A stretch of DNA of 64,000 nucleotides from Salinisphaera sp. T31B1 (GTDB lineage: Bacteria > Pseudomonadota > Gammaproteobacteria > Nevskiales > Salinisphaeraceae): assembly GCF_040361275.1 (NCBI RefSeq), contig NZ_APNH01000001.1:434001-498000 (forward strand), given 5' to 3'. Positions within the stretch are counted from its first letter, which is position 1, and the number at the start of each line of letters is the position of its first letter. The position numbers and the translations under genes were made by a program. The notes beneath the pieces are model-generated. The model had not been told where the DNA came from. It was given only the letters and a program-made list of their open reading frames with translations, and did not search any database. This document shows positions 1-64,000 of the stretch, in pieces.

Positions 1-425
1 TGTCATGCGTGCTCCGATATAAGCTCGAAAGTACGCTCGCGGCCTCGCTGCCGGCGCAGGTCGGTATCGCCGACTATCTGCGCGGGACACATTACGACAC
101 GCATCTGACCACGCTGCGTGAACAGCTGCGCCGCCGCCGCGACGGGTTGATCGACCTTGTACGAACCCACTTTCCGGCCGGCGTCGAGTTCACCCGGCCG
201 GAGGGCGGTTATGTCATGTGGCTGCGACTGCCGCAGGGCATCAGCGCGCGTCGGCTGTACCACCAGGCCCTGGCTGCCGGGGTGGGCATTGCCCCTGGCG
301 TGCTGTTCGGCTGCGACGACACCTTTGACGATCATATCCGCCTGAACTACGGTCACCCATCGCCGGCCGCACTGGAGCGCGGCATCGTACGGCTGGCGGG
401 CATCCTCACCGAGCAGTCCGAATAA
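1..425 (+). CDS. MocR/PdxR-type regulator, C-terminal aminotransferase-like part (5' end outside window)
   Basis: The reading frame is open from the first base and stops with TAA at 423-425, so only about 140 C-terminal residues are visible. They match the small domain of a fold-type I PLP aminotransferase as found at the C-terminus of GntR-family MocR regulators: an LRYKLESTLAASLPAQ stretch, a HLTTLREQLRRRRD helix, EGGYVMWLRLP, GVGIAPG and a closing RLNYGHP. The lysine that binds PLP and the N-terminal winged helix would lie upstream of the window. A free-standing class I/II aminotransferase is the alternative; LRYKLESTL followed by HLTTLREQLRR is more typical of MocR proteins. The target genes cannot be told from here. 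Confidence 0.75.
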   Translation, partial: SCVLRYKLESTLAASLPAQVGIADYLRGTHYDTHLTTLREQLRRRRDGLIDLVRTHFPAGVEFTRPEGGYVMWLRLPQGISARRLYHQALAAGVGIAPGVLFGCDDTFDDHIRLNYGHPSPAALERGIVRLAGILTEQSE

Positions 426-749
426 GCCTGGGCGATATCGCACGGGCACAGGCGAAACGCCGGGCCACGGCGAACAGGACCGACCACCCGGCAAACGGGC
501 GGCCCACGGTTTGCTACGACGCCGGGACGGCACGGGGCCGTGCTGGCGATTCCGGCCGCGCCGGCCGGGGCCGTTCACGTGCCGGACCGTCGCCTCATGC
601 ATCACCGGGGCCGCGCGCCGCAGCCTTCGCACACCACTGTTATGGATTCACGCCCGCGTCTGTCGCTTGGTCGCCGACGATGATGTACGGATAATGGGGC
701 CACGCTCGATCGCCGGCCCTGCCGGCGACCCAACCAGGATCTGCCCACC
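426..749. other. Intergenic region, no gene seen
   Basis: This 324-base gap separates the MocR-type gene from the cytochrome pair. Open frames across it have no recognisable protein content and run antisense to or across the gene ends. It presumably holds the promoter for the cytochromes. The only element I can point to is an AGGA at 736-739, ten bases before the GTG at 750. I see no convincing terminator. Confidence 0.5.
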
Positions 750-1475
750 GTGCCTGTTCCAAGGTTTTTGCTGCTCAGCGCCCTGCTTGCCTGGGGTCTG
801 ATCGCCGTCACGAGCGCTTCGGCGCGCGCCCAAGCGGGGGACGACGATCCGATGGCCCGGCGGCTGGCGGCCTGTACGGCCTGCCACGGGCCGCAGGGTA
901 TCGAACTCGAGGACGGCTACGTGCCTCGTATTCATGGCAAGCCGGCGGGCTATCTCTACAACCAGCTGATCAATTATCAGGACTATCGGCGGCGTAACAC
1001 GAGCATGAACCATATGGTCGCGCATCTGTCGCCTGCCTATCTCTACGAGATCGCCGATTATTTCGCCGGCCTGGATACACCCTATCCCGAGCCGGCCGCT
1101 GCGCCCGCGACCGCTGTGGCCGAACGCGGCGAACAGCTGGTCCGCCATGGTGATACCCGGGCCGATATACCGGCCTGTGCAGCCTGCCACGGCGAGCGGC
1201 TGACCGGTGTGCAGCCGAACACGCCCGGGCTCATCGGCCTGCCGCGGCAATACATCATGGCCCAACTCGGCGCCTGGCGGGTCGGCACACGACACGCGGC
1301 GGCACCGGACTGCATGCATACGATCGTCGGGCGCATGGGCCCGGGCGATATCGAAGCCGTGGCTGCCTGGCTGGCCTCGCGCCCGATTCCGACCGATACG
1401 CATCCGGTGGCAAACGCCGTACTCGACCCGCCGCTGGATTGCGGCAGCGTGCCCGTCCCGGAGCGCCGACCATGA
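750..1475 (+). CDS. Periplasmic diheme cytochrome c (c4-like)
   Basis: The 241-residue protein begins with a signal peptide (about residues 1-27, ending ASARA) and carries two c-type haem sites, CTACH at 42-46 and CAACH at 143-147, in two similar halves, as in cytochrome c4 electron carriers. Candidate axial methionines lie in the NTSMNHMV region and near the C-terminus. GTG at 750 is chosen because it gives a complete signal peptide and follows AGGA by ten bases. Its TGA overlaps the ATG of the next cytochrome (ATGA at 1472-1475), so the two should be translationally coupled. It probably passes electrons from the triheme protein or a dehydrogenase to a terminal oxidase. No dehydrogenase lies beside it. 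Confidence 0.85.
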   Translation: MPVPRFLLLSALLAWGLIAVTSASARAQAGDDDPMARRLAACTACHGPQGIELEDGYVPRIHGKPAGYLYNQLINYQDYRRRNTSMNHMVAHLSPAYLYEIADYFAGLDTPYPEPAAAPATAVAERGEQLVRHGDTRADIPACAACHGERLTGVQPNTPGLIGLPRQYIMAQLGAWRVGTRHAAAPDCMHTIVGRMGPGDIEAVAAWLASRPIPTDTHPVANAVLDPPLDCGSVPVPERRP

Positions 1476-2704
1476 GCCGAACACGCGGTTTGTCCGCGGC
1501 AGTCGTCGCGCTCGCCGGCCTGTTGAGCGTGGTCTGCCCGGCCAACGCCCAGCCGCCTACCCCCTCGGGCGATTCGAGCGTCGATCGCGGCCAGTATCTG
1601 GCCACCGTGGGCAACTGTGCCGGCTGTCATACCGCGCCTGGCGGCCAGCCGATGGCGGGCGGTCTGCACCTGGACAGCCCGTATGGGACGTTCATCACCC
1701 CCAACATCACGCCTGACGCCGACCACGGCATCGGCCGCTGGTCCGACGACGATTTCTGGCGGGCGATGCACGAAGGGCGACGGCCGGACGGCTCGGCGAT
1801 GTATCCGGCCTGTCCGTACACCAGCTATACCCATGTCGAGCGCGCCGATATCGACGCCCTGCATGCGTATCTGGGCCAGATCCCGCCGGCCGCCAACGAC
1901 ACCCCGGACCACCGGCTGGACTGGCCGTATCGCTATCGCAGCCTGCTCACGGTCTGGCAGTGGCTGTATTTCGAGCCCGGGGGGCTGGCCGACAAGCCCC
2001 AGCAGAGCCCTGCCTGGAACCGGGGCCGATATCTCGTCGAAGGCCTCGGCCACTGCAACGAATGCCATCGCGCGCGCGGACGGTTCGGAACGCTGCAGAG
2101 CGCCGACGACGCGCCGGGCGCGATGATCCACGGCTGGTACGCGCCGCCGCTGGCCGATCCGGCCCAGGCCGGTCTGCAGCAGTGGTCGATCAAGGATGCA
2201 GCGGCCTTTCTCAAGCGTGGCAAGGCCGATCATGCCGCGATGATGGGTCCCATGGCCGATGTCGTGTTCGACAGTCTCCAGTACTGGTCGGACGAGGATG
2301 CACTGGCCGCGGCCACCTATCTGAAATCCTTGCCCGCCCGTGACGTCGAATCACCCGTTCGGCTGATCCGTCTGAGCCGGGACGGCCAGCGCGCCGCCAT
2401 GGATCAGGGCCGTACGCTCTATGGCAAGCATTGCGCCGACTGTCACGGTGACAACGGGCAGGGCGGCGACGGAGCACCGGCTCTGGCCGGCAACCGCGCC
2501 GTGACGCTGGCGGATCCGATCAACGTGGCCAACATGATCCGCGGCGGCGGTTTCGCCCCGGCCACCGAGGGCAACCCGCAGCCCTACGGCATGCCGCCCT
2601 TCCACGGGTTTTCCGACCGCGAGCTGGCGGCGCTGATCAGCTATATCCGTGGCAGTTGGGGCAACCAGGCCTCGCCGGTCACCGGCACCAATCTGCGCCG
2701 ATAG
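1472..2704 (+). CDS. Triheme cytochrome c, alcohol/gluconate dehydrogenase cytochrome-subunit family
   Basis: This 410-residue exported protein has a signal peptide (about 1-26, ending PANA) and three haem-binding sites: CAGCH at 49-53, CNECH at 195-199 and CADCH at 321-325. The PYGTFITPNITPD and GRWSDDDFWRAMHEG segments are typical of the triheme subunits that serve membrane alcohol, gluconate or sorbitol dehydrogenases (AdhB-like). The ATG at 1472 overlaps the stop of the upstream cytochrome and gives a clean signal peptide; an in-frame start at 1439 would prepend charged residues. The usual catalytic flavoprotein or quinoprotein subunit is absent nearby, so the electron donor is unknown. 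Confidence 0.85.
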   Translation: MSRTRGLSAAVVALAGLLSVVCPANAQPPTPSGDSSVDRGQYLATVGNCAGCHTAPGGQPMAGGLHLDSPYGTFITPNITPDADHGIGRWSDDDFWRAMHEGRRPDGSAMYPACPYTSYTHVERADIDALHAYLGQIPPAANDTPDHRLDWPYRYRSLLTVWQWLYFEPGGLADKPQQSPAWNRGRYLVEGLGHCNECHRARGRFGTLQSADDAPGAMIHGWYAPPLADPAQAGLQQWSIKDAAAFLKRGKADHAAMMGPMADVVFDSLQYWSDEDALAAATYLKSLPARDVESPVRLIRLSRDGQRAAMDQGRTLYGKHCADCHGDNGQGGDGAPALAGNRAVTLADPINVANMIRGGGFAPATEGNPQPYGMPPFHGFSDRELAALISYIRGSWGNQASPVTGTNLRR

Positions 2705-2761
2705 ACCGAACCCCGAACACGCTGGCGCCGGGCTCCGTTCGGCGCTGGCCTGCCCGAACGT

Positions 2762-3538
2762 TCAGCCGGATGCCCGGGCCCGGCGCGCATCGATGAACGC
2801 TTGCATGCGCTGTTGAGGCTCGCCGCCGGCATACGCCTGGATCTGGGCAGCGACAGCCGCGTCACAGGTGGCCTCGAAATCGGCCTGGCTCTGCTGCCGG
2901 AACCGGGCCTTGGTCAAGCGTACTGCGGTGGCGGGCACGCCTGCCATGCGTTGCGCGCTGGCGAAGGCGGTGTCTTCCACGGCAGCTGGGTCGACCAGTT
3001 CGTTGACCAGGCCCAGCGCAGCTGCCCGGCGGCCGTCGATCAGATCGCCGGTCAGCGACAGCGCCTGATTTGCAGCCAGCCCCAGATGCAGGGACATCAG
3101 CCAGGAGCCGTAGATACTGGCCAGCCCGACCTTGACCTCCGGCTGGCCGAGACGGGCCTCGGGATAGGCTACACGCCAATCGGCGGCCAGCCCGATCTGA
3201 AAACCCACGCCGGTGGCCACCCCGTTGAAACCGGCCACCACGGGCTTGTCCATATTGCGTACGGCTGCGATCACCGCCCCCTGATGACGCATCCAGGCCT
3301 CGATCCGCGCCGCGCCAGCAAAACCGACGGCTTCGTCGAGGTCCTGGCCGGCCGAGAACGCGCGCCCGCCGGCACCGGTGATGACCACCGCCGCGACCGC
3401 CGGCTCTTCATTGAGCCCGGCCAGACAGGCGATGAAGGCATCGCGCATGGGTGCATGCATGGCGTTGAGCACATCCGGGCGGTTCAGCCGGACATGGGCG
3501 ATACCGTCGCGAACGGATGACTGGACGAACTCGGACAC
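2762..3538 (-). CDS. Enoyl-CoA hydratase/isomerase family protein
   Basis: This 258-residue crotonase-fold protein has the CoA/oxyanion segments AFSAGQDLDEA (about 61-71) and GFNGVATGVGF (about 103-113). The first catalytic glutamate is kept in GQPEVKVGL, but the usual PGAGGTQ loop is replaced by ASIYGSW and no glutamate occupies the second catalytic position before SLTGD. It may therefore act as an isomerase or on another acyl-CoA rather than as a classical hydratase. The GTG start at 3538 follows a strong GGGAGG (3544-3549). It lies downstream of pstB on the same strand, 85 bp away, with no clear terminator between, but its own ribosome site suggests independent expression. Confidence 0.8.
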   Translation of the reverse strand: MSEFVQSSVRDGIAHVRLNRPDVLNAMHAPMRDAFIACLAGLNEEPAVAAVVITGAGGRAFSAGQDLDEAVGFAGAARIEAWMRHQGAVIAAVRNMDKPVVAGFNGVATGVGFQIGLAADWRVAYPEARLGQPEVKVGLASIYGSWLMSLHLGLAANQALSLTGDLIDGRRAAALGLVNELVDPAAVEDTAFASAQRMAGVPATAVRLTKARFRQQSQADFEATCDAAVAAQIQAYAGGEPQQRMQAFIDARRARASG

Positions 3539-3623
3539 ACGTGCCTCCCAGAACGAATCGAAGGCACGAATATAAGCGCTGTACGCGTCCGCGGCTACGG
3601 TCGACGGTGTACGATCGAACGGA

Positions 3624-4448
3624 TTAGCCGTAGCGGCCGTTGATATAGTCCTCGGTGCGCTTCTTGCGCGGGTTGGTGAACATCATGTCGGTATCGCCAC
3701 ACTCCACCATTTCGCCGAGATACATGAACGCCGTCAGGTCGGAGATGCGCGCGGCCTGCTGCATGTTGTGGGTCACGATCAGCAGGGTGTAGTCGCGCTT
3801 GAGCTCTGTGAACAGTTCCTCGATCGCACCGGTGGAGATCGGATCCAGCGCCGAGGTGGGTTCGTCCAGCAGGATGACTTCCGGCTTGACCGCGATCGTG
3901 CGGGCGATACACAGGCGCTGCTGCTGGCCGCCGGACAACGACTGACCGTCCTGCTTGAGCTTGTCCTTGACCTCACCCCATAGCGAACTGCGCTTGAGCG
4001 CCCACTCCACCCGTTCGTCCATCTCGGACTTGGACAGACGCTCGTAGAGCTTCACCCCGAAGGCGATGTTGTCGTAGACGCTCATCGGAAACGGGGTGGG
4101 CTTCTGAAACACCATGCCGACCCTCGAGCGCAACAGGTTCGCATCGAGCTTGCGATCGGTGATGTCGTAGCCGTCCATTCGGATGGTGCCTTCGGTGCGC
4201 TGGCCCGGATAGAGGTTGTGGATCCGGTTGAAGCAGCGCAGCAGCGTCGACTTTCCGCAGCCGGACGGGCCGATGAAGGCCGTGGTCTGGCGGGTGGGCA
4301 CCTCCAGGCTGATGTTCTTCAGCGCATGGAACTTGTCGTAATAGAAGTTCAGGCCCTCGACCTCGATCTTGGCCGCCACCTGTTCGCGCTGTCGGCGGGC
4401 CTTGATGGTATAGCCGGTGATATCGTCGGCGGCGTGGGTCAGACTCAT
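3624..4448 (-). CDS. pstB: Phosphate ABC transporter ATPase PstB
   Basis: PstB is the ATP-hydrolysing subunit of the high-affinity phosphate importer, on the cytoplasmic face of PstC/PstA. The 274-residue protein shows Walker [10 protein letters not shown] (60-68), signature LSGGQQQR (171-178), Walker B VILLDEP (191-197) and the TSALDPIS D-loop, and ends in NGRYG like other PstB proteins. ATG 4448 is chosen because upstream in-frame sequence is only pstA antisense. It is the last gene of pstSCAB, 44 bp after pstA. The phoU that usually follows is missing here. Confidence 0.97.
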
Positions 4449-4492
4449 TTCGATGATTCCTCGGCGCTCGCGGCGCCCGTCAGACGTAATAC

Positions 4493-5347
4493 TCAGCGCG
4501 CGACGAAGCGCGCAATGATGTTCAAGGCCAGAATGGCCATGGTCAGCAGCAACCCGCCGGTCCAGGCGAGCTGGACCAGATCCGGGATGAACGAGTTGAT
4601 GGTCATGTTCTGATAGAGCGTCATCGGCAGATTCGCCATGACGTCGTTCATGCGGGTCGTCCACTGGTTGGAGTTGAGCGCGGTGAAGATCAGCGGCGCG
4701 GTCTCGCCGCTGATACGCGCACAGCCCAGCAGCACGCCGGTGACGATGCCCGCCCGGGCCCCGGAGTAGCAGACCTTGGTGACGATCAGCCAGCGGTGAG
4801 CCCCCAGCGCCGACGCCGCTTCGCGCAGGCTCTGCGGCACCAGCCCGAGCTGGTCCTCGGTGGTGCGCACCACCACCGGCAGCAGGATGATCGCCAGAGC
4901 CACGCCGCCAGCCCAGCCGGAGAAATGGCCCATGGGCTGGACCATGACCGCATAGATGAACAGGCCGACGATGATCGACGGCGCCGAGAGCAGGATATCG
5001 CTGATGAAACGGATCACGTTGGCGAGCTTGCCGTCACGCCCATACTCGGCCAGCCATGTGCCGGCGGCGATACCGACCACCGTGCCGATGACGGTGCCGG
5101 CCGCGGTCATCATCAGGCTGCCGACGATCGCGTTGCCCAGGCCGCCGCCGGACATCATGGTGCGCTCGGTGAACACCGACAGGCTCAGGCCGGGCAGCCC
5201 CTGAATGAGCAGCTCGGCGACGATCAGCGCCAGCCACACCACGCCGAACAGCGTGGCCCCGGTACAGGCGAACACGAACACGCTGTTGCGCCAGCGCCGA
5301 CGCCGGTACAGCCCGATATCGCGAATCTCGAAGGCATGACTAGCCAT
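4493..5347 (-). CDS. pstA: Phosphate ABC transporter permease PstA
   Basis: This is one of the two membrane subunits of the phosphate importer, about 284 residues with roughly six transmembrane segments. The coupling region [23 protein letters not shown] that contacts PstB, the [10 protein letters not shown] segment and the [13 protein letters not shown] motif are characteristic of PstA. ATG 5347 is preferred; GTG 5353 two codons upstream is also possible. Either overlaps the end of pstC, which indicates coupled translation in the pst operon. Confidence 0.95.
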
Positions 5348-6275
5348 GGGCACGATCCATCTTGCGCAGCATCAGGCGCGCTGCGGTGAGCACGAGCAGG
5401 GTGATCAAAAACAGCACGAGACCCAGTGCGAGCAGCGCCGAGCGCTGGGCCCCGTCGGCCTCGGGAAACTGGTTGGCGATGAGGGCTGCGATCGATGTGC
5501 CCTGGCCGAACAGCGTCGGCGCGAAGAACAGGTTGTTGCCGATCACGAACGTCACCGCCATGGTCTCGCCCAGCGCGCGGCCGAGCCCGAGGATGATCGC
5601 ACCGACCACGCCGCCCTTGACCGACGGCAGCAGGATCGAGCGGGTGACCTCCCAGGTGGTCGCACCCACGCCGTAGGCCGATTCACGGGTGGCCTTGGGC
5701 ACGGTCATGAGCACGTCCCGGGTGACCGACGTGATAAACGGAATGATCATGATCGCCAGAATCAGCCCGGCGGTGAACAGACCGGTGCCGGCCGGCAGCA
5801 CACTCGGAAAATACCGCTGCAGGAACGGCGCGAGCACCTGCACACCCCACATGCCGTAGATGATCGACGGCACGCCGGCCAGCAGCTCTACCGTGGTGGC
5901 CAGGGGCTGGCGCAACTTCGACGGGCATTTCTCGGTGAGGAATACCGCGATACCGATAGAGATCGGCGCTGCGATCAGGATCGCGATAGCCGACGACACG
6001 AGGGTGCCGTAGATCGCCGGCAGCGCGCCGAAGATTTCCTGGTTCGCCGACCAGCGATTGAGGGTGAAGAAATCGAATCCGAAGGTTGCGAACGTCGAGT
6101 AGCCCGCCACTGCCAGCGAAGCGATGATCGCGAACAGGGTGACCAGCACGAGCATGGCGAACACGAAGGTCGTGCCCTGGAAGGCCAGATCGAGCCGGTG
6201 GTTGCGGCCCAGCGCCCGGAGCCGATGCTGATCGGCGCCCAGCGGCATATTCGACGGATATTCAGGCGTTGACAT
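5340..6275 (-). CDS. pstC: Phosphate ABC transporter permease PstC
   Basis: This is the partner permease of PstA, about 311 residues. After a polar N-terminus come about six membrane segments. The PAIYGTLVSSAIAI, GVPSIIYGMWG and GRALGETMAVTFVIGN segments are typical PstC signatures, and the cytoplasmic loop with PKATRESAYGVGAT is the ATPase-contact region. The ATG at 6275 (MSTPEYP) is more plausible than an in-frame TTG at 6302. It lies 105 bp downstream of pstS with no terminator seen, so the four pst genes form one operon. Confidence 0.95.
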   Translation of the reverse strand: MSTPEYPSNMPLGADQHRLRALGRNHRLDLAFQGTTFVFAMLVLVTLFAIIASLAVAGYSTFATFGFDFFTLNRWSANQEIFGALPAIYGTLVSSAIAILIAAPISIGIAVFLTEKCPSKLRQPLATTVELLAGVPSIIYGMWGVQVLAPFLQRYFPSVLPAGTGLFTAGLILAIMIIPFITSVTRDVLMTVPKATRESAYGVGATTWEVTRSILLPSVKGGVVGAIILGLGRALGETMAVTFVIGNNLFFAPTLFGQGTSIAALIANQFPEADGAQRSALLALGLVLFLITLLVLTAARLMLRKMDRAHG

Positions 6276-6380
6276 GCGATGACCGATGGTTGGCTTTGGC
6301 AACGGATCCCGGAGTCGGGAAAAGCCGCGGACCTGCGTCCGCGGCTGATCGATCCGAGATGAAGGGCTTGGCCCGTCCGA

Positions 6381-7421
6381 TTACTTGTCCCAGACCGCTT
6401 TGCCGTCGGCCTTGATCTGGCTCCAGACCTGCTCGCGGACCAGCTCGGCCACGTTCGACGGGATCGGCACATAGTTGAGCTCGGTGGCCGCGTCGTCGCC
6501 GTTCTCATAGGCCCAGTCGAAGAAGGCCAGCGCCCGCTTGGCGGCCTCGGCGTCCTTGACGTCGGTGTGCATCAGGATGAAAGACGCACCCACGATCGGC
6601 CAGCTGCCCTCGCCCGGCTGGTTGGTCAGCACCAGGTACATGCCTTCGGCGTCCTTCCAGTCGGCGTTGCCGGCAGCGGCCTTGAAGCTCTCGATATTGG
6701 GCGTCACGAACTTGCCGGCCTTGTTCTTCATGCTGACGACGTTCAGATCGTTCTCGACCGCATAGGCATATTCGACATAGCCGATCGCCCCGTTGATCTG
6801 ACCGACCTGGCTGGCGACACCGGCATTGGCCTTGGCACCCACGCCCGACGGCCAAGCCACCGACTTGCCTTCGCCGATGTTGGTCTTGAACTCGTCGCTG
6901 ACCTGAGCCAGGTAATGGGTGAACAGGAAGTTCGTGCCCGAGCCCTCGGCGCGATAGACCGGCGTGATGTTGGTCGAAGGCAGATCGACGCCTTCGTTGA
7001 GCTGGGCGATAGCCTTGTCGTTCCACTTCTTGATCTTGCCCTGATAGATATCGGCCAGGGTCTTGCCGTCGAGCTTGAGCCCGCCCTTGTCCACGCCTTC
7101 GACATGCACCACCGGCACCACGCCGCCGGTGATCTGCGGCCACTGCACCAGCGTGTTCTTCTTGAGCTCTTCGGGCTTGAGCGGCGCATCGGAGGCGCCG
7201 AAGGTCACCGTGCGTGCGCTGATCTGCTGAATACCGCCGCCGGAACCGATGGCCTGGTAGTTGAGGCCGATATCCGTCTCGTTCTGGTAGGCATCGGCCC
7301 ACTTCGAATAGACCGGATACGGGAAGGTCGCACCCGCACCGTTGATGGACTGGGCCATCGCACCGGCACTGGCGCACATGAGGCTGCCGACAGCGGCCGC
7401 GGTCAAAAGACGTTTGAACAT
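6381..7421 (-). CDS. pstS: Periplasmic phosphate-binding protein PstS
   Basis: This 346-residue protein binds orthophosphate in the periplasm and delivers it to PstCA. A 23-residue signal peptide (cleavage after AMA) precedes the classic start SINGAGATFPYPVYSKWAD. Ligand-loop features GSGGGIQQ, GASDAPL and RAEGSGTNFLFTHYL (Arg-x-x-Gly-Ser-Gly-Thr) are intact. The ATG at 7421 follows AGGAG by a suitable distance. A probable PhoB site and -10 element lie 50-95 bp upstream, so induction under phosphate limitation is expected. Confidence 0.97.
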   Translation of the reverse strand: MFKRLLTAAAVGSLMCASAGAMAQSINGAGATFPYPVYSKWADAYQNETDIGLNYQAIGSGGGIQQISARTVTFGASDAPLKPEELKKNTLVQWPQITGGVVPVVHVEGVDKGGLKLDGKTLADIYQGKIKKWNDKAIAQLNEGVDLPSTNITPVYRAEGSGTNFLFTHYLAQVSDEFKTNIGEGKSVAWPSGVGAKANAGVASQVGQINGAIGYVEYAYAVENDLNVVSMKNKAGKFVTPNIESFKAAAGNADWKDAEGMYLVLTNQPGEGSWPIVGASFILMHTDVKDAEAAKRALAFFDWAYENGDDAATELNYVPIPSNVAELVREQVWSQIKADGKAVWDK

Positions 7422-7471
7422 GGTTTCTCCTGATCGGACGCCCGTGGCGCCCCCCGTGAATGTCAGGAGAA

Positions 7472-7516
7472 AGTCTAGGCCTGCTTTGTGACAGTTCTGC
7501 TACACAATCATGACGC
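7472..7516 (-). promoter_or_regulatory. Probable Pho box and -10 element of pstS
   Basis: Read on the minus strand there are three 7-bp repeats in 11-bp phase: GCGTCAT (7510-7516), GTGTAGC (7499-7505) and CTGTCAC (7488-7494). The last matches the PhoB half-site CTGTCAT/C fully, the first at 5 of 7 and the middle at only 3 of 7. Ten bases beyond the final repeat is TAGACT (7472-7477), a -10-like hexamer about 50 bases before the pstS ATG. This is the layout of PhoB-activated promoters, where the Pho box replaces the -35. Confidence 0.7.
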
Positions 7517-7518
7517 AT

Positions 7519-7544
7519 AAAAAACCCCGCTCGGGGCGGGGTTT
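7519..7544 (-). terminator. Rho-independent terminator of leuA
   Basis: There is a perfect 9-bp stem, AAACCCCGC (7522-7530) with GCGGGGTTT (7536-7544), and a 5-base loop. On the minus strand it ends in a run of T, and it lies 23 bases beyond the leuA stop. It sits between leuA and the pstS promoter, so it insulates the two. Confidence 0.9.
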
Positions 7545-7566
7545 ACAGCGCATTCGAGGTGTCCGA

Positions 7567-9261
7567 TCAGCTCGCCAGGGCCGTCAGTCCGCCGCGCTGG
7601 CCGGTTTCGTCGGCCTCGCGTGACAGGTTCAGCGCGCCGATGATCGCCTTGAGCGAGGCGCTGACCGTATCGGCATCCTCGGCGACCGCCGGTATCCGGA
7701 CCGTACCCGAGCGCAGCTGCACGAAGGCGATGGCATTGGCATCGGAGCCGGCCGACAGCGCGTGCTCGGAATAGTCGACCACGGCCACATCCTCGCCCGA
7801 ATGGCTCTGCCAGGCGTTGACGAACGCCGACATCGGCCCGTTGCCCCGGCCTTCCAGCGTGAACTGCTCGCCATTCTGCTCGAGCGTCACCACCAGCGAC
7901 TGGCCGTCAGAGGCCCGACTCAGCCCGTAGTCGACCAGCGCGATCGGCGCGCTGCGGGCGAAATGCGCAAACAGCAGATCGCGTATCTGGGTACTCGACA
8001 ACTCGCCGGCCGTCCGTTCGCTTTCGGCCTGAACATGCGGCGCGAGTGCCAGCATCATCCAGCGTGGCAGGTTGATGCCGAAATCGCGCTCCAGCAGGAA
8101 GGCCATGCCGCCCTTGCCGGACTGGCTGTTCACGCGGATGACTGCCTGATAGTCGCGGCCGATATCGCGCGGGTCGATCGGCAGATAGGCCACCTGCCAG
8201 GGCTCGTCGCCGCCCTGCTTGCGCAGCGACTTGCGGATCGCATCCTGATGGCTGCCGGAAAACGCCGTATAGACCAGTTCGCCCACCCACGGGTGCCGCG
8301 GGTGCAACGGAATGCCGGTGCATTCGTGTACCACCCGGATGATGCGATCCGGGTTGGACAGATCCAGCCCAGGGTCGATGCCCTGGCCGTAGAGATTCAT
8401 CGCCAGAATCACGATGTCCATGTTGCCGGTGCGCTCACCGTTACCCAGCAGCGTGCCTTCGACCCGCTCGGCGCCTGCCAGCATGCACAATTCGGCTGCG
8501 GCTACGGCACCGCCGCGATCGTTATGGGTGTGTACCGATACGATCACCGAGTCGCGGTTCTTGACGTTCTGGCAGAAATATTCGATCTGGTCGGCATGAT
8601 GATGCGGCCCGGCCAGCTCCACCGTATTCGGCAGATTGAAGATGATCCGGTTGTCCGGCGTGGGCTGCCAGATATCCATGACCGCCTCGCAGATGCGCAC
8701 GGCGAACTCGGGCTCGGTCGAGGAAAAGCTCTCCGGCGAATACTCCAGCCGCCAGTCGACGTGCGGACGCGCATCGGCGTTGGCCTTGACCCGCTTGGCG
8801 CCTTCGACCGCGATCTGGACGATGCCGTCCTCGTCCATCTCGAACACGCGCTCGCGCTGCACGGTGGAGGTCGAGTTGTACAGATGGATGATCGCCTTCG
8901 GCACGCCTTCGAGCGACTCGAACGTGCGATCGATCAGATGATCGCGCGACTGAGTCAACGCGGCGATGGTGACGTCGTCGGGAATCTGGTCCTCGTCGAT
9001 CAGCCAGCGCACGAAGTCGTAGTCGGGCTGGCTGGCCGACGGAAAGCCGACCATGATCTCCTTGATACCGACATCCACCAACAGCTGCCAGAGCCGTTTC
9101 TTCTGTTCCACGCTCATCGGCTCGAGCAGGGCCTGGTTGCCGTCACGCAGATCTTCACTGACCCAGATGGGGGCCTTGTCGAGATCGCGATCGGGCCAGG
9201 TCCGTTCGAAACCGGTCACCCGGGGTATCGGGCGGTACTTGCGATGGTCGAAACGAGTCAT
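7567..9261 (-). CDS. leuA: 2-isopropylmalate synthase LeuA (long form)
   Basis: LeuA condenses acetyl-CoA with 2-oxoisovalerate to 2-isopropylmalate, the first committed step of leucine synthesis. The 564-residue length fits the longer LeuA class. The catalytic barrel shows SEDLRDGNQ (Arg39-Asp40), the metal-binding HTHNDRGG segment (about 243-250) and EGTLLGNGERTGN. A C-terminal regulatory domain follows from about residue 425, so leucine feedback is likely. ATG 9261 follows AAGGA. It stands alone, divergent from an Lrp-family gene and closed by a strong terminator; leuB, leuC and leuD are not in the window. Confidence 0.95.
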   Translation of the reverse strand: MTRFDHRKYRPIPRVTGFERTWPDRDLDKAPIWVSEDLRDGNQALLEPMSVEQKKRLWQLLVDVGIKEIMVGFPSASQPDYDFVRWLIDEDQIPDDVTIAALTQSRDHLIDRTFESLEGVPKAIIHLYNSTSTVQRERVFEMDEDGIVQIAVEGAKRVKANADARPHVDWRLEYSPESFSSTEPEFAVRICEAVMDIWQPTPDNRIIFNLPNTVELAGPHHHADQIEYFCQNVKNRDSVIVSVHTHNDRGGAVAAAELCMLAGAERVEGTLLGNGERTGNMDIVILAMNLYGQGIDPGLDLSNPDRIIRVVHECTGIPLHPRHPWVGELVYTAFSGSHQDAIRKSLRKQGGDEPWQVAYLPIDPRDIGRDYQAVIRVNSQSGKGGMAFLLERDFGINLPRWMMLALAPHVQAESERTAGELSSTQIRDLLFAHFARSAPIALVDYGLSRASDGQSLVVTLEQNGEQFTLEGRGNGPMSAFVNAWQSHSGEDVAVVDYSEHALSAGSDANAIAFVQLRSGTVRIPAVAEDADTVSASLKAIIGALNLSREADETGQRGGLTALAS

Positions 9262-9423
9262 GACGAATCCTTGTCCACGTTTGGGTGCCGCAGCCGAGCC
9301 GCGACGAGGCGATCAGTGTAACCGCCATTCAGCGGCAGCGGATTGCCAACCGCGATGGAAAACCGGGTCTGCGCGCATTATCATGCCAATGAACCGTTCT
9401 TTGTGAGGGTTTTATTGCGCGCC

Positions 9424-9909
9424 ATGGGAGATACACGAAACACCCTGACCCTGGACCGCTTCGATCGCCGGATTCTTGAGATCCTCCAGGCCGATGGACG
9501 GATCAGCAATCAGGCCCTGGCCGAGCGCGTGAATCTGTCACCGTCGCCCTGTCTGCGTCGCGTACGCGCATTGGAGAACGCCGGCCTCATCGTGGGCTAT
9601 CGCGCCATGGTCGATGCCCGCGCGCTCGGCTACGGGCTGACCGCGTTGCTGCTGATCTCCATGGACGCCCATACCCCCGAACGCTTTTCCCAGTTCGAAG
9701 CGCGCGTGGCCGAATTGCCGGAGGTTCGGGAATGCCTGCTGATTACCGGCCAGGAGGCCGATTATCAGCTGCGTATCGCGGTCGCGGATATGGATGATTA
9801 CCAACGCTTGCTGTTACAGCACATCACCCGTATCCCCGGGGTAAGCGGCGTGCATTCGAGCTTCGTGCTGCGCTCGGTGCTGGCTGATCGCGTCCTGCCG
9901 CCCCGCTGA
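9424..9909 (+). CDS. Lrp/AsnC family transcriptional regulator
   Basis: This 161-residue protein has an N-terminal winged helix (RFDRRILEILQADGR, NQALAERVNLS, PCLRRVRALENAGLI, about residues 9-52) and a C-terminal RAM ligand-binding domain (about 70-150). Such proteins form octamers or discs that bind DNA in response to amino acids, often leucine. ATG 9424 gives the canonical length. GAGGG at 9405-9409 is spaced better for a TTG at 9415, so the true start may be three codons earlier. It is divergent from leuA across 162 bp, which suggests but does not prove that it controls leuA. Confidence 0.88.
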   Translation: MGDTRNTLTLDRFDRRILEILQADGRISNQALAERVNLSPSPCLRRVRALENAGLIVGYRAMVDARALGYGLTALLLISMDAHTPERFSQFEARVAELPEVRECLLITGQEADYQLRIAVADMDDYQRLLLQHITRIPGVSGVHSSFVLRSVLADRVLPPR

Positions 9910-10036
9910 GCGCCTTCGCGGGGCCTGATCAAGCGCCTTGGCATGCACGCCGGTCGGACAGGGGATATATTCTATCCACGAGCCCTGCACGGGCGAAGTT
10001 CGCTGTCTCGATGTCTGTCTTTCCCGGAGCCCACCC

Positions 10037-10174
10037 ATGAACAAGATCGCAATCGCCACCCTGCTTGCCGTACTCGTCGGCGCAACCAGCCTGCTGTCCG
10101 CGTGCAACACCATGAAGGGTGCAGGCGAAGATATCGAACGCGCTGGCGAAGGCGTTCAGGACGCCGCTGGCTAA
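10037..10174 (+). CDS. Entericidin-family small lipoprotein
   Basis: This is a 45-residue lipoprotein: a signal peptide with lipobox LLSAC, so the cysteine at about residue 23 would be lipidated, then the entericidin-like tail NTMKGAGEDIERAGEGVQDAAG. EcnA/EcnB-type peptides are outer-membrane lipoproteins linked to envelope stress and programmed lysis in enteric bacteria. Here only one copy is present, without an antidote partner. The ATG at 10037 follows CGGAG. A GC-rich hairpin sits a few bases beyond the stop. Confidence 0.85.
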   Translation: MNKIAIATLLAVLVGATSLLSACNTMKGAGEDIERAGEGVQDAAG

Positions 10175-10180
10175 TACGCG

Positions 10181-10208
10181 GTCCGGCCGCTGACAACGGC
10201 GGCCGGAC
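10181..10208. terminator. Hairpin between convergent entericidin and lipoprotein genes
   Basis: A perfect 10-bp inverted repeat, GTCCGGCCGC (10181-10190) and GCGGCCGGAC (10199-10208), has an 8-base loop. It lies between two converging genes, where a terminator is expected. There is no T-tract on either strand, so intrinsic termination is uncertain. Confidence 0.45.
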
Positions 10209-10219
10209 ACCCCCGGCCT

Positions 10220-10849
10220 TCAACGCGTGAAGAACACGCCGTCCAGTAGCGCGTGCAGGCGGTTCATGGCCTGATCGGGCGTGAACGGTTGCCTGGGCCG
10301 ATCCTCGGCGGCATACACGTCGGCGTTCACGCCGGTCACGATCAGATCGATCGCCACGCATCGGCCGTCGTGAACGGCCCGATAGCGCTGCATACGGCTG
10401 TAATGGTTCATCGCCGCATCCGCGCTGTCGACGCGCGTGAACCGCACGCCGCCGATCCGCTGGGTTGTGACCCGCGTGCCGTCGGCAGACCGCTCGCAGG
10501 CATCCACGGCACGGGCATCGTCGCTCGCCCCCACGCGCATCACGCCGCGGGTGAGCTTGTTCGAACCGGGCAGGGTCAGCGCCAGCAGCGGCGAACCCGC
10601 GGTGTCGTCGTCGGCCGTGGAATTCCAGCGCGAGCCAAGAAAATAATCCGGTTGGAATGCATTGGCCGCGTGCACGCGATCCGGATACACGACGACGATG
10701 CCGTAGTCGTCGCTGACGAAGCGGGTATGGCCGGCCGCCACCGGGGTATCGAGATCGCCCGGTCGCGCACCCGCACAGGCGGCCAGCACACCGCTGAACA
10801 CGAGCGCGACCAGCCCGGCCCGGGCCCATAACGCAGTGACTCGGGTCAT
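10220..10849 (-). CDS. Uncharacterised lipoprotein
   Basis: This 209-residue protein has a signal peptide ending in the lipobox LAAC and a mature part of about 185 residues. I do not recognise the family. The body looks like a small soluble alpha/beta domain (RFVSDDYGIVVVYPDR, YFLGSRWNSTADD, a cysteine pair at ACERS and RCVAID, then DAMNRL-like C-terminal helix). ATG 10849 is preferred because AGGAG lies at 10856-10860. It is divergent from the DHA2 efflux gene across about 97 bp; a role in envelope stress is only a guess. Confidence 0.7.
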   Translation of the reverse strand: MTRVTALWARAGLVALVFSGVLAACAGARPGDLDTPVAAGHTRFVSDDYGIVVVYPDRVHAANAFQPDYFLGSRWNSTADDDTAGSPLLALTLPGSNKLTRGVMRVGASDDARAVDACERSADGTRVTTQRIGGVRFTRVDSADAAMNHYSRMQRYRAVHDGRCVAIDLIVTGVNADVYAAEDRPRQPFTPDQAMNRLHALLDGVFFTR

Positions 10850-10946
10850 GAACGACTCCTTTGGCATTCGCTGCATCTAACAATAAAACACGGGAATATT
10901 GTAGTATGCATTGATTCCGCCTCCCATTGTGCGCCCGCCTCGCCCC

Positions 10947-12506
10947 ATGACCCAGATCGAGGCCATGTTCGAACGCCACGGTCGCAAATACCGTGTGCTC
11001 GTCACACTGACGGTGTTGCTCGGCCTCGTCGCGCTGGGCATGTCGATCACCATCGTCAACGTGGCCACGCCTTATATCAAAGGGGCGTTCGGCATGAGCG
11101 CCGACCAGGTGCAGTGGCTGTCCACCGGATTTCTCGCGGCCACCACGGTATCGCTGCTGATCTCGCCATGGCTGATCTCGGCGTTCGGTCAGCGCGCGAC
11201 CTATGTCGGGCTGTTGAGCGTGTTCATCGTGGCCTCGCTCATCGGCGGCCTGTCCACCGGCATGGGCAGCCTCATCGTCGCGCGCGTGCTGCAGGGGGCG
11301 ATGACCGGCGTGGTGCGCCCGGTCGCCTTGGAAGCGCTGTTCGCGGTGTACCCGCCGCACAAGCGCGGCATGGCCACCGCCATGTACGGCATGAGCCTCG
11401 GGCTGCCACTGACCCTGGCCAGCGTGATCGGCGGCTGGCTGGTCGAGGCGTTCAACTGGCGCTATGTATTCTTCGTGGTCATCCCGATCTGTGTGGCCGC
11501 CATCGTGATGGGCTGGCTGTACCTGCCCACCCGTGAAGCGCGCGGCCCCCGCCCCTATCTGGACTGGATCGGTGCCACGCTGCTGTTCGTGGCAATCTTC
11601 ACCCTGCTGGCAGCCCTGGCCAACGGCCAGCGCTGGGGCTGGGGCGATATGGCCATCCTCCGGCTGGAGGCGATTTCACTGGTGGCCACCGTGGTGTTCA
11701 TCTGGTGGGAGCCGCGCCAGCCACGGCCGATCCTCGATCTGCGTATTTTCGCTAATCGCGGGTTTCTGGTCGGCTCCGTCGTCATGCTCATGTTCGGCGG
11801 CGCGTTCTACGGCGTGATGTACCTGCTGCCCCAGTTCATGGACGCGGTGCTGCACTACAGCCCGATCACATCGGGCATGCTGTTCACCCCTTCCACGTTG
11901 GTGCTGGCCGTCCTCGTGCCGCTGGTCGGACAGCTCAGTGACCGACTCAAGCCCCACTGGCTGACCTTGCCGGGTCTGGCGTTCGCTGCCTGGGCGGTTT
12001 GGCGCATGGCCGGATCCGACTGGAATACCTCGTTTGCCAGTCTTGCCACCAGCATCGCGCTGCTGAGCGTGGCCATGGCGGCGGTACCGCCGCCGACGCT
12101 CTCGCGTGCGATCAGCGCGCTGCCGTCGCACCTGATCGGCTATGGATCGGGCGCGATCAACTTCGCGCTGCAGCTGGGCGGCGCCTTCGGCACGGTGATC
12201 CTGGTCGCCCTGCTGGACCGCTACACCCTGTATCACAGCGATCACCTGACCGCCCAGCTCGACCCGGGCAACGACATGGCGCGCCGGGCGCTGGAACAGG
12301 TCGGTGCCACGGTCGCGCGTACCGGCACCAGCGATGTCTACAGAGACGCCGCGGCCCGCCACGTTCTGGCCGGCTTCGACCAGATCTGGGCGGTGATCTA
12401 TGCCTATCAGGACGGCTTTGTACTGGTTGCACTCGCCCTGCTCAGCGTCGCCCTGCCGTCGTACCTGCTCAGCCGCTGGGCGGAGACCGACGCCGCGGCG
12501 AGCTGA
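10947..12506 (+). CDS. DHA2-family (EmrB/QacA-like) MFS efflux transporter
   Basis: This 519-residue inner-membrane protein has about 14 hydrophobic segments. The motif-A-like loop after TM2, the promiscuous-efflux segment (QGAMTGVVRPVALEAL) and the GYGSGAINFALQLGGAFG segment are typical of the 14-TM drug:H+ antiporter family. Between TM13 and TM14 there is a soluble loop of about 60 residues. ATG 10947 fits the start of the cytoplasmic N-terminal helix. It is followed 24 bp later by an HlyD-type adaptor, so the pair probably works like EmrAB with an unlinked outer-membrane channel. The substrate is unknown. Confidence 0.92.
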   Translation: MTQIEAMFERHGRKYRVLVTLTVLLGLVALGMSITIVNVATPYIKGAFGMSADQVQWLSTGFLAATTVSLLISPWLISAFGQRATYVGLLSVFIVASLIGGLSTGMGSLIVARVLQGAMTGVVRPVALEALFAVYPPHKRGMATAMYGMSLGLPLTLASVIGGWLVEAFNWRYVFFVVIPICVAAIVMGWLYLPTREARGPRPYLDWIGATLLFVAIFTLLAALANGQRWGWGDMAILRLEAISLVATVVFIWWEPRQPRPILDLRIFANRGFLVGSVVMLMFGGAFYGVMYLLPQFMDAVLHYSPITSGMLFTPSTLVLAVLVPLVGQLSDRLKPHWLTLPGLAFAAWAVWRMAGSDWNTSFASLATSIALLSVAMAAVPPPTLSRAISALPSHLIGYGSGAINFALQLGGAFGTVILVALLDRYTLYHSDHLTAQLDPGNDMARRALEQVGATVARTGTSDVYRDAAARHVLAGFDQIWAVIYAYQDGFVLVALALLSVALPSYLLSRWAETDAAAS

Positions 12507-12530
12507 CCTCGCCATGGATATGACCCCCAC

Positions 12531-13829
12531 ATGAGCCAGACCCGTACACCCGAGACCGACCGCCACACGGTCGATGCCGACAGCAATGTGCCCCGGCCCA
12601 GACGTCGACTGCTCAAACTGATCGCCGCGGTAGTGGCCGCGGGGGCCGTAGTCGCATGGCTGGCGTTCTGGCTTTACCACCGCATGACCCATGTCGCCGA
12701 AAACGACGCGCGCGTGGCGACCCACGAGATCACCGTCAGCAGCCGGCTCGACGGCCGGGTCACCGATTTCGACCTGATCCAGGGCGACCGGTTGGCTATC
12801 GACGATCGCATCGCGCAGCTCTACAGCCGTCCGGACGAGCTGCGGCGCCAGCAGCTCGCCGCGCGCGTGGATCGTATGCAGGCCCAGCTGGATGCGCAGT
12901 CGACACGAATCGATATTGCCCGGCGCCAGATCCAAGGCGGTACAGAACAGACCCGCGACCATCTGAAGGCCGATATCGCCGCCATGCACGCCGCCCGGGC
13001 CGACATGGAAAAGGCCGACCACAACGCCGAGCGTTCGCAGTCGCTGTATCGGCAGAACGGCGTGTCCGAGGAAGAGCGCGATATCGACCGCTATACCTAC
13101 GCCTCGGCACGGGCCGAATACGAACGGGCCCGGCGGCAGGTGGCGCTCGACCGCATCTCGCTGGCCAACGCCAAGACCGGCATGCTGACGACCCCGTCGA
13201 CCACCGTGGCCAACCCCGACGTACTCACCAACGAGCGCGCGGTGATGCAGCGCCAGCTCGCCGAGGCCCGGGCAGCGCTGGCCCATCAGAGCAACCGGAT
13301 CGCCGATCTGGCGGTGACCGCCCCGCTGGCCGGCGTGGTCGACCAGACGTTCATCGAGCAGGGCGAGTATGTCGCGGCCGGCCAGCCGATCGTGATGATG
13401 CATGACCCGGACGATGTGTGGATCGAGGCCAGGATGAAAGAGACCAAGATCGCCGATCTGGCCATCGGCCAGCCGGTCGCGATCCACGTGGATGCTCGCC
13501 CGGATACGACCTACCGCGGGCATGTGCAGGTGATCGGCCATGCCGCGACCAATCAGTTCGCCCTGCTGCCGGACCCGAATCCGTCCGGCAATTTCACCAA
13601 GATCACCCAGCGTATTCCCGTGCGCATCGCGATCGACGACGGACCGCGCGGGCTGCTCGCACCAGGCATGATGGTGGAGGTCAGCGTGGACCTGACCGCG
13701 GATGACGCGACCATCGCCGATAACCGCCAGCGCCATGCCGAGCCTGAGCCGGCGGCTGAATCCGCCACGGTCCAGCGCGGCCATCGCCTCGGACGGCAAA
13801 ACGCCGACGGCGCGGCCCAGCCGAACTAG
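12531..13829 (+). CDS. HlyD/EmrA-like membrane fusion protein
   Basis: This 432-residue periplasmic adaptor is anchored by one N-terminal membrane helix (about 27-49). A first lipoyl half-domain (AENDARVATHEITVSSRLDG) leads into a long helical hairpin (about 100-255), then the second lipoyl half (VTAPLAGVVDQTFIEQGEYV) and a beta-barrel ending ARTRH-like in GLLAPGMMVEVSVDL. The last 45 residues are polar and unstructured. It belongs with the upstream DHA2 transporter. Confidence 0.92.
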   Translation: MSQTRTPETDRHTVDADSNVPRPRRRLLKLIAAVVAAGAVVAWLAFWLYHRMTHVAENDARVATHEITVSSRLDGRVTDFDLIQGDRLAIDDRIAQLYSRPDELRRQQLAARVDRMQAQLDAQSTRIDIARRQIQGGTEQTRDHLKADIAAMHAARADMEKADHNAERSQSLYRQNGVSEEERDIDRYTYASARAEYERARRQVALDRISLANAKTGMLTTPSTTVANPDVLTNERAVMQRQLAEARAALAHQSNRIADLAVTAPLAGVVDQTFIEQGEYVAAGQPIVMMHDPDDVWIEARMKETKIADLAIGQPVAIHVDARPDTTYRGHVQVIGHAATNQFALLPDPNPSGNFTKITQRIPVRIAIDDGPRGLLAPGMMVEVSVDLTADDATIADNRQRHAEPEPAAESATVQRGHRLGRQNADGAAQPN

Positions 13830-13895
13830 CCGGACGGCACCGACGACACGGTCGTGCTGCTACCATGCCGGCACCGGACGGCGAGCCTTTAGAAC

Positions 13896-14189
13896 ATGGA
13901 AACGAACGACTTCTTTCACTCGATCGGCGAAATGCTGGGCGCTGCGATCCGTCTGGTCGTTCAGGGGCTGCAGTGGATCTTCGGCAATCTCTACGGCGCT
14001 ATCGACAGCTTCATCCATGGACTGACCGGCGCGCTGGGTATCGATTCATCCTGGTTTGGCATATTGCTACTGGTCATCGGCCTGGCGATGCTCTATGCCG
14101 GCTTGCGTGCGCTGCTGCGGCGCGCCTTCGTGGGCGGCGTGCTCTGGATCGTGATCGGGTTGATCCTGTTGAGCTGGCTGATTCACTGA
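13896..14189 (+). CDS. Small membrane protein of unknown function
   Basis: This 97-residue protein has an amphipathic N-terminal half (EMLGAAIRLVVQGLQWIFGNLY) and two clear membrane helices (about 52-70 and 75-95) separated by an Arg-rich turn (RALLRRAF). No family is recognised. It follows the efflux pair by 66 bp and could be cotranscribed. Its end is 2 bp from the converging diguanylate cyclase. Confidence 0.65.
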   Translation: METNDFFHSIGEMLGAAIRLVVQGLQWIFGNLYGAIDSFIHGLTGALGIDSSWFGILLLVIGLAMLYAGLRALLRRAFVGGVLWIVIGLILLSWLIH

Positions 14190-14191
14190 GC

Positions 14192-15466
14192 TCAAGCGTA
14201 ATGGCGTAGCGGCCGCTGCCGCTCTGTCGAGACCACGCCATAACGAGCCTCGATTACCCGATTGCGGCCAGCGTTCTTGCCTTCATAGAGCAACTCGTCG
14301 GCGCGGCGAAGCACCTGATTCAACTCGACGCGGTCGTCGGCGGCGTGCAGATGGCAGAGTCCGACCGTTGCCGTGACCCAGGGCGCAATCTGCGACGCCT
14401 CATGAGCGATACGAGCGCGCTCGATCGCCTGGCGCACTTTTTCGGCCAGCGCTGCTGCCTCGGCGATGTCGGCGTCCCACCACAACAGCACGAACTCCTC
14501 GCCGCCGAAACGGCCGCAGACATCGAGCGGGCGTCGCACGGTCGCGCCGAGCTCGCCGGCGATACGCCGCAACGCGGTATCCCCGGCCTGATGGCCATAG
14601 TGATCGTTGTAGGCGCCGAACGCATCGATATCCACCATCGCCAGTGCATAGCCGCGTCGTTCGCGACGCGCCATCTCGTGGGCACGATCGAGCGCCTCCT
14701 CCAGTGCGTGACGGTTGAGCAGGCCGGTCAGACTGTCCTGGCGCGACAGATAACGCAGCAGGGTGCCGTTGAGCCAGGTCCAACGAATGAAATATTCGGT
14801 CGAGTAACCGCCCATCACGCCGATCGCCAACAACAGCGAGGCAGAAAACAGGTGATAGTAGTCGTTCGGCGGGGGCCGGATCACCGCCAGTTCCACGACG
14901 AAGGCAACCACCGCGCCGATCAACGCCGCCGGCAGCATGAGCCGAAAACGCACCCGCGCCATCGAGAACATGGCCACCACCGTCACGCCATACATTTCCG
15001 CGGGCACGTCGAACCCATAGGGCGCGGCCACGATACGTTGTCCGAGCATGCCGATGTTCATGCCCGCGAACAGCACCAGCATCGTTGGCTCGATGGCCGC
15101 GGATTCGGCACGGAACCAGCAGAACAGGCCGCAGGCGACGATGGCGGGCATCATCACGCCGACCTGCAATAACCGTGTCGGACCGAGCAGGACGTCGGGC
15201 AGCTGCATGACGGACCGATCGACCGACAAGACGACGAGCATGCCGACGAACGACAGCGCGATCAGACTGGCACGACTGATCCGCCCCGAGTAACGCAGAT
15301 AGCGTCGAAAATCCCGCTCCAGGCCGGGCTCGAAGCGCAGCGTGGCGAAACCGCGTGCGATCTGGCCGCGTAGACGCTCCACGGGGGGCGGCTGTGCGAT
15401 TGCATCGGCATCCGCGATGTTGGGCGAAGGCCGGAGCGTGTAGAGATCGCTCGTCGAGGATTTCAT
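14192..15466 (-). CDS. Membrane-bound diguanylate cyclase (GGDEF)
   Basis: The 424-residue protein has a cytoplasmic N-terminus, about six membrane helices (about 65-225) and a C-terminal GGDEF domain (about 242-410). The active-site loop is GGEEF (321-325), a functional variant, and an inhibitory RxxD site (RPLD, 312-315) sits exactly five residues before it. DSLTGLLNRHAL and DIDAFGAYNDHYGH complete the nucleotide and metal site. It should make cyclic di-GMP under product feedback. The membrane part resembles a MASE-like sensor, but its signal is unknown. Confidence 0.93.
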   Translation of the reverse strand: MKSSTSDLYTLRPSPNIADADAIAQPPPVERLRGQIARGFATLRFEPGLERDFRRYLRYSGRISRASLIALSFVGMLVVLSVDRSVMQLPDVLLGPTRLLQVGVMMPAIVACGLFCWFRAESAAIEPTMLVLFAGMNIGMLGQRIVAAPYGFDVPAEMYGVTVVAMFSMARVRFRLMLPAALIGAVVAFVVELAVIRPPPNDYYHLFSASLLLAIGVMGGYSTEYFIRWTWLNGTLLRYLSRQDSLTGLLNRHALEEALDRAHEMARRERRGYALAMVDIDAFGAYNDHYGHQAGDTALRRIAGELGATVRRPLDVCGRFGGEEFVLLWWDADIAEAAALAEKVRQAIERARIAHEASQIAPWVTATVGLCHLHAADDRVELNQVLRRADELLYEGKNAGRNRVIEARYGVVSTERQRPLRHYA

Positions 15467-15691
15467 CGACAGCGAGCCAACTCAGTCGTCATTCAATTTC
15501 GCACGCGTGCTTGAGGGTGCAACTTATCGTGCGCAATTGAGCATGTCATGTCTGTGCCACTTTGGCCGGGTAATGCCAACATCCGACGATGGTCCATCGA
15601 CCGCTGCAAGGAATGCCTATGTTAGCGGCTGCAGGTTCGGTAACTTGATAGTCACCCCGATTACACTTGTGAGCCAGGGAGCGACAAGCCC

Positions 15692-16450
15692 ATGAGCGCA
15701 GACAATATTCTCATCCAGGGCGGTGCGCGCGGGCTGGGTCTGGCCCTGGTCGAGCGTCTATTGTCCGATCGGCCCGAGGCCTGCCTGTTCGCAAGCGCAC
15801 GCGCGCCGGAGCAGTCCGAAGGCCTGCAGCGGATGCACAAGCGCCATGGCGACCGGCTGCAGACGCTGACGCTGGATATCGCCGATGCGAACAGCATCAG
15901 AGCCGCACGCGAGACCGTCGGCCGCGCCTGCGATCGTCTGGATCTGATGATCACTTGTGCCGGGCTGCTCCACGACGCCGAGCGCGACCTGTGGCCGGAA
16001 AAACGCCTTGCCGATATCGAGGCCGATCATCTGGCGCGCAGTTTTGCCGTCAATGCGACCGGGCCGATCCTCATGATTCGCCATTTTCATGATCTGCTGA
16101 TCCACGGCGAGCGCGCCGTGATCGCCACCCTGTCCGCACGGGTGGGCTCGATCTCGGACAATGGCCTGGGCGGTTGGTATGCCTATCGCGCCTCCAAGGC
16201 CGCCCAGAACCAGCTGACCCGGACTGCCGCGATCGAGCTGCGCCGCCGCTCGGCGGAGCTGATCTGTGTCGGGTTGCACCCGGGCACGGTGGATACCGCC
16301 TTGTCGGAGCCGTTCCAGCAACGCGTGCCCGAAGCCCAGCTGCAGCGCCCGGATCAGGCCGCGACGCATCTGCTGAAGGTGATCGCCAACCTCACGCCCG
16401 ACGACAGCGGCCGATTGTTCGATTGGGCCGGCCAGCCGATCAATCCCTGA
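15692..16450 (+). CDS. Short-chain dehydrogenase/reductase
   Basis: This 252-residue Rossmann-fold oxidoreductase has an N-terminal glycine-rich nucleotide site (ILIQGGARGLGLAL), the strand-end LDIAD, an NATGP (NAG-like) segment, the catalytic Ser in ATLSARVGS and the YRASK (Tyr-x-x-x-Lys) pair. The first motif is QGGARGLG rather than TGxxxGIG. The C-terminal PFQQRVPEAQLQRPDQAATHLL is shared with C-factor-like SDRs. The substrate is unknown. The gene stands alone with a 225-bp upstream region. Confidence 0.85.
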   Translation: MSADNILIQGGARGLGLALVERLLSDRPEACLFASARAPEQSEGLQRMHKRHGDRLQTLTLDIADANSIRAARETVGRACDRLDLMITCAGLLHDAERDLWPEKRLADIEADHLARSFAVNATGPILMIRHFHDLLIHGERAVIATLSARVGSISDNGLGGWYAYRASKAAQNQLTRTAAIELRRRSAELICVGLHPGTVDTALSEPFQQRVPEAQLQRPDQAATHLLKVIANLTPDDSGRLFDWAGQPINP

Positions 16451-16504
16451 CCGCGAGCCGGCCCGGGCTTGCCATCATGACTGTTCATACATACAGTTTA
16501 TCGA

Positions 16505-17599
16505 ATGCATCGCCCCACGCATCACAAGTCCCGCGGCGCGCTCACCAACCCGGCATCGCGCTTTGCGGCAGGCCATACCGTCGATTTCGACGACGGCTGG
16601 CAGACGCTGGCTGAAGACAGCCAGACTCCGCCGCGCCCGCCGACGCGGCTGCACGCCGACCCGGCCCGCCGCGTGATCAGCCGCAACAACTCGCCGGACG
16701 TGCCCTTCAACGCCTCGATCAACCCGTACAAGGGCTGCAGCCACGGCTGTATCTATTGTTTCGCCCGGCCGACACACGAGTATCTCGACCACTCGCCCGG
16801 GCTGGATTTCGAAACCGAGATCTACTACAAGCCGGATGCCGCCGAACGCCTCGCCGCCGAACTGAGCGCTCCTGGCTATCGCTGCGAAACGATCACGCTG
16901 GGCGCCAACACCGACCCCTATCAGCCCGACGAGGCAAACCTGGCCATCACGCGATCGCTGCTCGCCGTGGCCGATCGCTTCAATCAGCCGATATCCATCA
17001 TCACCAAGGGCGCACTGATCACGCGCGACCTGGATCTTCTGACCTCGCTGGCTCAACGGCGTCTGGTCAGTGTTTTCGTCAGCCTCACCAGCCTCGATGC
17101 CACCATCAAGCGAAGCCTGGAACCGCGTGCGGCCGGGCCTGCCCAGCGCCTGCGCTGCGTGAGTGCATTACGGCACGCCGGGGTGCCCACCGGCGTGCTG
17201 ATCGCGCCGGTGATTCCCATGATCACCGATCACGAGCTCGAGACCCTGATCGATCGGGCCGCACAGGCCGGGGCCCACAGCGCCGGTTACGTCATGCTGC
17301 GCCTGCCTCACGGCGTCAAGGACCTATTTCGTGAATGGCTGGCGCAGCACTACCCCGAGCGTGCCGATCACGTGATGAGTCTGGTCAACCAACTGCACGG
17401 CGGGCGCGATTACGATGCCACCTGGGGGCAGCGCATGACCGGGACCGGCGTGTATGCGGATCTGTTCGCCCAGCGTTTCCGTCTGGCCTGTCGCCGTGCC
17501 GGGCTCATTCCGGGCCGGCGCGGCCGCATCTCGCTCGATACCACGGCGTTCGCGGTGCCGCCGGCCGCCGGCGACCAGCACCGTTTCGACTTCGGCTAG
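16505..17599 (+). CDS. PA0069-family radical SAM protein
   Basis: This 364-residue radical SAM enzyme has the iron-sulfur cluster motif CSHGCIYC (Cys78, 82, 85) embedded in INPYKGCSHGCIYCFARPTH, the hallmark of the PA0069/SplB-like group. GANTDPYQP and a VSVFVSLTSLD strand line the SAM site. The family is conserved but its reaction is not established; resemblance to spore photoproduct lyase does not prove DNA repair. It is monocistronic, 54 bp after the SDR gene. Confidence 0.9.
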   Translation: MHRPTHHKSRGALTNPASRFAAGHTVDFDDGWQTLAEDSQTPPRPPTRLHADPARRVISRNNSPDVPFNASINPYKGCSHGCIYCFARPTHEYLDHSPGLDFETEIYYKPDAAERLAAELSAPGYRCETITLGANTDPYQPDEANLAITRSLLAVADRFNQPISIITKGALITRDLDLLTSLAQRRLVSVFVSLTSLDATIKRSLEPRAAGPAQRLRCVSALRHAGVPTGVLIAPVIPMITDHELETLIDRAAQAGAHSAGYVMLRLPHGVKDLFREWLAQHYPERADHVMSLVNQLHGGRDYDATWGQRMTGTGVYADLFAQRFRLACRRAGLIPGRRGRISLDTTAFAVPPAAGDQHRFDFG

Positions 17600-17716
17600 C
17601 GCGGGGCCGTGTCTCCTGCGCGCCCGCTGCGACAAGCTACGACAAGCCTCCGGGCGAGGCGCAACCGTGCCCGGTTCGGAGGGCCGCGGCAGCTGGAACG
17701 GCGGTATGCCGCTGGC

Positions 17717-18670
17717 TCAGCGCGGCGCCGGTGACTCGCTGGATTCGACCAATTCGGTGATCAGGGTCACGAAATAGGGCAGCAGCCTGGGGGGCAGATC
17801 GTGGCCCATGCCTTCGATCTCTTCATAACGGGCATCCGGCATGACCTTGGCCGTGTGCCGGCCGTGCTTGACCGGCAGCAGCGGATCCGCCTTGCCGTGG
17901 ATGATCAGCGTCGGGCACTCGATTGCCCCCAACAGGTCCACCCGCGACGGGGCGGCCATCACGGCGAGCATCTGTCGACGGGTACCCGGCGGATAATAGC
18001 TGCGCTTGACGTTGCGACGGATCTCGCTGGTCCAGTCGTCGAGGCTGCGCCCGTAGTCGGGGCTGCCGATCATGCGCATGGTGCGCGCCATATGGCGGGC
18101 CACCGTGTCCGGATCGTTGCGCTTGGGCGCCTTCGCCAGCCGGTTGAGCACCTTGAAACGGGCGCGCGGCAGACGGCGCGCACCCGAGCTCGACATGATC
18201 GAGGTCAGGCTCAACACGCGCTGCGGATACAGCGAAGCAACCAGCTGGGCAATCATGCCGCCCATCGAGGCGCCCACCATATGGGCGCGATGGATGCCGA
18301 GCGCGCTCATCAAACCCACGGTGTCGGTGGCCATGTCCTCGAGCGTGTAAGGGGCATCGATCGGCCGGTTCAGCCAGGCCTTGAGGAACGCCTTGCGCGG
18401 GCTGTCGTGCCGCGTGGCCGTACGGATCTTGGTCGACAGCCCGATATCCCGGTTGTCGAAACGGATCACCCGGAGCCCGTTGTCCGCCAGCGCACGGCAG
18501 AACGCATCCGGCCAGCCGGTCAACTGGGTGCCCAGACCCATGATCAACACCAGGGCCGGGTCGTGATCGTGGCCGAACTGCTCGTACGCCAGCGTCAGCC
18601 CGTTGGTTTCGACGCTGCCCTGGATGTCCGCGCCGTCCAGATCCGGCGCCAGCAAATCGGCCATAGCCAT
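17717..18670 (-). CDS. Alpha/beta-fold hydrolase
   Basis: This protein of about 317 residues has the nucleophile elbow GASMGG, an early LVLIMGLGTQLTGWP oxyanion region, and the acid and histidine in HGKADPLLP and GMGHDLPP. An ester, lactone or thioester substrate is likely but cannot be specified. ATG 18670 follows AAGGA on the minus strand; another ATG two codons later is possible. It is divergent from the DUF1992 gene. Confidence 0.87.
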   Translation of the reverse strand: MAMADLLAPDLDGADIQGSVETNGLTLAYEQFGHDHDPALVLIMGLGTQLTGWPDAFCRALADNGLRVIRFDNRDIGLSTKIRTATRHDSPRKAFLKAWLNRPIDAPYTLEDMATDTVGLMSALGIHRAHMVGASMGGMIAQLVASLYPQRVLSLTSIMSSSGARRLPRARFKVLNRLAKAPKRNDPDTVARHMARTMRMIGSPDYGRSLDDWTSEIRRNVKRSYYPPGTRRQMLAVMAAPSRVDLLGAIECPTLIIHGKADPLLPVKHGRHTAKVMPDARYEEIEGMGHDLPPRLLPYFVTLITELVESSESPAPR

Positions 18671-18810
18671 ACGGTCCTTGTCCCTCGAATGCCCGTCACA
18701 GTGCCATGAAAGAGCCAAAGACGTTATTTTAGGTAACCGGCGCCCGACTCGTCACGACCCTCGACCGCACCGCACGAAAGATCGATCATGTCCTGTCCGA
18801 CCCCACCACG

Positions 18811-19200
18811 ATGAGCCTGCTCGACCGCCTGGCCGATGCCCATATCGAGGCCGCCGTGGAACGCGGCGAATTCGACGATCTATCCGGGTCAGGCCGGCCA
18901 TTACCGCCCGACCCGGCGCGCCGCGTGCCGGCCGAACTGCGTGCCGGCTACCGGCTGCTCAAGAACGCCGGTTTCGTGCCGCCCGAGATCGAAGCCCAGC
19001 GCCAGTTCCGCGACCTGGAAACGTTGCTGGAGACCGTCGAACCCCGGAGCGCGGAGGCCGAACGCCTGACGCGACGCCTGCGCTGGCTGGAGACGCGTCT
19101 GCGCAGTACACGCCAGGGCCGCGCGCTGCTGCGCCGCGGTGCCTATGCCGAGACCGTGCGCAGCCGGCTGGCCGGCGGCGCCCCGGATGCCGACACGTGA
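18811..19200 (+). CDS. DUF1992 (DnaJ-homologue-type) protein
   Basis: This 129-residue, helix-rich protein begins with the family pattern LLDRLADAHIEAAVERGEFDDL followed by SGSGRPLP and PAELRAGYRLLKNAGFVPPE. DUF1992 proteins are often annotated as DnaJ-related, but no J-domain HPD is visible here. The stop overlaps the GTG of the acetyltransferase gene (GTGA at 19197-19200), so the two are coupled. Confidence 0.85.
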   Translation: MSLLDRLADAHIEAAVERGEFDDLSGSGRPLPPDPARRVPAELRAGYRLLKNAGFVPPEIEAQRQFRDLETLLETVEPRSAEAERLTRRLRWLETRLRSTRQGRALLRRGAYAETVRSRLAGGAPDADT

Positions 19201-19703
19201 GTCGCCTACGCCTGCACCCGGCGGATACGCCGGCCGACCGTGGCGTGCTGGCCGCCCTGGCGCATCGGATCTGGTACCAGCATTATCCCGGCATCATCAG
19301 CCTCGCCCAGATCGAGTACATGCTCGAACGCGGCTATAGCGATACGGCGCTGGCCGACCAGCAACGCAGCGGAACCCGCCTGATGCTGGCCTGGCTGGAC
19401 AACCGGGCGTGCGGGTTTGCCGCCACGACGCCAGCGGGCGAGGCAGCCTGGCTCGACAAGCTTTATGTCCTGGAAACAACCCGCGGCACCGGAATGGGCC
19501 GGGCGCTGGTCGCGGATGCGATCGATCACGCTCGCCACCATGGCTGCCAGACCCTCCGGCTGCGCGTGAATCGCAACAATCACGACGCGCTCGCGGCCTA
19601 TCACCGGCTCGGCTTCGTCATCGAAACGGCCGATGTGAAAGCCATTGGCAACGGATTCGTCATGGACGACTATGTCATGCGCCGTCACCTGCCCGGGCCG
19701 TAG
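19197..19703 (+). CDS. GNAT-family N-acetyltransferase
   Basis: The 168-residue GNAT domain has the acetyl-CoA pocket TTRGTGMGRALV (about 97-108), preceded by WLDKLYVLE and followed by the LRLRVNRNNHDALAAYHRLGF segment found in GNATs. The GTG start overlaps the DUF1992 stop by four bases, which sets the start. The N-terminal part (HRIWYQHYPGIISLAQIEYML) resembles RimI-like enzymes that act on proteins or small amines. The substrate is unknown. Confidence 0.87.
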   Translation: MSRLRLHPADTPADRGVLAALAHRIWYQHYPGIISLAQIEYMLERGYSDTALADQQRSGTRLMLAWLDNRACGFAATTPAGEAAWLDKLYVLETTRGTGMGRALVADAIDHARHHGCQTLRLRVNRNNHDALAAYHRLGFVIETADVKAIGNGFVMDDYVMRRHLPGP

Positions 19704-19801
19704 CCGCTGTATCGTCGCCCCACGCTGGCAGCGCGTGGATGACCATCGATGAAGACCGCCACGCCATGCGCGATCCGAGCCACCGCGCGCCAGCCAGCGC
19801 T

Positions 19802-21040
19802 CTAGCCGCCCCCCTGGCCGATCGGTATCGATGCCGGGCGTGGCTGCTGGCGGGCCGGTGGTCGCTCGGACGCGGTGACGGCGCCGACATGGGGCTTGGG
19901 TCCGCGCCGTGGCGTGACGGTGTCCACCGCGCTCGCGGGCTCGGCAAGCAGAAAGCCGGCCACCCAGCCTCGGCCGCCGTCCGGTAGGGCGATCTGACGC
20001 CAGCCGGCGCGCGTTGCCAGCACGCGCACGATGTCGTCGTGTGCCAGGCGTCCCACGATGGCCGCCTGCATACCGGGCGCGTCGCGTACGTTCAGGCGGG
20101 CGCTGGCCACCCGCATGCGCCGGCCCGACCCGGCCGCTGCCAGGCCGGTGTCGAGCCCGACCAGCCAGCCTGAATTGCGCAGCAACCGGCGCTTGCCGCT
20201 ATCCGATGTCGTTGCACGGGTCGTGGTCATCGCCGACTCGGCGGACGTCGGGTCGATCGCGCTTAAGGGGCCGCCGGCCAGACGCGACAGCGCCACCCGC
20301 GGCGCTCCGGTTGTTGGCAAACCGCGCAGCAGCGATTCGGCGACCCAGCCCACCCGATCCGTATCGGTCTGCCAGATTTGGGCCCAGCCGTCGCGGCGGG
20401 CAAACACTGGCAGCGACTGGCCACCAGCCAGCGTGGTCAATCGACGGCTGCCGATGCGCGGCTCGGCCCGCAGGTTGGCACGGCCGATCGTATGCGCTGA
20501 CGGCAGCGAGGCGATCAGGCGGGCGCGGACCGAGCGATCGCTGCGTGCGAGCCACTTGACGGCGCGTGCCGGGTCCCGCTCCAGTCCGTCGCCGCCGAGA
20601 ATCATCAGCGCCAGGTTCCGGGCGGCGGGCGACAGCCCCTGGGCGGCCGCCTCTGTATACCAATACCCGGCCTCGGCGACGTCACGGGGCACGCCATGGC
20701 CGGTTTCGCGCATCACCGCCAGGTTGTACTGCGCAGCCGCCAGGCCGCGTTCTGCGGCCAGGCCATACCAGCGCTGCGCGGCCAGTGGATCCTGCGGCAC
20801 GCCCCAGCCGTTGGCATATAACAGCCCGAGCCCGTATTGGGCCTGTGCATCGCCGGCTTCGGCGGCGGGGCGCCAGAGCGCACCCGCGGTCGCATAGTCA
20901 CCGTCAGTGAAAGCCGCGGCGGCCGCGTTTTCCGCCGCTAGCGCCGGCCCGCCGACCCAGCCGCTCAGCGCCAGGAGCGCGACGCCCAGCCACGCTCGGT
21001 TCACCAATGCGACGCGGCCCCGAGGCAGGCGTCTGCCCAC
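19802..21040 (-). CDS. Exported Sel1-repeat protein with two SH3-like domains
   Basis: This protein of about 412 residues has an N-terminal signal peptide (ending GGPALA), three Sel1-like repeats (about 60-170, with AQAQYGLGLLYANGWGVPQD the clearest) and two bacterial SH3 modules (about 185-240 and 310-365, each with an NLR/NVRDAP start and a GWV..LL end). Sel1 plus SH3b proteins usually scaffold or bind peptidoglycan in the periplasm. GTG 21040 is used; GTG 21004, which trims the N-terminus to MNRAWLG, gives a tidier signal peptide and may be real. It lies 51 bp downstream of prpE on the same strand. Confidence 0.8.
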   Translation of the reverse strand: MGRRLPRGRVALVNRAWLGVALLALSGWVGGPALAAENAAAAAFTDGDYATAGALWRPAAEAGDAQAQYGLGLLYANGWGVPQDPLAAQRWYGLAAERGLAAAQYNLAVMRETGHGVPRDVAEAGYWYTEAAAQGLSPAARNLALMILGGDGLERDPARAVKWLARSDRSVRARLIASLPSAHTIGRANLRAEPRIGSRRLTTLAGGQSLPVFARRDGWAQIWQTDTDRVGWVAESLLRGLPTTGAPRVALSRLAGGPLSAIDPTSAESAMTTTRATTSDSGKRRLLRNSGWLVGLDTGLAAAGSGRRMRVASARLNVRDAPGMQAAIVGRLAHDDIVRVLATRAGWRQIALPDGGRGWVAGFLLAEPASAVDTVTPRRGPKPHVGAVTASERPPARQQPRPASIPIGQGGG

Positions 21041-21091
21041 AGGACTCGATCGATGGCCGTCGACATCGGCGTGCGCATCCGCCGTCAGCGA

Positions 21092-23002
21092 TCAGCGGCG
21101 CGCGCTGCCATAGCCGATACGGCCGAGCTGCGCCTCGATCTCGGTGAGAATCGCCGGATCGTCGATCGTCGCCGGCGTATTCCACTGTTTGCCGTCGGCA
21201 ATCTCGCGCAGGGTCGCGCGCACCACCTTGCCGGAACGGGTTTTGGGCAGCCGCTCGACGATGGTGGCCTTGCGAAAAGCCGCCACCGGCCCGATCTGCT
21301 CGCGCACCCGGGCAATCAGATCGGCGATGACCTCATCGGGCGAACGGGTGACCCCGGACTTGAGCACCACCATCGCCACCGGGAGCTGCCCCTTGTCCGC
21401 ATCGTGAGCGCCCACGACTGCGGCTTCGGCCACGTCCGGATGCCCGGCGATGACTTCTTCGATCATGCCCGTGGACAACCGATGGCCCGCCACGTTGATG
21501 ATGTCGTCGACCCGGCTCATTACCCAGACATTGCCCTGGGCATCGAAATAGCCCGCATCACCCGATCGATAATAGCCGGGAAAATCTTCCAGATACGAGG
21601 ACTTGTAGCGCGCGTCGTTTTGCCAGAGCGTGGGGAAGCAACCCGGCGGCAGCGGCAGCTTCACACAGATATCGCCCATCTCGCCGTTGTCCACCTCCAC
21701 GCCGTCGGGCCCGAGTACCCGGATATCGTAGCCAGGCACGGGCCGCCCGGCCGAGCCCACGGGGACATCGAGTGTCTCGATGCCCAGCGGATTGGCGCTC
21801 ATTGGCCAGGCGGTCTCGGTCTGCCACCAGTGATCGACCACCGGCACGCCGAGCTTCTCGCCGGCCCAGACCGCGGTGTCCGGGTCGGTGTGTTCGCCGG
21901 CCAGAAACAGCGCGCGCAGACTGGAGACGTCGTAGGCCGCGCCGAGCTCACACTTGGGATCGACCTTCTTGACCGCGCGAAAGGCGGTGGGCGCGGTGAA
22001 GAACACGTTGACCTTGTGCTCGGCGATCACCCGCCAGAACGCGCCGGCATCGGGCGTGCCCACCGGTTTGCCCTCGTAGAGCACCGACGTGCAGCCGACC
22101 AGCAGCGGCGCATAGACACAGTAGGAGTGGCCGACCACCCAGCCGACGTCGGAAGCGGTCCAGAACACATCGTCCGGGCCCACCCCGTAGACCGCCTTCA
22201 TCGAGTAATGCATGGCCACGGCATGGCCGCCGTTGTCGCGCACCACGCCCTTGGGCTTGCCGGTCGTCCCCGAGGTATAGAGCACATACAGCGGATCGGT
22301 GGCCGAAAGCGGCACGCAGTCCACCGGTTCGGCGGCTTCGAATGCGGCCTGCCAGTCCTGATCGCGGCCCTCGATGAGCTCGCAGCGCAGGGTATCGCGC
22401 TGGAAGATCACACAGCGCTCGACGGGGTGCTCGGCCAGCTCGATGCCGCGATCGAGCAGCGGCTTGTACTCGACCACACGCGTGGGCTCGATACCGCAGG
22501 AGGCCGATAACACCAGTTTGGGCGTCGCATCGTCGATCCGTTTGGCGAGCTCGGCGCCGGCGAAGCCGCCGAACACTACCGAATGCACCGCGCCGATACG
22601 CGCACAGGCGAGCATGGCGATCACCGCTTCCGGGATCATCGGCATATAGATGATCACCCGATCGCCCTTGTCCACGCCCTGGCTGCGGATCACGCCGGCG
22701 AACCGGGCGACCGCGTCGCGCAGCTCGGCATAGGTATAGCGCTGCTGACTGTCGGTGACGGGACTGTCGTGGATGAGCGCGACCACGTCGCCGCGGCCTT
22801 CGTCGACATGCCGGTCCAGACAGTTGTCTGCGGTATTCATCTGGCCGTCGGCGAACCAACGATAGAACGGGGCCGCACTGTCGTCGAGGATCTGTGTGGG
22901 CTCGCGGGTCCATCGAATGGCGCGCGCTGCCTCGCCCCAGAAAGTCGCGGGGTCATCGCGGGCTGCATCGAACTGGGCGCGATAGTCGTGGTCGTTACTC
23001 AT
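21092..23002 (-). CDS. prpE: Propionyl-CoA synthetase PrpE
   Basis: PrpE activates propionate (and some acetate) with ATP and CoA. The 636-residue acyl-adenylate enzyme has the N-terminal ACAS signature YRAQFDAARDDPATFWGEAA, the P-loop YTSGTTGKPKG (about 241-251), the WWQTETAWPMSANPLG segment distinguishing PrpE from Acs (WWQTETGG), YRSGDAG, and the acetylatable lysine in PKTRSGKVVR near the C-terminus. ATG 23002 follows GAGGAG. No methylcitrate-cycle genes are nearby. Confidence 0.9.
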   Translation of the reverse strand: MSNDHDYRAQFDAARDDPATFWGEAARAIRWTREPTQILDDSAAPFYRWFADGQMNTADNCLDRHVDEGRGDVVALIHDSPVTDSQQRYTYAELRDAVARFAGVIRSQGVDKGDRVIIYMPMIPEAVIAMLACARIGAVHSVVFGGFAGAELAKRIDDATPKLVLSASCGIEPTRVVEYKPLLDRGIELAEHPVERCVIFQRDTLRCELIEGRDQDWQAAFEAAEPVDCVPLSATDPLYVLYTSGTTGKPKGVVRDNGGHAVAMHYSMKAVYGVGPDDVFWTASDVGWVVGHSYCVYAPLLVGCTSVLYEGKPVGTPDAGAFWRVIAEHKVNVFFTAPTAFRAVKKVDPKCELGAAYDVSSLRALFLAGEHTDPDTAVWAGEKLGVPVVDHWWQTETAWPMSANPLGIETLDVPVGSAGRPVPGYDIRVLGPDGVEVDNGEMGDICVKLPLPPGCFPTLWQNDARYKSSYLEDFPGYYRSGDAGYFDAQGNVWVMSRVDDIINVAGHRLSTGMIEEVIAGHPDVAEAAVVGAHDADKGQLPVAMVVLKSGVTRSPDEVIADLIARVREQIGPVAAFRKATIVERLPKTRSGKVVRATLREIADGKQWNTPATIDDPAILTEIEAQLGRIGYGSARR

Positions 23003-23141
23003 GCGTTCTCCTCGAATTATCTGTGGCAGGCACAGCCGCCGGCCAATATGCCAGCGTCGGCCATGCCTGCCCTATACGACGAAGGTGGCGCGCTGCCCGT
23101 CCGCGTGCATAGGCGCGCGATATTCAGCTAGATTGCAGTCT

Positions 23142-25364
23142 ATGCCCGCTCGCCCGTTCTCTGTCGAATCGCGCGTTTCGCCGACCCGTCGCGCGATCAG
23201 CATACTGCTGTGGACGGCGCTGGCTCTACTCGCCGCCGGCTGCGAGCGGCCATGGAACAGCCCCTACCCGGATGCCGCGACCGACGCCGACGTACTCTAC
23301 CGCGCGTTCTCGGAATCGCCGCGCCATCTCGATCCGGCGCGCTCGTATGCCACCGACGAGGCCACGTTCACCGAGCAGATCTACGAGCCGCCGCTGCAAT
23401 ATCACTATCTCAAGCGCCCGTATACGCTGATCCCGCGGTCGGCGACCCGCGTGCCCGAGCCGCAATATCTGGACGCCGACGGCCGGCCCTTGCCTGCCGA
23501 TACGCCGCCGGATCAGGTCGCGACAAGTGTCTACACGATCGAAATCCAGCCGGGCATCCGCTATCAGCCGCATCCTGCGTTCGCGACCACCGCCGACGGC
23601 GCCCCGCGCTATAGCGCGCTCACCGAAGCCGACCTGGCCGGCATCGACTCGCCGGCAGATTTCGAGCACCAGGGCAGCCGCGAGTTGAAGGCGGCGGATT
23701 TCGTCCACGAGATCAAGCGCCTGGCCAGCCCGGAAGTGAACTCGCCGATCCTCGGCGTGATGGTCGAGCATATCCAGGGGCTGGCGGACTATGCCGAACA
23801 GCTGCGCTCGATCAGGGCCGATCTACCCGCCGACCAACACCTGGATCTGACCCGATACGATTTCCCCGGGGCGCAGGTGATCGACGATCATCACTTCGTC
23901 ATCCGCGTGAAGGGCGTCTACCCGCAGCTGCGCTATTGGCTGGCGATGCCGTTCTTTGCACCGGTGCCGGCCGAGGTGACCCGTTTCTACAACCAGCCCG
24001 CGCTGGCCGCCAAGAACATCACGATCGATACGTTCCCGGTGGGCACCGGCCCGTACATGCTCACGGTCAACAATCCCAACCGGCGCATGGTGCTCGAGGC
24101 CAACCCCAACTTCCACGGCGAACGTTATCCCACCGAAGGCGAACCCGGGGATCGCGCGGCCGGGCTGCTGGACGACGCCGGCCAGCCGCTGCCCTTCATC
24201 AAGAAAGTGGTGTTTTCGCTGGAAAAGGAATCCATTCCCTACTGGAACAAGTTCCTGCAGGGCTATTACGACAGCTCCGGTATTTCCTCGGATGCGTTCG
24301 GCCAGGCGATTCGTATCGACAGCGACGGCGAGCCGCATCTGACCGCCACCATGGCCGAACGCGATATGCGCCTGGCGACCACGGTCCTGCCGGCGATCTA
24401 TTATCTGGGCTTCAACATGCGCGACGATGTGGTCGGCGGCCTGGATGAAAAACAGCGCAAGCTGCGTCAGGCGATCTCGATCGCCATCGACTACGAGGCC
24501 TATGTGGCGATCTTCCTCAACGGCCGCGGCATCGTCGCCCAGGGCCCGTTGCCACCGGGCATCACCGGTGCCAGCCAGGGCAGAGCCGGGACCAACGAGG
24601 TCGTCTACGACTGGAACGACGGCGCGCCGCGGCGCAAATCGCTCGACACGGCACGCCGGCTGCTGGCCGAGGCCGGCTATCCGAACGGTGTCAGCCGCGA
24701 CACCGGCCGGCCGCTGCTGCTGCATCTGGACACCCCGGCGACCGGGCCCGAGTTCAAGTCGCAGATGGACTGGATGCGACAGCAGTTCGACAAGCTCGGT
24801 ATCCAGCTCGTGGTGCGTGCCACGACCTGGAGCCGTTTCCAGCAGAAGACCGCCGATGGCAACGTACAGCTGTATTTCGGCTCCGGCTGGATGGCCGACT
24901 ATCCCGACCCGGAGAACTTCCTGTTCCTGCTGTATGGGCCCAACAACGCCGTCGACGAGCACGGCCAGAACATCGCCAACTATGAAAACCCCGTCTTCGA
25001 TCGACTCTTCCGGCAGATGCGCGACATGCCCGACGGGCCCGAGCGACAGGCGATCATTGAGCGCATGATCGAGATCGTTCGCCGCGACGCGCCCTGGGTA
25101 TGGGGCATGTTTCCGCGTCAGTACGGGCTCTATCAGGGCTGGCTGGCCAATGCCAAGCCCAATGCCATGGCCAACAACACGGTGAAATATCTGCGCCTGG
25201 ACGCCGAACAGCGGGCCCGGATGCGACGGCTGTGGAATCCGCCGTCACTGTGGCCACTGGTCGCGGGAGGGTTGCTCGTCGGCCTTCTGCTGGCCCCTGG
25301 CCTGTGGATTCACCGCCGGCGCGAACGGGCGACCGTGCGCCGGCCGCTCGACGAGGCGCGCTGA
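23142..25364 (+). CDS. Peptide ABC transporter substrate-binding lipoprotein with C-terminal membrane helix
   Basis: The 740-residue family-5 solute-binding protein has an N-terminal lipobox (LLAAGC, Cys34), a periplasmic lobe with ATDEATFTEQIYEPPLQY, and a YejA/OppA-like domain (VGTGPYMLTVNNPNR, FNMRDDVVGG, SGWMADYPDPENF). Unusually it ends with a hydrophobic helix (about 703-722) and a basic tail, so it seems tethered at both ends. ATG 23142 gives a proper signal; upstream in-frame sequence is not protein-like. Its TGA overlaps the ATG of the permease (25362-25366). It is the first gene of a four-gene YejABEF-like importer. Confidence 0.9.
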   Translation: MPARPFSVESRVSPTRRAISILLWTALALLAAGCERPWNSPYPDAATDADVLYRAFSESPRHLDPARSYATDEATFTEQIYEPPLQYHYLKRPYTLIPRSATRVPEPQYLDADGRPLPADTPPDQVATSVYTIEIQPGIRYQPHPAFATTADGAPRYSALTEADLAGIDSPADFEHQGSRELKAADFVHEIKRLASPEVNSPILGVMVEHIQGLADYAEQLRSIRADLPADQHLDLTRYDFPGAQVIDDHHFVIRVKGVYPQLRYWLAMPFFAPVPAEVTRFYNQPALAAKNITIDTFPVGTGPYMLTVNNPNRRMVLEANPNFHGERYPTEGEPGDRAAGLLDDAGQPLPFIKKVVFSLEKESIPYWNKFLQGYYDSSGISSDAFGQAIRIDSDGEPHLTATMAERDMRLATTVLPAIYYLGFNMRDDVVGGLDEKQRKLRQAISIAIDYEAYVAIFLNGRGIVAQGPLPPGITGASQGRAGTNEVVYDWNDGAPRRKSLDTARRLLAEAGYPNGVSRDTGRPLLLHLDTPATGPEFKSQMDWMRQQFDKLGIQLVVRATTWSRFQQKTADGNVQLYFGSGWMADYPDPENFLFLLYGPNNAVDEHGQNIANYENPVFDRLFRQMRDMPDGPERQAIIERMIEIVRRDAPWVWGMFPRQYGLYQGWLANAKPNAMANNTVKYLRLDAEQRARMRRLWNPPSLWPLVAGGLLVGLLLAPGLWIHRRRERATVRRPLDEAR

Positions 25365-26338
25365 TGCTCGGCTATATCATCCGTCGTGCGCTCTATGCCA
25401 TTCCGGTGCTGATCGGGGTGAATCTGATCACCTTCATGCTGTTTTTCGTGGTCAACACACCCGACGACATCGCGCGCATGCAGCTGGGCGCCAAGCGGGT
25501 GACCCCCGAGGCCATCCAGACCTGGAAAGCCACCCACGGCTACGACCTGCCGTATCTCTACAACGACGATAAACAGGGCTTGAACACCGTCACCGACACG
25601 CTGTTCTTCCAGAAGTCGGTCAAGGTGATGGCGTTCGACTTCGGCGCCTCCGACGCCGGGCGTTCGATCGCGGCCGACATCCGCGAGCGCATGGGCCCGA
25701 GTCTGGCGCTGGCCCTGCCGACGCTGATCGTGGGCATGCTGGTCAATATCACCTTCGGCCTGCTGCTGGTGTTCTTCCGGGCCACCGCGATCGACTGGGG
25801 CGGCGTCGTGGTCTGTGTGCTGCTGATGTCCATCTCGCCGCTGTTCTATATCATCGCCGGGCAGTTCGTCGCCGGTAAACTCATGAATCTCGTGCCGATT
25901 TCCGGATTCGATGCGGGCTGGGACATGGCCAAGTTCCTGGTCCTGCCGGTGCTCATCGGCATCGTCGGCGGTATCGGCGCCGGCTCGCGCTGGTATCGGA
26001 CCATCTTCGTCGAGGAGTTCGGCAAGGACTATGTCCGCACCGCCCGTGCCAAGGGTTTGTCGGATCTGCGGATTCTGTTCGTGCACGTACTCAAGAACGG
26101 CATGATCCCCATTCTCACCGGCGTGGTGGTGCTGCTGCCGCTGTTGTTCATGGGCAGCCTGATCATGGAGTCGTTCTTCGGCATACCGGGGCTGGGCAGC
26201 TATACCATCGAAGCTATCAACCAGCAGGATTTCGCCATCGTGCGGGCAATGGTCTTTCTCGGCTCGGTCCTCTATATCGTGGGCCTGCTGCTCACCGATA
26301 TCAGCTACACGCTGTTCGACCCCCGGATACGGTTGTAG
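25364..26338 (+). CDS. ABC transporter permease (DppB/YejB-like)
   Basis: This 324-residue permease has an N-terminal MLGYIIRRALYAIPVLIGVNLITF helix, a periplasmic loop (about 35-115) and a BPD permease domain. The coupling motif EEFGKDYVRTARAKGLSDLRI, which contacts the ATPase, is typical of OppB/DppB/YejB. It starts inside the stop of the substrate-binding protein gene and ends 4 bp before the second permease. Confidence 0.93.
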   Translation: MLGYIIRRALYAIPVLIGVNLITFMLFFVVNTPDDIARMQLGAKRVTPEAIQTWKATHGYDLPYLYNDDKQGLNTVTDTLFFQKSVKVMAFDFGASDAGRSIAADIRERMGPSLALALPTLIVGMLVNITFGLLLVFFRATAIDWGGVVVCVLLMSISPLFYIIAGQFVAGKLMNLVPISGFDAGWDMAKFLVLPVLIGIVGGIGAGSRWYRTIFVEEFGKDYVRTARAKGLSDLRILFVHVLKNGMIPILTGVVVLLPLLFMGSLIMESFFGIPGLGSYTIEAINQQDFAIVRAMVFLGSVLYIVGLLLTDISYTLFDPRIRL

Positions 26339-26342
26339 CGTA

Positions 26343-27797
26343 ATGATCGTCGTGCTCTATACCGATGCTCTGATCTATCTGCTGCTGATCGCGATCGCGG
26401 TATTCGCGGTGTGTGCGGCACGCAGCAAGCCGTTGCGTCTGCCCTGGCTGCGCGTGTTCTCCCGCCCGGTGGGCATGATCACGCTGGTGATCCTGCTGGC
26501 CTATACGGCCGTGGGCGTACTCGACAGCATTCACTACCGCCCGACCGTGACGTCCGAGACCGGCGAGACCCACGTCTCGGGCGAGCTGGTCAGCGTTCTG
26601 GATGCGATCGCCGCGCCCCTGATCGCAAACGACGAGTACACCTATTCGGCACCGTTCTCGTTGCATTCCTATGTCCAGCAGGTGGTCACCGAACCGGGCG
26701 GCACCAAGGTCCAGGTCTATCCGCGGCTGGCTCATGCCGGCACGACGCTGGACGATACGGGCCTCACCCGGGGCGCCGATATCGCACGCCGCGCCGCACT
26801 CGGCAGCGCCTACGGGCTGGCGGTCTGGGCAGTCATGGCCGTGCTGCTGGTTCTGGCTATCGCGGTGCGCATGCGGCATCGGCCCGGCCGTGTTGCCGCG
26901 CGTATCGCTCGCGATGCCACCCCGCTGGCCTGGCGAGCCGCGCTGATCACCGCGGCCAGCCTGGCCGTGGCCGTCGGTGCGCTGGCCGCGCTTGCCCCGC
27001 ACTATCACGTGCTGGGTACCGACAAGGTCGGGCAGGACGTGTTCTACCAGGCGATCAAAAGCATCCGTACGGGGCTGGCCATCGGCACGTTGACAACCCT
27101 GGTGATGCTGCCGTTCGCGCTCGTGCTCGGCACGTTGGCCGGCTATTTCCGCGGCTGGGTGGACGATGTCATTCAGTATCTCTACACCACGCTGAGCTCG
27201 ATCCCGGGCGTGCTGCTCATCGCCGCGGCGGTGCTGATGATGCAGGTCTACATGGAGAACAATGCCGATGCCTTCGGCACGACCGCGGCCCGGGCCGACC
27301 TGCGGCTGCTGTTTCTGTGCCTGATCCTCGGCATCACCAGCTGGACCGGGCTGTGCCGGTTGCTGCGTGCCGAGACGCGCAAGCTCTCCGAGCTGGATTA
27401 CGTGGCCGCAGCCCGCGGTCTGGGGACCGGCCCGATCCGTATCCTGGCACGCCACATGCTGCCCAATGTCATGCATATCGTGCTCATCCAGGTAGTGCTG
27501 GATTTCTCCGCGCTGGTGCTGGCCGAAGCCGTGCTCAGCTATATCGGCGTGGGCGTGGACCCGACGATGAACAGCTGGGGCAACATGATCAACGGCGCGC
27601 GCCTGGAAATGGCGCGCGACCCGATCGTGTGGTGGCCACTGGCCGCGGCGTTCGTGTTCATGCTGGTCCTGGTGCTGGCGGCCAATCTGTTCGCCGACGT
27701 GGTTCGTGATGCTTTCGACCCGCGCCTGCGCGGCGATGACGGGGGCCGCACCGTGGCCGAATCCGCGCCCGCCGAACCCGCCGGCGGAGCTCGCTGA
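26343..27797 (+). CDS. ABC transporter permease (OppC/YejE-like) with large periplasmic insert
   Basis: The 484-residue protein is longer than usual OppC/DppC permeases. Two N-terminal helices (about 5-25, 44-60) are followed by a soluble stretch of about 90 residues (about 62-150), two more helices, and the BPD domain whose coupling segment is ELDYVAAARGLGTGPIRI. GTDKVGQDVFYQ is the typical GTDxxGRD-like N-terminal mark. The insert may contact the doubly anchored substrate-binding protein. The last about 20 residues are polar. Confidence 0.92.
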   Translation: MIVVLYTDALIYLLLIAIAVFAVCAARSKPLRLPWLRVFSRPVGMITLVILLAYTAVGVLDSIHYRPTVTSETGETHVSGELVSVLDAIAAPLIANDEYTYSAPFSLHSYVQQVVTEPGGTKVQVYPRLAHAGTTLDDTGLTRGADIARRAALGSAYGLAVWAVMAVLLVLAIAVRMRHRPGRVAARIARDATPLAWRAALITAASLAVAVGALAALAPHYHVLGTDKVGQDVFYQAIKSIRTGLAIGTLTTLVMLPFALVLGTLAGYFRGWVDDVIQYLYTTLSSIPGVLLIAAAVLMMQVYMENNADAFGTTAARADLRLLFLCLILGITSWTGLCRLLRAETRKLSELDYVAAARGLGTGPIRILARHMLPNVMHIVLIQVVLDFSALVLAEAVLSYIGVGVDPTMNSWGNMINGARLEMARDPIVWWPLAAAFVFMLVLVLAANLFADVVRDAFDPRLRGDDGGRTVAESAPAEPAGGAR

Positions 27798-27798
27798 C

Positions 27799-29817
27799 AT
27801 GGCCGGTCCCGCGCTGCTGGAAGTGGAATCGCTGCGGACCTGGCTGGATACCCCCGCCGGACTGCTACGTGCGGTCGACGACGTGAGCTTTTCGATCGCC
27901 GCCGGCGAGACGCTCGCCCTGCTCGGCGAGTCGGGCTGCGGCAAGTCGATGACCGCCCTGTCGCTGATGGGGCTGGCCCCGCGTCCGGCCACGCGCGTGC
28001 TCGATGGCCGGGTATGCCTGTCCGGTACCGATCTATTGGGGCTGGCCGAACGCGAACTGCGCGCACTGCGCGGCCGACGGATCGGCATGGTGTTCCAGGA
28101 ACCCATGAGCGCGCTCAACCCTGTGCTGACCATCGGCCAGCAGATCGGCGAGGCACTGTCGGCGCATCTGGGTCTGGCACGCAGTACAGCCCGCGAGCGC
28201 GGCCTGGAGCTGCTCGCCGAGGTGGGCATGCCCGAACCCGAACGCCGCTGGGATGCCTATCCGCATCAGCTGTCGGGCGGGCTCAAGCAACGCGTGGTGA
28301 TCGCCATAGCGCTGGCCGGCGAACCCGAACTGCTGATCGCCGACGAGCCGACCACTGCCCTCGATGTGACCATTCAGGCTCAGATTCTGGCGCTGCTGGC
28401 CGATATCCAGCGCCGGCGCGGCATGGCGCTGCTGCTGATCACCCACGACCTGGCCGTGGTCAGCGAGGTCGCCGATCGGGTGGCCGTGATGTATGCCGGG
28501 CATATCGTCGAACTCGCCGATCGCCAGACACTGTTCGCAGCCCCGCGCCATCCCTATACCCGCAAGCTGTTTGCCAGCCTGCCGGGTGCAACCCAGCGCG
28601 GCCAGAAGCTGGCGGCGATCCGCGGCACAGTGCCGCCACTGACCGCAACCCTGCCCGCCTGTCGTTTCGCCGAACGCTGCGAGCATGCCTGGCAGGACTG
28701 TTTCGAGACCCCGCCGAGCTGGCAACACGACCGCGGCAGCGCAGTACGCTGCCATCTCTACGATGCAAGGCACGCCGGCCGGCCGCTGCCGGCGGCGCCG
28801 CCGACGGCCGAGCAGCCGGCCGCGGTCTGTGCAGGCAAGCGCACGAGCCCGGCGCCGACGGTGCTCGATGCCCAGGAGGTGGCGGTTCACTTTCCCATCA
28901 CGCGTGGCCTGTTCAAGCGTACGGTCGGCCATGTGAAGGCCGTGGACGGGGTGTCGCTGACGCTGTCTGCCGGTCGCACGCTCGCGCTGGTCGGCGAGTC
29001 CGGCTGCGGCAAGACCACCCTCGGCCGCGCGCTGGCCCGGCTGGTCGACCCGACGGCCGGCCGCGTGGATTTCGAAGACCGGAATCTGGCCGAGCTGTCG
29101 GGGCGCGCGCTACGCGCGGCCCGGCGGCGCTTGCAGATGATCTTTCAGGATCCGTTCTCGTCGATGAACCCGCGGATGCTGGTCGGCGAGATCCTCGCCG
29201 AGGGGCTGGTAGCACAGCGGATCGGCGCCAACGCCGGCGAACGCCGGGCGCGAGCGGCGGCGCTGCTGGCCGACGTGGGCATGCCCGAATCCGCGCTCGA
29301 GCGCTATCCGCACGAATTCTCCGGCGGACAGCGACAGCGTATCTGCCTCGCCCGGGCGCTGGCCCTGGAGCCGGCCCTGTTGATCTGCGACGAACCGACC
29401 AGCGCGCTGGATGTTTCGGTGCAGGCGCAGGTCCTCAATCTGCTCAAGAGCCTGCAAAGCGAACGCGGTCTGGCCTACCTGTTCATCACCCACGACATGG
29501 CGGTGGTGTCGTATCTGGCCGATGACATCGCGGTGATGTATCTGGGGCGTATCGTCGAATCCGGCCCGGCCGAGCGCGTGCTCACCGAGCCCCGGCATCC
29601 TTATACGCAGGCCCTTTTGTCGGCACGGCCGGCGATCGGCGGCGATATCAGCCGCGAGCGCATCCGGCTGAGCGGCGATCTGCCCTCCCCGGCCGATCCG
29701 CCGAGCGGCTGTCATTTTCACCCGCGATGCCCGTACGCGATGGACCGCTGCCGGCGCGAAGACCCGGCCGCGCGGGACTTCGGCGAGGGTCATACCGCCC
29801 GCTGCCTGCTCTACTGA
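27799..29817 (+). CDS. Fused dual-ATPase peptide ABC transporter subunit (YejF-like)
   Basis: The 672-residue protein contains two complete nucleotide-binding domains. NBD1 has GESGCGKS (about 44-51), LSGGLKQRV and [12 protein letters not shown]2 has GESGCGKTT (about 401-409), [15 protein letters not shown] and CDEPTSALD. Each is followed by an oligopeptide-transporter C-terminal cysteine region ([28 protein letters not shown]). This is the DppDF/YejF arrangement fused in one chain. ATG 27799 overlaps the stop of the permease region by context (TGACATGG), fixing a tightly packed operon. Confidence 0.95.
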
Positions 29818-29867
29818 CGCCCCCAGCGAGCGGTGGCCTCAACCGCTGGCGCGGCGCTGACGTGCTC

Positions 29868-31598
29868 TCAGGCGCACAACGTGAGCGCCTGCTCGACAGC
29901 CATCGGGCTTTCATCGAGCAGCGTGCGCACAACCGTAGCCTCGTCGCCGGCCGGCGCAGGGGCGAGCGGATCCGCCGGCGTCAATTTGTGGCGCACCACC
30001 AGCAGCGCCAGTGCCAGACGGCGGGCATCGGCCGGCTGTCGAGCGGCTTCCCAGGCCAGAAACACCGCGCTGCACAGATGATAGAGCGCGCTGGCGACCT
30101 GGCGCACGATCTCGTCGTCGCCCTGGTCAGCCGTTTCGGCCACCAGGCTGGCGACACGATCCACCCGCGCTGCAAGCGTTGTCCGCACGGCATCGGGGAT
30201 GCCGTCGTCGGCGAGCAGCGAATGCAGATAGCTCACCAGCGGTGCCAGCGTTTGCTGTCGGCGTACCGCACGCAGGACATCGAGCGCGACGATATTGCTG
30301 GTGCCCTCCCAGATCGAGCCCAGATGCGCATCGCGCAGGAGCTTGGCATCCGGCCATTCCTCGATATAGCCAACGCCGCCGCGCACCTCCATGGCGTCGG
30401 CGGTGGCCTTGCGGGAGTCGCGGGTGGCCCGGAACTTGATCAGCGGCGTGAGGATGCGCACGAGTTTTGCGGCTGTGTCGTCGCCGGCATCGGCAGCGTC
30501 CAGACACCGGCTGATCTGCATGAACATCGAACGCGCCTGCTCGGCGGGCAGCATGATCTTGAGCAACTGGCGCTGCATGAGCGGCATGTCGATCAGGCGG
30601 CGGCCGAACGCTTCGCGATGGCGGGCGACATGCAACGATTCGCTGAGCGCGCGCCGCATGAGCCCGGCCGCGCGTACGCCGTTGGACAGTCGCGACATGT
30701 TCATCATGTCCGCGATCTGCTGGAAACCGCGGCCGATATCGCCGATCAGATAGGCCGTGGCACCTTCGAGTACGATCTCGCCGCTGGCCATCGAACGCGT
30801 GCCCAGCTTGTCCTTGAGGCGCACGATCCGATACCGGTTGCGTGTGCCGTCGGCCAGCGTCTTGGGCAGAAGGAACAGGCCGATACCGGCCATGCCCTCG
30901 GGCGCATCGTCGGCGCGGGCGAGCACCATGGCCAGATCGGCGTCGACATTGGAACAGAACCACTTGTCGCCGGCCAGCCGCCACTCGCCGTCCTGTTCGT
31001 AGGCCCGGGTGGTAATCCGGGCGATATCCGAGCCGGCGGCCTGTTCGGTCATGAACATCGCGCCCTGATAGAGCGTATCCATGTCGCGCGACGTCAGATA
31101 GGGCAGAAACCGGTCGACGAGCTCGGCGTCACCGAACTTGCGCAGCGTACGCGTGAGCGAGTCCGTCATGCTCACCGGGCAACACAATCCGAATTCGGCC
31201 TGTACGAACAGATACGTCAGCGCGTACTTGATCAGCGACGGGCGTTTCGTGTCGGTATGGCTGAGTGCGGCCAGGCCGAGTTCGCCGTATGCCACACGTT
31301 CGAGCGCGACATAGCTCGGATGCTTGTCCAGACACTGGATATCCTCGCCGCGTCGATTGCGATGCACCAGCTTGGGCGGATTCTTATCGGCGGTCAGCGC
31401 CCAGTCGTCGAGTTCGCTCGCGGCTTGCCGGCCCAGCGCCACGAGCGACGGCTCGAGCTCGGCATAGCGTTCGTCGCCGAGATAGACCCGCAGCACGCGC
31501 GCCAGATCGGGGTCGCGCTCGAACAGGCTGAGGCCGTGCGCATCCGGAATGTTGCGCTGTGAGGTGGTATCGCCGCGGTGGGCTGAATCGGTCGACAT
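29868..31598 (-). CDS. Acyl-CoA dehydrogenase, AidB/ACAD11-like
   Basis: This 576-residue flavoprotein has the FAD-binding segments MTEQAAGSDI (about 182-191) and WRLAGDKWFCSNVDAD, the RHREAFGRRLIDMPLMQ helix, and the EVRGGVGYIEEWPDAKLLRDA plus IWEGTSNIVALD region typical of the AidB/long-tailed acyl-CoA dehydrogenases. The extra C-terminal helical domain fits that subgroup. It may oxidise acyl-CoAs or, like AidB, bind DNA; the sequence alone does not decide. It is divergent from a LysR regulator with a palindromic site between them. Confidence 0.92.
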   Translation of the reverse strand: MSTDSAHRGDTTSQRNIPDAHGLSLFERDPDLARVLRVYLGDERYAELEPSLVALGRQAASELDDWALTADKNPPKLVHRNRRGEDIQCLDKHPSYVALERVAYGELGLAALSHTDTKRPSLIKYALTYLFVQAEFGLCCPVSMTDSLTRTLRKFGDAELVDRFLPYLTSRDMDTLYQGAMFMTEQAAGSDIARITTRAYEQDGEWRLAGDKWFCSNVDADLAMVLARADDAPEGMAGIGLFLLPKTLADGTRNRYRIVRLKDKLGTRSMASGEIVLEGATAYLIGDIGRGFQQIADMMNMSRLSNGVRAAGLMRRALSESLHVARHREAFGRRLIDMPLMQRQLLKIMLPAEQARSMFMQISRCLDAADAGDDTAAKLVRILTPLIKFRATRDSRKATADAMEVRGGVGYIEEWPDAKLLRDAHLGSIWEGTSNIVALDVLRAVRRQQTLAPLVSYLHSLLADDGIPDAVRTTLAARVDRVASLVAETADQGDDEIVRQVASALYHLCSAVFLAWEAARQPADARRLALALLVVRHKLTPADPLAPAPAGDEATVVRTLLDESPMAVEQALTLCA

Positions 31599-31640
31599 GG
31601 GCAGGCTCGGTTGGATCGCTACCCCAGCCTAGAAGCCGTT

Positions 31641-31695
31641 TTCGATAGACGTCCAATACAATTGCTATCCTGTTCGATAAACGCCGCTTATCGAA
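31641..31695. promoter_or_regulatory. Probable LysR-type operator in divergent promoter region
   Basis: A perfect inverted repeat, TTCGATAA (31673-31680) and TTATCGAA (31688-31695), has a 7-base centre and lies 15 bp before the LysR start codon. A further half-site TTCGATA lies at 31641-31647. The arrangement, a palindrome plus a distal half-site between divergent genes, is what LysR-type regulators use for self-repression and target activation. Confidence 0.6.
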
Positions 31696-31710
31696 GATCG
31701 CCACCTGACC

Positions 31711-32598
31711 ATGGACCTGAAGCAGCTACGCTATTTCGTGGCCGTCGCACACGAGCTGCACTTCGGGCGGGCGGCGGCACGTCTGCATATCTCGCAGCCG
31801 GCACTGAGCTTCGATATCAAGAAGTTCGAACAACAGCTCGGCGTGGTCCTGCTGCGCCGCAATAACAAGCGCGTGGAGCTGACCAGTGCCGGCGCGCTGC
31901 TGCTGGTCGAAGCCGAACGCCTGCTTGCCCATGCTGCCGATGCCGAACAGCTCGTACGGCGTTCTGCCGATGGGCTGACCGGTCGCCTGCGCGTGGGGTT
32001 CGTCAATTCGATGTTGCTGCGCGGCCTGCCGGAAGCCATCGAATCCTTCGCATGCCGACATCCGCGGATCGATATCGTGCTCAAGGAACTCAATACCGAT
32101 GAACAGATCGCTGCGCTGACCGGCCGGCGGATCGATATCGGCTGTGCGCACTGGAACCGTCCTACGCACGACATCGTCAGCGAAACGCTGTGCCACGAGC
32201 CATTCGTCTGCTGTCTGCCGGTCAATCATGCACGTGCCCGGGATCAAACGATCGACCTGGCGAACCTGGCCGACGAGGCGTTCATCCTCTTTCCACGCGC
32301 GGTATCGCCGCACTATCACGACCAGATCGTCGCGCTCTGCATCGGTGCCGGTTTCAGCCCGCAGATCCGCCACGAGGCGCGACTGTGGCAGACGGTGGTC
32401 ACGATGGTCGAGTACGGCATGGGTATCGCGCTCGTGCCCGAGCCGCTGACTCGTACCGCCAGCGATCGCGTCTGTTTTCGAGCGCTTGCCGGCGAGACCG
32501 GCGCCTCCGAAGTGCGGGTGTTGCGCCGCGCCTGCGCCGATGAGCGGCTGGTCGATGCATTCGCGGCATGTCTCAAAGATACAGTCGCGCGAGGCTAA
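31711..32598 (+). CDS. LysR-family transcriptional regulator
   Basis: This 295-residue protein has the N-terminal winged helix-turn-helix MDLKQLRYFVAVAHELHFG / AAARLHISQPALSFDIKKFE (residues 1-60) and a C-terminal periplasmic-binding-type effector domain (about 90-290). It most resembles the CynR/BenM-like group. Divergent position suggests it controls the acyl-CoA dehydrogenase gene through the palindrome at 31673-31695. The effector is unknown. Confidence 0.92.
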   Translation: MDLKQLRYFVAVAHELHFGRAAARLHISQPALSFDIKKFEQQLGVVLLRRNNKRVELTSAGALLLVEAERLLAHAADAEQLVRRSADGLTGRLRVGFVNSMLLRGLPEAIESFACRHPRIDIVLKELNTDEQIAALTGRRIDIGCAHWNRPTHDIVSETLCHEPFVCCLPVNHARARDQTIDLANLADEAFILFPRAVSPHYHDQIVALCIGAGFSPQIRHEARLWQTVVTMVEYGMGIALVPEPLTRTASDRVCFRALAGETGASEVRVLRRACADERLVDAFAACLKDTVARG

Positions 32599-32653
32599 AA
32601 ATCCCCGTTAGGCGCTGCAGGTCGTTGATTGTACGGCGTTCCACGTGGCACCA

Positions 32654-32687
32654 ACGACAAGGGCCGCCCGTGGGCAGCCCTTGTCGT
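32654..32687. terminator. Hairpin between convergent lysR-type gene and phoX
   Basis: A perfect 11-bp inverted repeat, ACGACAAGGGC (32654-32664) and GCCCTTGTCGT (32677-32687), has a 12-base loop. It lies between two converging stop codons, as expected of a bidirectional terminator, but lacks a strong T-run on either side. Confidence 0.5.
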
Positions 32688-32705
32688 GACCGGGTCCGAG
32701 CCCTC

Positions 32706-34880
32706 TCAGACCGCGATCTGCCCGCCGTCGGCCTTCTGGATGACGACCGTCGACGCCCGCGGTCGCACGCTGCCGCGGGTGACCTGGGTGGCATCGTCGG
32801 TGGAGGGCCAGTTGCCCGGGTGCTGAATGTTGATGAACAGCGCACGCTTGTCCGGCGTGGCGAAGATGCCGGTGACCTCACAGCCGTTGGGCCCGACCGC
32901 GAAACGCTTGAGCTGCGCCTGGTCGGACGGATCGATCACCGACATGTCGCCGTTGGCGCGGCTGACCGATGACGGGATTACCGCCAGCACCTGGTCGTTG
33001 GTATCGTCGTCGACCTCGTTGCCGCTATTGTCGGTCTGGATCCACAGAATGCCTTGCCCGTCGTCGCGGTCGTCGTACCAGAGACCGTCGGGGCTGGCGA
33101 ACTGGTTGGATTCGGTCAGACCGGACGGATTGTCGTCGGAGCCGGCCGCGCCCCCGAACACGAAGATGTCCCAAGAGAACGTGGTGTCGCCCGGCGACGG
33201 TTCCCGCCAGCGGATCACCTGTCCGCCTTCATTATCCGCTCGGGGGTTGGCCGCATTGACCGGCGCGCTCGCATACCCTGCGCCGAGCTCGGCGAGGTCG
33301 TTCGCACCCTGGGTGAACATGGCCTCGGTCCCTTGGGCGGTTCGATCCGAATTGTTGGTACAGGTCATGTAGACATCGCCCGATACCGGGTCGACGGTGC
33401 CCCACTCCGGCCGGTCCATGGGCGTGGCGCCGACCAGATCGGCTGCATCACAGGTGTGGATGATGATGCCGGCCAGATCATCGGCGGCCAGACCCAGGGC
33501 GGCGGCCAGCGTCTGATCGCCGCTCTGGGTCATGGCATCCGGCGTCAGCGCCAGCCACTCGCCGCTGCCATCGTCGTTGAACCGGGCGACGTACAGCGTG
33601 CCGGCATCCAGATACTTGTCGCCCAGCGCCAGCCGGTCCGTACCCATGGCAGACGGCATGTTGGCATCGGTTTCACTCCACAGGGCGTCGGAGACGAACT
33701 TGTAGATATATTCGTTGCGCGAGTCGTGCCCGGAATAGAACACCACCGGCTGGCCTTCGGTGAGCTTGCCCACCCAGCACCCTTCATGGCGAAAACGGCC
33801 CAGGGCCGTACGCTTGATCGGCCGCGAGGTCTGGGTGTACGGGTCGATCTCGACGATATAGCCGTAGGTACGGGGTTCGTTGCGATAGTCGTCGGTGGCC
33901 GATTCGCCGCGCGGCGTGGCATCGAAACGCGCGAATTCGCCATTGTCCTCGGTGGCATCACCCGCCGCGGTCTCCCAGGCATACCGGCCCCGCCCGGCGC
34001 TGATGCCCAGGCGATCGTCGTCGGCATAGCGCTCGCCATCCTTGATGAACACGCTTGGCCAGTTCTCCTCGCAGCTCAGGTAGGTGCCCCAGGGCGTATA
34101 ACCGCAGGCACAGTTGTTGTTGGTGCCGCGGGTGACCGTGCCGTTTTCGGAGTAGGCCGTCTTGACGTAGTCCGAGCCGGCCACGGGACCGCGCAGCGCG
34201 ATCGGCGTGGCCGTGGTGATCCGGCGGTTGTAGGACGTATCGTCGGCCAGCGACCAGACACCTTCGTCGGAGCGCACGACTCGGACCACGGTCACGCCAT
34301 GCGCGTTGATCTCGGTGCGCACTTCATCGGCCGGACGGGCGCCTTCGCCGTCTTGCTGACCGGTCGGGCCGCCCTGGGGCGCCCAGAGCGCCGCCTGGTC
34401 GATGTATTCGTTGTTCATCGCGAGCAGGAAATCGCGGGAGGCGTTGTCGTCGTCCAGCGGGAAGTGATACATGCCGTCGTGATGCATGCCCACGCTGTTG
34501 TCCTGGATCTCCGGCGTGAAGGCCAGATTCTCGGAGAACGCGGGCGCCGAGGCATTGATCGGGGTCCCCCACGGGATGAACACCTGGGCGGTATAGCCCT
34601 CGGGCACGACCACGGCGTCGGTCTTGGACCCGGCCACGGCTTCGAATGCCAGCCTCATGGCCGCGGCCGTGTCGTCGTCGTTCATGCCGCGGTCGGTATC
34701 CACGCCATCGTCGTCGCTGCTGCAGGCGGTCAGCCCGAAGCCGGCGAGCATGCTCACCGCGGCCACGTTGAGTCCGCCGCGCATGATGTCGCGACGCGAC
34801 AGCCGCCGCTCCAGCACGGAGGAAAACGGTTCGTTATCGCTGTCGTTAAGCAGACGGTGGTCTTCGATTTCTTGGCTCAC
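32706..34880 (-). CDS. phoX: PhoX-family alkaline phosphatase
   Basis: PhoX is a secreted, calcium- and iron-dependent phosphomonoesterase used to obtain phosphate from organic esters. The 724-residue protein has a Tat signal (SRRDIMRGG, residues 28-36, then a hydrophobic stretch) and a possible lipobox LTAC at Cys53. The PhoX/DUF839 body includes SVGMHHDGMYHFPL, NNNCACGYTPWGTYLSCEEN and FRHEGCWVGKL. The GTG start is fixed by AAGGGAG at 34887-34893, six bases upstream. A Pho box and -10 lie 69-102 bp upstream, so it should be induced with pstS. Confidence 0.93.
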   Translation of the reverse strand: MSQEIEDHRLLNDSDNEPFSSVLERRLSRRDIMRGGLNVAAVSMLAGFGLTACSSDDDGVDTDRGMNDDDTAAAMRLAFEAVAGSKTDAVVVPEGYTAQVFIPWGTPINASAPAFSENLAFTPEIQDNSVGMHHDGMYHFPLDDDNASRDFLLAMNNEYIDQAALWAPQGGPTGQQDGEGARPADEVRTEINAHGVTVVRVVRSDEGVWSLADDTSYNRRITTATPIALRGPVAGSDYVKTAYSENGTVTRGTNNNCACGYTPWGTYLSCEENWPSVFIKDGERYADDDRLGISAGRGRYAWETAAGDATEDNGEFARFDATPRGESATDDYRNEPRTYGYIVEIDPYTQTSRPIKRTALGRFRHEGCWVGKLTEGQPVVFYSGHDSRNEYIYKFVSDALWSETDANMPSAMGTDRLALGDKYLDAGTLYVARFNDDGSGEWLALTPDAMTQSGDQTLAAALGLAADDLAGIIIHTCDAADLVGATPMDRPEWGTVDPVSGDVYMTCTNNSDRTAQGTEAMFTQGANDLAELGAGYASAPVNAANPRADNEGGQVIRWREPSPGDTTFSWDIFVFGGAAGSDDNPSGLTESNQFASPDGLWYDDRDDGQGILWIQTDNSGNEVDDDTNDQVLAVIPSSVSRANGDMSVIDPSDQAQLKRFAVGPNGCEVTGIFATPDKRALFINIQHPGNWPSTDDATQVTRGSVRPRASTVVIQKADGGQIAV

Positions 34881-34948
34881 GGATCGCTCCCTTGTGCTTT
34901 CGAGTCGGTGGTCAGGCGCGATCCCCGATCGCGCATCGAATGCGAAGC

Positions 34949-34982
34949 ACCTTAGAGGGCGTTCATGACAAACCGGTGAAGC
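34949..34982 (-). promoter_or_regulatory. Probable Pho box and -10 element of phoX
   Basis: On the minus strand GCTTCAC (34976-34982), a 4-bp spacer and TTGTCAT (34965-34971) form a Pho-box-like direct repeat (4 of 7 and 6 of 7 to CTGTCAT/C). Exactly ten bases on is TAAGGT (34949-34954), which keeps the T, A and final T of a -10. The same spacing occurs before pstS and before the phosphodiesterase gene. Confidence 0.6.
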
Positions 34983-35011
34983 CAGCGCCGAGCCATGACG
35001 CCGGCCGGCGG

Positions 35012-35539
35012 CTAGCGTGCGGACAGGGCGTTGCCGAACGCTGCGAGCGTCTCGTCGGAAAACAGGACGAAGCGCACATGGGTCAGGCCCGTGCCCCGTT
35101 CGATGGCGTCGGTCACGGTATCGATCGCAATCCGGCCGGCCTCGCCGAGCGGGTAACCGTAGATGCCGCAGGAGATCGCCGGAAAGGCGATGGACCGGGC
35201 ACCGGCCTTGTCAGCCAGCGCCATGGCCTGCCGATAGCAGCTCGCCAGCTGTTCGGCGACCGGCTGGCGCTGGCTGTAGACCGGGCCGGCGCAATGAATC
35301 ACGTGATCGTTGGGCAGCTCGAAGGCCGGCGTGATCACCGCCTCGCCGGCTTCGATCGGACCGAGGGCGCGGCTGGCCTCGACCAGACGCGGGCCGGCCG
35401 CGCGATTGATCGCCCCGTCCACGCCGCCACCGCCCTTGAGCTGCTTGTTGGCCGCGTTGACGATGATGTCGATATCGCACTGACGGGTGATATCGCCCTT
35501 GACACACTCGATGGCCACATCCTGTATTTCGCGCTGCAT
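35012..35539 (-). CDS. Macro-domain protein (ADP-ribose binding/hydrolase, YmdB-like)
   Basis: This 175-residue single macro domain has the distal-ribose loop NAANKQLKGGGGVDGAI (about 26-42) and the phosphate loop SCGIYGYPL (about 123-131), as in enzymes that deacetylate O-acetyl-ADP-ribose or remove ADP-ribose from proteins. ATG 35539 is set by AGGAGG ten bases upstream. It is divergent from the DUF2254 gene with only 62 bp between. No ADP-ribosyltransferase is nearby. Confidence 0.9.
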   Translation of the reverse strand: MQREIQDVAIECVKGDITRQCDIDIIVNAANKQLKGGGGVDGAINRAAGPRLVEASRALGPIEAGEAVITPAFELPNDHVIHCAGPVYSQRQPVAEQLASCYRQAMALADKAGARSIAFPAISCGIYGYPLGEAGRIAIDTVTDAIERGTGLTHVRFVLFSDETLAAFGNALSAR

Positions 35540-35601
35540 GATGCACAGCCTCCTGCGGTAAAGTGCCCCTCCATCATCCGACTTTGCATGGACGCGGCCA
35601 A

Positions 35602-36948
35602 ATGGCGCAGTTAACGAAAATCTGGAACGAACTGCGCAGCAGCTACTGGTTCGTCCCGACGGTGATGTCGATTCTCGCCGCGCTCGCCTCCTTCGCACTC
35701 ATCGCAATCGACCGGGTGATCGGCAACGAGTGGGTCAACGCCGTTCCGTGGGTCTATCAGGTCCAGGCCGAGGGCGCGCGAGGCCTGTTGACTACCGTGG
35801 CCGGCTCGATGATCGGCGTGGCGGGCGTGACGTTTTCGATCACCATCGCCGCACTGTCATACACCACGTCCACGCTCGGCCCGAGACTGCTCACCAATTT
35901 CATGAACGACACCGGCAACCAAGTGACGCTGGGCACGTTCGTGTCCACGTTCGTCTACTGTCTGTTGCTGCTGCGCACGATTCAGGCCGGTGACGATACG
36001 GCCGCGACCTTCGTGCCGCATCTGGCCATGCTGTTTGCGATCTTCATGGCCGTGGCCAGCCTGGCGGTGCTGATCTATTTCATCCACCACATCACCGAAT
36101 CGCTGCATGTCTCCAACGTGGTGGGCAATGTCGCTCGCGACCTGGACGCCGCCATCGACGACTATGAGCGACGTTCGATCGAGGCGGCCCAGCAGCCGTC
36201 GGCTTTTCTGCCGTCGGATTTCAGCGACACGGCGGTGGCGGTTCGAGCCGACGGCGACGGCTACATCCAGAATCTCATCTATCGGTCGCTCGTCAATCAG
36301 GCGGTCCAGCACGACCTGGTGCTGCGGATCGAACGCGGGCCGGGCGATTTCGTAGCCACGGGCCAGACATTGCTAAAGGCCTGGCCGGCCGGGCGTGTCG
36401 ACGACGACGTGACCGCCGCCCTGGTCGATGCCTATGCCTGGGGCCGCCAGCGCACCCAGTCGCAGGACGTGTTCTTTCTGGTCAACGAACTGGTCGAGAT
36501 CGCTGCACGGGCGTTGTCGCCGGGTATCAACGACCCGTATACCGCCATGGGCTGTCTGGACTGGCTGAGCGTCGCGCTCAACCGACTGGCGCGACGGGAT
36601 GTCGCGCATCTGCATCATTTCGACGGCGACGGGCGGCTGCGCGTATGGGCCGCCGGATTCGACTTCACGGCGCTGGCCGAGGCAATCTACGACCAGCTGC
36701 GCAGTTACTTCGCCACCGACCGTAACGCCTCTGTGCACATGCTGCGCCGAATGGGAGAGACCGGCGAGTTCCTGACCGACGGTGACCAGAGAAAACTCAT
36801 GCGCACACAGGCAGATGCTTTGCGAGAGGCCGCGCTGGAAGCAATGACCAGCACTCGCGATCGCGCCGCCGTGGAGCAGGCGCATCGCCGTGCGATCCGC
36901 TTGATCGGCGGTCCCGGCGAGCGCAGCGAGCACGCCGACCTGGCTTGA
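35602..36948 (+). CDS. DUF2254 membrane protein
   Basis: The 448-residue protein has about four membrane helices in its first 190 residues (starting YWFVPTVMSILAALASFALI) and a soluble C-terminal half. The segment FSITIAALSYTTSTLGPRLL and ALSPGINDPYTAMGCLDWL are conserved marks of DUF2254. No activity is established. ATG 35602 is chosen because the segment before it is short and polar. Confidence 0.88.
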   Translation: MAQLTKIWNELRSSYWFVPTVMSILAALASFALIAIDRVIGNEWVNAVPWVYQVQAEGARGLLTTVAGSMIGVAGVTFSITIAALSYTTSTLGPRLLTNFMNDTGNQVTLGTFVSTFVYCLLLLRTIQAGDDTAATFVPHLAMLFAIFMAVASLAVLIYFIHHITESLHVSNVVGNVARDLDAAIDDYERRSIEAAQQPSAFLPSDFSDTAVAVRADGDGYIQNLIYRSLVNQAVQHDLVLRIERGPGDFVATGQTLLKAWPAGRVDDDVTAALVDAYAWGRQRTQSQDVFFLVNELVEIAARALSPGINDPYTAMGCLDWLSVALNRLARRDVAHLHHFDGDGRLRVWAAGFDFTALAEAIYDQLRSYFATDRNASVHMLRRMGETGEFLTDGDQRKLMRTQADALREAALEAMTSTRDRAAVEQAHRRAIRLIGGPGERSEHADLA

Positions 36949-37022
36949 TCGAAACCCGGGCTCGGCCGATGATGACCGGTTAGCACGCGGCGACCCGCGT
37001 CAATCCATCGACCGCAAAAGCC

Positions 37023-39266
37023 ATGACCAACCGCCCCGCGACCGTGCCCGAACCCGTTGACGGTGAACATGCCGAGCCGCCCCGGGCCGCTCGACGGCGC
37101 AAGACGCGCACGGTCCACGACGTGACCCTCATCGACGACTATGCCTGGCTGAGGGACGCCAACTGGCGCGAGGCCATGCACGAACCGTCGCGCCTGGCGC
37201 CGGAAATCCGCGCGCACCTGGACGCCGAAAACGCCTATACCGATGCCTGGATGCGCCGTTGCGGCACCCTTCGTAGAGAGCTGGTTGCCGAACTGCGTGG
37301 CCGTATCGCCGAGCGCGACGCCAGCGTACCGGTGCCGGAAGGCCCTTGGGTCTACTACGTACGCTACCGCGAATCCGGCCAGCATCCGATCTTCTGCCGG
37401 GCACCGCGCCACTACGACGGGCAGAGCGCGCCCGGCGAACCGCTACCCGAAGAACAGTGCCTGCTCGACGGCGACGCCGAGGCCGCAGACCGGCCCTATT
37501 TCAGCCTGGGCGCGGTGCACCACAGTCGCGATCACCGCCTGCTCGCTTTCGCACTCGACGAGCGCGGCTCCGAGGCCTACACCCTCCATGTACGGCCAAT
37601 CGACGACGAAGGCGCCAGCGGCGAAGAAATCCAGCCACCGATTGCCAACACGACCGGGAATCTGCTGTGGTCGACAGACAGCGGCACGCTCTTCTACACC
37701 ACGCTCGATGACAACCACCGGCCGTGCAAGGTCTGGCGGCTCGCACTCGGTGCCGAACCCGAGACCGCCGAGTGTGTCTACAGCGAGGCCGACCCGGGCT
37801 TTTTCGTATCGGTGAGCACGACCCAGAGCGAGCGCTTCATCCTGATCAACGCCCACGACCATGCCACCAGCGAAACGCACTTCATCCATGCCGATACACC
37901 GTGGGAGACGCCGACGCTGATCGCCGCACGCGAGACCGGCGTCGAATATTCGGTCGAAGACGACGGCGAGCGTTTCGTCATACTCACCAACGCCGATGGC
38001 GCCGAGGACTTCAAGCTGGCCTGGGCGCCGGTCGCCACCCCCGGCAAAGCGCATTGGCAAACGCTGGTCGACCACGAGCCGGGGCGCCTGCTGCTCGATC
38101 ACGTCGAGTTCGCCGATTTTCGCGTCCGGATGGAACGTGCCGATGCGTTGCCGCGTATCGTGATCACCGACAAGCGGGTCGGCGACGGCGAGGCGGCCAG
38201 CCACGCTATCGCCTTTCCGGCCGAAGCCTACAGCCTGGGCATCGCGCCCGGCTATGAACACGACACCGCGGCGCTTCGATTCGTCTACAGCGCACCGGAC
38301 ACGCCTGACGAGACCTACGATTACGATATGGGCACGCAGTCGCGCACCCTGCGCAAGCGTCGCGAGGTGCCCAGCGGCTTCGACCCCTCCGACTACGTGG
38401 TCCGGCGCCTGTTCGCCACCGCCGCCGACGGCGCCTCGATTCCGATCACCGTCACCCATCGGGCCGACCTGGCACTCGACGGCCGGGCGCCCTGCCTGCT
38501 GCACGGCTACGGTGCCTACGGTATTTCCGAGCCCGCTGCCTTCTCCGGCAGCCGGTTTTCGCTGGTCGACCGTGGATTCGTACATGCCATCGCCCACGTC
38601 CGCGGCGGTCAGGAACGCGGCTATGGCTGGTATCGCGCCGGCAAGCTCGAACACAAACCCAATACCTTCTCGGACTTCATCACTGTGGCCGAAACGTTGA
38701 TCGCCCAAGGCTATACCCGTGCCGGCGGGATCGTGCCGCACGGTGGCAGCGCCGGGGGCATGCTGGTCGGCGCCGTACTCAATCAGCGGCCGGATCTATG
38801 GGGCGCGGCCGTCGCCGATGTGCCCTTCGTCGACGTCCTCAACACGATGATGGACGACAGCCTGCCGCTCACGCCCCCGGAATGGCCCGAATGGGGCAAC
38901 CCGCGCGACGATGCCGATGCGTTCGCCACGATTCGAAGCTATTGCCCGTATCAGAACGTCACCGCCCAGGATTATCCGGCCCTATTGGTCATCGCCGGCG
39001 TTTCCGACCCGCGCGTGACCTACTGGGAGCCGGCCAAATGGGTCGCCAAGCTGCGCGAACTCAAGACCGACGATAACCCGCTGCTGCTCAAGACCCATAT
39101 GGCTGCCGGCCACGGCGGCCTGCCCGGGCGCTTCACAGCACTCGAAGAAACCGCGCTGATCTTCGCCTTCGTTCTCGAAGCGATGGGCGCTGGCGAGCGC
39201 ATGCGCACCCGGACCGCCGCCGACATTGCCGAAGCCGATGCCTTGAAGAACAACGCCGTCTATTGA
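37023..39266 (+). CDS. ptrB: Oligopeptidase B-like serine peptidase (S9A)
   Basis: This 747-residue cytosolic peptidase has an N-terminal seven-bladed propeller (about 90-430) that gates the active site and a C-terminal alpha/beta-hydrolase domain. The catalytic triad is Ser576 in HGGSAGG, Asp662 in VSDPRVTYWEP and His697 in AAGHGG. The opening RKTRTVHDVTLIDDYAWLRD is typical of PtrB. It would cleave short peptides after basic residues. It is slightly longer than enterobacterial PtrB. Confidence 0.92.
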   Translation: MTNRPATVPEPVDGEHAEPPRAARRRKTRTVHDVTLIDDYAWLRDANWREAMHEPSRLAPEIRAHLDAENAYTDAWMRRCGTLRRELVAELRGRIAERDASVPVPEGPWVYYVRYRESGQHPIFCRAPRHYDGQSAPGEPLPEEQCLLDGDAEAADRPYFSLGAVHHSRDHRLLAFALDERGSEAYTLHVRPIDDEGASGEEIQPPIANTTGNLLWSTDSGTLFYTTLDDNHRPCKVWRLALGAEPETAECVYSEADPGFFVSVSTTQSERFILINAHDHATSETHFIHADTPWETPTLIAARETGVEYSVEDDGERFVILTNADGAEDFKLAWAPVATPGKAHWQTLVDHEPGRLLLDHVEFADFRVRMERADALPRIVITDKRVGDGEAASHAIAFPAEAYSLGIAPGYEHDTAALRFVYSAPDTPDETYDYDMGTQSRTLRKRREVPSGFDPSDYVVRRLFATAADGASIPITVTHRADLALDGRAPCLLHGYGAYGISEPAAFSGSRFSLVDRGFVHAIAHVRGGQERGYGWYRAGKLEHKPNTFSDFITVAETLIAQGYTRAGGIVPHGGSAGGMLVGAVLNQRPDLWGAAVADVPFVDVLNTMMDDSLPLTPPEWPEWGNPRDDADAFATIRSYCPYQNVTAQDYPALLVIAGVSDPRVTYWEPAKWVAKLRELKTDDNPLLLKTHMAAGHGGLPGRFTALEETALIFAFVLEAMGAGERMRTRTAADIAEADALKNNAVY

Positions 39267-39331
39267 CAGCCGACCATCGCCCGCATGCGATATGGCCGGG
39301 CATGACTGATGGATCGAACGCGCGCCGGGTG

Positions 39332-39826
39332 TCAGCGGCGCGGCCGGCGCGCCCGCCATGGCTCGAAGACATGCGGCTCGATCTGCCAGCGCTCATCGAT
39401 AATGGTCAGCCGCAGGAAACCCGGCCCGCCGTAGGCACGAGTCCGGCCGGCCGCGCCGGGGTTGAGTAGCCAGGGCTGGCCATCGGTTTCGATGACACGG
39501 CGATGGCTGTGGCCACAGACCACGGCGCGAGCGTCGTGGAAACGTTCACACAAGCGCCGATGCCGGGTACGGGCCGGCCATTGATGGCCATGCATGATCG
39601 CCAGCCGGCCGCCCGGCAGATCGACCACCTGTTCGACAGGCCATGGACAGTCGGCCGGGTCGTTATTGCCAGCCACGATGATGACCGGGTCAGCCAGTGC
39701 CGCGAGCTGTTCGTCGATGCCGGCGCCGACATCCCCAGCATGGACGAGCAAGTCGGCGCCGGCCACTGCCTCGGCGATTCGCGGGTCGAGCCGACCGTGG
39801 GTGTCGGCAATCAGGTCGATGCGCAT
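39332..39826 (-). CDS. YfcE/MJ0936-type metallophosphoesterase
   Basis: This 164-residue protein has the calcineurin-like metal motifs in order: DTHG (8-11), GDVG, GNND, HGH and GHSH. Short single-domain members such as YfcE act as phosphodiesterases on model substrates; the natural substrate is unknown. It is convergent with ptrB and divergent from the parA-like gene. Confidence 0.88.
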   Translation of the reverse strand: MRIDLIADTHGRLDPRIAEAVAGADLLVHAGDVGAGIDEQLAALADPVIIVAGNNDPADCPWPVEQVVDLPGGRLAIMHGHQWPARTRHRRLCERFHDARAVVCGHSHRRVIETDGQPWLLNPGAAGRTRAYGGPGFLRLTIIDERWQIEPHVFEPWRARRPRR

Positions 39827-39916
39827 CGCGCGAGCCTAACCGCTGTATCCAGCCCGGCCAAACCTGCCATCGTTCCACGATAGATGGGCACGACGATTTC
39901 TGCTTACACTCGCGTC

Positions 39917-40648
39917 ATGAAAACGTTCGCGCTGTACAGCTTAAAAGGCGGTGTCGGCAAGACAGCCGCTGCCGTCAATCTCGCATTCGAGGCCGCCCGG
40001 GCCGGTGAGCACGTTCTGCTGTGGGATCTCGACCCGCAGGGCGCGGCAAGCTGGTATCTGGGCGTCGACGAGGCTGCCGAAGTCTCGGCCAAGCGGGTCG
40101 TCTCCGGCAAGGAGGCGCTCGGGCGTCATGTTCAGGCCACGGTGCATGACCGCCTGTCGGTACTGCCCGGCTCGCGCGGCTATCGAGACTGGGATGCACA
40201 GATACATGCCGCCCGGCAGCCACGCAAGGTACTCGAGACGCTGATCGACCCGTTTTCCGAAACGTTTTCCCTGCTCATACTGGACTGCCCGCCGGGCATC
40301 GGCGCACTGGCCACCTCGGTATTACGGGCCGCCGACCGGGTGATCGTACCCGTGGTGCCGACGCCGCTGTCGCTGCGCGCGCTTGATGAAGTGCTCACCC
40401 ATGTCGACGACAAGAAAGTCGGCAAAACCCGGGTGATTCCGTTCTTCTCCATGGCCGATCGGCGCCGCCGGCTGCATCGCGAGCTCATCGACTCGCCGCC
40501 GCCCAGCATGAAAAAGGCGCCGGACGTGTTTGTCGACTACGCTACGCATGTAGAAAAGATGGGCGAGCATCGCGCGCCGGTCGCGACATTCGCCCCACGC
40601 AGCCGTGCGGCCGGGCAATATCGTGCGCTGTATCAGGCGCTGGCCTGA
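39917..40648 (+). CDS. Orphan ParA-family ATPase
   Basis: The 243-residue protein has the deviant Walker A KGGVGKT (10-16), the A' region WDLDPQG and Walker B LLILDCPPGIG, as in MinD/ParA ATPases. It lacks the N-terminal DNA-binding domain of plasmid ParA, and no parB or centromere-like repeats are beside it. A role in positioning some cellular cargo is possible. ATG 39917 gives the canonical start MKTFALYSLKGG. Confidence 0.88.
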   Translation: MKTFALYSLKGGVGKTAAAVNLAFEAARAGEHVLLWDLDPQGAASWYLGVDEAAEVSAKRVVSGKEALGRHVQATVHDRLSVLPGSRGYRDWDAQIHAARQPRKVLETLIDPFSETFSLLILDCPPGIGALATSVLRAADRVIVPVVPTPLSLRALDEVLTHVDDKKVGKTRVIPFFSMADRRRRLHRELIDSPPPSMKKAPDVFVDYATHVEKMGEHRAPVATFAPRSRAAGQYRALYQALA

Positions 40649-40726
40649 TCTGTTCGCCGCCGTTCACCCCGGGTCCGGACCGGTCAGGCAGGACGGCATG
40701 AAGCGCGCGATCTGCGGCCCTTGATC

Positions 40727-40740
40727 CTTTCTGCAGAAAG
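40727..40740. repeat. Perfect 14-bp palindrome next to the decayed gene
   Basis: CTTTCTGCAGAAAG is self-complementary over 14 bases and lies ten bases past the point where dehalogenase similarity ends. It could mark a deletion junction or an operator, or be chance. Confidence 0.35.
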
Positions 40741-40749
40741 TGACGCGCA

Positions 40750-41000
40750 GGGTTTGTCCGAACGACCGCAGCCGATCAGATCGGGCGCGAGCACGCGACA
40801 ACCGGCCGCAGCCAGCGACGTGAGCATGTGCCGATATGGATAGCTCCACCTGGGTTCGCCGGGCATCAGGACCACCGGCGGGCCGTGCGCAGGGTCGGCA
40901 GCAACATGGTGCATGCGCAGGCCTTCGATCTCGACATAGCGCGGCGCATGATCGAAATCCGGCAGGTGGCCGAAGCCCGTCTCGGGGTGCGATAGACATC
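40750..41000 (-). pseudogene. Remnant of a haloalkane dehalogenase-like gene (frameshifted and truncated)
   Basis: Read on the minus strand, DVYRTP (from 41000) continues after a one-base deletion near 40984 as ETGFGHLPDFDHAPRYVEIE, then GLRMHHV, PPVVLMPGEPRWSYPYRHML and RVLAPDLIGCGRSDKP. This is the N-terminal 85 or so residues of the haloalkane dehalogenase family. The normal HGEPTW oxyanion histidine is proline, and similarity stops abruptly at 40750 with the catalytic aspartate domain missing. No intact frame or start remains. Confidence 0.65.
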
Positions 41001-41120
41001 GCGGCCCGGCCAGCTGCTGGGATCGCTCAAGATCGGCCCGCGTTGGTGAACTCTACCTATTGTGCTCATGCGGACCAGTCGATAGCTTAGGTTCAACCCT
41101 ATCGAATATCGTGATGTTCC

Positions 41121-41534
41121 ATGCCCCGACCGATCCCGCTGCCGTCTACCCTGAGCACGGCCGCACTAGCCGCCACCCTGATCCTGCTGAGCGGCTGCTC
41201 GGCGCTGACCAGTACCACCAACACCGCGGCCGAAGCAGCGCAGACGATCGCCAATGGCATCTCCAAGGCCAGCCGCGCATCCACCAACGCCTCGGTCACC
41301 GAGCCCGATACGCCTCGCTACGCACAGGCCGTGGCGTTCGTCGACTCGCAGGGCGATGCTCTTCGGCGTGAAGCTGCCAGCGGCGGCGGCGAGCACGTCG
41401 ACGCGCTGGCGATCCTGCTCACCGACGACAACGCCGACTTCGGCCCCTGGCTGCAACGCCACTACGACCGCGTCTTCGCCGAACCCGACCAGGCGCGTGG
41501 CATTGTCGACCGCATCATCGCCCGTCGCGGCTGA
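41121..41534 (+). CDS. Small lipoprotein, possibly DUF3015-like
   Basis: This 137-residue protein has a signal peptide and lipobox LLSGC (Cys about 25). The mature part has an Ala/Thr-rich helix and a region (ALRREAASGGGEHVDALAIL, then GPWLQRHYDRVFA) reminiscent of DUF3015 proteins. The function is unknown. It is 38 bp upstream of the SOD-like lipoprotein and probably in one operon with it. Confidence 0.7.
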   Translation: MPRPIPLPSTLSTAALAATLILLSGCSALTSTTNTAAEAAQTIANGISKASRASTNASVTEPDTPRYAQAVAFVDSQGDALRREAASGGGEHVDALAILLTDDNADFGPWLQRHYDRVFAEPDQARGIVDRIIARRG

Positions 41535-41572
41535 GCCGATATTCCCCTGAATCCCTTCTCGAGGAGCACGCC

Positions 41573-42373
41573 ATGAACAAAGTCCTGACCCTGTCCGCTG
41601 CGATGCTGATCGCCATGAGCATGAGCGCCTGCGGCAGCAACGACGAGAGCGATAGCGCCGCCGCCGACAACCCGAGCGCGGACGCCCAGACCAACACCGC
41701 CAGCGCCAACAGCCAGAACAGTGCCACCGAGATGGCGGCAGGCGAGGGCGCGGCCGCTGGCGGCCAGGCGAGCACCGGCGCCGATCAGACCGGCCAGGCC
41801 TCCGACGAGGATACGCCCAAGGCCGCAATCGCCGTGCTCCACGGCACCCAGGGCAACGACGATGTGATGGCCACGGTACGCTTCACGCCGTCCGACGGCG
41901 GTTTGTCCTACACCGCCACGGCCTCGGGCCTGGCACCGGGCGAGCACGGTTACCATATTCATCTGTATGGCGATTGCTCGGCGGCCGACGGCACCTCGGC
42001 CGGCACCCATTTCAATCTGCAGGGCAGTTCGGAGAACCCGCCGGCCGATATCGACCACATCACCGGCGATCTGGGCAACCTGGATGCCGGCGACGACGGC
42101 AGCGCCCAGGACGAAGGCATGCTGGACGGCGCGTCGCTGACCGGGCCGAAGTCGATCATCGGGCGTGGGGTGATCATCCACGCCAAGCCCAACGATCCGA
42201 GCCAGCCGCCGATCGGCGCCGCCGGCTCGCGTCAGGCCTGCGGTGTGATCGGCATCGCCAACCCGAAGTCGGCACAGGCCGGCGCCGGGGCCCAGAGCAA
42301 CATGTCCAACGGCGCCAGCCAGGGCAGCGGCTCGGAGTCGCCTTCGGACAGCGCCTCGGGCGGCCAGATGTAG
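41573..42373 (+). CDS. sodC: Cu/Zn superoxide dismutase-like lipoprotein
   Basis: This 266-residue protein has a lipobox (MSAC, Cys20), a 60-residue Ala/Gln/Ser/Asn-rich linker, a SodC domain (about 83-230) and a Gly/Ser-rich tail. All four copper ligands are present (His128, His130, His146, His203), as are the disulfide cysteines (135, 223) and the substrate-guiding Arg220. Of the zinc ligands, His162 and Asp166 remain, but no histidine occupies the expected place between 147 and 161. It should remove periplasmic superoxide, perhaps without tightly bound zinc. GAGGAG at 41561-41566 sets the start. Confidence 0.85.
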   Translation: MNKVLTLSAAMLIAMSMSACGSNDESDSAAADNPSADAQTNTASANSQNSATEMAAGEGAAAGGQASTGADQTGQASDEDTPKAAIAVLHGTQGNDDVMATVRFTPSDGGLSYTATASGLAPGEHGYHIHLYGDCSAADGTSAGTHFNLQGSSENPPADIDHITGDLGNLDAGDDGSAQDEGMLDGASLTGPKSIIGRGVIIHAKPNDPSQPPIGAAGSRQACGVIGIANPKSAQAGAGAQSNMSNGASQGSGSESPSDSASGGQM

Positions 42374-42415
42374 CACCCGCCGTGGCGGTCGCCCGCCCAC
42401 TTCGACGTTAATATG

Positions 42416-42453
42416 AAAAAGCCGGGCGTCGCGACCGCGACGCCCGGCTTTTT
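42416..42453. terminator. Bidirectional terminator
   Basis: A near-perfect hairpin has arms GCCGGGCGTCGCG (42421-42433) and CGCGACGCCCGGC (42436-42448), with A5 before and T5 after. It serves both the SOD-like gene (plus) and the NYN gene (minus), whose stops flank it. Confidence 0.92.
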
Positions 42454-42474
42454 ACTGTTCGCCACGCCGCTGTA

Positions 42475-43224
42475 TCAGGCCACGGCGACCTTGTAGTTGC
42501 CGCGTTCGGCGTCGTATTCCAGGGTGATCTGGGCATGCTGCTCGGCGGCCTGAAGCAGATCGGTGAAACTCTTGAAGCCGTAATAGCTTTCGTTGAACCC
42601 CGGATACACGCGCTTGATGGTCTGCTTGACCAGCGACCCCCACACCGGGTCGTAGTCGGACTCCAGCGAAGACACGATCTCCACGAGCTTTTCGCGGGCC
42701 TCGGCGCCCTTGTCCTGGCGTCCGCCCTCGGCCTTGCGCTTGCGCGCCTTGCCGGACTTGCGGACCAGATCGTCGTAGTAGATGAACTCGTCACAGTTGG
42801 CGACCAGCAGTTCCGAGGTCGACGATTTCACCCCGCAGCCGATCACCCGCTTGTCGTTCTCCTTGAGCTTGGAGACCAGCGGCGAGAAATCCGAATCGCC
42901 GGAAACAAGCACGAACGTATCGATATGGCCTTTGGCATAACATAGGTCCAGAGCGTCCACGACCATGCGGATATCTGCACTGTTCTTGCCGGAGATACGC
43001 GTTTGCGGAATATCGATCATCTCGATGCCCATGGCATGAAACGAACGCATCTGGTCGCGATAGCGGCCCCAGTCGCAATAGGCCCGCTTGAAGACCAACC
43101 GGCCTTTTTCGAGCACGCGCTTGTGTACCAGCGACATATCGAAATCCCCACCCGGGACGTCCTTGACGCCGAGGGCGAGATTCTCGAAATCGATGAATAC
43201 GGCTATGAGTGCTTCGCCGGCCAT
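42475..43224 (-). CDS. NYN-domain protein with C-terminal LOTUS/OST-HTH-like domain (LabA-like)
   Basis: This protein of about 249 residues starts with a NYN/PIN-like nuclease domain whose acidic residues lie in VFIDFENLALG, SADIRMVVDALDL and VLVSGDSDFSPL. A basic linker (RKSGKARKRKAEGGR) leads to a C-terminal winged-helix domain (EKLVEIVSSLESDYDPVWGS ... YYGFKSFTDLL) of the OST-HTH type, a predicted RNA binder. RNA cleavage or surveillance is likely. ATG 43224 is preferred over ATG 43245; either is possible. Confidence 0.88.
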   Translation of the reverse strand: MAGEALIAVFIDFENLALGVKDVPGGDFDMSLVHKRVLEKGRLVFKRAYCDWGRYRDQMRSFHAMGIEMIDIPQTRISGKNSADIRMVVDALDLCYAKGHIDTFVLVSGDSDFSPLVSKLKENDKRVIGCGVKSSTSELLVANCDEFIYYDDLVRKSGKARKRKAEGGRQDKGAEAREKLVEIVSSLESDYDPVWGSLVKQTIKRVYPGFNESYYGFKSFTDLLQAAEQHAQITLEYDAERGNYKVAVA

Positions 43225-43557
43225 GGTGTCGTCCCGAACGGGCATGCGGTTCGGGCCACATGCAATGGATATGGCGCGGAGTCTAGGGTGTATTGAGCTT
43301 TGGCGCGAATCCGCCCGGCGGCTGTCTGCGCGCCGACATCAGACCCGCGGCATTGCGCCATCGGCCCGGGCCAGACCGCGGACGGCCGGCCTGGCGGCCA
43401 GTAGCCCAGCCCGCGAACGGCGGCGCGGCGCATTCGACACGCGCTGTCCGAGCGGCCGCGAACCGCGCGACATGATGATGCCACCGGTGGCATTCATCTG
43501 CGGTTCGGTCTGTTATCCCATGCTATCGTCAACGATTGAACGAACAAGGAGAAAAAC
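43225..43557. other. Intergenic region between divergent NYN and DUF2147 genes
   Basis: About 330 bases without a recognisable gene. Short open frames here have arginine-rich, non-protein-like composition. The right end holds AAGGAG (43548-43553) for the DUF2147 gene. Promoters for both neighbours must lie here, but I cannot place them with confidence. Confidence 0.5.
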
Positions 43558-44019
43558 ATGTTCAAACGTGCGTTGTTGGCAACGGCCCTGCTGGTCTGCG
43601 CCGGCCCACTGATGGCTGCCGAACACCAGGCCGACGACATCGCCGGCGTGTGGGAGACCGCCAGCGGCGGCTATGTGCAGATCTACCAGTCCGATGACCA
43701 CTGGCAGGGCAAGATCGTGGGCTCTTCCGACGGCCAGGCGCGCTACGACAAGCAGAACCCGGACGAATCCAAGCGCGATCGTCGGCTGCTCGGCGTGGTA
43801 GTGCTCCAGGGCTTGAGCTATGCCGGCGACGGCGAGTACGAAGGCGGCTCCATCTACGATCCGAACAACGGCAAGACCTACAAGGCCAAGGCCACCCAGA
43901 CCGGCCCGGATACGCTGGAAGCACGCGGCTATATCGGCATCAGCCTGATCGGAAAGTCCCAGACCTGGAAACGGATCGATCCGCAGGCCGAGCATGTCCA
44001 CCAGGACATGCTCGAATAG
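43558..44019 (+). CDS. DUF2147 exported protein
   Basis: This 153-residue protein has a signal peptide ending PLMAA and then the DUF2147 beta-barrel-like domain: GVWETASGGYVQIYQSDDHWQGKIV, RLLGVVVLQGLSY, IYDPNNGKTYKAKA and GYIGISLIGKSQTWKRI. The function is not known; the family often appears in envelope or stress settings. AAGGAG precedes the ATG, and a strong terminator follows, so it is monocistronic. Confidence 0.88.
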   Translation: MFKRALLATALLVCAGPLMAAEHQADDIAGVWETASGGYVQIYQSDDHWQGKIVGSSDGQARYDKQNPDESKRDRRLLGVVVLQGLSYAGDGEYEGGSIYDPNNGKTYKAKATQTGPDTLEARGYIGISLIGKSQTWKRIDPQAEHVHQDMLE

Positions 44020-44047
44020 GCCTGTTCACAGATCTGTCGGCGTTGCG

Positions 44048-44075
44048 AAAGCCCCGCGTCGGCGGGGCTTTTCTT
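44048..44075 (+). terminator. Rho-independent terminator after DUF2147 gene
   Basis: AAAGCCCCGC (44048-44057), loop GTCG, GCGGGGCTTT (44062-44071), then TCTT. The stem of ten pairs with a U-rich tail lies 28 bases beyond the stop. Confidence 0.92.
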
Positions 44076-44196
44076 ATTGGCCACGGCTCGCCGACGACGA
44101 CGCTGCAGCCGGGCCGGGTTGGTCCAGGGCCGTCCGCAGCATAGCCGAGCGGCCCACCGCCGATACCGTCAGCCGTCGGTCTCCGATGCCGGTCGC

Positions 44197-44718
44197 TTAG
44201 CCCGTGCGATCCTGTTCGGCAGCCACGAAGCTCAGCGCCACGCCGTTGTTGCAGTAGCGTAGGCCGGTCGGCGCCGGTCCATCCTTGAAGACGTGGCCCT
44301 GATGGCCGCCACAGCGCGAGCAGTGGTACTCGCGCCGCGGGATGAGCATCTTGTAATCGGTCTTGAAGCCGAGCGCACCGTCGACGTAGTCATAGAAGCT
44401 CGGCCAACCGGTGCCCGAGTCGTACTTGGTGTCACTGGCGAACAGCGTCTGATCACAGCCAGCACAGCGATACTCGCCGACGGCCTTGACCGAATTGAGT
44501 CGGCTCGAACCCGGGGCCTCCGTGCCGGCCTTGCGCAACACTTGGTAGGCTTCGGGCGACAGCTGGGCCCGCCAGGCCTGATCACTCTTGTCCACGGCAA
44601 ACTCCTGTGCTGATCTCGTGCCAGACGCGCCTTCGAGCAACGCGCCCGCAGCCAGCCGAGCGCCCAGCGCCACGGCCACCACGCCCAGACCGCCCCCGAT
44701 GATCGTACGTCGCTTCAT
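44197..44718 (-). CDS. msrB: Peptide-methionine (R)-S-oxide reductase MsrB, exported
   Basis: MsrB repairs methionine-R-sulfoxide in proteins. The 173-residue form has an N-terminal Tat-like signal or anchor (MKRRTIIGGG plus hydrophobic helix), zinc cysteines at 85/88 and 133/136, SGTGWPSFYD and the catalytic Cys156 in RYCNNGVALSF. This suggests a periplasmic enzyme, in line with the nearby SOD-like protein. ATG 44718 is where the signal begins. Confidence 0.92.
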   Translation of the reverse strand: MKRRTIIGGGLGVVAVALGARLAAGALLEGASGTRSAQEFAVDKSDQAWRAQLSPEAYQVLRKAGTEAPGSSRLNSVKAVGEYRCAGCDQTLFASDTKYDSGTGWPSFYDYVDGALGFKTDYKMLIPRREYHCSRCGGHQGHVFKDGPAPTGLRYCNNGVALSFVAAEQDRTG

Positions 44719-44840
44719 GACCACAACGATGAGGGCGCCGTAGGTCGGTGGCAAGCCGACGACGCGGGCACCGCAGGGCCGGATCCGCAACCGCGGCGTG
44801 GCCCTCGGCGTAAACGCCGGATGCGGTCTACAATGACGTC

Positions 44841-45647
44841 ATGAATGCAGGTATGGATACAACACTGCAACCGGCGCTGACGCCGGCCCAGCGCGAGGCC
44901 TTCGCGGACGACGGTTTTCTCGTGATTCGTCAGCTGGCCAACGCCGAGCGGATCAACGCACTGCGCGGGGTGGCTCTTCGCCATGCGGAGGATCAGATCG
45001 AGCCGATCGAATACGAAGCCGACGTCGCCTATCCCGGCGCGCCAGCCAGCCGTGCGGCCGCCGGCGGCAACACCCCACGCCGTCTGCGTCAGGCCTTCGA
45101 CCGGGATACGGTCTTCGCGGACTGGATGCGCGATGACCGCCTGACCGCCGTGGTCGCGCAACTGCTGGGCTCCGATACAGTCTGGCTATCGCGCAATCAT
45201 CACAATTGCGTGATGACCAAGACCCCGCGTTTCTCCACGGCGACCGCCTGGCACCGGGATCTGCGCTATTGGCACTTCGAGACGCCGCATCTGGTCAACG
45301 CCTGGCTCGCCCTCGGCGACGAGACGCCGGACAACGGCGGCATGCGCCTGCTGCCCGGAACCCACCGAATGCAGTTCGCCGCCGAGGCCATGGACAGCGA
45401 GCTGTTCCTGCGCGAAGACGTGGCTGATAACCGTGAACTGATCGCCACCGCGGTCGACGCCGAACTGGCGCCCGGCGATGTCCTGTTCTTCGATGCCAAC
45501 ACGCTGCATGCGGCGGGCGCCAACCGCACCGACGCACGCAAACTGTCGGTGGTAGCCACCTATTACGGCACGGGCAACGCGCCGGTACCGGGCACGCGTT
45601 CGGCCACGCTCGAACCCGTGCTCGCACGGAGCTTGGTTCATGCGTAG
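44841..45647 (+). CDS. Phytanoyl-CoA dioxygenase (PhyH) family protein
   Basis: This 268-residue Fe(II)/2-oxoglutarate oxygenase has iron ligands His138 and Asp140 (WHRD) and His223 (LHAAG), and a 2-oxoglutarate-binding Arg229 (ANRTDARKLS). ALTPAQREAFADDGFLVI is the usual PhyH opening. Substrates of bacterial members range from lipids to small metabolites. The gene starts a tightly packed six-gene run that includes a wax-ester synthase, so a lipid substrate is plausible but unproved. Confidence 0.88.
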   Translation: MNAGMDTTLQPALTPAQREAFADDGFLVIRQLANAERINALRGVALRHAEDQIEPIEYEADVAYPGAPASRAAAGGNTPRRLRQAFDRDTVFADWMRDDRLTAVVAQLLGSDTVWLSRNHHNCVMTKTPRFSTATAWHRDLRYWHFETPHLVNAWLALGDETPDNGGMRLLPGTHRMQFAAEAMDSELFLREDVADNRELIATAVDAELAPGDVLFFDANTLHAAGANRTDARKLSVVATYYGTGNAPVPGTRSATLEPVLARSLVHA

Positions 45648-46050
45648 CGTGCTGTTGATCGGCCTCCTGTCCGGGCTGATCGGCACGGCGCACGGCGCCG
45701 GTGCCGCTTCGCTGTCGCAGCTGCAATGGCAGTACCGGGTGATCGTGGTGTTCGCCCCGACCGATACCGAAGCAGCCGATCATCGCGACACGCTGGCCCG
45801 GTCCGCCGGTATCGCCGATCGCGACATCGCCTGGTTCGTGCTCGGGCCCACGGGCCCGGTCGTCAGCAATATCGAGCAGGGTATCGATCGCGAGGCGCTC
45901 GTCGACCTGCACGCCGCGGACGGCTTCGAGACCGTGCTCATCGGCAAGGATGGCGGCGTGAAGACACGCCAGACCGAGACATTCGATCTACCGGCGCTGT
46001 TCGGCGAGATCGACCGCATGCCCATGCGCCAGAACGAGATGCAGCAATGA
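45640..46050 (+). CDS. DUF4174 exported protein
   Basis: The 136-residue protein has a signal peptide (about 1-19) and the DUF4174 fold, a thioredoxin-like domain without CxxC: YRVIVVFAPTDTEA, ADRDIAWFVLG, TVLIGKDGGVKTRQTETFDLPALFGEIDRMPMRQNEM. The MPMRQ.EM end is diagnostic. It overlaps phyH by 8 bp and the next gene by 4 bp. Confidence 0.87.
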   Translation: MRSVLLIGLLSGLIGTAHGAGAASLSQLQWQYRVIVVFAPTDTEAADHRDTLARSAGIADRDIAWFVLGPTGPVVSNIEQGIDREALVDLHAADGFETVLIGKDGGVKTRQTETFDLPALFGEIDRMPMRQNEMQQ

Positions 46051-46421
46051 GCCAACCCGCCCGCAACGTCCTCGGCCAGCCGCTGGCATTGTGCTGCAGC
46101 GCGCCGATGACCGGCTTCTACCGCGACGGCTATTGCCGGGTCGGCCCAGAGGATGCAGGCGTCCATGCCGTGTGCGCCGTGGTCACCGACGCGTTTCTCG
46201 CCTTCTCGCGCGAGCGCGGCAACGACCTGACGACGGCCCACCCTGAATTCGGCTTTCCCGGACTGAAAGCCGGGGATCGCTGGTGTCTGTGTGCCGCACG
46301 CTGGGGCGAGGCGCTCGCCGCCGGCGCCGCGCCCCGTGTCATTCTGACGGCTACTGCCGAAGCTGCCCTGGAGCTGGTGGACATGGCCGATTTGAAGGCA
46401 CACGCTATCGATCTGTCGTAA
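46047..46421 (+). CDS. DUF2237 protein
   Basis: This 124-residue protein has NVLGQPLALCCSAPMTGFYRDGYC and GDRWCLCAARWGEAL, conserved cysteine-bearing segments of DUF2237. No function is established. The start is fixed by the ATGA overlap with the DUF4174 gene. Confidence 0.87.
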   Translation: MSQPARNVLGQPLALCCSAPMTGFYRDGYCRVGPEDAGVHAVCAVVTDAFLAFSRERGNDLTTAHPEFGFPGLKAGDRWCLCAARWGEALAAGAAPRVILTATAEAALELVDMADLKAHAIDLS

Positions 46422-46474
46422 GCGCGGCGGGTCGCGCGCGAACGCCCGTATCCGGGCCTGCCGAGTCGATACGT

Positions 46475-47866
46475 ATGCAGCTTCTCAATCCCATCGACCA
46501 GATCTTTCTGCGACTGGAACGTCGCAACCAGCCCATGCACGTCGGCGGTCTGCAGCTTTTCAGTCTGCCCGCGGGCGCCGGGCCCGATTATGTCCGCGAT
46601 CTCGTCGCCCGGGCGCGCGAGTTCGACGATGTGACGCCGCCGTTCAATCGCCGCCTGAAATACCGCTTCGGCCAGCCGTTCTGGGTCGACGACGTCAGCT
46701 TCGACCTGGAATACCACGTTCGACATCTGGCGCTGCCCAGGCCCGGAGCGATCCGGGATCTTCTGGCGCTGGTGTCCATGCTGCACGGCGCGCTGCTGGA
46801 TCGCTCCCGGCCGATGTGGGAGGTCTATGTGATCGAAGGCGTGGTCGACGACCGTTTTGCGATCTACAGCAAGTTCCACCACTCGATGATGGACGGCATC
46901 AGCGCCATGCGGATTCTGCGCCGATCGCTCCAGGACGCCCCGGACGCGCGCTCGATGCGGGTGCCCTGGCAGTTGCCGGCCACCGAAAGCGAAGACGCGG
47001 CCCGCCGCGCCGGGCCGTTGACCGACGCCTGGCGCACACTGCAGGCGACCACCCGTCAGATCGCTGCACTGCCGCGTGCCGGCCAGGAGATCGTGCATGC
47101 ATGGCACGATGCCCGCAGCGACGACGATTTCACCTCGATCGCCCAGGCCCCTGCCAGCCTGCTCAACTGTCGGGTCAGCGGTTCGCGCCGGTTTGCGGCC
47201 CAGTCCTACTCGCTGACCCGTATCAAGCGGATCGCCAAGGCGTTCGACGCCACGGTCAACGACATCGTACTGGCCATGTGCGCCAGTGCCCTGCGCGCGT
47301 ATCTGCTCGAACAGAACGATCTGCCCGACCGGCCTCTGGTCGCGATGCTGCCGGTTTCGCTGCATGACGACGACAGCGGCACCGGCAATCGCGTGGCGAT
47401 GATCTTTTCCAGCCTGGCCACCCATATCGCGGACCCGGTCGAGCGGCTGGCCGCGATCCAGCGCTCGGTGAATCACTGGAAACGCCGGTATCGGGACATG
47501 TCGCCCGAACAGATCATGGCGTTCATCGCTGCGTTGTCCACCCCGGCCGGACTGAACCTGCTGACCGGGCTTGCGCCGCGTCATCAGTCGTTCAACGTGG
47601 TCATTTCCAACGTACCGGGTCCGCGGGAGACACTGTATTTCGGCGATGCCGAGATGCAGGGCATGTACCCGGTCTCGATCGTGCTCGACGGCCAGGCGTT
47701 GAACATCAGCCTGGCCAGCTATCGCGATTCGCTGGAGTTCGGGTTGATCGCCTGCCGACGCTCGTTGCCGTCCATGCAGCACCTGCTGACTTATCTCGAC
47801 GATGCGCTCGACGAACTGGAGCCGGCCGATGACGCCGTCGCCGGAGACAGCGTTCACGGCAGCTGA
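46475..47866 (+). CDS. Wax ester synthase/diacylglycerol acyltransferase (WS/DGAT)
   Basis: This 463-residue enzyme joins acyl-CoA to long-chain alcohols or diacylglycerol to make storage lipids at the inner membrane. It has the condensation-type active site HHSMMDG (His135, His136, Asp140), the opening LNPIDQIFLRLERRNQPMHVG and the family end motif SNVPGPRETLYFGDAEM. It indicates neutral-lipid storage, as in marine oil-degrading gammaproteobacteria. Which product it makes cannot be told. Confidence 0.93.
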   Translation: MQLLNPIDQIFLRLERRNQPMHVGGLQLFSLPAGAGPDYVRDLVARAREFDDVTPPFNRRLKYRFGQPFWVDDVSFDLEYHVRHLALPRPGAIRDLLALVSMLHGALLDRSRPMWEVYVIEGVVDDRFAIYSKFHHSMMDGISAMRILRRSLQDAPDARSMRVPWQLPATESEDAARRAGPLTDAWRTLQATTRQIAALPRAGQEIVHAWHDARSDDDFTSIAQAPASLLNCRVSGSRRFAAQSYSLTRIKRIAKAFDATVNDIVLAMCASALRAYLLEQNDLPDRPLVAMLPVSLHDDDSGTGNRVAMIFSSLATHIADPVERLAAIQRSVNHWKRRYRDMSPEQIMAFIAALSTPAGLNLLTGLAPRHQSFNVVISNVPGPRETLYFGDAEMQGMYPVSIVLDGQALNISLASYRDSLEFGLIACRRSLPSMQHLLTYLDDALDELEPADDAVAGDSVHGS

Positions 47867-47869
47867 TCG

Positions 47870-48211
47870 ATGAACGGCCGACCGTCGTCGGGCTTCCCGT
47901 TGGCCCCGCTCGTCGCTTTCGTCGTCGTCCAGCTGGCGATCGGCATATCCGCCATCGCACCGTGGGCCATCTCGGCCGGGGCCGGCGCGCTCGGTCAGAC
48001 CCTCGGTTGCCGGGTCGACGAATCCGGCGTCCAGCCCTGCTATCTTTTCGGCGCCGATATCGGCGGCGTGCTTTACGGCGCGGGCATGTTCGGCTGGCTG
48101 ATCCTGGCCAGCCTGCCGGCGGCCTTTGTCGTATGGATCGCTCATACGCTGTACACGCTGGTTCGTCTGGTGCGCTGGCAGCGCCGTCGCGCCTGCTCGC
48201 CTGACGGCTGA
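47870..48211 (+). CDS. Small two-helix membrane protein
   Basis: This 113-residue protein has two hydrophobic helices (about 13-38 and 70-97) separated by a loop with two cysteines (GCRVDESGVQPCYLFG) likely in the periplasm and possibly a disulfide. No family is recognised. It starts 3 bp after the WS/DGAT stop and its TGA overlaps the next ATG, so it belongs to the same transcript. Confidence 0.7.
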   Translation: MNGRPSSGFPLAPLVAFVVVQLAIGISAIAPWAISAGAGALGQTLGCRVDESGVQPCYLFGADIGGVLYGAGMFGWLILASLPAAFVVWIAHTLYTLVRLVRWQRRRACSPDG

Positions 48212-48546
48212 TGGCTCCGGCACGCCCGAGCTCGGACGGCCCGAGCTGTGCGCTGTGCGGTCGCCGCGGTGTGCGGACCACGCGTCACCACCTGATTCCG
48301 CGCCGAACCCATCGGCTCAAGCGGATTCGCAAGCGTTTCGATCGTAACGAACGCCTGGGCGCGATTCTGCACGTCTGCCGGCCCTGCCACAGCCATATTC
48401 ATGCCGTGCTCGATGAAAAGACGCTCGCCGAGGTGTACAACACCCGCGCCGATCTGCTCGCCCACCCGAAGATCGCCCAGTTCGTTGCATGGATCGCCGA
48501 CAAGCCTGCCGGTTTTCGCCCGCGTATCCGGGCGCCCAAACGCTAG
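48211..48546 (+). CDS. HNH-type endonuclease domain protein
   Basis: The 111-residue protein has a zinc ribbon CxxC pair (Cys13/16, Cys56/59) around HHLIP (26-30) and CRPCHSHIH (56-64), the HNH core. Such small HNH proteins may nick DNA, but many are uncharacterised. It ends the six-gene run. No methylase or toxin partner is adjacent. Confidence 0.8.
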   Translation: MAPARPSSDGPSCALCGRRGVRTTRHHLIPRRTHRLKRIRKRFDRNERLGAILHVCRPCHSHIHAVLDEKTLAEVYNTRADLLAHPKIAQFVAWIADKPAGFRPRIRAPKR

Positions 48547-48570
48547 GCTCGGCGCAGGCCGTGAATGATC

Positions 48571-49785
48571 TCAGCGTGTGGCCGGCGAAGTGCGCTGGCG
48601 CCCGAGCACGGCGGCCGTGATCACGCACCCCGCTCCCAGACACAGCAGCAACGCACCCAGCGCGATCGTGGCGCGATAGCTGTCGGCCGACGCATACAAC
48701 GCAGACATGCCAAAGCCGCCCAGCGTCTGGGCCACGGCGAACGACAACGTGGCCCAGCCCCAGATCTGCTGACGGCGATCGGCCGGCGCGATCTCGACCA
48801 CGGTTCCGGCAGTCAGCGTGATGATCGCCGGCACCATCGCGCCGACCATGAACGACGATACGCCCAGCGCCGCGAGCGATGACGAGGCCAGCGGCAATGC
48901 GGTGGCCGCGGTCATCGCCAGGAACGCCACGATCAGGGCGGCCCGGAAGCCCAGCCGCGCGGCCGCATAGCCGCCCAGCGCCGGGCCGAGGAGGCCGCCG
49001 ACGCCCAGCGCCAACCAGCAGGCGTTGCCGACCGCCAGACCGCGTCCCAATTCGCGCGCGATATAGTCGACCCAGTAAAGCGAATGCGGCACATAGCCGG
49101 CGGAGTTCAGCCCATAGGCGACGATGATCAACGTCACGACCGGCCACGAGGCGGGCTCGGGTGTCGCAGGCTCCGACCCGCCGTCCTGCGTGTTCGTCGC
49201 GGCCGAACCGGCGGGCAGATGACGCCAGACCGCACGCCAGCTCCATCCGGCCAGTACGCCGCCGAGCACGCCTACCGCGATCCAGGTCGTCGCGATCCCG
49301 GCCTCGGCCAGCAGCGGTACCAGCAGGCTCGCCGTGATCGTGCCTACGCCCATGCCCGTGAACACGATCGCCGACGCGGCCGGGCGTCGTGCGGCGGGCA
49401 TGCGGCCCATCACGATCGGGGTCACCACGATCGTGAGCGTGGCCGCGGCCCAACCGGCGATCAAACGCCAGGGCCCATACCAGATCATGCCTCCGGGCAG
49501 CGCACACGACAGCAGACTGAGCGTGAGCGCGGCCAGCGCCCCGCCGATCACGGCCCGCGGACCCAGACGACGCACCATCAGATGGGCAGTCGCCGCCCCG
49601 ACCAGATAACCCAGCAGGTTGATCGCACCCAGCTCGGCCGTCTGCTCGGCGCTGAACCAGCCGGCCTGTACCAGCGACGGTATCAGCGGGGTGAACGCAT
49701 AGCGGCCCAGGCCGATACCCAGCAGCAGCGCGATCGCGCCCGAGACCAGCAGCGGCCCCTGTCGCTGGCGAACGGCGGAACTCAC
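48571..49785 (-). CDS. YbfB/YjiJ-family MFS transporter (copy 1)
   Basis: This 404-residue, 12-helix transporter opens with GIGLGRYAFTPLIPSLV, a mark of the YbfB/YjiJ group. It is clearly paralogous to the next gene upstream (shared PHSLYWVDYIARELGRGLA and QQIWGWATLSFAVAQTLG). GTG 49785 overlaps the TGA of copy 2 (GTGA), fixing the start and linking translation. Sugar or drug efflux has been proposed for the family; the substrate here is unknown. Confidence 0.88.
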   Translation of the reverse strand: MSSAVRQRQGPLLVSGAIALLLGIGLGRYAFTPLIPSLVQAGWFSAEQTAELGAINLLGYLVGAATAHLMVRRLGPRAVIGGALAALTLSLLSCALPGGMIWYGPWRLIAGWAAATLTIVVTPIVMGRMPAARRPAASAIVFTGMGVGTITASLLVPLLAEAGIATTWIAVGVLGGVLAGWSWRAVWRHLPAGSAATNTQDGGSEPATPEPASWPVVTLIIVAYGLNSAGYVPHSLYWVDYIARELGRGLAVGNACWLALGVGGLLGPALGGYAAARLGFRAALIVAFLAMTAATALPLASSSLAALGVSSFMVGAMVPAIITLTAGTVVEIAPADRRQQIWGWATLSFAVAQTLGGFGMSALYASADSYRATIALGALLLCLGAGCVITAAVLGRQRTSPATR

Positions 49786-50960
49786 GGCGTACGTTGGCAA
49801 GCCGCGGCGAGCGCGCTCGCCAGGGCAGCCAGCAGGGCCACGAAAGCCAGCGCGAACAGCGGCAGGTACCGGCCAAGCTGCTCGTAGCCCCACGACATGC
49901 CATAGGCACCCACGGTCTGGGCGAGAGCGAACGACAACGTCGCCCAGCCCCAGAGCTGCTGTTGACGTTCGGGCGGGCACAGTTCGGCGATCGAACCGGA
50001 GGTCAGGGTCACCGTACCCGGCACGAGCAGGCCGACGCAGAAAGACGACAGCGCCAGCGCCCACGCGCTGTCCGAGACCAATGCCAGGCCGACCGCGGCC
50101 GCCTTGATCCCCAGGGCACCGACCAGCGCCGGGCGAAAACCCACGCGGGCGGCCACCGCACCGGCCACCAGCGGCCCGCAGGCGGCACCGAACCCGAACA
50201 CGACCCAGTAGGCGCTGCCCGTGGCCAGACCGCGGCCGAGCTCACGGGCAATATAGTCCACCCAGAACAGCGTATGCGGCACGAACCCGATGGCATCCAG
50301 CCCGTAGGCGACGATGACAAGCATGATCGGCCACATCGGCAGCGCGCCGTCGTCGGCAACAGACGTGGGCGCGCGATCGAGCGGCGCCAGGTGTCGCCAT
50401 ACCGAAAACCAGCTCCAGAGCGCCAGTCCCAGTGCGACCGCCGCCAGCGCGAGCCAGGGCAGCGCCACACCGAACCCTGCGAGCCACGGCACCAGCGTGC
50501 CGCTGGCCATGACGCCCAGCCCGATGCCGGTAAACACCAGGGCACTGGTGCGCGCGCGCTCGGCCGGGGCGACCCGCGACAAGGCCGCCGGCGCCCCCAC
50601 GACCACCAGCATCGCGCCGGTCACGCCGCAGGCCAGGCGCCAGATGCCGTACCAGATTACGCCCCAGTCCAGCGCACAGCCAACCAGACTGGCCACCGTG
50701 ATCGCCAGGCATACACCGAGCACCGCGCGCGTGCCGAAGATCAGCGTGGCTCGATGGGCCAGCGCCGCACCCAGCAGATAGCCCAGCAGATTCACCGCGC
50801 CCAGATAGGCCGCGGCATGGCTGGAAAACCAGCCGGCATCGACCAGCGCCGGAATCAGCGGCGTATAGGCAAAACGCGCCATACCGATGCCCAGCAGCGT
50901 GGCGATCCCGCCGGCCAGGCCCAGCTGCGTGGAGCCAAGGCCGGCCCGCACCTGACTCAT
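49782..50960 (-). CDS. YbfB/YjiJ-family MFS transporter (copy 2)
   Basis: This 392-residue, 12-helix protein has GIGMARFAYTPLIPALVDAGWF near the N-terminus, PHTLFWVDYIARELGRGLA in the middle and QQLWGWATLSFALAQTVG later, matching copy 1 almost segment by segment. ATG 50960 begins MSQVRAGLGSTQLGL; longer in-frame starts add a non-conserved N-terminus. Divergent from the MOSC gene. Confidence 0.88.
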   Translation of the reverse strand: MSQVRAGLGSTQLGLAGGIATLLGIGMARFAYTPLIPALVDAGWFSSHAAAYLGAVNLLGYLLGAALAHRATLIFGTRAVLGVCLAITVASLVGCALDWGVIWYGIWRLACGVTGAMLVVVGAPAALSRVAPAERARTSALVFTGIGLGVMASGTLVPWLAGFGVALPWLALAAVALGLALWSWFSVWRHLAPLDRAPTSVADDGALPMWPIMLVIVAYGLDAIGFVPHTLFWVDYIARELGRGLATGSAYWVVFGFGAACGPLVAGAVAARVGFRPALVGALGIKAAAVGLALVSDSAWALALSSFCVGLLVPGTVTLTSGSIAELCPPERQQQLWGWATLSFALAQTVGAYGMSWGYEQLGRYLPLFALAFVALLAALASALAAACQRTP

Positions 50961-51106
50961 CGTCGTAGGCGCCCGGCCGGCCTGATATTCGTGTCCATGG
51001 CTGTCCCATACAGCAAAAAACAGCCGGAAGTGTGCCACGATCGGGCCTCGGTCCGCGCTGTTTTCGACGGCGCGACGACGCTGCTCATCTGCCACCGGAG
51101 CCATCG

Positions 51107-51799
51107 ATGCCTGACCACCCTGCGTCCACCGTGCCGGATACCGTCGTCGACGCCCTGTTCATAGGCCGCATCGGCCCGCTGGCAGGCGACGGGGCAGCCA
51201 GCGCGATCGACAAGCGTCCTGTCACGGATGCGCGTTGGCTCGACGCCGGCGGCGTAGCCGGCGATACGGTGGCCGATCCGATTCATCACGGCGGCCCCGA
51301 GCGAGCGCTCAATCACTATCCGGCCGAGCACTACCGGCTTTGGCAGGCGCGCTATCCCGGCTTCGAGGACGCGTTCGTGCCCGGCGCGCTGGGCGAAAAC
51401 ATCAGCACCCACGGCATGACCGAAGCCGACGTGCATATCGGCGACGTATTTCGCCTGGGCCAGGCGACAGTCCAGATTGCCCAACCGCGCCAACCGTGCT
51501 GGAAGATCGGCGCCCGTACCGGCATCGCAGGCCTGGCACGCGCGGTGGCCGCCGCCGGTGCGGCCGGCTGGCTGTACCGGGTGATCGAGCCAGGCGACAT
51601 CCGCGCCGGGGATCGGCTAGCACGTATCGAGACGGCCACCCACGGCATCACCCTGGCCCGCCTGTGGTCGATACAGGCCGCACGCGTGCCCGACGAGGAC
51701 GACCGCCGGGCCCTGCTGAGGCTCGCCGAACTGCCCACACTCGCGCCGGAATGGCGCAAGCGGCTGGCCGCCCGGGCCCGCCAGCTCGGCGAACGCTGA
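51107..51799 (+). CDS. MOSC-domain protein (YiiM-like)
   Basis: This 230-residue protein has the MOSC beta-barrel with GVAGDTVADPIHHGGPERALNHYP, the GALGENIST segment and the conserved cysteine in QPRQPCWKIG. YiiM-type proteins use molybdenum cofactor to reduce N-hydroxylated bases and compounds. CCGGAG lies eight bases before ATG 51107. It is convergent with the phosphodiesterase gene, 9 bp apart. Confidence 0.9.
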   Translation: MPDHPASTVPDTVVDALFIGRIGPLAGDGAASAIDKRPVTDARWLDAGGVAGDTVADPIHHGGPERALNHYPAEHYRLWQARYPGFEDAFVPGALGENISTHGMTEADVHIGDVFRLGQATVQIAQPRQPCWKIGARTGIAGLARAVAAAGAAGWLYRVIEPGDIRAGDRLARIETATHGITLARLWSIQAARVPDEDDRRALLRLAELPTLAPEWRKRLAARARQLGER

Positions 51800-51808
51800 G
51801 CCCGTGCG

Positions 51809-52897
51809 CTAGTCGGGATACAGGCGGGCACGATAATCGGGATGGATCACGCCGACCGCGATGTCGGTGAAGTCGGTGAACAGCCCGTCCACGTCGTAGC
51901 GATGGTAATAGGTGCGCAGCTCATCCTCGAGCCGGCGTGTACCGGCCGGCAGCTGGTCGGCACGAAAGGTATAGGGGTGTACGAGCAGGCCCCGCCGATG
52001 CGCGGCGACCACCAGCGCGCCGTCCGTCGCGGCAATCCGGCGCTTGTCAGGCCCGATACCGTCGGCATAGGTCGCGATCTCGTCCAGGCCCGCGGGCGTG
52101 ACCATCGCGTCGAAGGCCTCGCCGCTGCCTTCGATGAGCTGAATCTGGGGCAGATCCGAGCCGAAGACCTCGCGCATCTCCCTGAGATTGTTCGCATCGA
52201 AGCTCTGCACGAAGACGTTCGCATCGCGTCCGACATAGCCGTATTCGGCCAGCCGCTCGAGCAGCACCCGTTCCAGCGGCAGGTCCTGGGCATCATGAAA
52301 GGCGGGGTTCTTGGTCTCGGGGTAGAGCCCGACCTCGCGACGGGTCTCGCGATTGAGCGACTGCACCATCTCGATCACGGCCACCAGCGTCGGCACCTTG
52401 AAACCGCGTGCGCGGTCGTTGAAACGCCCCGGAAACACGCGGCGGCCGTCCGGCCGGGTGCGCTCGACGACGTCGAGCGATTCGATCTCGGCCAGGGTGA
52501 AATCCGCGGCGTACCACCGCCCGTCGTCGCGTGCTCTATCGGGGAACTTCTGTGCCACATCCGTGGTGGACTCGAGATGGATATCGTGCAGACAGATCAG
52601 CCGATGGTCGGCGGTCATCACCAGATCCGGCTCGATGAAGTCCGCGCCCAGCGCATAGGCCATGGCATAGGCCGGCAGGGTGTGCTCGGGCAGATAGCCC
52701 GAGGCGCCGCGATGGGCGATGACGATCTTGTCGCGAGTCATGTCGGGCGCACCTCGAGGCTGGGACATCTGCGCCGTCGCGCCTGCATGGCGCGCACCTG
52801 GGGCGCCGAACAGCGGCGCGGCGGCCAGGCCCAGCGCGATACACAACCCGACCACGCCAAGATCGACAGCCTGCCGGATACGATGCGATCTCGCCAT
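51809..52897 (-). CDS. Exported glycerophosphodiester phosphodiesterase
   Basis: The 362-residue protein has an N-terminal hydrophobic signal or anchor (about 12-30) and a GlpQ/UgpQ-type TIM barrel. The active-site residues are His62-Arg63 (IAHRGASGYLPEHT), Glu89 and Asp91 (FIEPDLV) and His104 (LHDIHL). It releases glycerol-3-phosphate from phospholipid headgroups in the periplasm. A Pho box and -10 lie 43-76 bp upstream, so it is likely used to scavenge phosphate. Confidence 0.92.
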   Translation of the reverse strand: MARSHRIRQAVDLGVVGLCIALGLAAAPLFGAPGARHAGATAQMSQPRGAPDMTRDKIVIAHRGASGYLPEHTLPAYAMAYALGADFIEPDLVMTADHRLICLHDIHLESTTDVAQKFPDRARDDGRWYAADFTLAEIESLDVVERTRPDGRRVFPGRFNDRARGFKVPTLVAVIEMVQSLNRETRREVGLYPETKNPAFHDAQDLPLERVLLERLAEYGYVGRDANVFVQSFDANNLREMREVFGSDLPQIQLIEGSGEAFDAMVTPAGLDEIATYADGIGPDKRRIAATDGALVVAAHRRGLLVHPYTFRADQLPAGTRRLEDELRTYYHRYDVDGLFTDFTDIAVGVIHPDYRARLYPD

Positions 52898-52939
52898 GAT
52901 GGACCCCGAGCGCGCGGCAGGTCTCCGCGATACGCATCG

Positions 52940-52973
52940 AGGCTAACCATCGGGCATGACGCGATCATGACCG
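52940..52973 (-). promoter_or_regulatory. Probable Pho box and -10 element of the phosphodiesterase gene
   Basis: On the minus strand CGGTCAT (52967-52973, 6 of 7), spacer GATC, GCGTCAT (52956-52962, 5 of 7), ten bases, then TAGCCT (52940-52945), which keeps the T, A and final T of a -10. It sits in the 91-bp gap between tesB and the phosphodiesterase gene and shares spacing with the pstS and phoX sites. Confidence 0.65.
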
Positions 52974-52988
52974 CTCGTCGCCCCGGGC

Positions 52989-53882
52989 CTAATCCGGCGC
53001 GTGTTCGCGCTGGCGGATCAGCCCTTCCTGAGCGACCGAGGCCACCAACTCGCCGGCACGGTTGAAGATCAGCCCACGTGACAGCCCGCGCGCATCCTGG
53101 GCGCCGGGACTGTCCATCGAATAGAGCAGCCAGTCGTCCATGGCCAGATCGCGATGGAACCAGATCGCGTGGTCGATGCTGGCCATCTGCATGCCCGGCG
53201 TGAAGAACGACACGCCGTGCGGAAACAACGAAGTTGCCAGCAGGTTGAAGTCACTGGCGTAGGTCAGTACCGCCCGATGAACGGCCTGGCTGTCAGGCAG
53301 CGGAGCCTTGGCCTTGAGCCAGACGTGCTGGACGGCGTCGCGCTTGTCGGGGGCGAGCATGTTCCAGGGACGCACCGCGCGCATGTCGATGGCCACCTCG
53401 CGGCCGACCGCCTCGCGCAGTGACTCTGGTACCCGGTCGAGCTGGTCGACCCAGTTGCGACGCAGCTCGTCGTGGCTGGCCAGATCCTCGGGCCCGGGTA
53501 CGTCCGGCATGGCCATCTGATGGATATAGCCGTGTTCCTCGATATGGAACGACGCCAGCATCGAGAAGATCGGCCGGCCGTGCTGGATCGCCTGGACCCG
53601 CCGTGTGGCGAAACTGCGGCCGTCGCGGATGTTGTCCACTTCGTAGACGATGGCGGCTTCCATATCGCCCGGACGCAGGAAATAGCCGTGCATCGAATGC
53701 GCCAGGAACTGGGGCTCGACGGTGCGCGTGGCCGCCACCATCGCCTGGCCGGCCACCTGGCCCCCGAATACGCTCTTGCCACCCAGATCCCGGGAGCTGC
53801 CGCGAAACAGTCGCTGTTCCAGCGGTTCCAGGTCGAGCTGGTCGAGCAGATCGCCGACCAGACGTTCGCCGTCTGATGCCAT
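52989..53882 (-). CDS. tesB: Acyl-CoA thioesterase II TesB
   Basis: This 297-residue double-hotdog thioesterase opens with LLDQLDLEPLEQRLFRGSS and has GKSVFGGQVAGQAMVAA, HSMHGYFLRPGD, and the C-terminal ASIDHAIWFHRDLAMDDWLLY and SPGAQDARGLSRG motifs of TesB. It hydrolyses medium- and long-chain acyl-CoAs. It lies among three thioesterase genes. Confidence 0.93.
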   Translation of the reverse strand: MASDGERLVGDLLDQLDLEPLEQRLFRGSSRDLGGKSVFGGQVAGQAMVAATRTVEPQFLAHSMHGYFLRPGDMEAAIVYEVDNIRDGRSFATRRVQAIQHGRPIFSMLASFHIEEHGYIHQMAMPDVPGPEDLASHDELRRNWVDQLDRVPESLREAVGREVAIDMRAVRPWNMLAPDKRDAVQHVWLKAKAPLPDSQAVHRAVLTYASDFNLLATSLFPHGVSFFTPGMQMASIDHAIWFHRDLAMDDWLLYSMDSPGAQDARGLSRGLIFNRAGELVASVAQEGLIRQREHAPD

Positions 53883-54150
53883 ATCCGAGATTCCCCAATT
53901 GCGCGTTGAACGGCGTCATTCTACAGCCGGCCAGGACAACCCGGCATAGCGGCGCTTCGACGGGCAAGGGGTTCCCGCCCGACTCGGAGCGTGCCGGCGC
54001 CGATCGTCACTCGGCCAACCCGGCTCGACCCGACGACACGGATGGACAGGAGATGGATAGCCGGTTGTCGATATCTCAACCCGGGCATTCGTCCATGGGC
54101 ACGCGGGCTCGACGCCCGGTACGGGCGGCTGCGTCGGCGCGGCGCGGCAT

Positions 54151-54609
54151 TCAATCGGGGCCGGACTCGTCGACCGCGCGCAGCAGAAAATCGGCCCGGG
54201 CAAAAGCGATCGGTCGCTCGGCATCGTCCTGCCAGCATTCGGCTTGAACCTGGGCGATCCGCCGGCCGGAGCGGATCAGCCGGCATCGACACAGACAGTC
54301 GCGCGCAGCGGCCGAGCGCCAGTAGTCGATAGAGAAATCGACCGGATACGGCAACCGCAATTGCGCCTCGACGATCAGCACCTCCAGCTGCATGGCCAGT
54401 TCCAGCAGTCCTGCTACCGTACCGCCATGCAGCGCGCCCTTGCGGGCATTGCCGATCAGATCGTGCCGAAACGGCAGGCGATAGAATCGCGCCGCGGCTT
54501 CGGTCTCGACCGACAGGCCGAGATAGCGGGCATAGGGGATGGCCTGGACCACGGCCGTATGATCGCCCGCGTCCAGCGCCGCACGCAGGGTCTGGTCGGC
54601 ACGACTCAT
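54151..54609 (-). CDS. PaaI-like hotdog thioesterase (second of pair)
   Basis: This 152-residue hotdog protein has NARKGALHGGTVAGLLELA, where the usual HGG.....D/E pattern includes the active-site region, and a YPVDFSIDYWRSA strand. Its ATG overlaps the stop of the upstream paralogue (ATGA at 54606-54609), so they may form a heteromer. The substrate is an unknown acyl-CoA. Confidence 0.83.
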   Translation of the reverse strand: MSRADQTLRAALDAGDHTAVVQAIPYARYLGLSVETEAAARFYRLPFRHDLIGNARKGALHGGTVAGLLELAMQLEVLIVEAQLRLPYPVDFSIDYWRSAAARDCLCRCRLIRSGRRIAQVQAECWQDDAERPIAFARADFLLRAVDESGPD

Positions 54610-55079
54610 GGACGCACCGATCGGCCGGTGCGCATGAACGCCGCGTGACACAGCGCGGTCGGCCGATCGGGCGTGTTCTGGTGCAGCGTGGCGCGTACGA
54701 AGGCCACACAACGGGTGATGTGATGGCACTCGGCTTCGACGACCAGCGATTGACCGGCCCGCGCCGGGCGCAGGTAGTCCATGCGCAGATCCAGCGTGGC
54801 CACCGTTTCCAGCCCCGGCAGCGCCAGGAACACCGCCAGGCCGCACGCGCTGTCGGCCGCACTCGTGCCGACGGCGGTATGCCATAGACCGGCCATCGGG
54901 TCGCCCACGAAATCCTCGCGAAACGGCAGCTCCACGACGATCGTGGGGCCGGACACGTCGACGATTTCCAGCCCGAGCGCGGCGATATGCGGGATACGGT
55001 CGTGAAAACGACGCGCGATCTCGGCCCGTACCTCGGGTTCGCTCTTGTCGATGCCGTCGATCGCGCGGGTGTCGGTCAT
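54606..55079 (-). CDS. PaaI-like hotdog thioesterase (first of pair)
   Basis: This 157-residue hotdog protein has GDPMAGLWHTAVGTSAADSACGLAV, with WHTAV in place of the usual HGGV, and a TLDLRMDYLRPARAG strand. The start MTDTRAIDG at 55079 matches typical family length. It is translationally coupled to the second thioesterase. Confidence 0.83.
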   Translation of the reverse strand: MTDTRAIDGIDKSEPEVRAEIARRFHDRIPHIAALGLEIVDVSGPTIVVELPFREDFVGDPMAGLWHTAVGTSAADSACGLAVFLALPGLETVATLDLRMDYLRPARAGQSLVVEAECHHITRCVAFVRATLHQNTPDRPTALCHAAFMRTGRSVRP

Positions 55080-55232
55080 GGTGGGCGACCATAGCCGGCC
55101 ACGTCGGCCACGTCCATGCCGGCCCGTCTGCAACGCCGCGCTGCGCGAGCGCGTAAGATGGGGTGACGGACAGGCTCCGCCCGGCCTGCCCGTTGCGGAT
55201 AGCCCGCTTGGTTTTATCGGCCGCGACTGACT

Positions 55233-55820
55233 ATGGATCACTCCGAATACGCCCTGTTCCCCTTGTCCACCGTGGTGTTCCCCGGCGGCATCATGCCGCT
55301 GCGCATCTTCGAACCGCGTTATCTGGACATGGTCGCGGCCTGCATGCGCGAGCAGCGGGGATTCGGGGTGTGCGCGGCTCAGCCGGCCAGGGACAAGGGC
55401 TCTTTCAGCACCCCGCGCGCGGTGGGTACGCTGGTCGAGATCATCGACTTCGATCGCCTGGACGACGGCCACCTGGGCATTACCGTGAAAGGCCAGCAGC
55501 GCTTCGAGCTCGGCCACAGCCGCCAAGCCGACGACGGCCTGTGGTGGGGCACGATATCGGTCATCACTGAAGACGCCGACAGCGCCTGTCCGATCGAGTT
55601 CTCACAGCTCAAGCAGGTCGCAGCCGCCTTGATCGAGGAGGTCGGCCTGCCTTACGAGGCTCAGGGCCGAGCCTACGATTCGGCGAGCTGGCTGTCAGCA
55701 CGACTGACCGAGCTGCTGCCTTTCGATGCCGCCACCAAGCACGATCTGCTGGCCACGAACGATCCGCTGGAACGCCTGCGCCGGATCCGACCCATGGTCG
55801 AGATCGAAAACGCGCGTTGA
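55233..55820 (+). CDS. Stand-alone LON N-terminal substrate-binding domain protein
   Basis: The 195-residue protein consists of a LON-N domain only: YALFPLSTVVFPGGIMPLRIFEPRYLDMV is the hallmark. No ATPase or protease domain follows. Such proteins may present substrates to proteases or act alone. Divergent from the thioesterase pair. Confidence 0.92.
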   Translation: MDHSEYALFPLSTVVFPGGIMPLRIFEPRYLDMVAACMREQRGFGVCAAQPARDKGSFSTPRAVGTLVEIIDFDRLDDGHLGITVKGQQRFELGHSRQADDGLWWGTISVITEDADSACPIEFSQLKQVAAALIEEVGLPYEAQGRAYDSASWLSARLTELLPFDAATKHDLLATNDPLERLRRIRPMVEIENAR

Positions 55821-55825
55821 GACAA

Positions 55826-55852
55826 CGCCGGTCCGGGCCGGCGCGGTCGTTA
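55826..55852 (+). terminator. Weak terminator-like hairpin after the LON-N gene
   Basis: CGCCGG (55826-55831), a six-base loop and CCGGCG (55838-55843), followed by a T-rich stretch (TTATTTT at about 55850-55856). The stem is short, so termination is uncertain. Confidence 0.35.
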
Positions 55853-55908
55853 TTTTCGCTGTGTCGCGATAGCATGGCGAAAAGAAAAATCAACGAGTTC
55901 CCTCTCCC

Positions 55909-57666
55909 GTGAAACGCCAAGCCTGCCGGGCAGCCTGTGCTGTCCTGGTGATGCTGTTGGCGGCCTGCAGCAGCCAGCCCGTCCGCGACACCGAAGCCGA
56001 GCCCGCCCCGAATACGCCGCCGCCCGTCGATCCGATGGTTCAGGCGATGACCGCACAACTCGCGGCGCTGCCCGATACCACCGTCGGCACTGCCGTGGCG
56101 GATTTCTATGGTGCCCGCGACGATCGGCCAGCCTGGTTCGGGCCCGACCGCGCGCCACGTGCGGCCATCAAGTCACTGCTGGACGCGTTGTCCCGTGCCG
56201 ACCGCCAGGGTCTGATCGCCGCCGATTACGGCTACGATCGGCTGGCCGAACGCATCGAGACCCTCGACGCCGCCCCCGGCCCGCTCCAGCCCGCGGATCT
56301 GGCGAAGCTGGATATCCGCCTCAGCCGTGCGTTCGTGGCCTATGCCGTGGATCTGCACCGAGGCCGAATAGAGCCGGGCCGCGACCTGCGACCGCGCTGG
56401 TACGAGGACCTGCCGCCCGGCGATTACGCCGGTGCGCTGGCCCGCGCCACCGACGACGGCAACGTGGACGACGCGCTGGCCGAGCTGCGCCCGCCGCATG
56501 CCGGCTATACGCTGCTGGTCAAGGCGCTGGCCGACTATCGTGCGATTGTCGACGACGGCGGCTGGCCCATGCTGGCCGACGGGCCGCTGCTGGAATCCGG
56601 CATGCGCGATGCCCGGGTACCGGCATTGCGGCGACGCCTGCATGTGACCGGCGATCTGCCGCCAGACTCGCCTGCCGGCGACACCGTCGACGACGGCGTG
56701 CCGCGCCTGGAGCGACTCGACGACAAGCCGCCCGTCGATCTGACCTCGCGCCGCTATGACCAGCAGCTGGCCGCAGCAGTGCGGCACTTTCAGCGCCGCC
56801 ACGGGCTGGCCGTGGACGGGCGCGTCGGCCCGTCCACGCGGGCCGCACTGAATGTTCCGGCCGAGCGCCGGGCCCACCAGATCGAGCTCAACCTGGAGCG
56901 CTGGCGCTGGCTGCCGGGCGATCTGGGCGACCGCTATGTCATGGTCAACATTCCCGAATACCGCCTGCGCGCCTACGATGATGGCCAGGCCGTGCTCGAG
57001 ATGAACGTGGTGGTCGGCAAATCCTACGACGACCGTGCCACACCGGTGTTCTCGGATCGCATGCGTTACGTGATCTTCCGCCCGTTCTGGAATATCCCGC
57101 ACGGCATCGCGGTCGACGAGATCCTGCCCAAGGCACGCGCCGATGCCGGCTATCTCGACCGGCGCCAGTACCAGATCGTGCGTGCCTTCGGCCCCAACGC
57201 CGAGCCGCTCGCCGCCACCCCGGCCAACCTGGACCGGGTCGAATCCGGCCAGCTGCATATGCGCCAGGCGGCCGGTCCGCATAACGCGCTCGGTCTGGTC
57301 AAGTTCATGTTTCCCAACGAATATGCGGTCTATCTTCACGACAGTCCGTCGGAGCAGTTGTTCTCGCGCACCCAGCGCGACTTCAGCCACGGCTGTGTGC
57401 GCGTGGCCGATCCGGCCGCACTCGCCGGCTTCGTGCTCGCCGGCCGCCCCGAGTGGGATGCCGCCCGAATCGACAAGGCACTCCACGAAGGCGGGCGCGA
57501 GCGCGTGAATCTGGCCGAACCGCTGCCGGTCTATCTGATCTACTGGACGGCCTTCGTCAACGACGACGGCGTGCAGTTCCGCAACGATCTGTATAACCAC
57601 GATCCGCAGTTGGAACGTGCCATGCAGCGCAGCCACCGCACGAGCCGGTGGCAGGACGCCGGTTGA
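55909..57666 (+). CDS. LdtD/YcbB-like L,D-transpeptidase, lipoprotein
   Basis: This 585-residue enzyme makes 3-3 crosslinks in peptidoglycan. It has a lipobox (LLAAC, Cys20), a helical scaffold domain, a peptidoglycan-binding module (AAVRHFQRRHGLAVDGRVGPSTRAAL, about 285-315) and a YkuD catalytic domain with Cys496 in FSHGCVRV. RPFWNIPHGIAVDEILPK is typical of YcbB. Start GTG 55909. Its stop overlaps the start of the M15-like gene. Confidence 0.92.
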   Translation: MKRQACRAACAVLVMLLAACSSQPVRDTEAEPAPNTPPPVDPMVQAMTAQLAALPDTTVGTAVADFYGARDDRPAWFGPDRAPRAAIKSLLDALSRADRQGLIAADYGYDRLAERIETLDAAPGPLQPADLAKLDIRLSRAFVAYAVDLHRGRIEPGRDLRPRWYEDLPPGDYAGALARATDDGNVDDALAELRPPHAGYTLLVKALADYRAIVDDGGWPMLADGPLLESGMRDARVPALRRRLHVTGDLPPDSPAGDTVDDGVPRLERLDDKPPVDLTSRRYDQQLAAAVRHFQRRHGLAVDGRVGPSTRAALNVPAERRAHQIELNLERWRWLPGDLGDRYVMVNIPEYRLRAYDDGQAVLEMNVVVGKSYDDRATPVFSDRMRYVIFRPFWNIPHGIAVDEILPKARADAGYLDRRQYQIVRAFGPNAEPLAATPANLDRVESGQLHMRQAAGPHNALGLVKFMFPNEYAVYLHDSPSEQLFSRTQRDFSHGCVRVADPAALAGFVLAGRPEWDAARIDKALHEGGRERVNLAEPLPVYLIYWTAFVNDDGVQFRNDLYNHDPQLERAMQRSHRTSRWQDAG

Positions 57667-58661
57667 GCCGGCCGCGCGCCACACGCACGGCCCTCGCGAC
57701 CAGCCTCGTGCTGGCGCTGTGGCTGGCGGCGGCCGCGGGCGCGCACGCCCAGCGCTTGAGCATGACGCGCGCGCTGGACGGCACGCTGTTCGGCGGCGAA
57801 CCCGGCTTTGCCGTGCGTATCGGCGAGCGCGCTCTGCAGGGCCCGGTCAATGCAGTGTTCGTCATGCCGGGCACATCGGTCACGCTGAGAGTGACCGATG
57901 TGCCGACAGCCGCCGATCTGAGCCTGGCCACCTATGGCTTCGGGCCGCCGCCACGGCGACTCGGCGACGCATGGCGCTGGCAGGTACCGCGTACGCCGGG
58001 GCTGTACCCCATCAGCCTGCGCAATCGCGCCACCGGCGGCGAGATGCGGATCAACGTCTTCGTGAAGACGCCCTTCGATGCTCGCGAAAGCCAGCTCAAC
58101 GGCTACGATATCGGTCGCTACGAGCCGACCGCCCGGGCACGGGATCCGCACAGCGCGCCGCCGCGCGGGCTGGTGGAAGTCACGCCGACGAACGCGAGCG
58201 TGGCCGTGTCGCCGCATTTCAGCCTCGGCGATTTCCTCTGCCACCAGCAGCCCGAGCACTGGCCCAAATACGTGCTGATCCGCCCGGCCCTGCTGGACAA
58301 GCTCGAGCACATCCGAGGCGCGTTGATCGCGGCCGGCGTGGCCCCGAACGCGGTGGTGATCATGAGCGGCTATCGCACGCCCTGGTACAACGCCGATATC
58401 GGCAACACGACCGTCTATAGCCAGCATCTGTTCGGCAGCGCGGCCGATATCTTCGTGGATGCCGACGCTGACGGCGAGATGGACGATCTCGATGCCGACG
58501 GTGCCATCACGCTTGCCGACGCCGAATGGCTGGCGGATCTGGTAGAAACCGTCACGGCCACAGAGCCCGATCTGGCCGGCGGATTGAGCGCCTACCCGGG
58601 CAATGCCTACCATGGGCCGTTCGTTCATATTGACGTACGCGGCCAGGCCGTAAGATGGTAA
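57663..58661 (+). CDS. M15-like peptidase (DUF882-type) with two calcium-loop motifs
   Basis: The 332-residue exported protein has a signal peptide (ending GAHA), an N-terminal beta domain and a C-terminal M15A-like domain: HFSLGDFLCHQQPEHWPKYV, the zinc motif HLFGSAAD (His255, Asp262) and HGPFVHIDV (His322). Immediately after the zinc motif come two DxDxDGx(hydrophobic)xxxD loops (266-277 and 275-286), EF-hand/dockerin-like. TTG 57663 is chosen: it overlaps the LDT stop and follows AGGA by six bases; GTG 57648 is possible. It probably trims peptidoglycan peptides. Confidence 0.85.
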   Translation: MSRPRATRTALATSLVLALWLAAAAGAHAQRLSMTRALDGTLFGGEPGFAVRIGERALQGPVNAVFVMPGTSVTLRVTDVPTAADLSLATYGFGPPPRRLGDAWRWQVPRTPGLYPISLRNRATGGEMRINVFVKTPFDARESQLNGYDIGRYEPTARARDPHSAPPRGLVEVTPTNASVAVSPHFSLGDFLCHQQPEHWPKYVLIRPALLDKLEHIRGALIAAGVAPNAVVIMSGYRTPWYNADIGNTTVYSQHLFGSAADIFVDADADGEMDDLDADGAITLADAEWLADLVETVTATEPDLAGGLSAYPGNAYHGPFVHIDVRGQAVRW

Positions 58662-58689
58662 TTCCTCTGTCCTGATCGGAGCCAGGCTG

Positions 58690-59970
58690 ATGTTTTTACG
58701 GTCGTTAGTGTTGTCTTGCCGCCTGCAGTTTATCGGCCTGTTGCTCATTGGGCTTGCACTCGCCGTACCGGCCCGGGCGGACTGGCTGCAGTATCGCGAC
58801 GGGGCCGATCGCAATGCCGTGGTCGATACCCAGCTCGCCGCCCCGACCGACCGCGTGAGCGCGCTCCCCACGCCTGACGAGGTGCGCGCGACGCCCACCG
58901 TCTACGACGGCGACCTGCTGGTCGGCAACCATCTGGCCGGTGCGCTCCAGCGTATCGATCCGGCCACCGGCACCGATCGCTGGTCGCTGAATGCACCCAA
59001 CTGGGTGCACTCGGAGATCGTGTGGGCCGGCAAGATCGGCGTCGTCGGCTACGGCAATCGCTATTTCCCCTCCGACGATGATCCGAACGAGGTCAACTAC
59101 GTACGCGGCACCGGGGCCTCCGGCGTGATCGCACTGGATCTGGACGATGGCACCGTACGCTGGCGCTATCGCACCATCGGCGAAGTCATGCCCACCCCCG
59201 TGATCGACCAGGGTAGGGTCTACGCGGCCACCGGTGACCGGGCCGTCCATGTACTGGACCTGAATACCGGGCGCCAGCTGGGCCTGATTCGCTTGGGATC
59301 GTTCGTGAGCATGTCCTCGCCGGCGCTCGATACACAGGGCCGGCTGTTCGTCGGCGGCGGCGATCCGTATCGACTGTTTTGTATCGACCCTGTCGGACAG
59401 ACCGTGGTCTGGCACAGCGATTTCCCGGACATGATCGGCGGCGTGGACGACGTGCCGCCCGCCGTGGCCGGCGATACCGTCTATACCACCGGCGTGATCG
59501 GCACCGATCGACCGGACCGCTTCGATCATCGGCTGTATGCGATCGATGCCGCGACCGGCCAACGGCGCTGGGAGGTGTCGCTGGGTATCGGCGGACCGGT
59601 GAAGAACAACCGCAGCGGCGCGCCGGTGGTCGCCGAGGATCGCGTCGTGGTCGGCAGCCCGACCAGCAAAAGCCTGCAGGCATTCACCCTGGACGGCACG
59701 CGTCTATGGCGCCTCGACAGTGGTGCGATGAAGGCGCCGGTGGTCATTCACGACGGCACGGTGTATGCGGTCAACGCGGCCGGCGAAATCCTGGTCGTGG
59801 ATCTGGCCAGCGGCACGCTGCGCAAGCGCTACAAGCTCAGCGACAAGCCGCTGGCTCCCGCCGGGCCGGTGCTCGTGGGCCAGCATCTGGTCGTGCCCGC
59901 CCAGGACAAGCATGTGTATCTCGTGCCGCTGGCGCTGCTGAACACGCCCGCCGACGACGCCGGCCGTTAA
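58690..59970 (+). CDS. Exported PQQ-type beta-propeller protein
   Basis: The 426-residue protein has a signal peptide (ending PARA) and repeated WD-like PQQ blades: ALQRIDPATGTDRWSL, VIALDLDDGTVRWRYRT, VHVLDLNTGRQLGLI, LYAIDAATGQRRWEVSLG and ILVVDLASGTLRKRY. It resembles BamB-like propellers but is longer, and no catalytic dehydrogenase residues are evident. It follows the M15-like gene by 28 bp with GGAG before the ATG. Its TAA overlaps the convergent gene's stop. Confidence 0.85.
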   Translation: MFLRSLVLSCRLQFIGLLLIGLALAVPARADWLQYRDGADRNAVVDTQLAAPTDRVSALPTPDEVRATPTVYDGDLLVGNHLAGALQRIDPATGTDRWSLNAPNWVHSEIVWAGKIGVVGYGNRYFPSDDDPNEVNYVRGTGASGVIALDLDDGTVRWRYRTIGEVMPTPVIDQGRVYAATGDRAVHVLDLNTGRQLGLIRLGSFVSMSSPALDTQGRLFVGGGDPYRLFCIDPVGQTVVWHSDFPDMIGGVDDVPPAVAGDTVYTTGVIGTDRPDRFDHRLYAIDAATGQRRWEVSLGIGGPVKNNRSGAPVVAEDRVVVGSPTSKSLQAFTLDGTRLWRLDSGAMKAPVVIHDGTVYAVNAAGEILVVDLASGTLRKRYKLSDKPLAPAGPVLVGQHLVVPAQDKHVYLVPLALLNTPADDAGR

Positions 59971-61019
59971 GGTGTGGCCTGGGGGCCGGCCGTCAGGACG
60001 GTGCCCTGGCCGGCCCCTGCGCCCGGCCCGGGCGTCGAGCGGCCCGCCGCCGTATCGGCAAGCGCTGCCAGCCGGTTGGCGATGGCCTCGATACGATCGC
60101 TCTGCCCCTGGATATCGTGGCGATCGGCCACGAAGCGCGGGCTTTCGTAGTAGATCGTGACCCGACCGTCATCGGCCTGGGTCACCAGCATCTTCTCGGG
60201 CAGATCGATGCCTGCGGTCTGACCGGCCTGCATGAGGCGGGAGTCCGCCGAGACGTCGCCGAACACGAACAAAGTGCTCGGATTGAGCGCACGCCCGATC
60301 TGCAGCGCACGCTGGGCAAAGTCGACAGTGAACACGCTGGCCAGGTCGGCATCGGCGTTGATCGCAGTGTTCAGATTCGACACGGTCGCGGCGAAGCCGA
60401 CCCGACTGTCCACCGATACGATACCTGCGCCCTCGTCCAGGCCCGCACTCGACCCGCGATTGTCCACCGCGTTGTCAGCGGCTTGTTCGACCAGCGCCTG
60501 CAGATCGTCGTCGTAGCTGTCCAGGGCACCGTCTTCCGCATCGGCGAGATCGAAGCGTGCCGCCAGATAATTGCCGCTGTTGTACGCCAGGCCCACTTCG
60601 CCGTCGTCATCGCGATAGACCAGAATCCGTGCCGGCAGGTCGAGCCCGACGCGCGGATCGGCCGCGACCAGTGCCGCGGTGCGGTTGGGATCGTCGAGAA
60701 AATACACCGTGGTCGGGCGCAGCTCGAGCGTCACGTTGGCTGCGCGCTGGCGGTGATCGATCACATCCGCCAGATAGCGATTGCGCTCGCGGTAGGCTGC
60801 GACCAGCGCATCGCGGGTCGCGTCGAAGCTGCGGTCGGATACGGCCAACGCAAGCCCCGAGACATCGGTATCGGCCACCGGCTCGGTCGTATCGGTCACG
60901 CCATCGTCGTGTCCGCTGCCGACACCCAGTTCCGAAGACCAGTCACAGCCGGCCAAGACGGCAAGCCCGGCCAGCAGCAACAGGCTTGCAGCGACTCTCC
61001 CCGGCCTGCGTATCGACAT
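59967..61019 (-). CDS. Lipoprotein with two DUF302 domains
   Basis: The 350-residue protein has a lipobox (VLAGC) and two DUF302 domains (about 48-150 and 175-285), each with the TVYFLDDPNRTAALVAADPRVGLDLPARI / TLFVFGDVSADSRLMQAGQTAGIDLPEKM pattern. DUF302 proteins have no settled function and may bind a small ligand. A Pro/Gly/Thr-rich tail follows. It is the last gene of the patatin operon, 37 bp downstream of the voltage-sensor-like gene. Confidence 0.82.
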   Translation of the reverse strand: MSIRRPGRVAASLLLLAGLAVLAGCDWSSELGVGSGHDDGVTDTTEPVADTDVSGLALAVSDRSFDATRDALVAAYRERNRYLADVIDHRQRAANVTLELRPTTVYFLDDPNRTAALVAADPRVGLDLPARILVYRDDDGEVGLAYNSGNYLAARFDLADAEDGALDSYDDDLQALVEQAADNAVDNRGSSAGLDEGAGIVSVDSRVGFAATVSNLNTAINADADLASVFTVDFAQRALQIGRALNPSTLFVFGDVSADSRLMQAGQTAGIDLPEKMLVTQADDGRVTIYYESPRFVADRHDIQGQSDRIEAIANRLAALADTAAGRSTPGPGAGAGQGTVLTAGPQATP

Positions 61020-61056
61020 GGCGCGCTCCCGGACCGTGGCTGACAACCTGCTCAGA

Positions 61057-62097
61057 TTACTCGAAATGCTCGCGCCAGCGCTGGACCGCGACCTGCTGCT
61101 TGACCAAGTCCAGAATCTCGACGACGGCATCGCGCACCTCCGAGCTCTCGCCGATATCATCGGCCAGCAGGCGGGTTATCACGCTGTCGGTGATGTTCTG
61201 GACCAGCGCGTCGAAGTCCGCCGAGGACAGACCCGCCACCGCTTCGTCGAGCACATTGTTGACGGTATCGGTGATCGCCTCGTCCAGCGCCCGGGACACG
61301 AAGCTGCCCAGCATCGGCACGCGCTCGAGATTCTTCAGCGCGCTGTTGTTGTCCACCCCGCGATTGACCACCGACGCCACATAGGCCTGCAGCTGCTCGC
61401 GGTTGGCCTTGTAGGCGCTGATGATGGCGTTCTCGATATGGGTGCTGGCCGAAGCCACCAGCCGCTGCTGGCGCGGCTGGATCACCTCGCGCACGACCTG
61501 GTTGGACAGTTCGCGGCCGCCGCTCTGCAGTTCGTCCTGGGCGCCGCTCAGCACCTTGATGACCACCCGATCGGAGATCTCTTCAACGACGATGTCGTAG
61601 TAGACCATGGCCGTCTTGTATACGGCCCAGTTGCGGATATCGATCGCGCCCAGGCGTTGCAGACGCATCAGAATCGAGATCACGCGCAGGATGCGCAGAA
61701 AACGGAAACCCGCTACCGGCACGCAGCCCAGCACGTCGTACCAGCGCGCGAAGGGATAGAAGAACCAGCGATAGTAGCGCTGCTGGTAGATCGCCACCGC
61801 CCAGCCGGCCAGCACATCGGCGACGAAGACGGCCACGAACATCAGATCGATGGTCACGAAATTTTCGTGGATACGGCTTTCGTACCAGTCGTGGCCGGCC
61901 GGCCACAGCGCGTCGAAGGCCGACGACAACGGGCCGACCGCGAACAAAGCGTCGAACACGATCAGCACCAGATTGATCGACACCAGCACGATGATGGCCA
62001 GATCCCAGAGCAGGAACAGCCGTTCGCCGAGGCTGCGCTTCGGATCGACCAGATCGAACGCGTCCAGCGCGTGTGGTGCTTTTTCGCGACGGCTCAC
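61057..62097 (-). CDS. Voltage-sensor-like four-helix membrane protein with helical tail
   Basis: This 346-residue protein has two hydrophobic helices (about 27-53 and 79-104), a third segment ARWYDVLGCVP with Asp121, and a fourth with Arg at 132, 135, 138, 145 and 148 in RFLRILRVISILMR. That spacing and the S3 acidic residue match a voltage-sensor S1-S4 domain, but no pore domain follows. Residues 170-346 form a long helical, coiled-coil-like cytoplasmic tail. GTG 62097 overlaps the patatin stop (GTGA), so the pair is translationally coupled. Confidence 0.75.
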   Translation of the reverse strand: MSRREKAPHALDAFDLVDPKRSLGERLFLLWDLAIIVLVSINLVLIVFDALFAVGPLSSAFDALWPAGHDWYESRIHENFVTIDLMFVAVFVADVLAGWAVAIYQQRYYRWFFYPFARWYDVLGCVPVAGFRFLRILRVISILMRLQRLGAIDIRNWAVYKTAMVYYDIVVEEISDRVVIKVLSGAQDELQSGGRELSNQVVREVIQPRQQRLVASASTHIENAIISAYKANREQLQAYVASVVNRGVDNNSALKNLERVPMLGSFVSRALDEAITDTVNNVLDEAVAGLSSADFDALVQNITDSVITRLLADDIGESSEVRDAVVEILDLVKQQVAVQRWREHFE

Positions 62098-63581
62098 GAG
62101 GCCACCGCCCGCGCATCGGCCCCGGTCAGCGCCACTGGGCGCAGCATCTCGCGCACCTCGTCGATCTGGGCGTCCATCTGACGGTATCCCCAGCCGACGG
62201 CCAGATCCAGCGCCTCGCCGCCGGGCACGATATTCAAAGGCGACAGGGTCTTGTCGAAACGAACCATCGTGTCGGCATACACTCGATTGATGCGCATCTG
62301 CATCTGCACCGTCTGCGTGATCGGCCAGAGCCAGAGATTCTTGGCATCCACCCGGGGAAAGAAACAGTCGAAGGCCAGGTAGTAGGCATTGCGCGTCGCC
62401 GTGGCGGCCCGCCCGGCGGCCACGCCCTGCCATGCAGCCCGGGCGGGCACGTTGTCGGCTACACCGCCGTCGACGATCGCCGCCAGCTCGCGTCGGGCCA
62501 TCAGCTCGGAGAATATCTCGCGCGTGACGCCGGCTCTGGGGCCCGGCTCGTACTGCAGGATCGTCGGCACCGCCGCCGAGAAGCCGGCGGCGTCCACGGC
62601 ATGCACTGCCCGGGTGTCGGTATCCCGGCCGAGTACGATCGGCTCGACCACATCCGCCGAAAAGAACTGCAGCAGGCGGGTAAAGCGTGCGGCCACACGC
62701 ATCCACATCGGCAGCCAGCGGTCGGCGCCACGTTCGGGTGCGCGTACATCCGAGGCCAGCCGCTCGTAGGGCCGTCGGCGAATGCCCGCCACGATCAGAT
62801 CCAGCGGGATCTCCATTTCGTCGAGCCGCAGGGGCCGGCGCAGATCACCGGTGGACATGCGCTGGTGCAAGGCCCGCAGATGCAGGTGCAGCAGCCCCGG
62901 CAGACAGAACTCGCGACGCCGACGCGCGGTGGAGAAGATATCGCCGTTTTTCAGTGGCCGGGCAAAATCCAGGTATTCGTTGACATCGCCGTGGCGTCGC
63001 TGGGCACGAAACAGGCCCAGGATGGCGCCGATCGAATTGCCCACGATGTAGTCCGGAATGAGATTGTCTTCCATGAGCCGAGCGAAGGCGCCGGCATAGA
63101 CATAGCCGGCCCCGCCGCCCCCACCGGCAACCACGACCAGGGCCCGGCGGCCGGCCTCGCGGTCGAGCGCCGCGGCATCGAAGTCGTTGCCATGGGTGGC
63201 CAGCAACCGGCGCCGCAGCGCGATACAGCGCGCACGCAGGCCCGGCACGGCCTCGAGACAGTAGACCAGCTTTTCCTCGGCCGTCGCCGAACCGCGCAGC
63301 CGGTCGTATAGATGTTCGAGCAGCCAGGCGCGCAGCGGCGCGATCTGGGCGGAGTCGACGGTGACATCATCCTGGCCGCTGGCCGGGCGGAACACATGCA
63401 GTCTGGCCAGACCCAGGGCATAACGCAGACACTGGTAGTCGGCATCGGCGATCGCCGACGGCGCCCCCAGCCAGGCACGCACCAGGGCGCGCTCCATACG
63501 CTGGAGCTGCAGCCGCTCGCGTTCGTCGCGTTCGACGTCGGCACGCGACAACGCCGTTGCGGTAGGGCGCGCCGTGTTCAT
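62094..63581 (-). CDS. Patatin-like phospholipase
   Basis: The 495-residue protein has a 145-residue helical N-terminal region and a patatin domain: the oxyanion glycine run GGGGGAGYVYAG (153-164), the nucleophile GNSIG (Ser183) and the catalytic Asp371 in DGGVADN. It should hydrolyse phospholipid or lysophospholipid acyl chains. There is no signal peptide, so it acts from the cytoplasm or inner membrane face. It heads an operon with the voltage-sensor-like protein and the DUF302 lipoprotein. Confidence 0.9.
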   Translation of the reverse strand: MNTARPTATALSRADVERDERERLQLQRMERALVRAWLGAPSAIADADYQCLRYALGLARLHVFRPASGQDDVTVDSAQIAPLRAWLLEHLYDRLRGSATAEEKLVYCLEAVPGLRARCIALRRRLLATHGNDFDAAALDREAGRRALVVVAGGGGGAGYVYAGAFARLMEDNLIPDYIVGNSIGAILGLFRAQRRHGDVNEYLDFARPLKNGDIFSTARRRREFCLPGLLHLHLRALHQRMSTGDLRRPLRLDEMEIPLDLIVAGIRRRPYERLASDVRAPERGADRWLPMWMRVAARFTRLLQFFSADVVEPIVLGRDTDTRAVHAVDAAGFSAAVPTILQYEPGPRAGVTREIFSELMARRELAAIVDGGVADNVPARAAWQGVAAGRAATATRNAYYLAFDCFFPRVDAKNLWLWPITQTVQMQMRINRVYADTMVRFDKTLSPLNIVPGGEALDLAVGWGYRQMDAQIDEVREMLRPVALTGADARAVAS

Positions 63582-63768
63582 GGATATACCCCCAAACCCT
63601 GTCGTCCGCCCGAATGGGCAAGCCTCGGCCTCAGCAGCCGGTATCGGCGGCAGCGGAGTCGAACATGACGCCTGCAGTGCCGGTTTCCGATCGCCGGCCA
63701 GCATACCGAGGCCTCGTGTATGCCGTCACCCTCGCCCCGGGCCGTGATTGTCGAGCCGCGTCTGGAGT

Positions 63769-64000
63769 TCAATCGGCCCGGGCCTCGGCCTCAGCGGTAT
63801 CGGCATACTCGGTCACCAGCGGGGCGGCATCGATACCGCGATCTCGCAGATAGGCCACGAGCACATCGGTCCGGCCGTGCGTGGCCAGTACCCGGTGCGC
63901 GCCGGTGGCCTCGATCGTGTCTATCAGCCCGGGCCAGTCGGCATGATCGGACAACACGAAGCCACGGTCGTAGCCGCGCCGGCGCCGGTTGCCGCGAATC
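63769..64000 (-). CDS. Ligase-associated DNA exonuclease-like MBL-fold protein (C-terminal end; 5' end outside window)
   Basis: The frame continues past the window end. Visible residues RGNRRRRGYDRGFVLSDHADW and GLIDTIEATGAHRVLATHGRTD match the C-terminal part of the beta-lactamase/CPSF-type nuclease that is paired with ATP-dependent DNA ligase in many bacteria. The SDHADW and THG segments carry metal ligands of the fold. The upstream ligase gene, if present, would be outside. Confidence 0.8.
   Translation of the reverse strand, partial: IRGNRRRRGYDRGFVLSDHADWPGLIDTIEATGAHRVLATHGRTDVLVAYLRDRGIDAAPLVTEYADTAEAEARAD

Follow-up and report, generated by a model that had tools for sequence, protein, structure and literature searches.

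A patatin gene overlapping the gene for a putative pore-less voltage-sensor relative in Salinisphaera, and phospholipid enzymes beside its homologues

Closest described systems

Voltage-sensor domains are known mainly within channels, and a few eukaryotic enzymes or proton channels also carry them. In the voltage-sensing phosphatases (Ci-VSP/TPTE), a voltage sensor is fused to a PTEN-like phosphatase. The proton channel Hv1 is marked by the S4 signature RxWRxxR. Patatin-type phospholipases are familiar from bacteria as well, both as PlpD of Pseudomonas and other PF01734 enzymes and as NTE-type proteins, which combine cNMP_binding, NTE_Ploop and Patatin domains. Each domain encoded at the Salinisphaera locus described here is thus already known; what appears new is that a bacterial voltage-sensor relative without a pore is recurrently linked to enzymes acting on phospholipid acyl chains. 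In the open-access literature searched, outside which most subscription journals lie, no paper was found that brings a patatin together with a voltage sensor and DUF302, or that links Salinisphaera with a patatin.

Layout of the Salinisphaera locus

Three genes are packed on the minus strand of the window, a stretch of 64,000 nucleotides from Salinisphaera sp. T31B1. A patatin-type acylhydrolase gene (62094..63581, minus strand, 495 aa) is followed by a gene named VSDL here (61057..62097, minus strand, 346 aa), the product of which is a putative pore-less, voltage-sensor-related inner-membrane protein, and then by the gene for a tandem-DUF302 lipoprotein (59967..61019, minus strand, 350 aa). 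VSDL begins with a GTG start inside the patatin stop codon, in a 4-bp overlap reading GTGA (62094..62097, minus strand), and a 37-bp gap separates it from the DUF302 gene. The first-pass annotation had given the same coordinates, overlap and gap, all of which agree with the sequence. Among named loci, the nearest are one at 82% identity, in a record labelled Endozoicomonas, and others at 75-79% in Salinisphaera species. A promoter pattern scan of the region returned no match. A defence-system reading of the locus was dropped, PADLOC having no match for the patatin, VSDL or the DUF302 protein.

The patatin-type acylhydrolase

The patatin profile PF01734 matches residues 151-384 at 71.6 bits against a curated cut-off of 27.7 (E 1.3e-19). 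As the first-pass annotation had claimed, the catalytic residues are intact: Ser183 in its GNSIG motif, Asp371 in its DGG motif and the Gly-rich oxyanion loop G153-G157 are invariant across 18 orthologues. Profile and motifs together predict a lipid acylhydrolase. The N-terminal region of about 145 aa is family-specific, and similarity to any solved structure is distant at most, with a weak profile match to the PlpD structure 5fqu. The plasmids searched hold no relative of this patatin. Hydropathy analysis finds neither a signal peptide nor a transmembrane segment, so the enzyme needs a means to reach the membrane. The C-terminal helical domain of VSDL would be the obvious candidate for bringing it there.

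VSDL as a relative of ion-channel voltage sensors

The homology of VSDL to ion-channel voltage sensors emerges at the level of the family. On its own, the window protein reaches only a sub-threshold match to the Pfam family Ion_trans (PF00520) over S1-S4 (E 0.19), while 19 of 48 homologues match the same profile, the best at E 1.5e-10. A separate Ion_trans search of whole genomes places the VSDL gene of one genome (G411) above the curated cut-off, over profile positions 3-114 only. When an alignment of VSDL S1-S4 is compared by hhalign with real channels of related genomes, the probability is 94.6%, against 3.0% for the reversed alignment, 0.2% for a column-shuffled alignment and 0.1% for the VSDL C-terminal domain. 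A VSDL profile run against PDB sequences touches the voltage sensors of NaChBac and KvAP in the right region, at weak E values of 0.04-0.9. Sub-threshold matches to MscL, alpha-catenin and designed helical proteins were set aside as chance helix similarity. Structure prediction adds little to this picture. AlphaFold2 models of full-length VSDL (from 7 close homologues) and of its S1-S4 part (148 residues) have mean pLDDT values of 44 and 62, respectively, both too weak to use, and Foldseek with these weak models returns no match at E below 5, the best lying at about 6. VSDL is absent as a family of its own from the curated libraries searched, and the viral contigs searched contain no relative.

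The window protein has no hydrophobic segment of transmembrane grade past S4, and so no S5-P-S6 pore. Across the family, the hydrophobicity maximum after S4 ranges from 0.65 to 1.72, with one member above 1.6. What follows S4 is instead a helical domain, presumably cytosolic (61060..61620, minus strand, residues ~160-346), in which P261 is conserved and which lacks a Pfam match, a channel match or a segment of transmembrane grade. These sequence comparisons support the view that VSDL is a voltage-sensor-domain relative without a pore, much as the first-pass annotation had proposed for the second protein of the locus.

Doubts about voltage sensing

The hallmark residues of a voltage sensor are largely kept among the 48 aligned homologues, including D32, N/S42 and D/E49 in S1, D84, F91 and D/E94 in S2, and D/E121 in S3. 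The S4-like helix (61654..61704, minus strand, residues 132-148) carries R132, R135, R138, R145 and R148; R132 and R138 are present in 48/48 homologues, R145 in 47/48 and R135 in 46/48. This near-complete conservation of S1-S3 acidic residues and S4 arginines, together with the homology to channel sensors, is what speaks for a reading in which S4 lets VSDL respond to membrane voltage or membrane state and so turn the patatin on or off, as a two-protein version of a voltage-sensing phosphatase. The geometry of the domain speaks against it. From the S3 Trp119 to the first S4 Arg there are 13 residues in most VSDLs, 11 in two members and 18 in a short form, and from the S3 acidic residue (two past Trp119) to that Arg the distance is mostly 11 residues (range 9-16), whereas S3 Asp and S4 Arg lie 19-26 residues apart in channels of the same order. 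With so short a distance, the S3b-S4 paddle cannot have its normal length. Moreover, the equivalents of R132 and R135 are lost in two (L228 and L230) of the five VSDLs that adjoin an NTE-type patatin, and most VSDL genes adjoin no enzyme. Voltage sensing by VSDL is therefore doubtful as judged from its residues, and the sensor role suggested in the first-pass annotation is not supported as a conserved function of the family. A voltage switch of this kind is unlikely, and slightly more so in its specific form of a membrane-potential-gated phospholipase complex, in which VSDL would signal collapse of the potential to a patatin in the cytosol, and the patatin would then remodel phospholipids of the inner membrane.

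The same residues bear on the idea that VSDL is an Hv1-like, voltage-sensor-only proton channel, to which the patatin would be unrelated or beside which it would respond to pH. A voltage-sensor-only architecture followed by a C-terminal helical domain fits such a channel, as do the conserved S1 acidic residues D32 and D/E49. Nevertheless, the S4 of VSDL reads RxLRxxR rather than RxWRxxR, with Trp, when present, at +1; its S3 is too short; and no Hv1 structure appears among the matches of the VSDL profile to PDB sequences. A proton channel is accordingly a very improbable identity for VSDL.

Conservation within Salinisphaera and its order

In 13 of 14 Salinisphaera genomes the patatin gene lies directly beside VSDL, with patatin identities of 62-83%; the fourteenth genome, 81% complete, has neither gene. 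Of 11 other Salinisphaera loci, 10 show the 4-bp overlap as well, and one (L095) has a 16-bp gap in its place. The DUF302 gene is less constant. It accompanies the pair in 11 of the 13 genomes and is absent from two (G447 and G449) that keep the pair. Its product in the window matches DUF302 (PF03625) in two stretches (87 bits, 8e-25) and, like 8 orthologues, carries a lipobox, with Cys25 as the lipobox cysteine. The DUF302 papers listed give no function for the domain in their titles or abstract openings. The lipoprotein, on the periplasmic side, is best read as a later, dispensable neighbour, a passenger outside the conserved core. The first-pass annotation had treated patatin, VSDL and DUF302 as a single system and had proposed searching for the trio in unrelated genomes. 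The trio proves to be confined to Salinisphaera, is incomplete in two genomes of the genus and falls apart outside it. It is a genus-level arrangement, the core of which is the two-gene unit of patatin and VSDL.

Beyond the genus, the two genes are distributed differently. Of 85 genomes of the order, 71 have VSDL, which also occurs in further families of the Gammaproteobacteria, and 33 have the orthologous patatin. In the other 20 patatin-positive genomes of the order, the patatin lies on a separate contig or at least about 300 kb from VSDL, and one of these genomes has no VSDL; this lack of linkage counts against a common function of the pair. Co-occurrence of the two genes across the order without Salinisphaera is weak (Fisher p = 0.09). 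In sister genera, VSDL stands beside MsrA or M15-LDT with no patatin there, which suggests that the patatin and DUF302 genes came to lie beside VSDL in the ancestor of Salinisphaera. An unrelated exonuclease gene upstream is conserved beside the pair as strongly as the pair itself, so synteny within the genus proves little.

These distributions would fit genes that are only transcribed together. VSDL would then be an old, widely kept inner-membrane protein with a function of its own, mostly without an adjoining patatin; its neighbours would change by chance; and the patatin would have inserted between MsrA and VSDL in the ancestor of Salinisphaera, at a locus that sister genera hold without it, with the overlap kept by the ordinary synteny that also keeps the exonuclease next door. 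This account is a possible one, at clearly less than even odds, and the evidence that sets it apart from a functional pairing comes from VSDL loci in other lineages.

Phospholipid enzymes beside VSDL in other lineages

In genus g297, which belongs to another family, an NTE-type patatin follows VSDL in 5/5 VSDL-positive genomes examined, and in two of them (G516 and G865) the genes overlap by 4 bp. This protein has cNMP-binding and NTE P-loop domains and a patatin domain (2.5e-28). A patatin of the Salinisphaera type is present in g297 too, elsewhere in the genome from VSDL. In another lineage (G369), a PldA gene (PF02253, 3.4e-89) begins 7 bp downstream of VSDL. PldA is an outer-membrane enzyme, so this case can reflect only a pathway shared with the inner-membrane VSDL, not contact, and it counts against VSDL as an anchor for that enzyme. 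Enzymes that handle acyl chains in other ways also adjoin VSDL. A PlsC-like acyltransferase gene lies directly upstream in about ten genera, usually with minCD downstream; these genera appear to be Moraxellaceae-like, in what seems to be the family of Acinetobacter. The directly upstream position is taken by an acyl-CoA thioesterase gene in Halomonas-like genomes.

Most neighbours of VSDL, such as NAD synthase, MsrA, PduO, amidase, SelO, GGT and EAL, have no relation to lipids. This diversity favours chance turnover of neighbours, and the lack of an adjoining lipid enzyme at the majority of VSDL genes weighs against a dedicated role with them. Phospholipases (patatin and PldA) make up 0.13% of genes in 18 representative genomes, or 4.6 per genome, and two of them, besides the discovery case, are found among ~35 distinct close co-directional neighbours of VSDL (P about 0.001, a value that is supportive rather than conclusive because the neighbour list was collapsed by hand and the acyl-enzyme class, in its wider form, was defined partly post hoc). 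That the class was partly picked after the data were seen also lessens its value for a model in which VSDL serves such enzymes. Chance co-transcription accounts less readily for two other phospholipase classes beside VSDL in unrelated lineages, one of them with genus-wide linkage and overlaps. The probable link between VSDL and phospholipid hydrolysis, offered in the first-pass annotation as one reading of the locus, is supported by its reappearance in two more independent lineages, each with another kind of phospholipase, and by the acyltransferase in a third setting.

A proposed role for VSDL

The preferred reading, to which a probability of roughly 0.45 is assigned, is that VSDL serves phospholipid-acyl enzymes as a pore-less anchor or regulator in the inner membrane, with an enzyme partner that differs by lineage and DUF302 as a later neighbour in Salinisphaera. 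In the core unit, a cytoplasmic patatin acylhydrolase would be translated in step with a voltage-sensor-derived inner-membrane protein, and this translational coupling would balance the amounts of enzyme and anchor. The four-helix part of VSDL would sit in the inner membrane, while its cytosolic helical domain might hold or restrain an enzyme that removes or adds phospholipid acyl chains. The partner would be the patatin in Salinisphaera, the NTE-type patatin in g297, PldA in the G369 lineage and the PlsC-like acyltransferase in the Moraxellaceae-like genera. Binding of these enzymes by VSDL, their regulation and their substrates are presumed from gene neighbourhood and predicted domains. The equally conserved exonuclease weighs against the anchor or regulator reading as it does in favour of co-transcription.

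VSDL is common in several gammaproteobacterial families, and its gene repeatedly lies beside genes for enzymes that remove phospholipid acyl chains or attach them. A functional pairing would open a way to study how bacteria position or control intracellular phospholipases, which are able to damage the membranes of their own cell. The adjacency of VSDL and phospholipid enzymes hints at a membrane partner for lipid remodelling that has not been described before.

Comparison with known systems

With PlpD and other bacterial PF01734 phospholipases, the window patatin shares the oxyanion loop, the GXSXG serine and the DGG aspartate, but it differs from PlpD-type patatins in having an N-terminal region of its own. 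Unlike the NTE-type bacterial patatins, the class coupled to VSDL in genus g297, it has neither a cNMP-binding nor an NTE P-loop domain.

Voltage-gated channels (PF00520; NaChBac, KvAP) and VSDL have in common the homologous S1-S4, a Phe-x-x-Asp/Glu motif in S2 and arginines at every third residue of S4. In contrast to these channels, VSDL has no S5-S6 pore, an S3b/paddle about ten residues shorter and its own C-terminal helical domain. Hv1 resembles VSDL in having only a domain of voltage-sensor type in the membrane and a helical part at the C-terminus, although VSDL lacks the Hv1 S4 signature and has a shorter S3 and a long C-terminal domain. The voltage-sensing phosphatases are alike in tying a pore-less domain of voltage-sensor type to an enzyme that acts on lipids. 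VSDL and patatin differ from them in being bacterial and encoded by separate genes, in pairing the domain with an acylhydrolase rather than a PTEN-like phosphatase, in an S4 that is not strictly conserved, and in that voltage control is hypothetical.

Two homologues of the pore-less voltage-sensor-related membrane protein (VSDL), L228:4993-5760 and L230:4546-5382, have lost the first S4 arginines and still adjoin an NTE-type patatin gene, making them a natural test case for the importance of the S4 charges. The patatin, VSDL and tandem-DUF302 lipoprotein genes of Salinisphaera recur in identical order, with 82% VSDL identity, at locus L006 (NZ_JAGHQU010000005.1); its label, Endozoicomonas sp. 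G2_2, is probably a wrong name.

In many genera (f9 genomes, including L239, L243, L244, L246 and others), genes for a PlsC-like acyltransferase and a VSDL directly precede the minCD division genes, a gene order that raises the possibility that phospholipid remodelling is tied to the positioning of the division site. The annotation "preprotein translocase subunit SecA" given to L019:5815-6861, a VSDL homologue in the Acinetobacter plasmid record CP040048.1, seems to be wrong: the product is a voltage-sensor-like membrane protein of 348 aa.

The DUF302 lipoprotein gene of the window (59967-61019, minus strand) is convergent with a PQQ beta-propeller gene (58690-59970, plus strand), and the two share 4 bp at their stop codons (59967-59970). 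Against the NCBIfam model NF002454 (fluoride transporter CrcB, PRK01636) the lipoprotein scores 81.9 bits (5e-23), far under the 312-bit cut-off; the model appears to include DUF302 sequence.
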